Source of the DNA: Tetmemena sp. SeJ-2015
Taxonomy: Eukaryota > Ciliophora > Spirotrichea > Sporadotrichida > Oxytrichidae
Length of the DNA: 64,000 nucleotides
Direction of reading: 5' to 3'
Assembly: GCA_027382625.1 (NCBI GenBank)
Contig: JAJKFJ010022488.1
Coordinates: 1-64,000 of the forward strand
Below, piece by piece: positions 1 to 64,000 of the stretch (positions within the stretch are counted from its first letter, which is position 1; each line of letters starts with the position of its first letter). The notes under the pieces are model-generated. The model ran no database searches. It was not told the DNA's origin and saw only the letters and a program-made list of their open reading frames with translations. A program made the position numbers and the translations under genes.

Positions 1-135
1 CAAAGGCGATAGTCTCCTAATTCTAAACATTTATACTGCCTGCTATTTCCCACAATTAGATCCTCACTTTCTTGTTTTTTACTTCCATTATCTTCATCAC
101 GAAGTCTATCATCACTTAGTTGCTTACAGTACCCT
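1..135 (-). CDS. partial coding segment, unknown protein
   Basis: Read on the minus strand with TAA/TAG as Gln, this stretch gives about 43 codons without TGA and with natural hydrophilic composition (for example KQLSDDRLRDEDNG, then NSRQYKCLELGDYRL). It runs off the left edge of the window. On its 5' side it ends abruptly in AT-rich, homopolymer-rich DNA at about 135, as expected for an MDS boundary or intron edge. No family is recognised. Confidence 0.4.
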
Positions 136-2150
136 CTAAAATAATTATAACTCAAAAAAAACTAATTTTTTAAAAAAAAATTACAAATTTTTATTTTTTT
201 TCCCAAAATTTATATAGGGAGTTATTAAAAGGACTAAAATTTTTGGTGTTAGAAATTTTAAAAAAGGTTTTATTTATAAAAAAATTTATTCTTTTTAAAA
301 AAATAAAAATATAGAGCTTTAAAATTTAATGTTATTAAATTTAGTTATTTAACAAAAAACCCAATTTTGACCCTTTAAACATTTGATGATTGTTAGAAAC
401 ATATTTTTCCCAATTTAAAAAATTTTTTAAAATAACCCCAAAAAAAATCATTTTGTTTTTCATATTTAAAAATTAGAATTTTATTCTTCTTTTGAGTTTC
501 CCGTTGTTTATAGAGTGCTTTAATTATTCCCCAAGTTGGTTCTTGTTTTTGATGATTTAATTTTTTCATTTTTAAAGGTTTTTCTACTTCTATTCCCAGA
601 CATTTTTTGTGAATTCCACTTTTGTTTTGTAGAAATTTGTCATAAAACTTATATAAAAACAATTAACGAAGGATAGCCCTTTAACCCTTTTCTTAGGATA
701 TGAAAGGTTGCTTGGTTATTGATTCTTCCCGGGTTCTCTTTCAAACCGGATTCCCAAATCCCCGAAAATTTAAATTTTGAAAATAAAATGATTTTATACC
801 CCAAAAAGAAAAGATGATAGTTTCTCCCTTTTCCCGTTTTTTGCACCCCCAACACTAATATCTTATATACGTCCATGTTTTTTTCTCAGTAGCTGAGCAT
901 TCTAGTTAAATTTATGGGGTTTTAGGATTTAAAATTCCCCCTATTCCCAATTTTTACAGACAAATAATTCCAAAACATAGCTACTTAATCCTCCCTTCCT
1001 TATTTTTCCTTGCCTTTTTAATTAAAAGATGTTTAAAAAAAAAATTAAATGTATTCAAATGAAAAACCCCTAAATTAAATTTTGTAAAAAATTTTTCCCC
1101 CCGGGTTCAAACAAAGATGAGAAATATTAAATTAATTTTAAAGAAAATTACCCCCCAAAATTTTAAAATCATGATAAATTGTTTGGGGGGGGGGAGGGAA
1201 AGTGCAAACCCCCCAAAAATATAAAAAAAATGCCAAAAATGCCCCATATAGGGGAAAAATTAGCTAAAAAGCCCAAAAATTAAGTAATTTTTTTTTTTAA
1301 AATTTCCAAAAGGGTCATTTTTCCCAAAAATTTCACTTTTTTTATAGTTTTCCCCTATTAATTTTAATTTATTAAATTTTAATATTGATGACGGGAATGA
1401 TTTTATAAATTTTTTTTTACCCCCAAAAAAATAATAAATACTTTCTTTTACTTTATTTTTAACCCTATTTTAAAGATTTTATCTGTATAAATTTTTACCC
1501 CGTGCGGGATTTTTTTGGAACTTATTTTGAGCAAGAATTGTTATGATTATTTTTTAAAAATTGTCAATAATTGTAAGATCCCCCTAAAGTTTTTGGGAAT
1601 TTTATCAAGGGTTTTTTGCAAGAAATTTTTATTTTTCGGAGTAAAAGTGATCTTGGTTTAAATTTAAATTGTCAAAATTTTTCTAAATAATATTCAATTT
1701 AAATTGAAAAAATTTTTTGAAAAAAACAGCTAAATCACTTTTAAAAAAACAAAGGGGGAAATTTAAATTTAATAAAAATTAAAATATTTAAAAAACTCTA
1801 GTATTTTCAAAATTTTATATTTATGAGAAAAAACAGAGCTCAAAAATTTTTTTTAAGGGCATTTCATAAAATTTTGAAAAAAAATTTCCCCTTCAGGGAA
1901 ATTTTTAAAAGCTAAAAATTAAAAATTTTTTTGGCATTTTTAGCGATTTTCCCTAAATGGATGTTTTTTCATAAATTTTTATCAAAAAAAAACTGGGGGG
2001 GTGTGAATTTCCGCCCCCCCCAATTTTGTTTTGGCTCCCTTTCCATAAAATTCCTAAATATTATTCTATTTTTTTTTTAATTTAACTCAACCTTATTAAG
2101 CTCATAAATTCAGTTAGTGAGTGTAGTTAATTTTCGAAAAATGTATAATC
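136..2150. other. gene-free AT-rich, homopolymer-rich germline-limited DNA
   Basis: About 2 kb dominated by runs of A and T with scattered runs of C or G (for example nine or more G near 1183-1192). Short open frames here have no natural protein composition and I consider none of them real. The texture differs sharply from the ordinary AT-rich spacers elsewhere and recurs at 53.3-54.1 kb. It could be eroded germline-limited sequence or poorly resolved homopolymers in the assembly. Confidence 0.6.
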
Positions 2151-2173
2151 AATTTAACTTATTAAAATTGGTA

Positions 2174-5100
2174 ATGAACTCGAATTTCTCATCTTCCAAC
2201 AGCAATCATTCAACTCAGAAATAACGTAAGTAAAATCAAATGCTCTATTTCTCACTCTTTCTCCTGCTTCAAATATTTCGAACTGAAGATTAAATATAAA
2301 TTAAGTACTGTATATTTTTAAAGAATGAGCGTGCATGAGTTAAGAAAGAGTGAAATCCATCCAAATTCAGATTACTTATATTTTGGGTATAGATTAAGAG
2401 CTTCATTAGAACATGGGAGGGTTTCCATAGTCTGAGCTGATAGGTGCGTAAAGCAACTAGCCTGACTACTTCTAACCATCCTTTATTAGTAACAACTCTC
2501 ATTATATTTATTATCCATCTCAAGACATAAAGAATGAAGATGGTTCAGCTGGTTAATAGAACTTATCTTAAAGCTAAACTACCTAGAGTTCCTCAGAAAT
2601 GCTTAAAAACTTCTTGGTTATAATAATAATTTGTTGATTACTAAGTGGTTAAGTTGTTCCAAAATGAAGAAATTTTAGGGTTGGCAGATGCCAGACTCGC
2701 CATTGAGCAGAAATTCACGGATGACTTCAAGCCTGACCGAGACCTACTTGATTATCTAATCGAGAAATAATCCATAGCAATCAAAAATAAGAAGCAAGCA
2801 GCAGCTTTCAAATTCAAGGGGCAAGAAAACATTTTCAAAGGAGATAAGAAAGCAAAAGCGAAAAATTTTCTGATAGAGGGAATAGACGGTCCTATATTGT
2901 ATAAAGTTATTTAGTCTGAGAAAGAGAAGAAGATCAAACGTGGCCATGGTTGAGTGCGGATATGATTCTGCTGATATCGGGTCATTTGGAAGCGAGGATA
3001 GCGGAGAGCGCAGAAAATTTAGGAGACGAATTTAAGATGAATACGACTAGGATGTTATGATGGAAGAAGAAGGCGTAGTAAAAAGGCCTGAACCCCCCCA
3101 AAAAAGGGGGCCCATCAGATGAAAAATGAGGACTTTGAGTTTGTCATGTCTCGGGCGAGGCAAACTTAATTCCTTTACAATAATGAAAACATGATTGACG
3201 TTGATGAAGGCTCAATTGAAAAACCAAGATTAAGAGACCAAAATATAGACACCACGAAGGTTAAGAGATCTAAGTTTCTACCAGAATTAGATGATCCTAA
3301 GAATAAAGCTTATCTAGAAGAAGAAAAGGTTCCTCTTGAATAATCTAAGCAACTAAAAAAGAAAAAGACTATGCTTGAGAAGTGTAAATTAGTTGGAAGA
3401 ATTGGAGCTCTAGAAACTAAGCTGCATTTTATATTATTCATTTCCCTCTTTATATTTTGAAGAATCGAAGGGAGAGATAAGACAATACGATTAAGAACGT
3501 TTGGAGATTGAATCATTATCGAACTTTTCTTCAATTAGAGCGAATACTGCAGTTTTCAAAGGAAAATACTACTATGAAATTAGGTTATTATCAAATGGTT
3601 TGATGCATATTGGTTGGTGCTCAATTATCTCTCGCTTTGATGAGCATCATGGCGTAGGAGATGACGATTTATCATATGCCTATGATGGCTTCAGATTAAA
3701 AAAATTGAATGGAAATTAGAATACTTATGGAAAAAGATGGTAGGTTGGAGATATTATTGGTACTCTCTTAGACCTTGATAATAGATAGATTACTTATTAT
3801 CGGAATGATGAAAGCTTAGGTGTAGCTTTTAAAAATATCAAAGTAGGTCCTAATTACGCTTATTTCCCAGGGATTAGCATGCAAAAAGGCCAAAGAGTTG
3901 TATTTAACTTTGGAGCTCAAACCCCTTTCAGAAACCGACAACATTTTGATGTTTGCGCTATTCAGGAGCCAAACAGTTAAGTAAAGGGATATTTCGATTG
4001 CGCTTTCTACCTCATAGATCTACTTAAGAGATATGTGATGTCTACAAATCAAGAATTTAAAGATATGAATTATGACCAAAAACTAATTGTTGGTTCTATA
4101 ATCTGGGAGCATCTCTATCCTCTTCTGATAGATGATGCTTACTTAATGGAGGACTAGCTTGTTCAATTCATCTTTGACTCCTAGAATATACAGATTCCGG
4201 GTCTCGTTGAAATTATATTAGACTCTATGGAGGTTCATTTTTCGAATGAGTAAACTTTGAAATGGACATCTGCTCTGATGAAAATTATTTGCCGAAGATC
4301 TAGCAATATCAATATCTAGCAAGCCGATAACACTTAGAAAAGAGAGTACGAACTTAGTCTCCTCAAGTTCGCATGTACATTTCTAAAAAGAGATGCCTTC
4401 TTATACTCATGGATCAAGTCACAACTACAAATTTAACTTTATTTTTAACATTTTGATAAAGATTTCGATAATCTCTACACAATGAATTTACCAACTCAGG
4501 AAGATTTAAATGAAATCATAACTAAGATTTATCATGAACAAATCCCAGGAGCAGAAAAGCACAAATACGAATACTAAGAAAAGATAGAAAAAATAGTCAT
4601 GAACATCAGAATTCATCAACATTTTGAAGTTAAAATTGTATCACCTTATTATAGAATTTTAACATTACATCATAAAGATAACAGAGAATTTGATGTCAAC
4701 GAAAAGATTAAGGCTTGGCAATGATCCCAATCAGCAAGTACTAGTGCCAATTGCTGTACTCAGTAATAGACTAGCCGATTTAGCAACTAAGAATATATCC
4801 TATCTATTTCAAGGACAGCAAAAGCCAGGACTAACTCATCAAATAACTTTAGCAAATATATTCTTCTGCATCAGTCAGTTTTTAGACAATCCAGTTTACA
4901 AACAAAGCGTCGATTTGTTCCCATTCCAAGTATTTTTCAAGAACGATAGCCCAGCCACCTTCGTTTCACTATAATTGAGTCAGTTGGAAAGAATTGGAGG
5001 TACTTACAGTTACATGGAGAGTGAGATAGGGACTAAAATTGAATTCATGAAGAATTTGGAGATAAATAACTAAGATCAAAACTATGCAAAAATCATGAGA

Positions 5101-6900
5101 AGCTTGAGCTTTATCTATATGTACTCTTTCAGCCAAGAGTTGTCTGTCTACATTAAGGCCAATGAGAAGATCTATGTTAATAGCCGAACTTATGAAGATT
5201 TGACTGAAGAGGGAAAAATATCAAAAGGATAGCTATAAATAGTTCAATTTCTCTTAATTTTAATAAGCAACTGATTGAGATATGAACTCAGCTTCCGGAC
5301 TTCTACCATAGTTCTAGATGATTTTAAATATCGACTTCAATAGAACTGCGCTTTACAAGTTCGGCCATTGGCTTTCTAGGATATTGAACTATGTAGATAT
5401 AAAGTACAAGGATTTGATTTACATTCTTCCTGAAGATTTCGTATCTATTTCTTTCGACTTTTTTAAATTATACATTTTTATTAGAAGACATTTTAAGAGC
5501 CTGTAAGAGAGGCTGTATTCCTCTTTACGAACTAGAATGCGAAGCAGTAAAATACCCTTAGGAAGCGTAACTAGTTTTGAATGGGTATCACTCAAATCTA
5601 TCTGAGGAATTGGTGTCTTTGATTTCTAGGCACTTCTACGATGAAAAGATTGCTAATCCTGATTTGAAAGAGACTTATCTTACCAGGCTGAACATCCTAC
5701 TCTAAAGCTAATTCATTATGGAAATATTTGAAAAGTGCTAAGATTCCCAAGAGAGCCTAATCAAGGGACTTCTCTAGAGTTTCGATAAGAAATATCTCAT
5801 GCTCGTCTCCAAGAACTTTTTGCGCTTTTCAAATTGAAATTCTACTTTAAATCGATTTTTAATTTTCAAAAGGAAGAGGATTTAAGGAAGTAGCTCTTAC
5901 CTGCCAAGGTTTCCGAAAATACATTCTCTTCAATATACCTAACTAAAATTAGAGAGGAATTACTTGAGCACTAGAGCAAAATATCCAAGAACTTCATGAA
6001 TGTATTTTTCAATACTCTTAATGAAATGACAACAGAGCTATTTGTGATTTTCAAAGAGCTCAAGATAAATTTTGTATTTGCTTTAAAGAATAATTACAAC
6101 GCATAGCTGTTAAGAAGAACGAGAAGCACATTTCTAATTGATAGTAGATCTATTTAGAATAATCGAGGTAATAACAAAAGTAGCACCTGAGATATTTGTG
6201 GATAAGACGCTTATTCATTCTGTGAGACTCATCAATTACTTGATGTTCGTTCTTCACTCCATCTTCATTGGATAAATAGACAGCTACATAGATTATTTTG
6301 CGAGCAAGATCATGCAGAAGTCAGAAAACTTATCTCAGTTTTTGGCTCCTGTGATCGGCATTCTTACAAACATATACAACGCAGTCAACACACTTGGATT
6401 AAGTCACAACTAGCGCTATGATAATCTAGCAGATATATTCTAAAAGACAGATTCTTTCGATCCCATACTCTTTTTGAAACTAAAGGAGGTTGTTAAAGGC
6501 CAACTACCGCCGGCCAATTAAGAAGAACAGAGAGTATTTGAGAATTTCGATGTCATGCTTGCAGAGATCGACATGCTTTGCCAGTGCAACAAGTATATAT
6601 ATTTTGCTATATAAGATTAGAAAGCACAGTCTAAAATCTTAGGATAGCGCAGGGGATGGAACAGAAAACGAAGATCACTAAACAAATACTAAGGGAGGAG
6701 AGGATGAAATTGACGAAGATAAAATTTGCAACATCTGCTACTACACAGCTAAAGATTCTACATTCGTCCCATGCGGTCATCAAACTTGCTATAAGTGCAT
6801 TTAATTGCACACTTAAAACAGCTATAAAAATATAATTAGATCCATAGTTTAATATTAAAGTAGAATATTAATTTGCGATAACTTTTAAGTCTGGTTATGA
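2174..6900 (+). CDS. RNF123/KPC1-like E3 ubiquitin ligase (SPRY + RING)
   Basis: Likely RING-type E3 ubiquitin ligase of the RNF123 (KPC1) family. A SPRY domain lies at about 3530-3950 with the family's typical strings: VFKGKYYYEI, GLMHIGWC, RFDEHHGVGDDDLSYAYDG, YGKRWQVGDIIG and AYFPGISM. A long helical middle follows. A C-terminal RING starts at 6721 with CNIC, then VPCGHQTCYKC. This SPRY-first, RING-last order is that of RNF123. The proposed start (ATG 2174) opens a short exon followed by a GTAAGT donor at 2226; the stretch 2660-3480 ahead of the SPRY is acidic/basic and longer than in animal RNF123, so the start is uncertain. Frameshifts occur near 3105, 3470, 4715 and 5270. The final Cys pair of the RING is not visible before the TGA at 6898. 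Confidence 0.75.
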
Positions 6901-7095
6901 TTGATTGATTTTGAACATTTCTTCTCATTTTAATTTAGCTTGAGCATTTAAGAAGTTTGTTCTTAATGATTTTAATGTGATTGTATAGTCATTTAGTTGA
7001 CCTAATTAAATTATAGTTATCATTAGTTAAAAGTCTCTCTCCTAATCTAAAAAAAATAAAAGAAATAAATCAATTTAGAAAAAAGTCTTGAATAT

Positions 7096-10000
7096 AATGC
7101 TTGAAAAACTAGTTACATCGGTGCTTTAGAAGTATCTCTACTAGTATCTCAAGAACTTCGATAAAAAGAACCTTAAGTATATCTCTGCTAAGAGGAAAGG
7201 TAGAACTCTCTAATCTTGAAGTTGAACGAGACCATTCTTAAGAATCTACCTTTTCCTTTAAAGCTTATATACAAATATTGAAATGCTATTTATGTGTAAA
7301 ATCTTAAGTATGGAAGAATAGGAAGCATCATCATCGAGCTCCCTTCATTGATGAACTTAACAACTCCAAAAATAAAAGTGCTAGTTTCAGATGTCTTTAT
7401 ATGTCTTACGTAAGTAGTTCAGTTGATTTGTCTTTCATGCCCTTTGCGGGTAATTAACATTGTTGTGTAGAATAAAGCCGACTGAGGAGTGGGACCCAGA
7501 CTAGATTTCTCAGGAGTACCATGATGATCGGAGACAGTTATTCGCCCAGCAAGAGGAAGATGCCACGAACATTTTTGAACAATACAAGGGAGATGAAGAT
7601 AAAATGAATACTTACCTCCTCAAACTCATCCAAAACATTCATGTCGAGATTAGCAAAGTATACGTCAGACTTGAGGACCCCATAGATCTATTTGCAGTTG
7701 GCTTGACGCTTCCCTCAATTAAACTTGCCATTTATTTAAACTTTTTGCAAGCACAGATTAACAATGGAATGTTATAGATCTCGTTAAAAACGATGCTGAA
7801 ATCATGTTTAAAACCATTCAAGTCAATCAATAATTTCAATGCAAATAATTTCTATTAATCAGTTCCAAATCTATCTAGACCACGGAGATATCAATGAAAT
7901 ATCACTTGATAAAATCATGGACGTTGACAGAATAAAAGGCGCTGCTAATTACGATTCTTTGCTTTAGCAGATGCTGCAAGAGCATATGGACCAAGTGTTT
8001 TCAGGCTAATTTAAAACTAGTCTCATACTAGAGAAATCAAAATGTATTCTATAAATTTAATTTGAGAATTTTTACATAGACTTAAGATTTAAACTGATTC
8101 TAGATAAGAACCGAGTTCTTGAGAAGGATCCTGAATATCAGGGATCAGATCTTAGCTTGAGTTTTATTTTGGGGGACTTGTTTTTGAATCAAGAAAGAGA
8201 AAGCTCCCTTAATTGGCTCTAACTGAAAGTTAATGAGATATAGTTGCACTCACTGATAAAATTCTTTACATTCGTGGGCCTCTATATTACTAATTTGGTA
8301 TTCTTATTAAAATTAAAACACTTTTTTAGATTTAAAGAATAATTCTTTAGAGTAGGAGTCCTTCACAAAATATTAGATAAGCCCTTAGATCTTAATTCTT
8401 AAGAGATTCAGGATTATTCCTTATATAAATAAATAGATTGTGCTAATTTTGCTAAAGTAATCATGAAATAAAAGCATTAAAATTTAGAGATACCTACAGT
8501 TATGAAAATATTTCTCGCAATTGTGTATTTTAAAAAAAAGATTACTTATTAAAAATATTTATGAAAGACAATTACACATGATTTAAATGTATAGTGTGAG
8601 ATTATTTTGTTATGAACTTCACAAACTCTTGCATAATTATTTGAAAGATAAATGATATTGTAACATTAAACATTAGCTATTATTCTTTACATACAAGCTA
8701 TTAGAATCAAGGATTAAGAATGATGAAGAAGGCATGGACTGACCTATTCTAAAAGCTATGTCAAAACAGTGAAATACCTACAATTCTAAATTTAACTCCA
8801 GATTTCAAAAATGATAAACTTTGATAGTAATGAAATTCTATGGCATTAATAAATTTATTGAGGGTCATTATACTTATATTCAAAGTCAAAAACTCAATAC
8901 TAGAAAATAGGCGTGAATTTAAAAACTTTACATTCTGGATCATTATGCAAGACTCCAAATCTACCGTACTTCATTCAGACGTCCTTCCAGTTATATGAAA
9001 GATCAAAGCATCTCACTGCCTTAGAAATAGTTTATGAAACAAATCCTGAATAACATTGCAATAGAATTCTAAATCCATAACAAAGGTCACTAAATTTATG
9101 AAATCTCGATTTTGGAACTAACTGTTTTGCGATCAGCTAATAACTGATATGACTGAAAGCCACATTTATTTGTTATTAAATTAAATTTAAATTTCATAAC
9201 TTTACACCTATAATTTAGCTTTCAAATTCATTAAGGTGATGTATTCTCACCGATATCAAAATTCGTATTTTTTTAATGGAATGAAAGATTTAGAGCAATA
9301 CTCTTAATTGAGGCATGACGTGTACCTCACCTTCTCTCAAAACAGGTTAAATTTTATCAGTGAAATATCTATCAACTTACCTAAATTCTAACTCCAGATT
9401 TTCAAAAATGATACAACTATTAAAATATGAAACCTGAAAATTCTATGGCAGACTTAGTTATTGAGGGTCCTTCAAATATACAAAGATATTAAAATCCTGA
9501 AAACTCAGAAATTGCAACTCACCGTTTAAAAATCCATACACTAATTGATCCTAATGATTTTATGAAATCTCGATTTTGCGACTACTTTAACTGTTTTGGC
9601 GATTCAGCTAATAACTGATATGACTGAAAGCCACAGAAATATGATAATAGCTGCGAAGTCTAACATATAAATAGCTATAAACAAGGGCTCGTTTTATTAG
9701 GAGATGCTTAGCAAAACCATGGAGGAGAAGCAAGAATAGCTTTATGAAGCTTTAGAGAAAATTAGTCATGGAAACTATGATCTTTATCAGCAATGATAAA
9801 AATCATTATTTAAGATAAAGGCTTGTCTTGTGCCTTTTCATGAAATTTATCCTTCATAGATTATCAACTGCATATTTAACCGTATAAAAGTAAGATAGAA
9901 TTTAAAGTGGTAAATTCTTCCTTTAGTTAAATCTGTCAAGAAAAGCAATATAGAGCATCCTCATCATTGAGAATATATTTTTCGCTAGTAGTAAGCCAAT

Positions 10001-13000
10001 CACAATTTGAATATGTAACTAATATAGCTTTTTGGGGAAAACTGTAGCTCTTGACAAACCTACCTCCAAGTAGGCCTGTTGATATAAGAGATGAACATGG
10101 AAATTTGATCAATGCTGATCAACTTAAATTTGAGGTGATGAATGATGAGGAGAAGGAAAAGGAGCTGCAAAGGAGACTTGTAAAATAAAAAGTAGCGATG
10201 AGGCATCACGACAGTGACTCTGAAAGACAGAAAAAATCTGGTGGACTGAAGGAGGGAATATCACTTTTGCAAACTATCAAAAGAGTTGTATTTGACGAAA
10301 CCATTTAAGATGTAAAGCAAAAGTATAAATCTGAGAGGTTTGATGAGTCAAACATATCATCATCATAAAATCTAGCAGACATGTTTGACATTTCCATTTC
10401 TGGAATAAAAGGGCAACTTCACTTTAAGCCTAAGGATAAAACAGACTATAAACTTTAATTACAAATTTAATAAATATAATTGCTGATTTAAAGTTTAGGA
10501 TCCTTTTAGAGAAGCTATTGATTACTTATAAAGATCTGTATTATTTTTTATTTAAGACCCAGAATAAGGACACTTCTATTTTCAGATACCTAATCTTGAA
10601 TCCCAAGTAAAAGGATCGAGTATACAGACAATTAAATTATTTAATCCTCCAACTTCATTGATACTCGAACCTTTAGTTAGGTGCAACCCTTGTATAGAGA
10701 TAATTACAGATCTGAGACTAAAACCTACCCAAGTTGTGACTTGGATAACATTAACTTTAATGATTTTGGGTGTTTCAGCCCCAAGTTTACTTCCAAGGAT
10801 TTGAAAAGGCAATTAGAAATAAAAAATTGTTAAAAAGTTGACTAAGTGGGGGAGTTAGATATCCTAAATTATCTATTACTTAATTATTCTCTTAATCCTG
10901 TTAGGGAAAATAGAACTAGTTTTTATAGTGCCACTTATTCACTCTATTTACGTGGCATATTCCGAATCGATTTAGGACTCTTATATCTTGGAGAGGATGA
11001 TAGTGCAAAAGATGGATGTTATCCAAGGTAAGAAAAGTTAAGCCACTTAGAGCAATTTAAGGAACACTCCAACTCAGGTCAAAGATGATAAAGTAGAAAT
11101 CTAATGTCACAGAATTAACCAACAGAGCAAGTGCAAACAAAAACTAATTCGTACTTGATAAAGCTTACACCAATAAAGCTATAGATTCCAGTCCTAAAAA
11201 AGGATCTGAGAGCAAGGCATCAATATCACATAATTCTAGATAGGAAGACTCATTGTGCTTGAAAATGTGGTGTACATTTGCAGGAGAAGCCTTAACTAGG
11301 ATATCAAAATAATTTAAAAAAATTATGAGATTTTATAAATTCTATTGAATATTTTTATTGAGGGTCTTGAAGTAACTCTATATTCAAAGTCAAAAACTCA
11401 ATACTAGAAAATAGGCGTGAATTTATAAAACTTGTACATTCTGGATCATTAGTGCAAGACTCCAAATCTACCGTACTTCATTCAGACTGTCCTTCCTAGT
11501 TATATGAAAGATGCAAAGCATCTCACTGCCTTAGAGATAGTTTATGAAACAAATCCTGAATTAACCATTTCCAATATAATTCTAAATCCATAACAAAGGT
11601 CACTCAACATTTACGCAAATCTCAATTTGTGAGATAATATTTTGGAAACTATGAGCCTCCATCCATGGACTTAGACATTTAACTTAAGTCTCCTACAATT
11701 ATACTCTACGAGCCACTAATGTGTTAAAATCACTGCATGGAAGATAAGCCAGTCGCTTTAATCGCAGATCTGGGAACATTAATTTTATTTTTAATAGAAC
11801 TATCTAAGTGACGACTGATTTAGTAAGAAAATCTAGGTCAATAGATTATGAGAAGTGTGAGGACCCAACCTACTTTATAACAAAATTATAGTCAAATTTA
11901 TTATTTTAACATTAATTTGGACTATAGACATTCTAGATCTTAAGTTCTAGAATGATATAATTTCAACAGATCGGAGATTGAACTAGAGAGGTCTCGAGAC
12001 ACAATTAAGACTTCAATCATGCATTTTGAGCCGCCTACCTTTGTAAATTTATAATATGATTTTTTTACTTACCTTGAGGGTTTTCAATTCAACAAAGCCA
12101 GGATAGTAAAATCAAGGAGACTTATTTAAATTATCAATATATAATAGGGAACTAAATTTATTAAATTGAATATATAATAATTTAATAATCTAGAATTATA
12201 AAGACGAATTTAAAAAATATAATAAAACATCCTTCAATTAAATTAATATGTTTTGCAAAAGAGATAATATCCTTTGATTAGTGTAAATTTATTTTTAAAT
12301 AAAGCTTTAAATATAATTTACAGATTTAATCTGAGAAGACTTTACTGAATCTCAGCCAAACTTTAGGCATCATTTCCCTAATATTGTAGAGGAACAAATA
12401 AACACAGATACCTTTCAAAGATATATCTCTGAAACTATTCAAAGAAGTCCAATAAATGAATCCAAGCATTAAAGAGCAAACAAAAACTACTAGTTCAACT
12501 ATCAAGAGGAAATAGAACTTGGAAGCAAGGAAGCTAATTGGAGACTAAGTGAAAGATATTCTCTTAAATTGTTGGAGAATTTAAGTTTGGGAATAGAGAT
12601 AAAGGCTTCCATATCCATATAACATAAACTATATTCTCATATAAATTAATGAGTCAAAGAAGTCGATTACTATTCAAGTCAACTTGATTTTCCCAGAACT
12701 AGTGGCAAACTATTAGAGCATGCAAATCATTTACGAGGATTAACCTTCAAATTCTAACCATACGAGGAATTATGCAATCAGACATATTTTTAATTAAGGT
12801 ATGCAATTAGAAATTATATACGACGAAGTTGATTATGAAGATATAATAATCGGGATATTTATTTCTGCATCAATATTTGCGAAATAAGCAACAAGAGCTA
12901 TGAAACTTAAGAATGATCCCAAAAAACAGCTTTCGCTTTGCCTTTATTAGATAATCAAAGCGAGCCTTACGTCCATGAAATTAAAGAGAGAACTGTCAAA

Positions 13001-16000
13001 TCTTTTATGAGTAATTATAATCAACTTTATTAATCCAATTATAGACTTTAAGCTGAAAGTATTGAAGTTACTATTCCTTCCAATCTTCATGAGGAAGACT
13101 ATAAATTTTTGAAAATGAGTTTGAATGCTGATGTCAGAATTTGCATCATCATTAACTAGGATATCCACAAAAAAGACAGCTAAAAGACTTTTAAAGTTAT
13201 TTATAATGACTTGGATAGAAACCTTGGTTTAATTTTAAAATTTATTATGGTATTGAACGAGACTTCTCACATGTGCATAGATTTATCCTGTCTACAGATC
13301 TTTATGACCAACTAAGGAAAGACGACAGCAGATGCCTAACATGACTATGCCTCAAGTATCAATCATAAGTCAGAGAGAGTTTCAGACAAGATATTTCTAC
13401 TACATCCCTACGACATGCAAATAGTTATAGACTCATACACTGAAGTAATCAATGAAATGGAAGCTTACTCTACGCACATTTATTTTATTATAACTCGAAA
13501 ACTAAAATGACTTACAAGAGTCCAAAAGTATCTACATATGTTTATATTAAAGTGTTGAATTTGACAGTTGGGTTGTGTGAGCTAAATTCTACCTCATTCT
13601 AGGCCAACTTACTTTTAGTCTTCTAAACGAAATCATGAGACTCAACAAAGAAATCTCGAAAACCTAAAAAGAATGCGAGAATAAGACAAAAGACTAGAAG
13701 TACAAGTATTTTTATTAAGCCAGATGCTTAGCATGATGACAAAGACAAATTATCTGAGAACCTTGTCGAAAATAGAAGACTTGAACTTGAGGAAATCTTA
13801 AAAAATGAAAATCTTATTCAAAGCAAGAAGTAAACTGCAATCAATAAATGGAAAAGAGCTGGAAAGCTTGCAGTTGCTTCTGTTTCTAGAAGAGATTTCT
13901 ATGAAGTCATTCAAGATTTTCATTTGCATCATGGAATATGCATGTAGTTTGTGGATAATGTAAGCATGCAGAATTTGGCCCTACTTACAGTACATCTAGG
14001 AATGAAAAAACTACACCTTGAAAGCAGAGGATTTGATGTTGAGTAAATTTATAAGATGGATCATCTCTTCTAAATTGAGCGAATATTATTTTGTATCTTG
14101 AATAAAAGAAGTGAAGAAACTCTGCTTTTTCAAATTAGATTCCGAGATGTGCTTCAAGGGAACCTACTTCAACAGAGCTAATTACTTTGAGGAGCCTTTC
14201 ATAGAGGAGTACCCTTTTTCATTCACAATATACTAGTAAGCTCCAATGAGCAAGTCTTAGTAGTAAATGAAGAGTGATAAAATGTTGAACGTAAACTTAA
14301 CATTTGGAATGGCGTGCAATCTGCAAAAGCTAATAAAGACTGTTCTCTAAATGGAAGCGCAGTATAAGAATTGCTACGGCTAAATGGATCAAGAGAATGG
14401 ATCCTAGAATTATTCTAGCATGCCTGGAGTAGTGACCCAGAGTTTTCCTTAACCTGTATTTATAAATTAGCCCTAAATTCCCCAATAACCTTATTACTCA
14501 AGATCCATAAACTTTGAAATCACTGATTTGCCTCCGCAGCTTTAGCCTGGACAGTATTAGCAAAGTTATCAAGAAAAAGTATCCAAGCTCATGCATCAAT
14601 AAAATCCTCATACATAGCCAAAATAGAGCACACTCAACGCACTTCAGCAAGGCTATAGACTTAAACTTTTCACTCCCATCACAAAGAATAATCGCTAGAG
14701 ATTGCAAAGCACACCAGTCGAACTTAGATAGCCGAAAAGTTAGACGTATTCATTTAAAAATCAGAATGATTTCTCCCAGGCAATTGATAATAGACAGAGG
14801 ATCAGAAAATTTGAGGATATCAAAGAGGAAGATGAACACATTTAGAGAGAGTCTACTATTTAGTAGAGTGCAAGATGGCGAAATCAAATCAACTTATAAG
14901 CATAGATTTAAAACTCTGTCTCATCTGGAAGAGATGAAGAGGAAAACGTACCTCTTGACTCAACTGATAGAGTAAAAATTTCAAATTAGAAGGAAATTAA
15001 ATTTGAAGATAGCGAAGCTGATTTATTCATTCCTGATGAGAAGCTTAATAAATCAATAGATATGCCTCCAGAAAGGATCGTAAAGATAAGGGACATTCAT
15101 TTCCATAATCACACTGGACTAAGAATATTTATTATATGAGAATTCTGTTTTGTCTTTCAATCTATGGGAATCTTCTTAAGTTCAAGAAAAATAAAAAGAT
15201 TTTGGATGAGTACCAGATAGATGAACTCAATTATAAAAACAACCCTCATTTAAAATGCTTATAGAACTTTAATTATAGGATTTAATGAGAGAATTTATTG
15301 AATAAAATTCCTTATTTTTATTTTATATATTTGAAATTACTTTAGAGCCTTCCGAGCCTCTTCAAAAGAACCCCCTAATATTTGACTTTCTTGAATTTTC
15401 GGAGCCTCTAAGGTAGCATAAAGGAATTTAAGAAGAGGAGAATCAAGAGTAAAGAGTTTCTGTGTCTATTAATTTTAAGATACACGGTTTTAAAAGAATC
15501 AGACATGTAATACTGTAGAGAAATGGTGTATTTGGCTACTTCTTAATTGATCAGAATAAAAGTAAGAATCTTTTTTATTTTTTTAATGTACTCCTTTAGG
15601 AAAAAGAGACCTACTTGGGTCTGAAAGATCTTAAGTATCTTGCGTAGTAAGGATTAAGAGAAAAGACGAAGATATTCACGTTCATTTAAAATAAAGTGAG
15701 CATAATTATTCTTTGCATTTTGAGTCAAATCTAATCTTTCAAAATGAAACTGAACTTGACTTGAAATTAGAAACTAGAAACCATTATGACTAAGAATTAG
15801 TGGACAAGATTAATCTCAAAAGTGGAAGCTATCATTACAGCAAAATTTATTTTAATTTAGTGGTTATTAACCAAGACTCACATCCTTATTATTTTAATCA
15901 ATTTGATGCAGCACACTAGGAATGGAACAGTGGCACTTGAAATACTAAGAAAGATTAATAAGATATTTGATCCCAATCTTATAAAGCCTCGAAAAGATCC

Positions 16001-19000
16001 TTCCATGTCTATTTAGGTGGGACGGAGATTCATAGCTATGGATTTTTACTTTCTGAAAACAGCTACAAATGTTGGACAATTTCTTATCATATTCACTCCA
16101 ATCTTAACAATTCACAATCTTCTCTTTACCGAGGTATGCTTAGATTAGATGATCTAAAAGCAAAACACATATCAATAATCAGTCACGTTTTTACACTTGC
16201 ACACTAATCAAACTAAGACTTTGACTAGGTTTGATCCTTATTCAAAGACCGATAATGAGTGCCTAATCAAGAATACATTTTTAATGCTATCTTTAAAAGA
16301 ATAGGATGTCAGAAGGGGAATATTACTAATCTAAGGTATGCTTGAATTTAAGCAAGGTCAAAAAATACAGAGACACATTTTTCAAACAAGGAATCGTGGT
16401 CAGACTTACTCCAGAAGATAAAACTGATCAGACAAGAAATGTTACCTCTCATGCAGTGCTAGAAAGAGTCAGTGAGAGTCCAGAGTTCAAAGTCCATAAA
16501 TACGAGAATTTAAACTTACGATCCATATTGTACAAGAAAACTAAGAGTGTCTTCTTCAAGTTGTATGCTCCTTATGTTGCAGTGAATAGAACTGAAGATC
16601 CAATTTTCATTTATGACATGATAAGTGATCCTTCAAGCAGTCATAGTTCAGGCTATCTCTATCTCAATCCTAACTCTAATTTACTCATAGCCAACACGTG
16701 TAGAAAAGCCAGGATCAGAGTAGATGAGTATGGGGTTTCAAAGCCATTCTTGATAAATACATTAGGAATGTCGGGATCAATCAAGTAAACTAGAGAAAAG
16801 GCGAAGCAAGTAAATGGGCCAAAGTCAAGTATGAGTGCTGAAGAATTAGATTAGAGAAAGTCAATTGAGATAGGAACATATATTTCATTTGTATATTTCC
16901 TCATGTCCACATCCTTATTCGAGAACCAAAGTCATTAAATTTCAGCCCAGATATCGAGTAGTCAACCAAATCGGATTGGTTGTTATCTTAATGATTGAGG
17001 GCTCAGATTATTAGCAGGCTATCATGCCCAACGATGAAATTACTCTCAACTTGTAGAGTGGGCAAGAAAATCATTTACGTGTAAGACTGATTGATATCGA
17101 GACGGAGGCGAAAAAGATTCAAGCAAATCCAGACCTCGAAATTATAATGAAGTTTTTAATTCTCTTAATTCAGTAAGAGGAATATAAGGGAAAGCTGACT
17201 GAGAAGTTTAGAAACATGACTGATAGGAAAATTACTCTAGAGAACAACGAGATTATAAGCAACTTTGGCAAGCTTTTTCATGAAAGAGGAATTAGCTAGA
17301 ACGCTGCAAGATTACAGTCTCGAACATAATAAACTATTCCTCTGGGAAATCATAACGTAGAATCACAAAGACTTTCTAGTCCGTTATAAGCCAACATGAA
17401 CGGTGAGGGCGATAATTGCGATGATCAAATATATAATGATGATAGGAGAATCGTTGTTGTGAACAAGAAATATGCGCAAGCTAATAAGGTACTCATTTTT
17501 ACAGTTGCAACTTTTTTATAGGAAGACTTTTCTGTGTGGAGTTACAAGTTTCCAGTTAAAGACTTAGATGATTTTTAGTTGGCAGTTCCAAATAAAATAA
17601 ACTAGATGAAGAGCTTAGTTGATCATTCCAAAGGCTGGCAAGAGAGTGATGATAAATTTTTCATACGAGTAAATATTTCACCAAGCTCAGAGAACGATGC
17701 AACGATTTACATATCCTTTAGTTATCCAAGTAAAATCATCTAATGATAAAAGTATATAGTGTACCCTGACTACGTATTTTATAATGATACTCAGTTTAAA
17801 ATAACAGTATAACATGACTCTGACTAAAACAGCCTCTCTAAGTAAAATTCTCAAGCTTAAGAAATAAATAGGAATGAAATAACTGTATTAGGGCCAGATG
17901 CTAAAGATGTCGTAGTCTTAAATCCAATTCAGAAAGACAATGACTATGTAAAAATTTGCAAAATTCTTAACCTTACAATAGTTACTTATCAAATTCTTTG
18001 CGATAGATTAAACTGACTTTACAAATCCCTTGCATCAATTCTACTACGAAATAGATTCCATGGATTCATGCACCTGCTTTAACTAAGACCAAGTAAGATT
18101 TGATCTACTGATTTCATTTTAGGACTTCCATATTTACACTAAAGCAACCTTGAACTTGAGATTTATTCATCTTCTGAGGCAAGAGGATTATGATTCTCTT
18201 AAAGATAAAGAGGAGACTGAATAAGCATAATACTTAGAAGAAAATTAGGAGATTCTAGCAGAGTTAGATAGCTTCAAAATGGATATCAATGGAAGTAGAC
18301 ATAGTTCGAGACGTACCAGCGAGCGTTCAAGGTCCTAAAAACGTCCTGAGGCTGGAAATGGAGGGTAAAGAAAGTCCCTTTTCAAAAAGGTTAAGAGCAG
18401 TGAAAATTCAGGACACAAGAAGCACAATTTTTACCATAACATGAGCTTTGGACAAGGACATGAGTTCCACACTATGGCTTTGCAAGATCATCGCACCCTA
18501 AATCAAAACATTGAAGAGGAGAAGGAGATTGCTGAGGATGAAGGGGTCAATTTCATAAAGTAGAAAAAAGTAGAGGAGTTCTCAGATGAGTTACTTGAGA
18601 GTTCTTTGATTGAAATGAAAATAGATATCGAGGGATTAGGTATTTCAATGGTTGATCACTAGCCCAGAGAACTTTGCTATATAAGCATATTTAAACCCAG
18701 CTTGCTTACTATAACTGTAAGACTTTATCCTTAATAATATTGTTAGAAATACACTAAATGTAAATAAGGAATCGAGCATACTCATAGACAGCTGAATTTC
18801 AAGCTGGTGAATTTGCAAATAGATAATATGACTCCAAGGTCTTTTCCAGTAATTTTAGGTCCAAAATAGTCTCTCTGCTTTATTGAAAGTAACTTACAAA
18901 AACTTTATAATCTTTATTTAGGGCAATACAGAGAGCAACTTAGAAACAAATAAAAAGAGTAAATTAATATTAGAAAGACACAAACTGCGAAAGCTCTAAA

Positions 19001-21756
19001 ATTAAAGCAAAGCCACTAAATTTCATAGGTTGTAGAAGAAGTGAAATCGAAAGAAGTTTAAGTTAAGGTTGAAAGTTAGGATCCCTTGGACTCTTTAGAA
19101 GACGTGTGCTTCCTTCATCTCTAATTCGACAATGAAAGCTTCACTGATAAAAAGTTGACAACTCAGAAGATCAATCACTTCAGAGTAGCACTGACAGAGA
19201 TAGCGATTAACTTCCACTAGTATTTCTTGAACAGAATGCTTGCCTTTATCAATTCAATAACCACACTGATACCAGACGAAGTTTTATTTTTATAAGAGAT
19301 ATCATAGTTCACTCAGTCATAAACGATGGCAAACTATAATAAGTTATTGAGCTCGTCACAGACTAGGAGAAGTAAATTGGGTTGAGATAAGATGGCTAAA
19401 ATGCAGAAGACGATGCTGACTTATCCGAAGATGATTGTGATCCATATTAATTCAGGCAATCAATTCCAGCAGATCCCTTAATAGAGGCCTTAGATTAAAT
19501 TGTAGACAGTAACAACTATCCTCAAGAGAGAGAATAATAATTTATGATTTAAATTCATGTGAGAAATTAACTAAGACTATCAGAGGAAGAATTCGTTGTT
19601 CAAATCTAAAGCCGTTAATAGATAGAAGTTCATGTTAAAATAAGAGTCTATTTTAATGATAAGTTTAAAAGGATAGACAAAGTATGCACATTCATCTCTG
19701 CAGATCCCATTTAATACACCAGAGGTCAAGGAATAGTTTCTAGTAAAATCCTCGTAAAGGAAATAGCAATAAAAGCGCTGAAAATTTACTTGACTTTCAG
19801 AGTTTCTAAAATTGATACTTAAGGGGCGGGAGGCCTTGGAAATGGAGTGCTAAACTTCTTTATGAACTTCGCAAATGTGTCAGACGCTCAACTATATTTC
19901 ACTGAAATAGAGATTTATGATGCCTATACAATTATTTTTAATATATTTACAAGCTTAGATGATATTCAGACAAGGCTGATGAAACACTACGTGAAGCAAG
20001 GAATTGAACAACTTTATTAGGTGTTTGGAGCAACTGATATCATAGGAAACCCAGTAAGTCTAGTAAATAACCTCGGAAGAGGAGTCGAACAACTTTACAG
20101 CAAGCCATTTAATGGTGCTCTATCTAGTCAGGGAAATGCTCTCAGTACAGTTGTAGGCATCAAGGATGGAATCAAAGATTTTGCAAAGATTACAACAGGC
20201 GGTATTTCTAATTCTGCGGCTAAGATGCTATTATTTTGTTTTGTCAGGAACCTGGTATATGTCATTGGCTAACCTCTCAGGCCGATAGATCTCGGAATCA
20301 AACTTAGATGACCCTAACTCTTTTCCAAGTGGACTGTATCAGGGATCAAAAGGCTTGGTGCTTGAATTGACTCAAGGAATCACAGGGATAGTAAAGATGC
20401 CGATCAAAAGAGTGAGAGAGGAGGGAAGAGGATTCAGACAGATTGCTAAGGGCACTATCTAAGGGATGTTTGGCTGGTAACTGCTCCTTTCAATGGAGTG
20501 TTGAAACTCATCCACTCTACTACTGCAGGCACAAGAAACCAAGTTGAAGGAACAGATTCTTCCAAAGTTAATAATGAAATCTAATTCTTCTATTTAATAG
20601 GCACAGGTACCCCCGCAGTTTTAATGAAATGCAAATAATGTCTGAGTATGAAACTCTAAGATCACACGCTCATGCAGCACTCATCACAGCAGAAGCAGGA
20701 TTATACAAGAATGAGAACATTCACCTGTTCGCAGACATTTCTGAAAGACTTAAAGGTCCCACTTCAAGATTCAAAGAGAGAATACTTATCTGCACAGATG
20801 AGAGAATTATGTTGGTCTAAGGTCTCAACAAAGTAAAGAACGAGATTGAGCTGAAGAATCTTGCTGAAATTAGGTATGTGCTCTATATCTATCACCAAGA
20901 TACGCAAAAGAAAGGGGAATTGAGTGGATGGGGTAGAGAACAACTTTCTTCCAACCATTAAGACTAGAACGTTAGATGTGGATTCCCTATCAATAGAGTA
21001 GTGCTTGAGAGCTACTCAAGCGTCGATCATTAATTGAAGAGGCCTGTTTTAAAGCCAAGCAATGAGGAGCTTAAGATAGTAATTACGAATGAAGAGCAGC
21101 TTTTGAATCACCACCAAACTATTCCTAATCCTTATGAGTACAGACATCAAGCTCCACCTACATTCAGATTATCAGATAAGTTAAAGCAGCAAAGTATTTT
21201 CCAAGAGGATCAATAACCTTTAGAACTGGCTAATAACTCATCATTAAAGTATTAACAAAACATAATCGAATTAAAAATGATTTACTAAACTACTTTTTTT
21301 TCTAAAATGTTAGAGATTATAACCAATTTTATATTGAGATAGCTGCTACCTTAATTATCAGTGTAAAATCAAATGAGTAAGAAAACATAATCGATGCCAG
21401 TAACTGTCGAGTAGAGATTATTGGCATCAAATCATGGTAGAGAGAGTACCTTTACTTAGTCAATAATTGAGATGCAGCTTTCCTAAAAGCCCTAGCACGA
21501 GTGCTGTGTGGTGTTAGTGTCTAGGTCTGGGAGGACTCAAACTATTAAGAGTCATAGAGTGAATTAGTGCAGGAGGTTTGTGGTAAAGGTAGCAGCCAAG
21601 ATCAAGTAACTTAAACATCTACAAGATATCTAATTACAATAGATGTCTCAAGCCAAATAATTCACATAATCTAAGATTACCATCCTACATTAATAGCCCA
21701 TATAATCTATAATAATGAACTAGGAGTTTTAGGCTGGAGAAACGGGAGGAACTTGA
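7096..21756 (+). CDS. VPS13-family bridge-like lipid transfer protein, scrambled in part
   Basis: VPS13 proteins form long hydrophobic grooves that move lipids between membranes at contact sites. The start at 7096 reads MLEKLVTSVLQKYL, the classic chorein N-terminus; the next block (RGKVELSNLE) follows with small frameshifts. The VPS13 adaptor-binding region lies near 16.3-17.7 kb (VNRTEDPIFIYDM). The C-terminal region at 20.0-20.5 kb carries GNPVSLVNNLGRGV and YQGSKGLVLELTQGITGIV, followed by the PH-like end (RSFNEMQIMSEYE, 20.6-21.2 kb). The size, about 14 kb, fits the family. The segments between 9.2 and 12.4 kb are not in coding order (see the MDS entries), so the protein cannot be read straight through. 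No TGA separates the PH-like end from 21754, leaving a Gln-rich tail of about 180 residues or a second ORF starting at 21373. Many 1-2 nt frameshifts are present. Confidence 0.85.
8761..9164 (+). repeat. degraded duplicate of VPS13 segments in unscrambled order
   Basis: This stretch matches three VPS13 coding segments that lie elsewhere: the end of MDS a (around 9344-9469), all of MDS b (11355-11623) and the beginning of MDS c (9565-9634). Here they are joined in protein order. The joints fall at the same pointer sequences, TTATTGAGGGTC (8865-8876) and AAATCTC (9101-9107). Relative to the functional copies it carries many small deletions: the middle part is 224 nt against 250 nt in MDS b. It therefore cannot encode the protein. 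It ends at the shared sequence CCACA (9160-9164), where homology to MDS c stops. It could be an old unscrambled duplicate, a macronuclear-type fragment inserted into the germline, or an assembly artefact. Confidence 0.8.
9240..9469 (+). other. VPS13 MDS a (scrambled gene, upstream track)
   Basis: Coding segment of VPS13 reading through YSHRYQNSYFFNGM, INLPKFQLQIFKND and NSMADLVIEG. It ends with the 12-nt pointer TTATTGAGGGTC (9458-9469), which also begins MDS b at 11355. Joining the two gives ADLVIEG followed by LEVTLYSKSK in one frame. The start of this segment is not resolved. Confidence 0.75.
9565..9780 (+). other. VPS13 MDS c (scrambled gene, upstream track)
   Basis: Begins with the pointer AAATCTC (9565-9571), shared with the end of MDS b at 11617. 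Ends with the 11-nt pointer GGAAACTATGA (9770-9780), shared with the start of MDS d at 11644. Joined after MDS b it reads SLNIYANLDFATTLTVLAIQ, which is typical of the N-terminal third of VPS13. The 95-nt spacer from MDS a (9470-9564) is noncoding. Confidence 0.8.
10035..10471 (+). other. VPS13 MDS e (scrambled gene, upstream track)
   Basis: Begins with the pointer GGGAA (10035-10039), shared with the end of MDS d, and ends with ATTTAAT (10465-10471), shared with the start of MDS f at 12324. The join from MDS d gives IADLGKLQLLTN, the conserved VPS13 'DLG' block, then VDIRDEHGNLINADQLKF. It is separated from MDS c by a 254-nt noncoding spacer. Confidence 0.75.
10472..11354 (+). other. further VPS13-like coding segments, order unresolved
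   Basis: Several open stretches read as VPS13-like protein, for example ADLKFRILLEKLLITYKDLY (10480s), SLYLRGIFRIDLGLLYLG (10940s) and ASISHNSRQEDSLCLKMW (to about 11310). They probably belong after MDS f in the finished gene. I could not identify their pointers with confidence. Confidence 0.45.
11355..11623 (+). other. VPS13 MDS b (scrambled gene, downstream track)
   Basis: Starts with the pointer TTATTGAGGGTC (11355-11366) and ends with AAATCTC (11617-11623). It reads LYSKSKTQYQKIGVNLQNLY, then LTALEIVYETNPELTISN, matching the region of VPS13 that follows MDS a. It lies about 1.9 kb downstream of MDS a and only 20 nt before MDS d. Its flanks keep weak similarity to the neighbouring MDSs of the other track. 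Confidence 0.8.
11644..11776 (+). other. VPS13 MDS d (scrambled gene, downstream track)
   Basis: Begins with the pointer GGAAACTATGA (11644-11654) and ends with GGGAA (11772-11776). After the join from MDS c it reads ISHGNYEPPSMDLDIQLKSP, then TIILYEPLMCQ and PVALIADLG. This is the VPS13 'DINLKAP...DLG' signature in one frame. Confidence 0.8.
12324..13510 (+). other. VPS13 MDS f and following coding segments
   Basis: Begins with the pointer ATTTAAT (12324-12330). The join from MDS e reads DYKLQLQIQSEKTLLNLSQT in one frame. Further on, after frameshifts, come IQVNLIFPELVANYQS (12685-12740) and a long open stretch at 12947-13510 (ESIEVTIPSNLHEEDYKFLK). The boundary between the scrambled part and the collinear remainder of VPS13 was not found. 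Confidence 0.6.
21373..21756 (+). CDS. Gln-rich tail of VPS13 or separate small ORF
   Basis: From ATG 21373 a 127-codon frame runs to TGA 21754-21756 with TAA/TAG as Gln. It reads MSKKTQSMPVTVEQRLLASN, then a middle with CCVVLVSRSGRTQTIK and a Gln-rich end. The same frame is open all the way back into the VPS13 C-terminus, so this may be an extension of VPS13 rather than an independent gene. Nothing in it is recognised. The intervening DNA (21217-21372) is very AT-rich and more like noncoding sequence, which slightly favours a separate ORF. Confidence 0.3.
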
Positions 21757-21883
21757 CTAGTAATATGTAGACTTAAATTACAATTTCTATTTATAGAATT
21801 CAATTATTGACAATATCTGAAATGCACATTGAATTACTCCAAATTTATCAACAATTAGAGTTTTATAATATAATCCATTTTAA

Positions 21884-22730
21884 ATGTCCGAAAGCAAAAC
21901 AGTATTTAGGATTTTTGCAAGTTTTGGGCCAGCAGGTTCTATAGTGACCATGGCTGAGAAAGCCTGCAAAAGATTATTCTCAGAGGCCTATAACTTGGGT
22001 GAAGTAAATGAAGCCACCAGAGAAGACGGAGAGATCAAGAAATTGCTTACTCTTCTTATATTATAATATTTTATGCGTCAGGACTTCGTGAACGATTTGT
22101 TTGGGATGAAGGGGAAGTTTGAGGAGAAGACCCAGTCCACCAAATAGCCTCTGATCCAGTTCAAGGCTCACGTAGAACTCTTTAAACTGATTGAGCGGTA
22201 TAAGAGAAAGATCACCTTCCTTGAAAAGCAGAAGCTGCACAAGCAGATGACTTTCTTCCTCAGAGAAGAGAACTTAATATATTTGTTACTCTCAAAAGTA
22301 CCAGCAAGCCAGAGCCAAGATAGACACAATCGAGGAGGACGTCGATGACAATCTCAAGAAGATGGCCTTCCACATCATGAACCCAGACCAGGAGAAGTAC
22401 CTGGAGGCAGTCAGAACCACCTACTACGATGAGAACGAAGACATCGAAGAGAGAGTCACTCTTGCCAAGGCAGAGGAGATCCTAGAGTTCTACAAGAGAG
22501 AGTGTGTGCGCGCTGAAATAGATTACGCAGGCGATGAAGCTGCTCAGAAGGAGTACATCGAGCAGGTGAAGGACCACATCTTCATCGACTTCAACGAGGA
22601 CGTACAGGATGCCTTCCTTGCTTTCCAGCACTACGGGCTCAACCCCAACATTACTGATGACGACCGCAAGAACTACAAAGAGCTAGTGGCTAAGACCTAC
22701 AATATCAACGACTCCAACTACAACAAATGA
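21884..22730 (+). CDS. conserved-looking acidic protein of unknown function
   Basis: From ATG 21884 the frame reads MSESKTVFRIFASFGPAG, then after Gln-encoding TAA/TAG codons an alpha-helical, charged body (IERYKRKITFLEKQ) and, after an IES at 22274, YQQARAKIDTIEEDVDDN. It ends with NINDSNYNK and TGA at 22728. The length is about 270 residues. Codon choice is G/C-rich for this window, as in highly expressed genes such as PSAT1 and carbonic anhydrase here. No domain is recognised. A short AT-rich stretch at 22044-22066 may hide another IES. The rest of the frame is clean. Confidence 0.7.
22272..22289 (+). other. IES, pointer AC, 16 nt eliminated
   Basis: Direct repeats AC (22272-22273 and 22288-22289) flank 14 AT-rich nt. 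Removing the insert and one repeat joins FLREEN to SQKYQQAR in one frame. Without removal the frame shifts into TGA soon after. Such a short pointer could also arise by chance. Confidence 0.55.
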
Positions 22731-22957
22731 TTTATAAATAGTTTTAGACTTATAAACAGTAAGAACAGTGCCAAGAAGACAGGCAGGAAGTCAGTTGTGT
22801 GAGTAGGAAAGAAGGAAGAGAAAGTTAATGTTTATGAGTGAATTTAATAAAGCACAGTTATAACTTATTTAACACCTAAAAATAAAGCATTCATTACCTA
22901 ACTTTGTTAATGTCGTGGCGGGTAGGTTTATGATGATGATTGGCTAATCTTCTTTCT

Positions 22958-23791
22958 TCAAAATATGAGGCACTTTGTTTCTTTCTTTTTGGCTTGCTCT
23001 AGTTTCTAGACAGCAGGCAGTTCTTGTTCGTCGTTTTAAGTGTGCTGGATTACTATCTCAGCTCTCACTTCCTTTTGCTGGTTTTCCATAACAGGTTTTG
23101 ATATCTCAATTCCTGCTAAGTCTGCTGCGATCCGGTAGAAACAAGAAGTGACTTGATCACCAGTTTTTGCACTCACATAGAATGAGTACAGGTCGTGCTC
23201 CTTCACAAACTCTTCGTGTTGCTCAGACTCAATAAAGCACAATTATATTATTGATGTGACTTCACTGCTTGCATGTGGTTGAGGTCTATTTTATTTCCAA
23301 TTAGCACAAGCAGGGGCATCTCTTTTCCTTAGAAGCACTGTTTCACCAAGTTAAGCCAGTCCTCCAAGTCCTAAAATGATTGCTGGTTCGTGATGTCGTA
23401 CACTAAAACCACCTATAGAAAAATAAATATTAGAACTTCCTTAAGCCAAAATACTCATTCTCATAATGCTTTAAGTGAATTTGAACTTACCGCATTTGCT
23501 TCAAAGATGTAAGTCTGAATCATCTTCCCAAAGATGCTCTGTCCACCAATATCCCACACTTACAGAGCCACTTGAACGTTGCCTGGCATCTCCACGCCTC
23601 ACGAAGAAGTCAACTCCGATAGTCTGCTTGTAGGAGCGAGCAAAGTGGTCCTCGCAGAAGCGCATGATCACTGAAGTCTTTCCCACTGTTCCATTTCCTA
23701 GCACCACCACTTTATACTGGTAGTGCTCAGGCTCATCGTCACTAGACCCATCTGACTGCTCAATATTCTGCTTCAAGTTGCTAGATGCCAT
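22958..23791 (-). CDS. RAB28-like small GTPase
   Basis: Ras-superfamily GTPase closest in pattern to RAB28, which acts in ciliary and endosomal trafficking. G1 reads GNGTVGKTS. The RAB28-specific string YKQTIGVDFFVRR is followed by WDIGGQSIFGKM, where GGQS replaces the usual DTAGQE as in RAB28. Then come VYDITNQQSFQDLEDW, the NKxD motif GNKIDL and the SAK motif VSAKTGDQV. It ends KKKETKCLIF, a basic stretch plus CaaX box, consistent with prenylation. A GT-AG intron lies at 23413-23490, an IES at 23222-23250, and a 2-nt deletion-type frameshift follows FFVRR (about 23610). The start is ATG 23789-23791 and the stop is TGA 22958-22960 on the minus strand. Confidence 0.9.
23219..23253 (-). other. 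IES in RAB28 gene, pointer CAA (TTG on + strand), 32 nt eliminated
   Basis: TTG at 23219-23221 and 23251-23253 flank 29 AT-rich nt without GT-AG ends. Removal joins HMQAVKSHQ directly to HEEFVKEHDL. The result matches the length of the corresponding RAB28 segment residue for residue and restores the frame. Confidence 0.8.
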
Positions 23792-23919
23792 TGAAGAAAT
23801 TAATAATTTTAGAATTCACAGATTTAATTATAGCATTCGTAACAAACAATCAGTACATCAAACTCACTGCCAATAAATTTGGTGAAAAAATTATGCTTAA
23901 AATTAAGTTATATTTATAA

Positions 23920-25640
23920 TCAGATTCTATGATTTGGGGTTTGAGAAGCAGGTTGGAAAAAGCTATTCGAGGTGGAAGAATTTATTGCGCTGTAGTTTTG
24001 AATCTGCCGTTAAGAACTGTCTATGTTGATATGCTTGCGGATGTTTTAGCCAGGCATGTTGACATTAGCCCCTCCACTAGGCGTTCTTGTTCCATTAAAA
24101 ATAATAACTAAGCTTTGAAGGACTAAGAGGGGCACTCCACACATTGATATTAGACTTATTGGTTAAAGCGCTATCTGCTCCTGGTAAGTTTGCTCTGCTT
24201 ACTTTGAAGCTGGTATTGTTTGTAGTGTCTGGCATATCGTAGTAGTTTTAAAGCTAAGACGGCTAATTGGAGCGAGTATTGGTATTGATGTTAACAATTC
24301 CATAGCCGACTCCTACTCCTATAGAATCTACTCTGCTCTTCCTCTTCTTTTGTAGATTTACATTCGAAACACCATACTCATTCGCATTTATAATTTAAAC
24401 TCATGAAGGGAAAGGTTAGTCTGAGTGTTATTAAGATTTACTGCATTCTGGTAACTTGAGTAGTTTAGAGGGGATGTTAAGTTTGCATTCACCATATTTG
24501 AACTAGTGGCAAGTTATTGATTCATCAAACTCAAGTTATTCTTTGAATGGAGTCCACTGTAGTTTGCTGCTTAACGAATCTATATCTAATTTAATTGGTC
24601 GCTCTCGTTTCTCAAGTGAAGTGAGGTTTTCATAGCCTTGCGACTCCCCTAAGACTTGCGTCTGCTGTTCAAAAGCTCCTATGCTAGCTATGCATTTGAG
24701 GGAGAAGTTATGTTATTCCCATTTAAAATTGTATTTTACTCTTACTTAAAAAAAGACATCTAGCTATAATATCTGGCAGCAAATGTTTCTGAGTATGAAT
24801 GAAGTTTTCATTAAACTGCGGATACTTATGATGGTCACTCCACAGCATTTCAGTTTTGGCTTCTATACCTTTAATCTTGATCGCTTGATCTGCTACTTTC
24901 CTCTTCTGCTTCTTTTATTTATCACCCTTATCTGAAATACTTTCATCTGCTCTCAAACTGGTCTAAGATTCATGTTTGAAATCTTAGCCCAAGCTTCTCT
25001 GTTTATGCTAAAGCTTTGCAATTATCTTCTTTTGCTTTTATTCGGGCATATCTTTGGACTAAAAAGACCTTTCTTCAAAAGCATCTATATTTTTATTATT
25101 GATGTCTGCTATGGAGGATAAGGTATCTTTGTGTTTGTGTTGCTTCTTTAGATCGTGAGAGTTTATTAGCCTTGATGGAGAAAACTTGCTGACAACGTTT
25201 CTTTGATGCTGCTTGGTTTTTTCAATATTATTCTAACTCCCGTTGAGCTATTCAGCTATCGATGAGTGAGAAGGACTCTTTGAGTCGGGCAAATTTCCAG
25301 ACTGCATGTTCAAGTGTTCATCAAAGCAACAAATGAAATAGTAATCAATAGTTATGATCTTTCTCTCTAGTCTGAACTCTGCTTGAGAGATAGTCTGTGA
25401 GTCCTTGCTCAAGAGTTCGGATGTTTGCACATTAGTCAAATTCGGTACATTCTTATCTATAAATCAACCACAAATTATGCTTTACAATATTTCAAAAGAA
25501 ATGATTTAGCTACCGATATATGGTTCATGTTGTCAAGGTTTATGTTGGCACTTAGTCTAAATACTGGGCCATCTTTGCTCTCTTGGCTACTACTTCTTCT
25601 CCTAAGTTTCTAGTAAGGGTTTCCCCTTTTCCCTCAAAAT
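23920..25640 (-). CDS. unknown Q/S/N-rich protein
   Basis: Minus-strand frame ending at TGA 23920-23922. Near the 5' end it reads SQESKDGPVFRLSANINLDN; a possible 30-nt GT-AG intron follows at about 25453-25482. The body is charged and low in complexity (ASSIAEQLNGSQNNIEKTKQ-type sequence and KKQKRKVADQAIKIKGIE). The C-terminus is rich in Ser, Asn and Gln (GTRTPSGGANVNMP, near 24080). One or two frameshifts occur around 24680. No domain is recognised. The 5' end is not visible: coding signal fades at about 25640, next to the palindromic element, so the first part may lie elsewhere or be interrupted by that element. Confidence 0.5.
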
Positions 25641-25659
25641 TTTAAGCTTAGAGCTACTA

Positions 25660-27215
25660 AGAAGTCTATTATAGAAAAATTTAAATTTTTAAAAAAATTT
25701 GCAAAGGAAAAATAAAAACCCCTAAGGTAGCATATACTTATAGTGTCTAAGGTTCTTTAAAGCATGGATGCGATGAAGGAAACTTAAGGTTTTAAATGCA
25801 TCATTATCATAAAAAAGAAATAAGAAAGTGCGCCCCTCAATTCACGCTGAGTAAATTTAAAAATTGCATGAAAAGCGCGCATCGAAATTAAATGCGTTTG
25901 AGGTGAATTTGGTAGCAAGCATATATTTTATTCTGTGTATTTACTTTATTTAAATAAATTATCTCTTAACTCTAAGTAAAATAAATAAATTATATATTTT
26001 TTTAGATAATTTAATAAAGAGTGCAATGCATTTCCATTGATAGCGTAACTTACTTGGTGGCTCAATGGGGCGATTTTGGGCGCCGTAAAAACGCTCTCTG
26101 AATGAAAACTATTGCGTTTTTTGTTAAAATATCGGAAAAAGTAGAGAGGGAGGCTTGCACTGAAAAGTGCGTTAGTATTCTCACTCCCCCATACTTAAGT
26201 TTGCACTTTTTTGGGACTTGTATCTCAATACATGCATGCCATGAGTGCACACACTAGTGATTCTTTTTTTACATTGATGTATAAAATGATGTTAGCATGC
26301 ATGAGCAGTGAAACATTTCGCACACACATAGTTTGCAGTAAAAAAAGTGCGCTCTAAATTTTAAAAAGTGGATAGAGTTCATCACTCCATTAATAATGAA
26401 AAAAAAAATTCCTTTAAAATTAATAATCATATTTTTATTTGATCATAATTTTAATCGACTTTAAATTTTTTGGGGGTGGATGAACTCTATCCCTTTTTTG
26501 TTTTGAGAGCGCACTTTTTCACTCCCAAACTAGGGTTGTTGGGGGAAAATGTATAAATGCCCCATGCATGTTTAACATCTTTTCATACTTTAATGTGCAA
26601 ACATGAATCACTAGTGTGTGAATCCCCATGGCATGCTTTTATTTTAAAAGATACAAGTGCCAAAAAAGGAAAAACCTTAAGTAGGGTTTGGGTTTTGAAA
26701 ATACTACCCGCACTTTTCTTCCGTCCCCTCTCTATTTTTTCCGGGATATGTAAAAATGCGAAAAGTAGTATCATTCGAGAGAGCTTTTTCACGGGGGCCA
26801 AAATTTTATCGCACATTGGGCGCATTTCAAGTAAGTTTACGTATCAACGGGAAAAATGAAATTTGCCTTTTCTTTTCTTTTTCATAAAAAGTTTTAAAAA
26901 ATTTTTTCTTTTTCTAAAGATTTGTAAAGAAAAATGAGTAAAGATAAAAGAAAAATACAAGTATATAAAAAAAATATTGCTTGCTACATTCACACTTTCG
27001 AGTTGAATTTTTGTTGCGCGCTTTTCGATGCAATTCAGTTTACCCCAGGGTAGATGTGAGAGGCACTTCTTATTGCTTCTTTTATTTGATAAGGGATGCA
27101 TTAATTATTTTTCCTACATCGCATCCATGTAATGAACCTTAAAGCTATAAATATATGCTACCCTTTGAGTTAAAATTTTTCCCCGCAAAATTTTTAAAAA
27201 AATTAATTAGTTTAT
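25660..27215. repeat. 1.5-kb imperfect palindrome (foldback element)
   Basis: Two long inverted arms (about 25660-26389 and 26471-27215) surround an 81-nt spacer. Shared landmarks in inverted orientation include GGTAGCATATA near both outer ends, GGATGCGATG, AAAAGCGCGC, ACACTAGTGATTC (26250s, inverted near 26605), AAAAAGTGCGCTC (26343, inverted near 26510) and GATAGAGTTCATC next to the spacer. The arms differ by many substitutions and by longer homopolymers in the right arm. No frame in it looks like a transposase or any known protein. It could be a foldback or MITE-like mobile element, a germline-limited inverted duplication, or a very large IES. A target-site duplication was not identified. 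Confidence 0.75.
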
Positions 27216-27284
27216 AATAAATTATTTTTCTTTTTGTTCTCAAAAATTATTGAGAGCAGGTCTTACAAGATAGAGCTCTTCAGA

Positions 27285-29536
27285 TCAATCAAGCTCTATC
27301 TCGTGAACTCTTGCTCTTAGAATTAGACAGGAGAGGGGAAGTAACTTAGGCAAGCCATTTTAAAAGCTTATATCACCTTCACTGGCTGGGTGCTGCAAGA
27401 ATAGCAAGACCTTGTCAAGCTAAACCACAGGCACTCTATTCACATTCTATGCTTACAACCTCTTGGGAGAGATAGTATCACCCCTTCTATCTTGAATTTA
27501 ATTGTTGGGGCTTTAGAGATTTGGAGATAAGGGTCTTGATTGGTCTTCTTTTACTCCTAGTAAGCTTATAGACTTTCTATCTTATAAATATTTTAAAGAG
27601 ATTGCTCGTCTGCCAGCATGAGAGCGTTATCAACTTTAGCTACCTCAATTAGCTGCACGCAAATATTCTTATAGAAGTCATCTTTGCCCTCAAGCACTCT
27701 GACTTGCTTTTCAACATTAGAAATGTATGTTCTCAGCACATCACTCCTCGTTGTTTGTTCATTGACATCTCTTCTTCTTTTTTTCTCTAGAGAAGATATC
27801 TCAGATTGCAAGTGTTCTCTGTCATCTTGAATTCTCTTGAATTGCTTTGCAAACTGTTGCTAGTTCTATTCTGCGAGAACACGAACTCCCGCTTTGATAC
27901 TTTCAATTTGAGAAACCACATCTTCAAACTTCTTCTAGATATCAGTGAAGTTACTACTAACTGGGAACCTGCTCTTAATCTCATCTATCTCTTCTCGATA
28001 CTAATTCATCTTTAGCCTAATTGCTTCCTCGAGATCTTACTCCCTTATTTCAGTTCTTTGCAGCCTCTCATACATTGAAGCAGTGAGTCTGAGTCTAGGA
28101 TTGGAAGAGTCATCACTATCGTAATCTTCATCATCATCGTCGTCCTCATCATCATCCACATCCTCATCCTTCTTTTTTATTAATTTTTTTAAATTTTTAA
28201 AAGTCTAGTTTTATTTTTGCCCCGAACTTCTGAATTCCCCTTTTGGGCCGTTTCTTCAAATTTTCTTTACTTAAATTAAAAAATTCTTTTTCCAAACATG
28301 TTTAAATAATTCCCAACTCCTCCATCAAAGCATCGTCTACTAATGGATTAATCTTATTCTTTGTGTTGTCTTCAGTTACTTGATTAGGCCCATGGGAAAA
28401 CTATAAGTCTTCCAAGTTATTTCTTTGACCACCTGTCGTTCTGTGTTGCTAACTGATCGGCCCCTAAAACTTCCTTTCTCATCCTCTTCCTTAAAAACCA
28501 AAATATATAACCCTTATATACGCAATCATAAAAAACTCCTTTGCTTAAGTCTATCTTAGTTTAGAATAAGGAGTTTCTTCCTCTAGAATAAGTTAGGACC
28601 CCTCTATTTCATCAATCCTGGCAAGATTATTAGAGTTACTATCTTCATTAAGCCGAATGGGATCTAGGTTTATTAGTGGTCCTCTTTTCTTGACTGATTT
28701 AGTAACTGACTCTTGTAATGATTCCTCAGAAAGCTCAATTATTTGCTAGATCCCCTCACTCTTCTAATGTTGATCTGCTCCATTAGATGAATCGCTTTTA
28801 GCTTTTAAGTCAAGATAAAAAAATTATAGAAGGAAATTAAATAGGTGATTGGATAATAAATCGGGAGCTGCAACTTCGTGGCAGTTGAAATCGCTCAAGC
28901 ACCTCCTGATTTGTAGCTTGTTCGATAGCTAAACAAAAATTTTATGAGTTCTTCTTTGATCATCTAAGTGTCTCCTCTGTAGTGAGATACGATCCGAACT
29001 TACTACAGAATTGAAAATGTACTCGTCCTTTCAACTTGTGTCGCTAATATCTTTTTACTGAGGACTCCACAAAACGGTTGTAAGGATTAAAGATTCAGAG
29101 AATTTTATGCAGAATCGAAAGGTGTAATTATTATTGATCTGAGATAGTTCAACTGTCACTGATTTATTCCATTTTAATTTAATATCTAAATTAATTCTAT
29201 TTTTTATTAAATTCTTAGCTATATTAAGAGGAGTTTCCGGTGCTCTAGTTACGTGCACAGAGAACCCTGAATCGTTAATTACCTGGTTTTGAATGGCCTC
29301 TGAATTCTTAGTCTTGATTTGCGCTTAGCTGGAACTTAAGTTTACATCCTCAGAGCTCTCTACGTCTAGATTCTAAAACTGAATGCCTTTTATAGTTTAG
29401 AATATATTGGGTATGATAATTATTATGCTAAGTGGAGTACTTTTCTTATTTATATAATTATTTGATAGAAATATAATTTGCAAACTTAAGATGAGTGCAG
29501 TAATATTTATTGGCTGAGTAATTTCATATTACCCAT
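27285..29536 (-). CDS. unknown coiled-coil protein
   Basis: Minus-strand gene of mostly heptad-like, charged sequence. The N-terminal part reads NIAKNLIKNRINLDIKLKWN (29.2 kb). The middle has ELSEESLQESVTKSVKKRG (28.7 kb). An acidic run of Asp/Glu follows (28.1-28.2 kb), and then a long coiled coil (EEIDEIKSRF, KQFKRIQDDREHLQSEISSL) down to about 27.6 kb. The end at TGA 27285-27287 reads PVVQLDKVLLFLQHPASEGD. At least three frameshifts and an intron-like gap near 28.5 kb are needed. The start is uncertain; an ATG at 29534-29536 is one candidate. It may be continuous with the next gene upstream. No named family is recognised. Confidence 0.5.
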
Positions 29537-32073
29537 AAATAAGAAATTTATTTTAATTTTTTTTTTAAATGGGATTTTTAATGCTAATTTTTGCTTTAGA
29601 AACGAGTTTAATTAATTTTCCAGTTATAATAAAATGAATAAGCTTTGACTTGGATGTTCTTAACTTGAAGCTAAGATGATCTCTAACTGGTTATTAGTTG
29701 AAGCTTCTATGCCTCACTTTGAGAGTCTTAGGATTGCATAAGATGCCCATTTGATCCTAAGTGCTTCTTTTTCTTTCCCTTTAAAGCCTTACCTCCAGAG
29801 GCTTTACCAACAAACTTTGATACCTTTGATCCATTTAAAATTAAATACCACTTGAGTCTGTTCTTTAGAAGGTGTTAATATTTCCTTGGCTTGAGTCACT
29901 CATCAACCCCTTAGTGCCAGGTAATTTAAATCCTCCTCCTACCTTACTCATTCTTTTATTTTCTTTCTTATTCCTTGCATGCTTGTTTTTCTGCAACTCT
30001 AAATCCCTCAGGTTAAAGTTTGGTAAACCTCTTTCATAAAAATACAACCTATTCAATTGCAAAGCTATATTTTATGACATAACTCTTTCTGTCTAGTTGT
30101 GATTGCATATAAATAGGTGAACCCATGAAAAGGGATTTTAAACTATGGATTAATATTCGCTATCTAATTCTGCTAATTGAATAGACTAGTCTACTGCGAT
30201 TGCAGCCCAAGAGCTAGAACGTTTGAAGGAGTGCCTACTGTGCTTTGCTTTACTAAAGTAGGAGAGTGAGTGAATTATAAGTTCTGCTACAAGATGCCTT
30301 AATTAGTTTACAGTTGCTAGTTTGAAGGACTCTAAGCATAAGTTTAGATGAAGTTGGAACTATTTTTAGCAGTTGGAGTTGGCATATTGTACTACTAACT
30401 CTACTGATTGTAGAGAGTAGGAAGTAAAGCATGGCTCTAGTTTACACTCTAAGCACTGCTCACTAGTGCACTGCTTATTCCTTTAATTCTGTCATCAAGC
30501 AGCTTGAACTTTACTTTCTCGTACTCATACAAGCTCTTCAGCAGACTTGCTTTCTTTATACACATAGCATGCAAGCTCTCGTCAATCATAATCTAAGTAT
30601 GCATGGGTATGTACTTGTCTATATAGCTGTTCGTCTCTCTCACTTAAACCTCAACTTTAAAACTTGCCTCTTGAGCTAGGCGGATTTCCTTATCCAATGA
30701 AGTAAGCTTGTTATTGAAAGTTTCGTTGTTCACGTTATCCTCTAACAAAAATTATAAACTAGAGCTTTGTTAAGAAGTTCTTCAATATCAAGCAGTCTTC
30801 TGTTATTCATTTCAATTGTGTGACCAAACATCTTGAAGTCATTAGCTCATAATACAATAAAAGTGCAATTAGCTTGAACAAGGATCTTTTTCTTTTCCAG
30901 TTGTATATCTGAAGCAACTGCCTCAATTTAGTTGTTGAAAGTGGCAATAGACTTCTTCAGATCCAAGTGAGTCCTCTCTATAACTTAAGTTAGACTTTCT
31001 TTGATGGAAATAAGTTCCTGCTTGAACTTATTCTACTCATAAGAGAGGTTATCCACTCTCATAATGAAAGATGACCGTTCTTATTCTACGATGTCTAACT
31101 TCTCAGTAAGCACATCTTGTTAATGCTTAGATAATTTAAATTGTAATTAAGTGCTGTAACTTATCAATGCACTCCTTCATTTTGACTTCGTGCAGTTTCT
31201 GCTTTTGTTCCTATATTTTTATGATTGAAGGAAGAGTTTATTCTTACAACTTGTTCTATCTTCTTATGAGTATCCTCTTAAGAGGCAGTCTTTTTCTGCG
31301 CCTTGTGTATGATGAACTCGCACTCATCAATCTTCCTCTTAATCACGTCGTTTTACTTGCGGAGATCTCCGAGCGTTTCTCTATCATGGATTGACTTCTT
31401 AACTTGGGGTTCAAGCATGGCAAGGACCATCTTACGTATTCTAGTTTCAAAAGCGAACCAGTTGGGGTTAGTCTCAAATACGTCCTCTATAAAGTAGATA
31501 AGAAACTATAATCTATAGTTACCCAAGTTTATATCATCTGACATTAGCACACTGTTTAAATCATGTTGTTTGTAGCCTTTGGGCCCTTAAAGCCCTATAG
31601 CTTAGTTATTATGCGCTCCCAAACCTCCCAACCCTATCTGAGCCATAGAAGATTCCCTTCTCTGGTCATGAGTTGGAGACACGTGTCTTATATGGTTTGA
31701 GCTCAAAAGTTTCTAGTTACAAAAATAAATATACTGAGGAGAGTCCTTCCTGCTGAAGTCTCTCTCTTCTAAGGAGATGAAAATAATAAATAAACGAAGT
31801 ATGAATGGTTAGGAGCTATTAGATTCCCAAGCCCTTATTTAAAAAATAATAATTTTGCAATGTCGATGTTGGAAACTGCTGAACTCCTTGGTCCAGTATT
31901 ACTCTGAGCTCTTGTCTGTCCTGTATCATAAAAATATAATTATACTTTTGAATGATTAATAATTTTATAAATGGGATACTTGCTGCCTGTAAAAGACCCT
32001 AGTCTAGGTTAGCTTAGTTAGGCAGTAAACTTTATCTAGGAAGCACTTCATTCTTCAACTCGTTGCTGGACAT
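29524..32073 (-). CDS. unknown coiled-coil protein with two tiny IESs
   Basis: Starts at ATG 32071-32073 (MSSNELKNEVLPRQSLLPNQ). A GT-AG intron follows at about 31925-31993, then GAHNNQAIGLQGPKGY and a conserved-looking segment LQFLIYFIEDVFETNPNWFA (31.5 kb). A long coiled coil comes next (KKIEQVVRI, EKLDIVEQERSSF, TSLDKEIRLAQEASFK). The C-terminal region is Ser/Gln/Asn-rich (SQQYNMPTPTAKNSSNF, 30.4 kb) and then basic (KHARNKKENKRMSKVGGG, 29.95 kb). Two IESs (30742-30761 and 30841-30874) interrupt the coil. Several frameshifts occur. It resembles axonemal or basal-body coiled-coil proteins in general architecture only; I do not assign a family. Confidence 0.5.
30742..30761 (-). other. IES, pointer TAG (CTA on + strand), 17 nt eliminated
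   Basis: CTA at 30742-30744 and 30759-30761 flank 14 A/T-rich nt. On the minus strand removal joins LLNKAL to EDNVNNETFNN in one frame; left in place, the frame meets TGA. The short pointer leaves some room for chance. Confidence 0.65.
30841..30874 (-). other. IES, pointer AGCTAAT (ATTAGCT on + strand), 27 nt eliminated
   Basis: The 7-nt repeat ATTAGCT occurs at 30841-30847 and 30868-30874 around 20 AT-rich nt. On the minus strand removal joins KKILVQAN to DFKMFGHTIE and deletes an in-frame TGA. The pointer length and the removal of a stop make this convincing. Confidence 0.8.
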
Positions 32074-32446
32074 TTCTTCTCAATGCCTTATTTTAAATTT
32101 AGAAATCCCAATAATCATCAAATTAATCATTCAATTTCTATAATAAAATAGCAAATTATGGTTAATTGAAAATAAACCCCAATTTAAAAATTATATAAAG
32201 AGAATCTTACTAAAATTTTAGAGTTAAAATATTAAAAGTTGGCTTAAAGATTCGTTTAAATGTTTAAAAACACTGTGGTTTTTGAAATTTACTCCCCTTT
32301 GAATATCCATCCTGGCTTTATAAACTTATTGAAAGCTAACTCATGAAATCTTAAATACCCACTCTCGTTTAAACACTAGCAAGTTTGAAGTTGCCTCAAA
32401 ACCTAACTCTATACCAAATTTCAACAAAGCAAACATATCGCACAAC
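32074..32446. other. divergent intergenic spacer
   Basis: AT-rich spacer between the divergently oriented coiled-coil gene (-) and the PIAS-like gene (+). It contains no credible coding frame and presumably holds both upstream regions and chromosome-end sites, none of which I can point to. Confidence 0.5.
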
Positions 32447-35184
32447 ATGCAAAGAGGTTAATTTAACTAACCCAACTCAAATATGCAGCCTCAAATGGGC
32501 AACATGCATAATGCGGGAGCGCAACTTAGACAGCCCCCACAGAATATGATCAATACTTAGACTCATGCGCAGCAATAAAGGATGTCAAATTTGAACGGGC
32601 CAACTTTTAATCACAACCCAAATGGGGTATTTTAACAAGCCAACCCCTTGACCAGCATTAATCCCACTCAAGCAAGTGGAAGAATAGCAAATGGCGTCGG
32701 CATTAATCCGATGTAGTAGATGAATGGCTAGTATCCTCACTAAGCTCACTAAAGCCAAATGAACGGCTATGGGGCAATGAATGGAAGTTAATTCAGTGGC
32801 CCAGTGCAAGGAGCCTCATTTTTGAATGGGGGCTATTAATCAGCACAAGCTCAACATAATCACTTGCAGAGCAATAACGACCCAATTGAGAACGAGGCTC
32901 CAAGCTAAGAAGTCATCAAGTTCCTTCTCAAGCTTAAAAATAACAATATCTAGAATCTCAAAAATGCTCTCAGAAAATTAAATGAGAAGACTTAAGGCAA
33001 CAAAGAACAGCTGCTTTTAAGACTAGCAAAGACTTTAGCAACCGAAAGAGGCCGAATGATGGTAAGGTAGAACTTTAAGCCGTAAGTGATAGTTAGCATT
33101 TTGTAAAAGACATTGCATAATAACGCTTGTTAACTTATTTTATAGTGATGTGTTCAAACAGTTGTACGAGGTCGACATTAATGGTGATTATCAGCAAATA
33201 GCTTAGCAGACAGGTATTGATAGAATAATTTAGCAAGGTCAAATGAATACCTAAACTCAAAGCATCAGTAGTTGACGCTATCTTAATCCAATGGAGCAGC
33301 AATAAGCGATGCAAGGAGGACCTAATGGCATACAGATGGCGAGAAATAACTTTCAAGGTTAATATAACCCTAACGTAGTTCCTGGATAGAATCATTTACA
33401 AGCTCCTTTTTAGCAACTATAGCAAATTAATGGCTAATTTGCAGCCTAATTTTAAAACTTTCAAGGCTAGCCATCAGTGATTCAATAAAATGGGAATGGC
33501 ATCCATAATGGAGCAGCCAAGAATAGTATGGATATTATAGAAATCGATTCAGACGATAAGGTAGATGGAAATAGTGTTAGCAATCAAAATCCAAACGATC
33601 TTAGCAACAGCTTAGGCTAATCTATTCCCCATAATTAGCAGCCTACAAAGAAGGTAGTTTATGCAAGTAATGGAAACGACTCAGGACTTTAGGCTGAATG
33701 CAACGGTGCAAGCAACTCAGGCGCTATTGCAAAAGCAGAGTACAGTGATATGATGGCCAATAGAAACTACCCTTGCATGTTTGATGAATAAAATCAGTAG
33801 AATAAGGCTGCAATTTAGTGCATTTGCGATAATCCTAACAGCCCATTTTACTCAGGCTCTAACTAATAGCAAGTTTAACAATTGATAAGATGCTCCACTT
33901 GTGGAAAAGATCAGCATCTGAATTGTGTAGAAGAAAATAAAAATATGAGGACTGCAACTCATGGAGGACACATGCTTTATGTTTGTCACATGTGCTAATT
34001 TCTCTAAATCGATCCTTTTAACATTCCCGTTGCCACATTACTGCGCCTTTCAAAATTGCAAAGCTGAACCCACCTCAAGTAAAGAGCAAACACGAGCATA
34101 AGATATCGAGAGAGTTCACCTTGAATGAAAGATTCTCTAATGAGATTATAAAGTATAAGAATGTTGTAGAGTCCCAAGTAAGAGTGCAAATTCGCTGCCT
34201 TAGATTAGATGCTTTGGGATTCGAGCACATGTTTCCAAAATTTGCGCAATTATCCTTCAACAATGAAAATCCTACAATTTTTAAGATACCAGAGCCTCCT
34301 AATGATACGAAGAAACGCAAGGATGAAATTTTGGATATCACAGATAAGATAAAAAGGCCTAAAAATAAGCTTGAATTTTTCTAAGAGTAGAAGAATCATG
34401 AGGGGTAGTTCAATCATCCAGGACACATCTGCGCAATTTTTATAGTTAGAGTGATCTCCCCACACGATGTTATAAACTTCATAACTCTCTCTAAGATAGA
34501 GTCACCAAAGCAAAGTTTATTGAGGGCTGATCAATTCTTTGGTAAGGCTGACACAGGTGAGGAAGAACTGTGCGAAATAGAAACTGAGTAAGCTCAGTAG
34601 GCTACTATTTCTACTCTGTGTCCTATCACTAGGAATCCTGTGAAAGTTCCAGTGAGAGGAGAATTGTGCAAGCACTTAGATTGCTTTGACTTGGATTCCT
34701 ATATCAATATAATTATCAACACAAGCGTTGGAGATGCCCTTCTTGCAACAAACGCGCTCATGTTCTCATCGTGGACAGCTATTTCTACAAGCTAACTGAC
34801 TTAATGACTCATGCAAGGTCGATCATTCCCAAAATGGATGATAGAGTCATCATAGATAATACTCTTAGCGTCTAAATTAAGTCTTTAAGTGACGCTGAAA
34901 AGTAATGGATATTTAAATTAGTAAGAGAGACACCAGAGCAGTATCAGTATGATCTTGAGAACCCAATAATTAAAGACCCCAAGGAGCTAAAAAGGAAAGT
35001 AAAGAGTGACTTCGACGGAGAGAACGGGTATTGCAACGGATAAGGGCATGAGAAATAGAATGGATCTCATGGAAGCTAGGGTGATGCTAACGATAGTACT
35101 TCAGAAGCAGTAGGTGTGGAATCAAAGACTAAAAAATGTGATCCTTCAGAGGCAATATGCCTAGACTCTGATGATGATATGTGA
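32447..35184 (+). CDS. PIAS/SIZ-type SUMO E3 ligase (PHD + SP-RING)
   Basis: SUMO ligases of the Siz/PIAS family transfer SUMO to nuclear proteins through an SP-RING. From ATG 32447 the protein begins with a long Gln/Asn/Met-rich tail, then a short SAP-like helix region (LRKLNEKTQGNKEQLLLRLA). After a GT-AG intron (33082-33145) more Q/N-rich sequence leads to a PHD-like finger (CICDN, CSTCGKDQHLNC, CHMC; 33.82-34.0 kb), as in plant SIZ1. A PINIT-like region (RVQIRCLRLDALGFEHMF) follows. The SP-RING reads CPITRNPVKVPVRGELCKHL, then, across a small IES at 34703-34713, RWRCPSCNKRAH. It ends in an acidic ICLDSDDDM tail, possibly SUMO-interacting. An in-frame TGA at 33273-33275 and a frameshift near 34060 are probably sequence errors. 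Confidence 0.85.
34700..34716 (+). other. IES in SP-RING of PIAS gene, pointer TAT, 14 nt eliminated
   Basis: TAT at 34700-34702 and 34714-34716 flank 11 AT-rich nt in the middle of the SP-RING. Removal joins CFDLDSYQ to HKRWRCPSCN, giving the expected Cys/His spacing. Without removal the frame loses the last two zinc ligands. Confidence 0.75.
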
Positions 35185-35383
35185 ACTTATTATAGATTCT
35201 GTTTTGTGGGATATAGTTTTTTGTAAATAGATAGTTTTAAATTCACTAAATCTTCAAATCATTCATATTAATCTCAAATAGAATATATCATTAATTAATT
35301 GCTTAAATAGTGTATAAATTAATGTAATCCATGAAATATAATAGTTTTGTTAAAAAGAGCAATTTTTGAGAGTAGCAGACTAG

Positions 35384-35863
35384 ATGAAGAAGAAGGGTTT
35401 AGTGTACAGAATGACCATGATATTGGGAATAACAATAGTTGTGGGTCAGTTCGGAGGGGAGCTAATTTATCAGAAGTATTTCAAGAAAGACCGAGAGAGT
35501 CAGCTGCAGGCTGAAAAGGAACTTGATGAGAAGAAAAGCAGATTCTCAGAGGAAGATCAACTCAACAAGGATCTAGAAACTGATTAGAAATATATCTCAT
35601 GCTTTATTTTATATTAAGATACGGAGAAGAAGAGAGGAGGGTTATTGAGCAGTTGGAGTGAAAGCAGGCAGAAGAGACTTGATAAAATTAAAATGTCCAA
35701 GGAGAGACCAAGTGCTCCCCTTCTTGAGGAACTCAAAGAGAAACCAGGCTACAAAGAAATTAAAACTAGAAAGCTAGTTATAAGAGACGACGAGCTAAAT
35801 TCGAATGCCAAAGAAGCAAGAGACGATTATATTAATATAATGAGTATGTTTTATTACATTTGA
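35384..35863 (+). CDS. small single-pass membrane protein, unknown
   Basis: ATG 35384 to TGA 35861-35863, 159 codons as written. The N-terminus has a basic MKKKGLVYR followed by one hydrophobic segment (MTMILGITIVVGQFGGELIY), so it is a likely signal anchor. The rest is highly charged and helical (KDRESQLQAEKELDEKKSRF), ending RDDYINIMSMFYYI. An AT-rich insert at 35585-35617 flanked by GAT repeats is probably an IES; without it the protein is 147 residues. Small size and topology resemble accessory subunits of organelle membranes, but I recognise no family. Confidence 0.65.
35582..35620 (+). other. probable IES, pointer GAT, 36 nt eliminated
   Basis: GAT at 35582-35584 and 35618-35620 flank 33 nt that are much richer in A/T than the surrounding gene and encode aromatic, aliphatic residues unlike their charged neighbours. 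Removal joins DLETD to TEKKRGG in frame. Because the insert is a multiple of three, frame restoration gives no independent support. Confidence 0.5.
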
Positions 35864-36133
35864 AGGGAATCTCTTTGGAATGAGTTTGAATAAATATCAG
35901 AGCTATTTCTTTAACAAATTAGTTAACACTATTATATTTCAAGATTAGAAGAGAAAATGGAAAATAAAGCACAAAAACGAGGAGAAATTTATTTGAAAAT
36001 AATTTAAATTTGGAAATTCCTTAATATAGAGAAATAAGGAATTTCAGTTGATTTTACTAATCAACTTTCTTAAATTATAATAATCTTATCCAAAATTTTT
36101 ATAGGTATAACTTAAAATAATAATTATAAAGTA

Positions 36134-38571
36134 ATGGAAAATTTTGTGTCAGATGAGGAGGAGCAGCAGCTCGTGGATCTGTTCGATTAAGAGTTGGAGT
36201 ATACTGACTTCAAAGCGAGGCAGCACTAGCGAAAACTTTTAACTAAGAGAAAGTATCCAAAGGGACTGGACGAGGAAGAGTGCCTTAAAAAAAGAGAGGC
36301 AAGAGATTTTAATGACTATGGTAGTGATGAGAACCCTGATTAATAAGACCGCCTTCAGGAATTAGAGCCAGAGGATGCCATTAAAATTGAATCAGATGGC
36401 AAGAAAACATTGGAACCTAGAAATAAGAGGCAAAAGAAAGAAGACTCAAAGTCAGAAATGCAAAAGAAGGTCATTGCTAATCAAACTTCAGTAAATGATA
36501 ACAAATGTAAGAAGAAATTTCAATTAAGACAAGTATAGATGAGTTGAAGCCTCAAGAGAAAATCTATCTCTCTAATCTTCCAAATGCAAATATGTACGAG
36601 AGATCCTTCATGCATAAAGAACCATTAAGCTTTGGTAATTTTAACTTCTTCTAATAACTTTAATTCATAGTGATTGTTTCTTAAAAGAATGAGTACATAT
36701 TTACTATGTCAGTGGATGGGTACTTAAAGTTTTGGAAGAAAGTTCAGGGCGGTATAGAATTTGTAAAGACCTATAGAGCTCACCTTTCTAAAATTACTGG
36801 GTGCAGTTTGTCAAGTAATGAAACTCGTCTGGCCACAGTCAGTGGTCCAGACTAGTCGGTCAAGATATTCGATGTGGTGAACTTTGACCTAATGCATCAG
36901 ATTAAGTTGAAGTTCATTCCTGATTGCTGCGAGTTCATTCACAAAAAGTCTAGTTTCTCTGCTGTACTTGCAGTTGCTGAGTAAGTAAAGTTATAAGTAT
37001 TAACTAGTATATAGGCTAAACTAACCAAGGATCCATATTATAAAAGCAGAGACAGCTGAAGGACAGGTATCCAAAGTGCTGAAGGACATTCATTTCCATC
37101 CAATCATTTAAATTAAGTTTTTTATTTAAATTAATCAGGGTAATGAAGTTCTGCAGTGAATTAGACGTAGTTATATCCACTGATGAAAATGGTTTGATTG
37201 AGTTGTGGGATCCAGAGACCTATGAATTTCCCTCTGACAGTTTGAAGATCAAGTTTGAATTGGTATCAGACACTGATCTCCTAGATCTCGTGAAGAATAA
37301 AACTTGTGCATTAAGCATGACAGTTAGCAATGATGGACAAAAAATCATAATGTACTGCAAAGATAGAAAGATAAGACTATTCCGCATAGCAGATGGAAAA
37401 CTTTTAAAGACCTTTGATGAGACATTATAAACTTATATTGAATAATAGTAGCTCGTCAAATCCAAATAGGACCCAATGTATCTAGATAAAGCAGATTTTG
37501 AAAGAAGGTTGATAGTTGAAAGAGATATTGAAAAGAACTGGGACTATAAACTCAAGGCTGAGGCTAATAGTTTTGCTTATTTAAGCACCCCTTCTATCGG
37601 ATTTGATGAGACAGATAGCTTTATCTACTTTGGATCCTTAATGGGCATCAAGATTGTAAACATTAGAACTAAGACTCTTTCTAAAATAGTTGGAAAGGTG
37701 AAAGTACAGAAAGATTTATACAAATTGGTTCTTTCTAAGGAAAGCCAAGTCGCCTACCTTAAATATCAGGGCTTTAACTTGCTGGAATCGGAGGCAAATC
37801 AGCCTAAGAGAAAGGAATAGATCCTACGTTTACATGCTCAGCCTATAAAAAGAACAGGTTTTACTTATTCACTCAGAGAGAGCCTGAAGATGTTGAGGAA
37901 GATACAGCTTTGCAATAACAAAACAAAGCATTTTAACCATCAAGTGCAGTTGCCTAGTTAATGCAGCAGATGTAATAGGGAAGAGATGTCTTCAATGAAA
38001 AAATAGGTAATGAAGCTGAAGAGGGTTCATAAGCAGAGAAGGGCAGTTTACAAAAGCAAATGCCAGATAGAGTTATCATATATACTTCCTTTGGAGAGAT
38101 ACACTGCTAACTTTATCCTCACTTGTGTCCAAAAACTGTAGAGAATTTCACCGAGCTGTCTAAAAGAGGATATTACGATAATGTGATCTTCCACAGAGTG
38201 ATTAAGAGCTTTATGATTTAGACTGGCGATCCAAATGGGGATGGAACTGGAGGAGAATCAATTTGGGGAGAAGAGTTTGAAGACGAATTATGTGATGAGT
38301 TAAACCATAATTAGCCTTTCATGCTTTCAATGGCCAACTGCGGTCCAACACTAATGCATCCTAGTTCTTTATAACAACAGTGCCTGCAACTTGGTTAAAT
38401 GGCAAGCATACTGTATTTGGAAAAGTCACCAGAGGCATGGAGGTCGTTCAAGAAATAGAGAAAACTAGAGTGGATGCAAGTCACAAGCCATTGATGGACA
38501 TTAAAATATCTGGAATGAAAGTATTTGAAACACAGACTGAGGGAGCAGAAGACAAGAAACCTAAAAAGTGA
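36134..38571 (+). CDS. PPWD1-like WD40-repeat peptidyl-prolyl isomerase
   Basis: PPWD1 is a spliceosome-associated protein with N-terminal WD40 repeats and a C-terminal cyclophilin domain. After an acidic/basic N-terminus comes [18 protein letters not shown], then [16 protein letters not shown] WD repeats ([20 protein letters not shown]), [17 protein letters not shown] and [19 protein letters not shown]. The cyclophilin domain (from about 38060) reads [36 protein letters not shown], the catalytic-region FHR and [24 protein letters not shown] and [16 protein letters not shown]. Short introns lie at 36635-36670 and 36981-37014, and an IES at 37107-37132. A 1-nt deletion near 38350 splits the cyclophilin frame (GPNT). 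TGA is at 38569-38571. Confidence 0.9.
37102..37137 (+). other. IES in PPWD1-like gene, pointer AATCA, 31 nt eliminated
   Basis: AATCA at 37102-37106 and 37133-37137 flank 26 nt of almost pure A/T. Removal joins LKDIHFHPI to [14 protein letters not shown] in one frame, matching PPWD1 spacing. There are no GT-AG ends. An internal near-repeat ATTTAAATTAA is also present but does not restore the frame. Confidence 0.85.
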
Positions 38572-38694
38572 TCAGCTAAGAAATTTCAGCTACTAATTCT
38601 AGAGTTAACTTGACTTAGATAGTGTGATTTAGCTAATTAATTAAAGAAATACGTTTAAAATTAGAATCATAAAAATTTAATTGCGATAAAAGGC

Positions 38695-38699
38695 AAAAA
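38695..38699 (-). terminator. RNA polymerase III terminator of tRNA-Gly
   Basis: Five T residues on the minus strand, starting 4 nt past the tRNA 3' end, are the standard Pol III stop signal. Confidence 0.7.
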
Positions 38700-38702
38700 T
38701 TA

Positions 38703-38773
38703 TGCGCCTGCCGGGAATTGAACCCGGGTCGCATCGATGGCAACGATGCATTCTACCACTAAACCACAAGCGC
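38703..38773 (-). tRNA. tRNA-Gly (anticodon GCC)
   Basis: The minus strand folds as a complete tRNA. The acceptor stem GCGCTTG pairs with CAGGCGC, and the discriminator is A. The D arm contains the B-block-type GGTTTAGTGGTAGAAT segment. The anticodon stem CATCG/CGATG carries loop TTGCCAT, anticodon GCC. The T arm is CCCGGGTTCAATTCCCGG. There is no intron and CCA is not encoded, as expected in eukaryotes. It stands alone between two protein genes and is followed by a T5 terminator. Confidence 0.95.
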
Positions 38774-38975
38774 GTACTTGAAAGCCTCTCTACAAAACTC
38801 CTTTATAAAATGGTTTGAGAGCTTTCCTTGAATTATGGTCGAAATTGATCTTAAGGAACTAAGACAAATTACAGAAAAAGTTTCTTAATTAAATTTAAAT
38901 TGCAATTGCTATGCTAGCTTAAAATGCGTATTTATTTACAACAAACTATCTCAATTATTCTAAAGAAATGGAAGT

Positions 38976-39324
38976 TCAGTTTTCTCTCCACTAATAGCTG
39001 CATTTGGTGCACTTGTAGAAAGTAGTCATCGGCTCATCGGCGCTTCTGATCTGTATTTGCATAAAGTAAGCTCTTCTGTTTCCGCACTTCTGGCAATCTG
39101 CATCAGTTTGATCTACATTTTCCCAAGCCTCTTTTCCTCCGAGCACATCATCTACCTCCTTCCTTTAATTTATATATGAGTAACAATATCCTCTCTAGAT
39201 GCATTTTCTTTTCGAATGGTTGGTCAACCACAAATATGTAAGGGCACGTTTTGCAAAAGAATCTGAAGTCTGAGTGTGTCTTCTCGATCAGAAGCAAGTT
39301 TGCGCAAGTTGGACAAAACAGCAT
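38976..39324 (-). CDS. RNA polymerase III subunit RPC11/POLR3K-like
   Basis: Small zinc-ribbon subunit of RNA polymerase III that supports termination and RNA cleavage. From ATG 39322-39324 it reads MLFCPTCANLLLIEKTHSDF with the N-terminal ribbon CPTC...CKTCPYIF. After an IES comes KEVDDVLGGKEAWENVD, the conserved linker. The C-terminal ribbon is CQKCGNRRAYFMQIQIRSAD followed by EPMTTFYKCTKC. The RSADEPMTTFYKC string holds the acidic cleavage hairpin of TFIIS-like ribbons. Predicted length after IES removal is 106 residues, against about 108 in animals. TGA is at 38976-38978 on the minus strand. Confidence 0.92.
39161..39192 (-). other. IES in POLR3K gene, pointer AGGA (TCCT on + strand), 28 nt eliminated
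   Basis: TCCT at 39161-39164 and 39189-39192 flank 24 AT-rich nt. Removal on the minus strand joins MHLERK to EVDDVLGG without gap against the family and restores the frame; unremoved, the frame meets TGA. Confidence 0.85.
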
Positions 39325-39451
39325 GTTTGTTATTATAAATGACTGCGATAGATTTCTTAGACTTGCAAAGAGTGGGTTGCTAAGTTATTGTGTTATCAAT
39401 AATGATTCATTTTGTTATATTTCACAATTATGTATTTACTTCTTCCACTAA

Positions 39452-40211
39452 TATTGCCTCTCCTTATTCTATTGAGTATCCAGAGGAGAATGTAATTTAA
39501 CAAATGGGCACTTGCTTTATTAGGTTGCAAAATTTAAATTAGATTGCATTCAATAAAAATCTGATTTTTACCTTATAAACGAATTTCTTTTGTTCAATGC
39601 ATTTCTTCTATCTCTAAATAGTCATTTAATTAAGAAAGTAAATATTTTAGATGTTTTTGAATTGCTAAACGTTTTTGAAAAAATAAAACTATACAAAAAA
39701 TTTTTAATAAGCAAATTTTCAAAATCATAAATAAGAAATTAATTTAATTTGTACTTCAATCTTAAATAATTTATAACTTAGAAATTAAAATTATTATTTT
39801 TTTTATATTTTTATAAGGCTTTAAAATTTGAGATAACTTTTTCTATATATTTTATTCTAGCCTAAATTATGATTTAATTCAAGAGATCAAACCTATATTT
39901 TATAATAAAAGATCTTTATAATTCAGTTAAAAATACGAAAGAGTTGCTCTAAAGCATATTTTATCTTAAAACGACTATCCCATATTTTAATTTAAAAACA
40001 AATGTCTCTATTTTATATCTAAAATAAATTCAATTAAACACAGGTGCCTAAATGAAAAAATTAAATGCTATCTCCAATCATTTTATAAGTCAGGAGGTAA
40101 ATTTAAGGTGAGTGGGCAAATCTTATAAGAGAAAATCATTAAAAGGAATAGTTAATAATTCATTATACTAGAAATCAGAAAGATATCTTCCCATCGCAAC
40201 TTAATCACAAC
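39452..40211. other. AT-rich intergenic DNA
   Basis: About 760 nt of A/T-rich sequence between the POLR3K gene and the aminopeptidase gene. I see no credible coding frame, RNA gene or repeat in it. Confidence 0.5.
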
Positions 40212-42021
40212 ATGCAAAAGAAAGTTAGCACTTTGCTTCTATAAGAGGCACAGACTTATGCCCAACACGTAGTCAAAGCTATAAACGAATCTTGCACTCA
40301 CTTCCATGCAGTCAACTATTGCAAGAGAACTCTCTCTGAAAACGGATTCAACGAGATCAAGGAAGTGTAAGAATAACATCAGATTCCACAACATATTTGC
40401 TATCATTACTTAACCAAATTTATTAACTCCTTTCTATAGAGATAAATGGAACCTTGAGAGTGGAAAGAGTTACTTCTTCACTAGAAACAACTCTACTTTA
40501 GTCGCTTTCATAGTGGGCAGCTAAGTTCCTACTTCAGGAATTTCCTTGTTTAAGATTATCGGATGTCACACCGACTCCCCAGTGCTCAAGCTAGCTCCAG
40601 TCTCTAATCAATTTTGCTTTTTTTCTAAGATTGAAAACAAGGGTGGATTCCAGCAACTTGCAGTGCAGCTATATGGTGGTGGTCTTTGGCACACCTGGTT
40701 CGACAGAGACCTCACTCTTGCTGGAAAAGTTATCGTTCAAGACGAAGATGGAAAGCTAGTCAGCAAGTATTGGAGATGTGAGGAGCCAATCCTTTTATTT
40801 ATAAATATTATATCCTCAAAGTTCCTAATCTGGCTATTCACTTGACAGATAGAAGTGGAACTTTCGAGCCAAACAAAGAATCTCACACCAAGCCAATTCT
40901 GGCCAGTTCTATTGTGGATTAACTCCTTGGAGAAGAGGTCAAGGCTATTCCTGAAGAGGAGGATCAAATAATATTTTTTGACAAGTACAACGTGGAGGAG
41001 AAGCATTTCAAAACACTTCTCGACAGAATCTCAAATGACTTGAACATCCAGAGAGGTAAGATAGTCGACTTCGAATTGAATGTGATTGATGCACAACCTT
41101 CTCAGATTATGGGTCTGCACAAAGAGTTCATATCTTCTCCAAGAATAGACAACCTTGGTTCCTCGCTTGTTTCTCTCGACACAATTATTGATGTCCACAG
41201 ACAGGGACAGGATAATGCAGAAATTTCTATGATTATGCTATTCGACCACGAAGAAATAGGATCTCAATCTGCACAGGGAGCTGATTCTAACATGGCTGGT
41301 GAGGTAACTCTCAGAATCTTCGAATCTCTGAGCCCTGACCACAAAATGAGCGACTACTACAGAGCCATCAGAAAGAGTTTCCTCCTCTCGGCCGATATGG
41401 CTCATGGCCTTCATCCTAACTATCTATTATGGCAAATGTAAATTAATTAATTGTATAATGAAAATAATTATTTATAAATTAATATCAAACCTTAAGAAAA
41501 TAATTTTACTTGAAATATGTGAAATGAGATAGTCTCAATAAATGCAACTTAGAATTTAAATAAAATAAGAAATTAAAAGGGATATATAATTTATAGTAAA
41601 TAAGTGAAAAGATAATTTATATTGATTATAGTATTAAACTGATTGTTAGAATATTTATCAGGAGAAGCATCAGCCCCAGCACACTCCAAAGATCCACCAC
41701 GGTATCGTGATTAAGACTAACTCAAATCAAAGATATGCCACTGATGCAGTTTCTGCAACTATTGTGCGCGCAGTAGCTCGTGAGGCAGATGTTCCCATTT
41801 AGGAATTCATCGTGAAGAATGACTCCATGTGCGGCTCAACTATCGGCCCAATGATGGCTGCAAACGCTGGATTAAAGACTGCAGATGTGGGAGCACCTAT
41901 GCTCGGCATGCACAGCATCAGAGAAACTTGTGGAGTCATCGACCTCGTCCACTATAAGAATCTCTTCAGCAGCTTCTTCCTCAACTACTCAAAGATCTCT
42001 AATAATCTCCTTGAGGAATGA
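40212..42021 (+). CDS. aspartyl aminopeptidase (M18 family, DNPEP-like)
   Basis: Cytosolic zinc aminopeptidase that removes N-terminal Asp/Glu from peptides. From ATG 40212 it reads MQKKVSTLLLQEAQTYAQ, then FHAVNYCKRTL. An intron (40367-40439) is followed by DKWNLESGKSYFFTRNNSTL. Metal-binding and active-site blocks are visible: GCHTDSPVLKL, GGGLWHTWFDRDLTLAGKV, DVHRQGQDNAEISM, MLFDHEEIGSQSAQGAD, LSADMAHGLHPNY, KNDSMCGSTIGPMMA and LGMHSIRETCG. These cover the expected His/Asp/Glu ligands of the dinuclear zinc site. Three IESs (pointers TCTAA, ATCCT and TATC) interrupt it; once they and the intron are removed the protein is full length and essentially free of frameshifts, which makes this the cleanest locus in the window. 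TGA is at 42019-42021. Confidence 0.93.
40603..40628 (+). other. IES 1 in aminopeptidase gene, pointer TCTAA, 21 nt eliminated
   Basis: TCTAA at 40603-40607 and 40624-40628 flank 16 T-rich nt. Removal turns an in-frame 7-residue insert into the expected KLAPVSKIENKGGFQQL. Confidence 0.85.
40789..40816 (+). other. IES 2 in aminopeptidase gene, pointer ATCCT, 23 nt eliminated
   Basis: ATCCT at 40789-40793 and 40812-40816 flank 18 A/T nt. Removal joins RCEEPI to LKVPNLAIHLTDRSG and restores the frame. Confidence 0.9.
41421..41659 (+). other. IES 3 in aminopeptidase gene, pointer TATC, 235 nt eliminated
   Basis: TATC at 41421-41424 and 41656-41659 flank 231 nt of AT-rich DNA full of stops and without usable GT-AG ends. 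Removal gives MAHGLHPNYQEKHQPQHTPK, the invariant active-site region, in one frame. Confidence 0.93.
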
Positions 42022-42121
42022 GAAAACTTTCACAACACTAATTGTTTGAGATATTTGTTTAGATAAATTAAAAATTAATCCATAACTAATCGATCTTAAA
42101 GTCTTTGCACTCAGTTAATCT

Positions 42122-42274
42122 TCATCCTTCTTTTGGCTCTTCTTTGAAAAAAATTAAAGAAGTGGTGACTAGCTTCAGCTTTCTCTTCCTTAAATAAGTA
42201 TTATTTAAATTATCCTGCTGGACAATTTTGGCTTGCTGAGGCTCGTGATGACGCTTTTTGTTAATGAGAGGCAT
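42122..42274 (-). CDS. very small charged protein, unknown
   Basis: Minus-strand frame from ATG 42272-42274 to TGA 42122-42124. It begins MPLINKKRHHEPQQAKIVQQ. Two AT-rich inserts with direct repeats (TCCT 42187-42190/42213-42216; GAA 42146-42148/42159-42161) behave like IESs. Removing both gives a 37-residue product ending EEKAEASHHFKEEPKEG. The coding texture before and after the inserts is consistent, but such a short product is weak evidence and it could be one segment of a larger gene. No family is recognised. Confidence 0.4.
   Translation of the reverse strand: MPLINKKRHHEPQQAKIVQQDNLNNTYLRKRKLKLVTTSLIFFKEEPKEG
42187..42216 (-). other. probable IES, pointer AGGA (TCCT on + strand), 26 nt eliminated
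   Basis: TCCT at 42187-42190 and 42213-42216 flank 22 A/T nt in the small minus-strand ORF. Removal joins AKIVQQE to EKAEASHHF in frame. There is no homologue to confirm it. Confidence 0.45.
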
Positions 42275-42475
42275 GTTGATATAGCGCAATAAACAAGCAT
42301 TTTAAAAATTTATTATGGTATTATTTATTTATTTGGGTGATAGTGAGAACGCTGAGTAGGAAAGAAAGATTCATCAAGATCATAATGATTATATTGAGAG
42401 CAATTTAATATGGCTGTAATGAAACTGATTGATTGGTTTATTTGTTATTAATATTTAGATATAAAATGTCTCTTA

Positions 42476-43231
42476 CCATCAAATCAACCTTCAACTTGGT
42501 CGCTCTCACTGTCTCAGACAAGCGCCTTCTACTTTGCCATGTAGTTTGTGAACAACATCAGGCCACTCAAGATGAAGACCTCACCCAAGGCACTCATCAA
42601 TTTGCAGGATGTATTTATCGACCCCATGGAGAGAATGCAAACATTCGTCTTTGCCTTCGATCTGCTAGTCGCCCTCTACACTTCAAATAGTATAAGTATC
42701 ATATAGTGATGTGAAGAATGGTTTACTTTGTTTACTAATGGCCTCTTTGGGATAAGATAAAGGCAAAGCTAATCTACTTCCAATTCGAGGCAGTCGTTGC
42801 AGAAAAGAGTGACTGCAGCAACCTCTTCCTCGCCATCCTTTTCGTCCTCCTATCCAAGGTATTTGATCTATTGAGTTTGCAAATTATTTTCACTAATTTC
42901 CCAATCTAATTTGATATGAGTAGTAGTATTAACTTTATTTAGGGAATTGCACTCGTCACTTTGATTGGAGTGTTTTAAATGACTATTACTGAGATTGAAA
43001 AGATCAACAGCGAGTACAAAAACGAAAAACAAGACCAGTAAGATATTTAAAGCAAGTCTAATTCGTTGTAGAGATGTACTTAGTTTCCTCAGAGATCAAT
43101 AGCAATTCGCATACTACGCAAAGGTCCTCAACATAATCATTTCTTATAAGATAAAGCACGATGGATAGATGGATTCTTTGGTTCAGAATAGATTAAGATT
43201 ATAAATTTACAAATATAACTTTCTAAAATGA
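42476..43231 (+). CDS. small membrane protein, unknown
   Basis: From ATG 42476 (MSLTIKSTFNLVALTV), with a frameshift near 42520, it continues as SAFYFAMQFVNNIRPLKMKT and LQDVFIDPMERMQTFVFAFD. After a messy join around 42690-42740 it reads WPLWDKIKAKLIYFQFEAVV. One clear membrane segment spans a GT-AG intron (about 42861-42942): NLFLAILFVLLSK then GIALVTLIGVF. A hydrophilic helical tail follows (EIEKINSEYKNEKQDQ). The last TGA (43229-43231) overlaps the start codon of the next gene by 3 nt. Codon usage is that of a well-expressed gene. I recognise no family. Confidence 0.55.
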
Positions 43232-44360
43232 AAACTAGAGTCATATCCGCTGCTTCCCTCGTCATTCTTCTCTTATTTGGACTTTCTATTCAAACTAAAC
43301 TTATTAAATTTGGAAAAAAATTGAAAATTTTTAGTTATTATGTTATACCAGAAAGCATCCAGTGAGGCAGGAAGTTATTGATGAGATCAAGCTCAAAGCA
43401 AAACTTGGACTCCAATGGAGCTTCATCAAAACAGGCTAAGAGACGTTCATCCTGAATAAATACAAAAGAGATTAGGAAATAAGGGAGTGCAGCCAACTCC
43501 ATTCTCATTCTTAGATAAACTATTTAAGTGGTCTCCTTTCAGTCACGGACTCAGAAGCTATGCAATTGACAAAGGCTTTTTATCCCAGTCTACGGATTTA
43601 TTTTATTTAACTCAGTCTACTAAAGACCATCTACTATTAAAATTAATTAGAATTTTATCCAGTCCTTTAATAAAGCATTCCCGATTCATATGACTTCAGA
43701 GATAATTACCCAAACTGCACGAGGTCTATTAGGGACCAAGGTGACTGTGGCGCTTGCTGGGCATTCACTGGTTCCGGTATGCTAGCTGACAGAATCTGCA
43801 AAGAGACTGACTAAAAGGTGAATGTGGAACTTTCAATAACTGATATGGTGGACTGCAGCTTAGAAAACTTTGCTTGCTAAGGTGGCTACCTCATGAATGC
43901 CCTTGACTTTTTGATGAACGAAGGCACAGTCACTGATGAATGCAAGCCTTATAACGAGAATTAGCACGACTGCAAGTACACTTGCCATAAAAAGGGCGTC
44001 GAGTATAAAAAGCATTACTGCGCACCTGGTACTCTTAAGATTCTCACATCTGCCGCTCAAATCAAACACGAGATTATGAACAACGGACCTATAATGGCAG
44101 GTCTAAGTGTTTATGAGGATTTCATGAACTACGCAAGTGGTGACTACTAGCAAGTATCAAACGACTTAGTGGGAGCTCATGCTGTAAAGATGATAGGCTG
44201 GAGGACAACTGACTCAGGCAAGACCAGCTGGCTCATTCAAAACCAGTGGAACACTGACTGGGGAATGGATGGATATGCATATATGCTTGAGGGAGCTGCT
44301 GGCATTGATTCAATTGGAATATCTTGCATGCCTGAACTAGACAACATAGAATTTGAATGA
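43228..44360 (+). CDS. papain-family cysteine protease (cathepsin)
   Basis: C1A peptidase, probably lysosomal or secreted. ATG 43228 opens a signal peptide (MKTRVISAASLVILLLFGLS). A propeptide-like segment follows the IES at 43296-43346 (RQEVIDEIKLKAKLGLQWSF, NKYKR). The mature domain starts around 43685 with PDSYDFRDNYPNC. The catalytic Cys lies in QGDCGACWAF, the His in GAHAVKMIGW and the Asn in NQWNTDWG, so the triad is complete. The region 43490-43680 does not read cleanly. It contains the direct repeat CAGTCTAC (43586-43593 and 43613-43620) and near-repeats of TTTTATCC, so at least one more IES is likely between the propeptide and the mature domain. TGA is at 44358-44360. Confidence 0.88.
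43294..43348 (+). other. IES in cathepsin gene, pointer AC, 53 nt eliminated
   Basis: AC at 43294-43295 and 43347-43348 flank 51 AT-rich nt directly after the signal peptide. Removal joins GLSIQT to RKHPVRQEVIDEIK; left in place, the frame meets TGA. The pointer is only 2 nt, so the exact cut site is uncertain. Confidence 0.7.
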
Positions 44361-44645
44361 GAATTAGCTTTCCAGTTTATCTGAGAGACTTCTCGTTTAT
44401 GAAAATCTAAGTTTAGCTACTTATCAATATCTCAATCTATCTATTTTTAACTCCTCTTAATAAATAATTAGAAGCTTGGTCGAAGGTTTGGTCTAAAAGA
44501 ATCTAATAATTGTAATAGAATAATGCAGACGGTGATTTAGCAAGGAAAGATGATAATGCTTAATAGCCTTAAATCTTAGCCATATCTTACTCGATTCTCT
44601 AACTAAATCTTATTATAATAAAGATTTCGATATTAAACGAGTAGA
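44361..44645. other. intergenic DNA
   Basis: AT-rich spacer between the cathepsin and phosphoserine aminotransferase genes. I see nothing recognisable in it. Confidence 0.5.
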
Positions 44646-45831
44646 ATGGAACAAGCAGCACATACTAAAGTTTTCAACTTTTCAGCAGGGCCCTGCATCC
44701 TCCCCTAGGACGTTTTAAAGCAAGCCCAGGATGAGATGATGAACTGGCACGGCTCTGGTATCTCTGTACTTGAGATGTCCCACAGATCAAAGGAGTTCAT
44801 TTCAATTGCAGAGACTGCAGAGAAGGATCTTAGAGAATTAATCAAGCATATACTTATATTGGAGAATTGATGTAGATTCCCCAGAACTATCACGTTTTCT
44901 TCTTCCAAGGAGGTGCTTCCATGCAATTTTCAGCAATCCCTTTCAATCTCTGCAAAGACAAGACCAAGACTACTTACTTGACTACTGGAGCCTGGTCTGA
45001 GCAAGCTATCAAGGAAGCAAAGAAGGTTTGCCAAGCTTCTGAGGCTACTCCAGAGCACAAAACTTTCAACACTGTGCCTTCACCAGATACTTGGTAGATT
45101 GATGCCGAGTCCTCTTACTTCCATTATTGCGATAACGAGACCATCCACGGAGTAGAATTCAACGACTTCCCCTATGAGAAGGTCCCAGAGGGAGTTACCC
45201 TTGTATGCGACATGAGTTCAAACTTCGCTACTAGACCTGTCGACTGGAACAAGTACGGAGTTGTATACGCCGGAGCTCAGAAGAATCTTGGACCTGCAGG
45301 TGTTTGCGTGGTTATTGTGAGAGAAGACTTGGTAGGCCATCAAAGACCCGACACCCCAATTCTGTTTGACTGGAAAACTTTCAGAGATGCACCCACTAAA
45401 TTCCATAACACTCCTGCCTGTTATCCCATCTATGTCACTGGCCTCAACATTGCCTTGATGAAGTCACATGGCCTTGCTCACTACCAAGAGCTTGCAGCAA
45501 GAGAGCTTCTCTCCTCTACGATTACATTAACTTGAATTTAGAAATAGATTAAGAAATTTATGGAGATAAATAATTGATGGTTCCGAGGGCTACTATAGCA
45601 ACCCTGTTGAGCCCAAGTACAGAAGCAGAACTAACATTCCTTTCAGAGTTAAGAAAGGACGAGAAACTTGAAAACAAGTTCCTCGCTGAAGCTCAAAAGC
45701 TTGGCCTTATCGAACTTAAGGGACACAGATCAGTAGGAGGATGCAGAGCTTCATGCTATAACGCCATGCCCATCGAAGGAGTGGAGGCACTAGTAGCTTT
45801 CATGCAGAAATTCAGAGCCGAGAACCCTTGA
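44646..45831 (+). CDS. PSAT1: phosphoserine aminotransferase
   Basis: PLP enzyme of serine biosynthesis that converts 3-phosphohydroxypyruvate plus glutamate to phosphoserine. From ATG 44646 it reads [20 protein letters not shown], the family start, then [16 protein letters not shown]. After the first IES come [18 protein letters not shown] and [15 protein letters not shown]. The PLP lysine lies in [13 protein letters not shown]. The C-terminus reads [12 protein letters not shown] and [16 protein letters not shown]. Two IESs (pointers GAGAATT and ATT) interrupt the gene. Two small frameshifts (about 45505 and 45655) remain after their removal and look like sequencing indels. Length is about 370 residues, as expected. 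TGA is at 45829-45831. Confidence 0.93.
44833..44868 (+). other. IES 1 in PSAT1 gene, pointer GAGAATT, 29 nt eliminated
   Basis: The 7-nt repeat GAGAATT at 44833-44839 and 44862-44868 flanks 22 AT-rich nt. Removal gives [19 protein letters not shown], a near-invariant family segment, and eliminates an in-frame TGA. Confidence 0.93.
45526..45575 (+). other. IES 2 in PSAT1 gene, pointer ATT, 47 nt eliminated
   Basis: ATT at 45526-45528 and 45573-45575 flank 44 AT-rich nt. Removal joins LLYDYI to [17 protein letters not shown] in one frame. GT-AG ends are absent. Confidence 0.85.
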
Positions 45832-46257
45832 ATCTTTGCAAGTTATTAAGTTAAATATGTCTATATACGTACGCACTTAGTCGTCTGCTATTTTTAATTT
45901 ATTCTCTATATCTTGCAAGATCTTGGTGAGGAATTTATTGCTATAGTGGGGATGATTCAGTTAAGAAAGCGATAAAAGTAAATCAAATGTAAGATTTGGC
46001 CAGGTTTATACCTAAATCAAAGCCAGAATAGGTCATCACCTAGATTTTAAGATTTCAATTATGCAAGGTCCTCAGATCTTATTATCCTCTTATCACAATT
46101 AATTCTTAAATTCACATATTACAGAAGAATTTAAGAGATAGAATGCATTAATTCATCAATTATTTTCATGTTCTAATAAAGTTGAAGTTAGGAAATCAAA
46201 ACCCTTGCATATCTATGATTTTTTATTAATCTTAATCTCGTATCACGCAATTTTAGG
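45832..46257. other. intergenic DNA
   Basis: AT-rich spacer downstream of the PSAT1 gene, with no recognisable gene, RNA or repeat. Confidence 0.5.
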
Positions 46258-46686
46258 ATGATAATTAGCGAGACGACACTCTCTAATAATAAATAAGTTA
46301 TTAGAGTCAACAATCATCAAATGGTAAGTGAATAAAGACCTGCTAAACTGAACTGCTATATTTCACCACCCCACTTTACTCTTTGACACCAAACCCTAAC
46401 TCCTGACTTTTAGCATAAGAAACTCCTCAGGACAACTCATTAGAACTCAGAGTCAGCCAGCGCAGAAACTTGCTACTCAAAGCCAACTGCTCAACAGCAC
46501 TCAGGACACGTGCAAACTTGTTCAACATCAGTGCAGGTTTTTCGGCCCCTTCTTCGACTTTTCTAAGCAGGGAAAGAACTGGACAGTCCAAAACAAGATC
46601 GTAAGTCAAGCAGACCACCCAAACTATCATCCCATAATAAACTCCATTATTTGAAATTTAAACAATTTTAAATGGCTGTTTATTGA
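46258..46686 (+). CDS. possible small gene with one intron, unknown
   Basis: ATG 46258 opens a short exon (MIISETTLSNNKQVIRVNNH). A well-formed GTAAGT...TTTTAG intron follows (46324-46413), then an exon of higher GC content ending at TGA 46684-46686. In this phase the second exon is Ser/Thr/Gln-rich (NSESASAETCYSKPTAQQ). A neighbouring phase is also open and gives CKLVQHQCRFFGPFFDFSKQ, so the true frame is not settled. It could be a small gene or a single MDS belonging elsewhere. There is no homology I can name. Confidence 0.35.
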
Positions 46687-47131
46687 GAATATACAAAATT
46701 TAATCTTTTATTTTTAATTGCAAGAAATATAAGGAATAGAATTGATTAAATAAATAGTAAATAGAAAAAGTTGTCTCAAATGATTTATTTTGTAAGGGTT
46801 TGCTTGATAATTGCTTTAAATTAATTGCTCTTCTCATCCTATAGCTAGGATATTTTCAAGTTAAAACCTATACAATAAATAGATGATTTCTTTTTTTTAT
46901 TGCTGAGAGTCAAAAAGGAAACATAAAAATTACAAAATGTCTCATCGAGATTTTATAGGATAAAATATTAACAATAATAATCTTTAACTATGAAAGATCT
47001 TAAAATCTTTACTTTATTATCGATTTATCATATTTTAAAATAACTGCTAATTTGAGTTTAAGAGAAGTCAAAGCTCCTTATGAAAATCCAAATTTATGGG
47101 AGCTCTCGATTTCACTTAAAAATAAGTGAAG
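46687..47131. other. AT-rich intergenic DNA, may hold a missing carbonic anhydrase segment
   Basis: Mostly AT-rich noncoding DNA. Near 47070-47120 one frame reads PYENPNLW and, allowing a 1-nt slip, WGALDF. This resembles the start of the carbonic anhydrase domain (Y...GP..WG.L), so an N-terminal coding segment may be hidden here. Confidence 0.35.
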
Positions 47132-48024
47132 ATGATGTAAAGCCAATCATTTAATATATATTTTTGTGTTCTAGCCATTCTTATCTGCTTGATAAAGAGA
47201 AAGAAAGATGTCACCCCATCTCCTTTGCAAGTTATCTAAATTTGTTTATAGCAATTCAACCAATCCCCAATCGACGTGCCCTCTCTGGATAAGGTGGAGT
47301 ATGAGCCCAACTACCAGATAAATCTCAAATACAACGACCTCAAGAACGTTAAAATGGAGAACGTTAACTGGTCTGTTAGAGTAAGTGCTTACTGAAATCA
47401 TCTTTAATAAGATTTTGCCCTATTAAGAATATTCGCAGTACTAATCCCTTTACAGCTAAAAGGAGCAGACAACGGCCACATCGAACTCACTGACTTGAAT
47501 GGAAAGGGTCCCTTCCAGTACCGAGCTCACCACTTGCACATGCACTCACCTGCAGAGCACAAGATCGCAGGAGTTCATTATGACTTGGAGATGCATATCG
47601 TGCACGAGTTGATTGACGGCCCAAACTATGAGACTTACAAGGAACAGCTTGCAGTCGTGGGAATCATCTTCCAACTTGCTGAAGAGAGCCATCCCTTCGT
47701 CAAGAAACTCAACGCTAAGGACCTAGGCCACATCGAAAGCATCAACTTCCTAGAGCTGTTCGATACCATCAATCACAAATTATGCATTAATATATAATTT
47801 GATATAACAAAGAAAACTCTGGGTTCTATCACTACAAGGGCTCCTTAACTACCCCTCCTTGCACTGACATAGTCAACTGGAACCTCTATTCCGAGGTGCT
47901 CCCTATAAGTGAGGCTCATCTCACCCTCCTTCACAACCAATGGCATGACAACCTAGGAGGCCACTGCAACTTCAGAGAGTGCCAGCCTCTCTACGGCAGA
48001 AGAGTCGTAAGAAACTTCAAATGA
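47132..48024 (+). CDS. alpha-type carbonic anhydrase
   Basis: Zinc enzyme interconverting CO2 and bicarbonate. A possible start at ATG 47132 gives a hydrophobic N-terminus (FNIYFCVLAILICL followed by KRKK), i.e. a signal anchor. After a small intron or IES at 47231-47251 the domain reads QFNQSPIDVPSLDKVEYEP. After a GT-AG intron (47381-47455) come GADNGHIELTDLNGKGPFQ and the zinc ligands in HHLHMHSPAEH and LEMHIVHEL. After an IES come ENSGFYHYKGSLTTPPCTD and VNWNLYSEVLPISEAHLTL, all typical of alpha-CAs. The catalytic core is complete. The usual N-terminal W.Y...WG stretch is missing or lies in the upstream spacer. The final TGA is at 48022-48024. Confidence 0.88.
47775..47811 (+). other. IES in carbonic anhydrase gene, pointer ACAAA, 32 nt eliminated
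   Basis: ACAAA at 47775-47779 and 47807-47811 flank 27 A/T-rich nt. Removal joins FDTINHK to ENSGFYHYKGSLTTPPCTD in one frame. Confidence 0.92.
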
Positions 48025-48507
48025 AAAAGGATGTGAGGAGACTCTCTCTCTCACTATAAACACACTAGAAGAGAAAATAAAATAGAAGTCGATGTTAACT
48101 TAAACTTTAATATAGTTAGATACAAATTGCCTTGGGGGCAATCACCTTCGCGAGTTTATAAATTCACTCAATCACCCAGGTTATCACCCCACTATATATT
48201 ACATCTCACAATTTGCAAGCCTTACGCTCATTTAAATGTCTAATATTTATTTAATATAAAATATTCTATCTTATCTCTATCTATCCTCCGAATCTTTGCT
48301 GAAATTAAGTGATTTAAAAAGAAATTGAAAGTTTAAAAATTTAGGTTATAGTCATTTCTACTTTCTTTTTATTTAAGCTTTTCCTCCACTCTTAGTTCTA
48401 TTTTTACTACTTTTATCCTCTTTCTGATGACTATCTTTCTCTTAATGAGCTTACTAGAAATAGAATATATATATACGCATCACTCGAGGCTACGATATTT
48501 GGATTCT
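48025..48507. other. intergenic DNA between convergent genes
   Basis: Spacer between the carbonic anhydrase gene (+) and the LRR gene (-), both ending here. AT-rich, with nothing recognisable. Confidence 0.5.
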
Positions 48508-51500
48508 TCATAGCATTTTTACTATCAGATCTCTAGGGAGTTAAAATATCATAGAAGTCTTTTATTTCTTGCTATTGCCTCTTTGAGTAGGTTTCTTTTT
48601 AAGATTGCTAGCTTCTCCTCGAGCTAAAGCAGTTGAGGGTGAAAGCAGTTACAAGTTCTAGGATGAAGTCTTTTTGTGTGGCTCATCTTCTGGGTGAGCT
48701 TATATTTGGACTACATTCAGTTTCTTATCTCTGCTCGCTTTATTAGGATCAGCATCCTTCTTCATTATTTCGTAAGTGTCTTGAAGAGTGAAGAAGCCTC
48801 TCCTCTCCACATCAAATCTGCGGTTGATCTCTTGCAGCTCGTACAACAATTCATTTCGCTTCTCTTCTTGCTGACTCTTTTTGAATCTGACTTCTTATTG
48901 GTAATAGTCAATATCGTTTTCAACTGTCTTGGCTTCTCTCTGGGTATTCAGGATGAATGTCCTTAACTCCCTCTCCTTCATTTCCACATATCTTTTCTTC
49001 TCCCTTATTTTCTTCTCCAAGGCCTCTCATAAGTTAAATATAACTACTCCTGCTTGTTCAAAGTCCTTCAACTTCTAATCCATAGTCTTTGTCTCTTCCT
49101 GTAGCTACAAATAGAGTTAAAACACTAATTCATCTCAATGAGTTGGGTCAACTTAGTCTTCTCATTTTCAAACTCGTTTTCCTTGGTTCTGACTCTGTTG
49201 AGAGTTGCTGCTTTGTTTATGCACACATTCAAAAGCTCCCTTGTGGTTGCGTCAAAAAGCCTGTGATCGTTTGACATGGCCTTTATCTCTTGCTAGAAAT
49301 CAGGCAAAACCCTTTCCAACGCCAGCGCTTCATTTTTAGCAAGGCAAGTCTCAATCTCTTCAATAAAGCGCACATTTATGCCATTATGCTATTACGAATA
49401 TTATTATAAAATATGCTGCAAAGTAATCCTTCTCAGATAGGAGTTCTTTTTCAGGGTTTATATCAACTCTTAAGCAGCTTCATCTCCCAAATTGTTATTG
49501 TTCAGTGTTAAAGTGTGAAGAATCTCATTAGGAATAAGACTTTCGAACAGAGCTATTCCACTTTTGTGAGTTAATGAATTGAAACTCAGATCTAACTGTC
49601 TTATATTCAACTTATCACAAATATAATAAACTTGACAGTAAGAAATTGCTTGGCGAGCTAGAGAACCGACTTGTCTGTTATATTGTTGTTAGACAGGAAT
49701 AAATTCTACAGATTGCTGAATCTTTCTAGTCCATCTGCTATTGCGAGCATTCCGTCATCCTTCAGGTGACAGCCAATCATGCTCAGAGTCAAGAGAGAGT
49801 TATTTGTCAGAAGCATCTAAGTTATAACTCCAGTACTAGGACCTTCTAGTCTGTTCTTATCTAGGATCAATGTCTGAATTATACAAAACTTATAAATGCT
49901 ATTGCATACTCTCACTGCAAAATATAAAGATCTGGCTCCGATGTGATTGAATTCACACTTGGCCAGGTTCAGCCATTTGATCTTGCAATGATCTTCTCTT
50001 AAAGCTGTTGCTACTTTTTCTAAGCCAGAATTGCCAAGAGGATTCTTGCTTAGATTTAATTTCCTGATATTGTTATCTGAGTTTGCAAGTATTTAAATTA
50101 TGCTCTCTGCTCCGCTACTCCCCTAAATATCATTGTTGCTCAAGTCTAGAGTCAGCAGTCTGTCATTTTAAAGTAGTCCAGAGGCTAGAATTTCCAGACC
50201 TTTGTTTCCAATATAATTTCCACTGAGGTATAGATACGATAACATGGTGTTTGGCATCACTAAGAATCTGATAAAGTTTATAAATAATTATAATTGCAAT
50301 ATATTTCTAGAGACCCTTAGGTCCAATCCTATTTCTACTAGATCCGTCATAAGAGCCGATGTCGAGAGAGATTATAGATTAATTCTGGCAAAGACACTGA
50401 AACAACTCTTGCGCGCCTTTGTGAGATATCTCATTGTTGGATACATCTAAGTGTATGACTGAGTTGTTAGCAACTAAGTGCTAGGCTAGGATCTTTATCC
50501 CTTCATCCTTTAATTTATTTCTGCTCAGATTCAAATGAGAAGCCTCCAAACCACATCTCAACATATCAGATATCACTAAGGCAAAGTTCTGACCCAGCCC
50601 CATCTATAAAAATTAATGAACTCAATACTTACATCATTAAGATTTATTTTTCTATTAGTGCAAAACTTTTAGACATTTTCTTGAAACTTTTCAAACTGGT
50701 AGTCTTTGAAAGGAAGTCCAAGATCTAGATTCCTGGCATCGAAGATAACTCTAATCTCTGGTGGAGAGAAAGTGCAGAACTTTTCAGTGTCATCGCTTTT
50801 CAAGGCCAAGCTGAATTAATTGACCGATTTCCTTGCATACTACTTCAGTTTAAGTCTTTCTGCAGTCGTCATTTCTTGAATGGAAACTACCACTGAAGCT
50901 GGCTGGTTGTTTAACTAGTACTCTGTAGTGTTTCCAAACCTTGACTCATCCAAGATTTTAAAAATTTAAAATGGTTTAGAATTCATGAGGATCAAACATA
51001 CCTGAAAGACTCTCTTTCAACCCTTGGTTTATAGACTTGGTTTAAATTAAAATATTGAGTTCTTTAATTCTTCTTCCTAGATTAACTTCTTTGGAGATTG
51101 CTGAATTTAATGATGTTTGGGGTATAGATAGCAGCGCTAGTAGGTCTTTGAGCACTCATAAAATTATTTTAGAGAAACGGCTACGATTAAGTATTGATAG
51201 TGCCTTGAAACAAAGTTTATAGAAAATTGTAAATATTTTTATGTTAAGTATTGACTCTGGGTATGGCACTCTAAAGTCGAGCTTGACTCTGGGACTTCTT
51301 CATTTGATTTGAGATGTGTGCAGTTTTAGGTCTTTCAGGAGAGGCCATATAAGAACTTTAAGCCTCCATGAGACTCCCTTGTCTACTTGCAGAATTTTGA
51401 GCATTCAAGAAGGGTTCCGAGTTTCGTTATAACCTAGACCAGCCTTACTTTAGAGAGTTTATCTCTAAGGGGAAATCTTATCGCCTAGGTTGCTGACGTT

Positions 51501-52900
51501 GATGCTCGGCATTAAGTGGCTAGTTTCTTGATAGTGTGCTCTCTCTTGCATTATGATACTATTCAGTGGAGTCTCTTTGATTTCTGGAAGGTGAATCGTT
51601 AATTTCTACCTTCTTTTGGTATAAATAAATTTATATAGTATCCTCTTGCACTAAGCTTCGAGTTAAAATATGATAATAGAAGTTCCTTGCACTTGATGAC
51701 CTGGCGCTATCTAGAATACGAACTTATTAAGCTCTAAGTCTTGCACTGGGCTTGCTCTCATCTTGAGTGAAAAGATGTGAAAGCCCAGCGCCTACATAGC
51801 TATGTCCCACTTTAATCTTTTGTTGCTTCTGCAGTTCCTCTATCAGGTTCAACTAAGTTTATTTCTTTACTGAGAAAATTGAATTCGCACCCATATCTTA
51901 AAATTATAACTTTAGCAGTAGAATTTGTTGGGATAAGCTGCTGAAGAGAGGGTTTCAATTGAGTTAGGGCTAAATTTAATTGGTGCTTGTTGCTGATTGA
52001 ATTTCTCAGAGAGAGTGTGGTGGTCGGAGATCCAAATGCTCCCATCGACTGCTGCATCAACTTAATTAAAGTTATTTATAAACTTAGGCATAGTCCTTAA
52101 GAGATGTAAACTTTTATAAGATGATTGGAAGGATTAGATGAGAGAGTAGATTGCATCATCTTTTTATTGGAGTGTTATTGCAGTCCTAAGAATTACTGAG
52201 ACTAGGATTGAGCAAGCTGCGCCCCTGGCTTTTGACTCCCCATAATCTGCTGTATATTCAAATTATTATTCAAAATATTTTCATTGTTTTCAAATAAAGT
52301 TTATATACTTAGTATTCAGAGAAAGAATAGGCTAGTGCTTTTTGCCTTCTTGACTTGAATTAAGACGATACTCTGGAGATAAGTTAAGTCCACTCGCTGA
52401 AAACTTATCCTCAAACCCATTTTTCCTAGATTTAACTTTTATCAAATTAAAAATGAAACTATGAAGCCTTCCTTTGAACCAGCGAGCAAGATTCTCTTTG
52501 GCTTGATGACATCACCAGTAACTGGATCAAATTTTGGAGTAGGGTAATAGTCTGGAAACATTTAAGCTGCTGTCATGTGCCTCTCTTAGTTCTCTATAAG
52601 TTATCAAACTTAGAAATGAATGCATACTTAATGATCCATCAGCTGCCTGAGATGTTCTTCTCTGATTATTCCCCTTTTAATTTGAGAGAAAACTTCTCCT
52701 CTGTCCATTTTTTAGATCAGATTGATCAGTTCCTGCTAGGTGAATCTGCTAATGAAGTTACTGTTGGAGCTTGTCAATTGATGAATTCTTCTTTAAGGTT
52801 TTGACTTGAATTTCTTTTCCCTCCCTGCTTTTCAAAGGTATCTACTAAGTCGAGTTTACAAATTAAATTTCTAATAAGCTGCTAGGGAGTAGATTATAAG
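48508..52900 (-). CDS. leucine-rich-repeat and coiled-coil protein, unknown
   Basis: Large minus-strand gene. The N-terminal part (52.9-51.1 kb) is Ser/Gln-rich and disordered (KPKRILLAGSKEGF, QSQSQARLQSAIPRVNTQ), open almost without break. ATGs at 52574-52576 and 51157-51159 are alternative starts. From about 50.6 kb RNI-like leucine-rich repeats follow: SHLNLSRNKLKDEGIKILA, VIHLDVSNNEISHKGAQEL, LYLSGNYIGNKGLEILA, TLDLSNNDI, KLNLSKNPLGNSGLEKVA, LSMIGCHLKDDGMLAIA and FNSLTHKSGIALFESL. The C-terminal third is coiled coil (FIEEIETCLAKNEALAL, EEKRNELLYELQEINRRFD). An intron lies near 49.6 kb and others near 50.6 and 50.95 kb. The architecture resembles ciliary LRR proteins, but I cannot name a family. 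TGA is at 48508-48510. Confidence 0.65.
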
Positions 52901-52929
52901 TTAAATTTAATTTACAAAGTAAAAATTAA

Positions 52930-54230
52930 AAATCCCAGATTTCTTAATAAGTTTGAAAAAAATTAAAAATATTTTTTATAAATAAAGTTATTTTATATTG
53001 AAAAAAGATGATCTAAATACAAGAATATTTTCTGCCTTTAGGGTTAAATTTTAAAATTTTAAAAAATTTAAATTGTCAAAATAAATTTATTGATACAAAA
53101 TCGATAATTAGCACAGAATGAGAACAGATTTATGAGAATATTTGTATTTTTTTCTTAATTTAATGGCTGGAAAATTATATTTTTAAATTATTTTACTAAT
53201 TTTCTTTTTTAAACCCTTAATAATTTGGAAGGATTATTTTGCGGATGCAATATTGAAGGTAAGTTTGCTATTGGGAGCCGCCATGAATTTTGATCTACTC
53301 TTTCTTAATTTGTTTCAAATTTACTTTTCTGGGGGACAATTTTTAAAAGTTGGATTTTTCAATAGAAAAAAAAAAATTTTTTTTTTTTTTTTCCCTTAAA
53401 TTAAAATTTTCAAGGAAATAAATACTAATGTTATAATTTCCTTTTTAAAATTAAAAATTTTTTGGTATAAAATTCTTTTTTTAAAGAAGGTTTTTAATTT
53501 TTTAAATTTTTTGGGTCTTTATAGTTTTTAAAGAACGTTATTATTTTAAAAAAATAAAAACTTTAAATAATTAAATAATTTGAAATTTTATTAAACTAAT
53601 GAATTTTTGAGTTTTTTAATTTTTTTAAAAAAATGATAGTTTTAATTATGCAAAAAAATGGTAGTTTAATGGCAAAAAAATGATTAAAATTGGGGGGACA
53701 AGTGCACCTCCCTTTTTTATTAAAAATTCCAAAAAGTAAATAAAAAAAGGGGAAAAATGCCAAAAAATTAATGTTTTTCCTTTCAAAATTTTTGGGGGTA
53801 AAATTTTCTTTTTTAATTTTTTAAAAATCAAAATATTTTAAAAATTTACATTAAAATAATATATTTAATAAGGGAAATTTAAATATTAATAAAAATCTAA
53901 TATTCCCAAGTAGAGTTTTATAATTTAAAAAATCAATAGTATTTTTACCTGAGTTATTTTCCCCCAAAAAAAATTTTCTTAAAAAAATTTAAAAAAAATT
54001 AATAATCTTTCATTAAATCCCCTTTTTTTTGAAACATTTCTTCCTAAAGATTTTTTTTAAATTTATAAAAAAAATTTAGAATTAATAATTTATAAATATT
54101 TATTGAATAATTAAATTTGAATGTAAATTGAGGGTTTAAGAGTCCGATAGTAGTTTATAAGATTATAGGTTTTCATACGATTTTGTTTATTTATTTACAA
54201 GTTTGCGTTAAAGTCTACTGTTAATTATAA
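52930..54230. other. gene-free AT-rich, homopolymer-rich DNA
   Basis: About 1.3 kb of low-complexity sequence without a credible gene. From about 53340 to 54060 it has the same texture as 136-2150: long A and T runs mixed with short C or G runs. It separates two minus-strand genes. Confidence 0.55.
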
Positions 54231-54237
54231 GACTTGA

Positions 54238-55310
54238 TCAGAAAATTGCACAAATGCAAGATATAGTGCCTGAGTCCTCTTCATCCTGCTTTGAGGGGTA
54301 CTTTAATTTTTCAACAATAAATATGTCAGCTATGTTCGCTCCTTTAACGGCCTTATCCCTGAAGGTTACTTTCTTAACGGACTTTAGCTTGGTTGGGGAT
54401 ATATTCTCTTTTTTATTGTCCTAAGTAGTGAGCTGCTCTTTTCTATTTCTTCCTCCTTTGCTGCTAGCTTAATTGCTAGAAACTGATCTAAAATAGATAC
54501 ATTAGAGGGGATGAGAAGTCTGGCTCTTGCTTAGTTGATAGCGCAGGACTGAGGGAGTGGCTATTTGGTTACTTCAAATTACTAGGAGTATTAACTTCCA
54601 ACTGTATGAGGTTCTTGCCCTTAGGGGTGGGATGCACTCTGGTTATGTGATTCTTGGGAGGCCGCTTTTTATTTGAACTCGCAGGTTGCTGGAAATTGCC
54701 ACCTGTTTATATAGCATTAGCAGTATTTTAATCACTAATGTTGCTCTAAGTAAACACACTCTTGTTATAAAAGGTTATCCAAATAAAATAACAAATAAAA
54801 TTTTTTAATTTTTATTAAAAAATAAATGGATGAAATTACTATTAGTTTGAGCAGGTGCTACTCCGATTCTGGTATTGTAGCTGTTCGTTCTGATTTCTAC
54901 ATCTTGCGAAAATTAGTTATTGTCATTCATACCTGCCCCTGAAATTACAAATATTTACAATACTGAGCCTTAATACTTTTCTTCCTAGATATCATTCTTC
55001 TGGTTGTTGATCCTTGACTCTGCCTCTGTTTTCATTTTCCTTAACGCATTCTAAGATTTGTCAAGCTATGCGATCCCCATTCATTTCATAATAAACAATG
55101 TAATATAATGCACTATTGTCTTATGAATTGAGAAGTACTCGATACTCATATTTTACTTGTCTTTATTGGTGCTGTCCCCTCTATAAATATATAACAATTC
55201 TCTACTGGAATCCTACTCACTAACTGCTCCATGTCCGAATGTTGCCAAAGCTGATTTAGAACTCCTCCTAACGTTCTTTATCAATTCAAATCATATTTTA
55301 CTTACTTTAA
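54238..55310 (-). CDS. unknown protein ending in a CaaX-like motif
   Basis: Minus-strand gene ending at TGA 54238-54240. The 3' exon reads TGGNFQQPASSNKKRPPKNH, then basic, Ser/Pro-rich sequence. After a frameshift near 54420 comes the conserved-looking end KVTFRDKAVKGANIADIFIV, finishing CICAIF, a possible prenylation box. Upstream are NDNNQFSQDVEIRTNSYNTR (54.9 kb) and LDKSQNALRKMKTEAESRIN (55.05 kb), then GHGAVSEQDSSRELLYIYRG (55.2 kb). AT-rich introns or IESs lie at about 54770-54835 and 54940. The start was not found. I recognise no family. Confidence 0.5.
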
Positions 55311-55689
55311 AATACACAAACAATAAAGTGGAAAAGATGTTATTAAGAATTAATGATATTGAATAATATTTTTAAACAAAAATTAATTTACATTTTGTTT
55401 TAATTTATTTTTTTAAATGTTCTTTTGCAAAAATGAGTTCTTTTGAATACTCTGATAATAAAATATAATCATCAGCAGAGTCAAAATTATTGGCATCGTC
55501 AGCTGTCAGTTGTATTTAAACTGGCTAGCTCTATCTGTAAGGATCATAATTATAATTTATTTGAGACTAGTTGAAGGTAGACTAAGCCTCCACACCATCC
55601 CTTTTTTCCACTGATGACAGCTACTATCATGCCTATTAATTTATTCATAAATATTTATATGAGGTATGATTATAGTAATATTCTACTCT
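55311..55689. other. AT-rich intergenic DNA
   Basis: AT-rich spacer; short open frames here have no convincing coding character and nothing is recognised. Confidence 0.4.
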
Positions 55690-56395
55690 GTTGAGCTTGA
55701 TTTTAAGACCTACTTTATTATTTTCTTATTAAAAGAAGGAGTTATTTTGTTTTTAATTCTGAGAATAACAATAATAAATGAATGATAGTGTTAGCTATTA
55801 TAAGATGACTGTTCTTGCTAGTGTGGACGATATTATTTGGCATCGGGAGTGTTTATTTATTTGTGAATTACAGGCTAAGATGAAGAGGTAAAATCCTTAT
55901 CAGAATATGCATTAGACTTGTGGGCAGTTCAACTTTTCTGTTGATGTTAGTTGCTATAGTGATCATGCTGATATTAATGTCCATGCCTCTGGTTCACAAA
56001 TGAGCTCAGCTTTTTGTCTTGAACTTAAAACAATTCTAAAATATGATGGACTTCATTAGTTCTAAACTGGTTTGCGGAAAACTAGGTATTATTTCGTTAG
56101 AGGAGTTGAGCGGAGTGCTAGTGGTGCTTTCCAAATTTGAGTTCGACCGCAGTTTCATCCTGATTTAGCCCGATCGCATGCGCATGCATGTCAATATTTA
56201 TTTAAAATAAGAATTGGAAATTATATTTGGATCGGTGGCATCGATAATACTGTCTCCAATAGAGGAAAACGATTTCTCGGTTGCGATTGGTGATCTAGCA
56301 TCGAAGTTGTGGTGTGAAAGCAAGTTGTTGTTGAATACTTTTCTCTTACTAGAAGGCTCATACTCTGACGGCAAATCGTTAACTAAAGAATTCAG
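55690..56395 (-). CDS. unknown Ser/Asn-rich protein
   Basis: On the minus strand one frame reads DLPSEYEPSSKRKVFNNNLL, ARSPIATEKSFSSIGDSIID and LRSNSNLESTTSTPLNSSNE. After a frameshift near 56010 it continues as AYSDKDFTSSSQPVIHKQIN to about 55800. Composition is that of a disordered ciliate protein. The plus strand is also open over much of this interval (an ATG-TGA frame at 55778-56140, and another after 56200), but with less natural sequence, so I prefer the minus strand. Both ends are uncertain. Confidence 0.4.
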
Positions 56396-56724
56396 TCAGC
56401 ACCAATATAATCAAAAATAGAAGTCTCTTCAATTTATAGCAGTATTTCCCCAAATTTCTAACAGATATTTTAGGTTTCTCCAAAATTACGTAAAATGAAA
56501 TCTCTCATCTCCTTCTTAAGATAAATATCGAGAATAGATTCAGATAATAAATGTTTCACAGGATTTTATCAGGCCACTCATCAAGTGTTAATTGGCAATA
56601 AACATTACTTACTCTCTGAAATATTTAGGTGCTAGATTTCTTCATTAGAAAATACTATCCTAACATATTTTAACTTATATAACCGATTTCTTCATCTTCT
56701 AAAACTGATTATGAATAATGTTTC

Positions 56725-57740
56725 TCAGCCGTGTAAAGTGGATTGATTCTCACGCTAGTTTTGCTCATTTATAAATATAAGCTCGTCATTAAACTGTTTT
56801 AATTTTGTCAATATTCTATAATTTATAAGATGGTAATTCCTTTGTGAGTGAGTAGCTTAAACGAAGTTGAAAATCTATAGTTATTATTTTTATTGTGTTT
56901 ATAATAATAGTTTTACTTTTTAGTAGTTATCTTAATTACTTTCTTTTTTTGAATGGTTGGATCCCATAAACACATAGATTTCTATTTATAAAGAATTAAA
57001 AGAAATTTAAGTCAAAGCTAAAATCATCTAATCTTAGCTTTATTAGAAGCTGAAGCTGAGTCTTATTCTTAGCCTGAATTATTTCTAAGAAAGATGAGTC
57101 TTAAATAAAATTTATTTTCTTTTGGTGAGCTTTTTAATCTGTTTTTGAGACTCTTTGAGCTTTGCTTCATAGTAAACTTGCACCTCCACATTCTTCTAAA
57201 TTATTTCTTGTACTGCTATTTCCTAGAAGTTTCGCAGCTCTCTTAAAGAGAGGGCTGTCTTCTATTTCATTTTGGCTTATTGCTCTCGAAGTATTTATAT
57301 TGTAAGGTAATGTTTTAAATACTTTTGCAATTTTATTTTATTTTTTATAAATTAATAATTTTCATAAATAATTCCCAAGTTATAATTATTTTTGCTTAAA
57401 ATGAAATGTTTTTAAACAAGCTATTAAACTTTTTGTCTCCAGTGTGTTTCTAAATCCTGGGAAATCTTGAGCTTTGATTGAAGTTCTATGATTGCTTAAT
57501 GATGATCATTTTGTTTAAAATGAGAGAGTTGAGTTTACTAATTTTAAATTTGGCTATTGAGGCTTTGAATCGTATTCTTCATCTGCTTATTATAAAATGA
57601 AAAAGCTTTTTCTGTTTCTTGAGTTTATCAATTTTAAGCTACATTTAGTTTGCACTCTCTTCGTTAAATGCTTTCTCAACCTTCTCTCACACTTTTCCCA
57701 TCATTCTAAATTTTACTTTGTGCAACTTACTATATTCTAT
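56725..57740 (-). CDS. unknown coiled-coil protein
   Basis: Minus-strand gene ending at TGA 56725-56727. The N-terminal half (57.7-57.45 kb) is coiled coil (EKVEKAFNEES, then MKNTIQSLNSQIQNQQTQLS and LQSKLKISQDLETHWRQKV). An AT-rich interruption follows at about 57310-57440. More coil comes after it (ILREQQAKMKQKTALSLREL, VYYEAKLKESQKQIKKLTKR), and then a less regular Q-rich end (RILTKLKQFNDELIFINEQN). Two frameshifts are needed. The start is not determined. No family is recognised. Confidence 0.45.
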
Positions 57741-57969
57741 TCTTATTTAAAGCAGAAATTATAATGTTTATAAATAGAGAGAGAGAAAAATTCAAATTTC
57801 TATTTAATTATGACTATAAATTAAAAAAGGACTCGCAAAAGTATTTAAAAATACCAGAATTTCGAAATGATTTTGCTTTGCCCACTGACCTAAGTAATTT
57901 GATAGTTAATACAGTAATCTATACTCAAACCAATTATAAGTCTTTCTATAATAATAATAATTAGATATG

Positions 57970-58660
57970 GCTCATAATCTATCACTCTATTATATTATAT
58001 TATTTATTCCCTCAATGCTACAGTTTTAATATTCTATTCTTCTTCTATCTGATCGAATTAGTTTCATTCTGATATTTGTGTTGATCCTTCTTCTTATAAT
58101 AACTATTGGCAACTTCACTCTAAACGAATGAACGAGGTAAGTTAAATCTATCCCAATTCATATCTTATGAAGCGCCTAAAATGTTATCGACATGTTCATT
58201 CAGTTTATCTAGTTTGCATTTACTAATAACCCTCAAACTCAGTTGCAGAAGACTAGTTTAACACTAGCTTTTGATTCTTACCTTTGATTTAAAATATATT
58301 GAAAGTTAAATTGATATGTTGTTCAAAAGATTTGTGAATTGGATTATTGGATTTGTTGCCTAAACTAAGTCGGTTAGCTCTATTTCTTAAAGAAGAATAT
58401 TGAACAATTTTGGATTCTTTCCTGTAATTTGGAGATCTTGACTTGCTTATTTATCGCCCAGAGCTAACACTTCTACTTTTGGTGTCAAACCTTGTTCTAG
58501 AGTGGAGTGATTTATTCAAAGGAGTGCTCTTTGTTAGTAATCCATCGTTTTATAGTACTCTCAGTCTTTTAGATTCTGAAATGTCCTTTGTGTTTCAAAA
58601 GCTCTCTGTGGAGTGGCTAGTAGCTATTTTGAACTGGAAGATCATAGTTAGGCTTTAAAA
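57970..58660 (-). CDS. unknown Ser/Arg-rich disordered protein
   Basis: Minus-strand open stretch with natural basic, Ser-rich composition: SESKRLRVLQNDGLLTKSTP, TRFDTKSRSVSSGRQISKSR and SSLRNRANRLSLGNKSNNPI. A GTAAGA donor follows at about 58280, and further coding-like sequence (QNETNSIRQKKNRILKL) lies near 58.0-58.08 kb. The ends are not defined and one frameshift occurs near 58600. No domain is seen. Confidence 0.4.
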
Positions 58661-58699
58661 ATACAGATAACTTAGATGGAGGAGTTTGATCTGAGCTGA

Positions 58700-59468
58700 T
58701 ATCCTTTGTGTTCAGTTATGAAGAGTCCAGTCTAAAAATTTACAACTCAGGTTCAATTTTAGCGATATCAAAAATTAATACAAACAAAATATGGTAGGGA
58801 AAGTTTTTAAAATTATTTTAATTTTTAAATTATAATCAGCATTAATTTAATATTAGATTTAAAGCCTCTGAAAAAGTAACTTAAATTAAGACAAAAATTA
58901 AAATATAATTTTTTATGAGTAGATTCTCTTATTATTATTTATTTAAGAGGTATCGATTATTCAGGTTTATAACTTTATAAAAACAGACTTTTTATTTCCT
59001 AGCTGAATTATAAAAATTAGAAAGTGTATAAAATAATAGTTTTGCCATTGATTTCTTGAATTTTCTTTCATTTTGTTTCAAAGAAAGAACACTAATTATA
59101 TAATTCGAAATGTTATAAAATACATCTTTCACTTTAATCAATAAGTTGAGAAAAACAAATCAGTAAAGATAAAAAACAAATTTAATTGGGAAAATGCTCC
59201 ATATATCGAACTTAAAAAGATAAATCTTAGGATCGAGCTTAAGAAAATAAAAAAGACTAATCTGGATCAAAATTAAATTTCTCATTAATATTTTTACTAA
59301 AAGGATCATCCTTAGAACTCCCCTTAATTTTAATCCATTCTTTTAGAGCTTATCTACTTGGGTGTTGAGGTTTGTTAAAACCTCATTTAACTTTCATTTA
59401 CCTCATACTCATTTTAAAAGGTAATGTTTTACTATGGAATCAAACTCTCTCTGAAATTTTAACTCTGC
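58700..59468. other. AT-rich gene-free DNA
   Basis: Very AT-rich interval with no convincing coding frame, RNA gene or repeat. Confidence 0.5.
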
Positions 59469-60055
59469 TCAAATTAACTTAAAATACTAAAAAAATACAA
59501 TAAGACTTTAGAGTTGGTAGTATTTGTCTTGTAAATCTCTGTACATCTGCTGCTGATGTTCGAAGTGCGAGAATTTCCTCTTCATTTCTTCTATGAGGTC
59601 TAAACTTCGATCTAGATACTCAGATCTTTTTTCTAGTTCGTGTATCTTATTTGAATACTTTGCCTCTATCTCCTATTTAATTTTGTCTTCTTTGACCTTT
59701 CAACTGAATCTCAAGATTAAATACAAAATGATTCAATGTAACTTAGATTCTATTGAGACTAAGGAATGGCAAATTTAAAAGCCTCCTTAAGACTCTCTGG
59801 AATATTTTGAGTGCGCTATAGAGGTAAATTCTAAATTGCTTGAAAAGGAGCAGTTTCTTAATTGTTTTTTAGCCTGAGGTGAGAATAGTCTGAGATTTAG
59901 AGACTCCTTTGATTCGGAATACTCTCTTTTTAAATGTGCTAGGACTTCTATTTTCTACTTCAGAGCTTTTAGTTTAAATGATCTAAGCTGCTAAGCTACT
60001 CTTTATAGAATCATAGTGAAGAGAATTGGGCTCAACTGAAATTGCAAGCTAACCC
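59469..60055 (-). CDS. unknown coiled-coil protein (partial or small)
   Basis: Minus-strand frame ending at TGA 59469-59471. The best part (59.5-59.7 kb) is a clear coiled coil: EIEAKYSNKIHELEKRSEYL, DRSLDLIEEMKRKFSHFEHQ and MYRDLQDKYYQL. Upstream, after an AT-rich join near 59.7 kb, comes LAHLKREYSESKESLNLRLF and Ser-rich sequence up to about 60.0 kb. The start is not found. The plus strand is also open in places but less natural. Confidence 0.45.
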
Positions 60056-60239
60056 AAATAAGGAGTATTATTATAGTCGCTGTATTTAAAAAAAATTTAA
60101 TTAAAGAAATATAAATAAATAAAAGTAATTATTTGCACAAAGCAAGTATAATCTCTTAAGATAAATGCATGTTTAATTTTAAAAGATGATAAGCAACTAT
60201 GAGCTTTTAAAAATATATATTTATTTAATTTAATAAACA

Positions 60240-61550
60240 AACCTTTAAATTGTACTAATTGGGTATCAAATTTTGATGATGCTAGTTATATTGAGGATGA
60301 GGGTTATAATTTTAACTAGCTTACTCTTGATGATAAGTCCAAGGGTTTTAACTTTGCTACTCCGGCTAAGTTAAACTTTGTCTAATTTTAGCCAATCTCT
60401 CTAAAACTCCATCCATCTTCTAGTTGTTACTTGTACTATAATAAAATTGAATGAATTCCTATCGAAGCTTTAATTGAAAGGGTTTTAATTTATGTTTCTA
60501 ACCATTTGAGTTCCTTATCTTTACTGAAACTTATTATCTAGTTAATTTTGAGCTTCGCGATTTTAGGAAGACAAAAGCAAAGATGCTTAAGTTACAGACA
60601 AATTCTTTGAGTTCATTCCAAATTTTTATACTGTTTATTTCATTTATTATAAATGAATATTTTATGTTTAAAATATTAAGTATAAAATTTATAATCTTTC
60701 AATTAAAATAACTATTGATATTTTGAGTTCAAATCTTCCTCTTTAGCAGTAGTATTTGGGTCACCTTAAAATTTAAACAGTTATAAATATGATGAATTAT
60801 CTTTTCTATTGATAGAAGCACTCGCAATTAGTTAATTATAAGCTTTCTGCAGGGATTAATTTTAGAATGTCTCCTCTGACTCAGTCTGGCTTGAAACGTA
60901 GTTATTGTTTCCTAAAAGCAAAATTTCATGGCCTGACTAGGATGGAATGTTTATATTATTACAAAATTTAATCGCAATATATTTTTATCACTGAATCTAG
61001 CAAGTTCGATTTTTATCCTTCTGGAATTAGTTGCTCTTGAGAAGGTTTCTACGAACCTTTAAGTTTAATATGATGTGGCCCTGAGGCGGGTAGAGTGCTT
61101 GAAAATTGATTTAAGGGGAAGTGAATGCTTGCTTGAGATTAATTTACTAGCTAAGTGCTTAGTTGTTGAGCTTTATTTTTAAATTTTGCTTATACTGATC
61201 CTCTTTCGAAGATCCAGCAATAAAATTAAAATACTAAGTTGTTGGAAGTATCTAATAATTCTTGATTTTGGGCATCCTATAGATAGAAAAGTTAATTTGA
61301 ATCCTCTGTTTGAGCAAAATTTCTGAATTGCTAATCTCCAATCACATTGGTTTAGAAGTTATCCATTTCTTATTTGATTTGTATTTAAATTTGAACTTCC
61401 TAATTTAACTGATAATTATAAGTGCATGTTTGAGAGAAGATAGAGTGAATGCGAATGAACTCATTTTGGATTGAATGTAGATGGTTTTAAGTAAGGTGTA
61501 TTTGAGAGTATGAGAAAGAGAGTGCTTGTGTTTTATTGTTAATCTGATTA
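60240..61550 (-). CDS. possible unknown Q/N/S-rich protein, strand uncertain
   Basis: The minus strand gives long TGA-free stretches with ciliate-like low complexity: RQSLTQPEQQSQNPWTYHQE (60.35 kb), KFCFQETITTFQARLSQRRH (60.85 kb), SSTLPASGPHHIKLKGSQKP (61.05 kb) and MDNFQTNVIGDQQFRNFAQT (61.35 kb). The plus strand is also open over much of the region (for example FLIFTETYYLVNFELRDF near 60.5 kb). Because TAA and TAG are sense codons, open frames are weak evidence here. At least two frameshifts are needed on either strand. I lean to the minus strand. Confidence 0.3.
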
Positions 61551-61629
61551 ATTAATTTTATTATCATTACAATTTTATCTGATTTAATTTCTACTAGCTC
61601 GCTAACTCATTATACTTTACAATTCATAG

Positions 61630-61972
61630 GAAAAAGTTTATTTATAGATTAAATGAATTTAGAGATGATAAGTGTCCTAGATTTAATTATGAGACCTTTA
61701 AATTTATCATTACATTTTGTGTGGGAGCGCTTAGAGCCATAACAGATTCAAGTATTTTAGAGAAGAATTAAACTACTTCTTTATTTTGCTCTCTTCATAT
61801 CTCACCTTAAAATAGCTTTGTATAGAATATTAAAGAAGGAAGTACTTTTAACTTGCACCATATTCCCACTACGCACTTATTATTTTAACCAATCATCGAT
61901 TCAATAAAATCCTATGCTATAATAAAACAGGAAGTGAAACCAGTGTCTTTAGTTATTAGCTAAATTTAATGA
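61630..61972 (+). CDS. possible 3' exon of an unknown gene
   Basis: After a TTCATAG acceptor-like site (ending 61629) the plus strand reads KKFIYRLNEFRDDKCPRFNY, TFCVGALRAITDSSILEKN and IKEGSTFNLHHIPTTHLLFQ, and stops at TGA 61970-61972. Composition is natural for a folded protein. The upstream exon is not identified; it may lie in the ambiguous region before 61.5 kb. No family is recognised. Confidence 0.35.
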
Positions 61973-62295
61973 GGAAGATTAGTTTTAATAGAAATAAATT
62001 TAATCGCACTGTTTGCTAGTAGGATGAATGCCAACCAAAATAATATATCAACTCTCGCAATTATCCATCAAACAAAAATATTCATAAGAATAATTTAAAA
62101 TGAAATATTTGAGTGATAAATATTATTGCGTTTTGTAGAAGCCAACAATTATTAACGCTTAAACATGCGTAAACTTGGAAAGATGTTGGAGTGATGTTCA
62201 AATAAAATAATCAAAAGCAAACTGCTTATTATATAATTATCGCTCAAATCAATCAATGAGAAATATTTGTGATCATATTAAACTAGAGTAATATA
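61973..62295. other. intergenic DNA upstream of the kinase gene
   Basis: AT-rich spacer with nothing recognisable. Confidence 0.5.
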
Positions 62296-63954
62296 ATGAG
62301 GTTATCTGAGAAAGACATAATAGGTGTAAATTATCAAATCATCTAGAAGATTGGGGCTGGTTCCTTTGGGCAGATTTACCAGGGTATCATTTTTTCAACC
62401 TCTTTTCCTCACCTAAGCGTTGTTTATAGCTCAAAACATGCTCACCAACAAAGAAGTCGCTGTCAAAACTGTAATAATCATTTTACATCATCAAAACTCA
62501 TTATTCTCATCTTATATTATTGAAAATTTCAAAATTAATTGATACAAAATTTTAAAGATAACTTGATTCTAATTTTTTTCCCCCTGGAAAAAGGCAAAAT
62601 TACCTATACATAATTTTTAAATCATCTAACTTAATTTAGGAGGAGAAAAGCTCAAGAATTCCTTAACTACAGACTGAAAAATTTGTGATTGAGAGTTTAC
62701 AATATGAGGGTACAAATTTTGTTTTGTTTTCTGATTTTTGTGTTAGAGGGATTTACAGCAATTCAATTATATTTTTCATCAGTCAGGATAGGAAAATGAC
62801 TTGAACTTTATGATTATCGATATTCTAGGGCCAAATTTGGAAGAGTTGTTTTAATACTGCGGAAGGAAATTTTCATTGCGCACTACTTGCATGGTTATGA
62901 TCCAATTAATAAAGCGATTCTCTAGGATACATGCACACAATTTTATTCATCGCGATATAAAGCCAGAAAATTTTTTGCTCGGACTCTAAAACAAATCTGG
63001 GCTGGTTCATGTCATTGATTATGGTCTCTCGAAAAGATACTATAGCACTCAACTCAACAAGCATATTCCTTACCAATAATTAATTAAACTAGCTATGTTA
63101 ATTACAAAATGTTATTGGGAAAGGAAAATTTTTTATTATTCTAAAAATTTCTTAACTAGAAAAGAGCTGATAAGTTTTAATTTGCTAAATAATTTATTTA
63201 CAATTTATTGTGAGCGATATTAAATTACCGTAAGGACAAGGGTCTTATCGGAACAGCAAGATATGCGTCAATACACGCTCATTTGGGAGAGGAGCTCTCA
63301 AGGAGAGATGACATGGAAGCGCTTGGAAACGTACTTTTGTACTTTTTTAAGGGATCTCTGCCTTGGCAAAACTTATTTTAACTTGTAGGGCATGACGAAC
63401 TCTGAAAAACACAGGAAGATCACCTAGGTGAAGTGCAGACTGACTCCTGAGGATCTGTGCGAGGGCTGCCCGCCCGAATTCCTAGAATACCTTCAACTAT
63501 TTAATTATAACACTGCAGGGGGCTGGAATTCATGGGAAAACCAAATTACACTTATTTGGAGGAGCTTTTCTTAAGGATATGCAGCAGAGAGGGCTACGAT
63601 ATCCACGACCACTAGTAGTTCGATTGGGTAATCAAGCTTCAGTCATTGTGCGATACTCCCTCAGCAGACATTTTTAATAAACCAAGAAAAAATAATAAAA
63701 TAGACTCATCTCAACCATCTATTTAAGGAGAGTTATTTACATAATTGATTTGTTCCATCACCAATCTAAAATTATAAATTAATCCAATCATTAATTTTTC
63801 TAAATTATTTTTATTAGCATCTTCAAATTATACTTGCAACAACACTTTATTTTTTTAGTTATTTACATCAATTTTTTTAATTAACTTTAATTTTAATTAA
63901 TTGAATTTTATTATTCTATAAAATAAAATATATAAATTTATAAAGAGAGCTTGA
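62296..63954 (+). CDS. casein kinase 1-like protein kinase
   Basis: Ser/Thr kinase of the CK1 type. From ATG 62296 ([20 protein letters not shown]) the glycine loop is [10 protein letters not shown]. Introns follow at about 62361-62408, 62471-62638 and 62709-62745. The ATP-binding lysine lies in [21 protein letters not shown] is CK1-like. The catalytic loop is [12 protein letters not shown], and the DFG position reads IDYGLSK. After the first IES come [20 protein letters not shown] and [20 protein letters not shown], the CK1 replacement of APE. After two very short IESs come [22 protein letters not shown] and [11 protein letters not shown]. An AT-rich low-complexity tail runs to TGA 63952-63954; the natural end may be earlier. 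A small irregularity near 62755 remains. Confidence 0.9.
63070..63229 (+). other. IES 1 in CK1-like gene, pointer TTACC, 155 nt eliminated
   Basis: TTACC at 63070-63074 and 63225-63229 flank 150 nt of AT-rich, stop-containing DNA without GT-AG ends. Removal joins LNKHIPY to [18 protein letters not shown] in one frame, the CK1 activation segment. Confidence 0.93.
63370..63384 (+). other. IES 2 in CK1-like gene, pointer AACTT, 10 nt eliminated
   Basis: AACTT at 63370-63374 and 63380-63384 flank only 5 nt. Removal of 10 nt gives [19 protein letters not shown] in one frame; unremoved, the frame is lost. This would be among the smallest eliminated segments in the window. A 1-nt sequencing slip is the alternative. 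Confidence 0.7.
63495..63511 (+). other. IES 3 in CK1-like gene, pointer AAC, 14 nt eliminated
   Basis: AAC at 63495-63497 and 63509-63511 flank 11 A/T-rich nt. Removal gives [20 protein letters not shown], the conserved CK1 block, in one frame. Confidence 0.75.
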
Positions 63955-64000
63955 ACCTCAAAACTTTATAAAATGCTTGGAAGAGTTAAAGCTTCCGGAT

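Follow-up and report, generated by a model that had tools for sequence, protein, structure and literature searches.

The VPS13 gene and its segments

The window analysed here is the initial 64 kb of a Tetmemena sp. contig that is 94,222 bases long, in an assembly of 146 Mb and 5213 contigs. In coding stretches of the window TAA and TAG encode glutamine, the usual hypotrich ciliate usage. A gene matching VPS13 lies at about 7.1–21.7 kb. It belongs to this family by its VPS13_VAB domain, which scored above the curated Pfam cut-off (30.0 bits versus 22.6); VPS13_N (53.1 bits, E 1.7e-14, with frames joined by hand) and VPS13_C (17.5 bits) were under their cut-offs of 80 and 21 bits. The N-terminal similarity resides in upstream segments at 7097–8500 (end approximate) which, like all parts of the gene described below, are on the forward strand. 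The coding part at 7097–7400 can be read only with two frame shifts and readthrough of one TGA, pointing to either residual errors in the consensus or eliminated segments of very small size. By eye, a possible 32-nt eliminated segment lies between two AATCA words at 7825–7861, and its omission joins two VPS13 frames. Elsewhere in the window, Rfam at its gathering threshold identified one tRNA gene (38703–38773, minus strand; RF00005, 65 bits), and the minus strand at 23203–23815 carries, split over two frames, what we take by eye to be a Rab-type GTPase.

Further along the gene, four consecutive segments (MDSs), which we call a, b, c and d, are distributed between two loci. Locus A contains segment a (9252–9469), whose tentative start was set from the word GATATCAAAAT found at 9252 and 11300, and segment c (9565–9780), with presumably eliminated DNA, IES_A (9470–9564), between them. 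Locus B contains segment b (11355–11623), which is an open reading frame throughout, and the start of segment d (11643–11810); the layout suggests that the short stretch separating them at c's position (11624–11642) is also eliminated. Successive joins are marked by three shared words. TTATTGAGGGTC is found at the end of a (9458–9469) and the start of b (11355–11366), AAATCTC at the end of b (11617–11623) and the start of c (9565–9571), and the 12-base word TGGAAACTATGA at the end of c (9769–9780) and the start of d (from 11643), where c and d can be joined in frame. The locus looks odd-even, in that the predicted joins alternate between two germline stretches, a and c from A and b and d from B, at common pointer words. 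The word GATATCAAAAT may similarly link an earlier segment in B to a.

Segments b, c and d are open in one frame and a has a single frame break; after bridging this break, the joined a-b-c-d sequence is one open frame of about 280 codons. The a-b-c region has no Pfam match, and the VPS13_N model does not reach into it. No solved structure matched it at E 10, and a search for protein relatives with region 451–846 of a 3016-residue concatenation gave 3191 candidates, none at E 1e-3. The order a-b-c-d therefore rests on the shared words and the reading frame. Presumably it resembles the order in human VPS13. Candidate explanations for the break in a include a 17-nt internal eliminated sequence flanked by AAAAT (9405–9421) and, alternatively, a one-base consensus error. 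This excision is one of the 11 (of 53 direct-repeat excisions) that open the frame of a, and 82 of 672 single-base additions open it as well.

A joined copy upstream of segment a

A search of the whole assembly with 8761–9164 returned four places, all on this contig: the query itself, b (11337–11628, E 8.2e-94), c (9559–9635, E 9.0e-18) and a (9358–9472, E 5.5e-8). The query belongs to a copy (8730–9164; unambiguous part 8767–9164) that runs a′-b′-c′ in protein order without intervening germline DNA, and this copy is a real feature of the assembled sequence. Its a|b join falls at the word TTATTGAGGGTC (8855–8866) and its b|c join at AAATCTC (9101–9107); a fourth occurrence of the latter, at 13651, is unrelated. 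The assembly search and the shared words thus confirm what a preliminary description of this DNA had claimed, namely that parts of a, b and c are joined here in protein order at the same two pointers. It was also right that the three segments are separated and out of order in the flanking DNA, where a ends at 9469 and c (9565–9780) precedes b (11355–11623).

The same description had placed the copy at 8761–9164. Its right edge stands: the match to c ends abruptly after 31 clean bases, and no similarity to c was found beyond 9164 (1037 of 1500 shuffles as good). Its left edge does not, as an anchored comparison with the left part of a extends the copy to about 8730 (equalled by 0 of 1500 shuffles and 1 of 1791 genomic stretches); an unanchored comparison of this left extension with a gave no signal (338 of 500 shuffles as good). 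The copy consequently ends inside c and starts about 60 nt into a, counted from the tentative start of that segment. Its flanks had no other match anywhere in the assembly. At E 1e-8 the complete contig has one other self-match, a 67% pair, so duplicates of this kind are not common on it.

We aligned the copy globally (435 nt) with the predicted joined a-b-c sequence (480 nt). The alignment contains 416 matches, 13 substitutions and 6 inserted bases, together with 39–40 deletion events, depending on the scoring scheme, that remove 51 bases; 30–32 of these events are single-base. Small deletions thus do predominate, as had been described. Substitutions, about which the preliminary description had left a question, are present as well; however, they are uneven among the segments. 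The a part (from 8767) has 7 in 86 aligned sites, compared with 4 in 309 for b and c together (p 0.003); separately, the copy differs from b at 4 of 245 sites and from c at 0 of 64. Within b and c, changes cluster within 30 nt of the joins (15–16 in 89 nt versus 14 in 244 nt, p 0.002–0.003). The copy also retains the frame-breaking stretch of a, with 6 of 2000 scrambled cores fitting as well.

Eliminated DNA, sequence noise and the departures of the copy

IES_A (95 bases) shares the words AAATCCTGAA and AAATCCATA (10 and 9 bases) with b; they follow the same order in both and lie about equally far from the c pointer. Anchored at the pointer, these collinear words were equalled by 16 of 5000 shuffles and 1 of 3993 genomic stretches, by a statistic framed post hoc. 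The collinear-word score of IES_A was 19 with b and 16 with the copy, the latter equalled by 62 of 5000 shuffles and 12 of 3993 genomic stretches. Compared with the b end of the copy by a gap-tolerant anchored score, IES_A was matched by 4 of 8000 shuffles, and in another anchored run by 0 of 400 shuffles and 0 of 380 genomic stretches. Directly against b the signal was weak (377 of 8000 shuffles by the gap-tolerant anchored score; 21 of 400 shuffles and 3 of 377 genomic stretches). When the comparisons of IES_A were unanchored, 12 of 500 shuffles were as good against the copy, and there was no signal against b (246 of 500); no eliminated stretch gave an unanchored signal against a or b. Over such short stretches MAFFT alignments proved unstable. 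Together, these data are suggestive of IES_A being a decayed, shortened b.

We also sought decayed forms of a and c on either side of b. Upstream, the comparison with a was marginal (153 of 4000); the 44-nt stretch before b was not significant against either a (247 of 3000) or the copy (1039 of 3000), and differing sites in this flank agree with a at 9–10 positions and with the copy at 6–7. Downstream, the comparison with the copy was marginal (96 of 4000) and that with c was negative (1595 of 4000); an unanchored similarity between the stretch after b and c (9 of 500) was due to the c|d pointer word. That these flanks are a decayed a and a decayed c is unproved.

If the copy were today's joined a-b-c with random error, its changes should not point to germline-limited DNA. 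At the b end, its departures from b lean toward IES_A: in four of five scoring schemes none of 1500 simulations was as close, and in the fifth only one was. A second run gave 0 of 1000 in three schemes, and after omission of about 10 nt beside the pointer 0, 2 and 3 of 1000 were as close. The other three flanks lean weakly (simulations as close, per 1000: 40, 64 and 102 at the start of b; 49, 25 and 42 at the end of a; 5, 43 and 29 at the start of c), and where a ends more sites agree with a than with the copy. The copy is much closer to b than IES_A is to either of them. The lean at the b end and the uneven divergence make a plain noisy macronuclear read, one of the readings offered in the preliminary description, fit less well. 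What survives of that reading is a consensus mixed from germline and somatic reads, which could possibly give both the clustering at the joins and the lean toward eliminated DNA.

As a yardstick for assembly error, we used a germline repeat of about 420 bases with ten further copies on two contigs. The joined copy has 0.094 indel events per base and the ten repeat copies 0.027–0.132; its indel share, 45 of 58 changes, is above that of all ten (0.13–0.56). The three repeat copies on this contig are substitution-rich, with 172 substitutions and 57 indel events, and, taken with the high indel share of the joined copy, this indicates that the roughness is local. Because germline repeats of the same assembly bear similar indel loads, many of the copy's single-base losses could be consensus error. 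Poor polishing where near-identical copies share reads would explain such locally concentrated error. Pyrimidines were lost more often than purines (37 of 243 versus 14 of 237); this was compared with the repeat copies and is not used as evidence. The Tetmemena assembly described in PMC9797194 was polished and had somatic reads filtered out; the one used here may have been treated similarly. A search for exact matches to a 24-mer of the somatic telomere gave only 21 places, on three contigs, as against 28 for its reversed control; the present assembly thus has few intact somatic chromosome ends, though rough ones would escape an exact search.

Several other observations concern the assembly at large. 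Copies of the 420-base repeat include 28823–29223 in the window and, on contig C3155, 74440–74855 and 82678–82961; we scored 40 of 4127 first-look candidates in the assembly. The contig start is rough (within 1–2020). Positions 1–1185, where single bases are overwritten by adjacent homopolymers, align with a cleaner sequence on contig C2040 (19259–20406) with 1015 matches, 84 substitutions and 84 indel events, and 1182–2021 is a repeat of about 840 bases with inverted ends that is found on at least tens of other contigs at 71–76% identity. By eye, the sequence at 28407 on contig C3143 has dense single-base losses like those of the joined copy, and that at 139523 has homopolymer smearing like that of the contig start. 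Matches with identical coordinates and scores on C4920 and C2971, and on C3574 and C1773, suggest duplicated contigs in the assembly.

Origin of the copy and its relation to known scrambled loci

Over three rivals, we favour a reading in which the germline really does contain the copy, as a third, germline-limited paralogue of VPS13 over its a-b-c part, and our confidence in it stands at about even. Local duplication of an unscrambled a-b-c-d stretch would have built the locus. Locus A would have retained a and c and locus B b and d, while the unused parts decayed, and the somatic gene would be assembled by alternating between A and B at the pointers. By analogy with Oxytricha, in which guidance by an RNA template is established, assembly here may be guided in the same way. 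The copy would be a further duplicate, still in continuous order, situated within eliminated DNA just upstream of a and probably removed together with it, and most of its single-base losses would be residual consensus errors rather than mutations. Its presence in germline DNA, its elimination and its age are all things we infer from the assembled sequence.

The strongest competitor, which we consider unlikely though by no means negligible, is an assembly artefact in which somatic long reads with joined a-b-c were merged with germline reads, leaving a rough mixed consensus upstream of a. Such merging could account for differences that are dominated by deletions, with an indel share exceeding that of every repeat copy compared, and that cluster near the joins, and a mixed consensus could also produce the lean toward eliminated DNA. 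Rough sequence is found elsewhere in the assembly too, for example at 1–1185 of the window, which has a cleaner counterpart on another contig, and frame breaks occur in the N-terminal coding part. However, both edges of the copy lie in sequence unmatched elsewhere in the assembly, the match to c stopping at once after its 31 clean bases, and the lean to IES_A survives removal of the roughly 10 pointer-proximal bases. The telomere 24-mer is no commoner than its control, and with one other self-match on the complete contig such duplicates are uncommon.

Re-entry of processed DNA, also raised in the preliminary description, is in our judgement rather improbable. Here a fragment of a somatic chromosome, or a DNA copy of template RNA, would have been inserted into the germline after scrambling, beside its scrambled source. 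The lack of germline DNA between a′, b′ and c′ is what this predicts, and a fragment would account for edges that fall inside c and within a (whose start is tentative). The few substitutions from b and c, set beside the far greater divergence of IES_A, also fit, and change in b later than the insertion would reconcile the lean to IES_A with this reading. Two features of the a part argue against re-entry: the copy keeps the frame-breaking stretch, which processed DNA would lack if it is an eliminated segment, and the a part of the copy is more diverged than its b and c parts.

An old relic of the original unscrambled gene, of the same age as the A/B split, would explain the continuous order without eliminated DNA at the two joins and the similarity to IES_A, but it is very improbable, since IES_A is much more distant from b than the copy is. 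The copy is thus no neutral relic of equal age, barring conversion or polishing that drew it back towards b. The earlier proposal of a relic of duplication and reciprocal loss is accordingly split: it persists in the form of the third paralogue, and the copy is too close to b, subject to the same exception, to date from the A/B split. If real and not drawn to b by polishing or conversion, the copy would have split from b after the A/B duplication. In that case it would not be the original gene but either processed DNA or a duplicate made later from a form that was still continuous.

The locus resembles the odd-even loci and paralogous MDSs described in Oxytricha, Tetmemena and Euplotes woodruffi by Feng et al. 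2022 (PMC9797194). There, scrambled loci have duplicate segments on the same germline contig, as is the case for the copy in this assembly. Eliminated DNA between segments n−1 and n+1 resembles segment n, for which the case of IES_A is only suggestive, and the loci are ascribed to gradual duplication and decay, as in the model favoured here. Unlike those loci, the present one has an extra copy that spans parts of three segments already in final order; the Discussion of the same study notes that an error-free continuous germline version is missing at such loci. The duplication/reciprocal-loss model of Gao et al. 2015, as relayed in PMC9797194 and PMC10901763, likewise predicts decayed duplicates that replace alternate segments. 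It needs two copies; the present locus seems to include a fragmentary third. Alternatively processed Oxytricha genes with shared MDSs (PMC4684698) also involve local segmental duplication of germline gene segments. The authors of that study report no traces of degenerate duplicates of constitutive segments in neighbouring germline DNA; in contrast, such a copy is the finding here.

The available Discussion of PMC9797194 further proposes that germline sequence can be replaced, or IESs lost, by recombination with somatic DNA or reverse-transcribed template RNA. This would similarly yield joined, IES-free germline sequence; unlike it, the joined piece here would be a fragment added beside the locus, perhaps retaining one eliminated stretch. 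Duplication followed by reciprocal decay is already published as a general explanation (PMC9797194 and PMC10901763), and the third-paralogue reading fits it. The new element would be a multi-segment copy in final order adjoining its scrambled source, which we have not seen in print; our literature searches, which were not aimed exactly at this arrangement, found no published report of one.

If real, the copy places a germline version in unscrambled order beside its scrambled counterpart, and with traces of a lost duplicate segment perhaps surviving in the eliminated DNA there, the order of events in the duplication-and-decay model would be readable at a single locus. If it is instead processed DNA, it would represent a flow of sequence from soma to germline in a ciliate.
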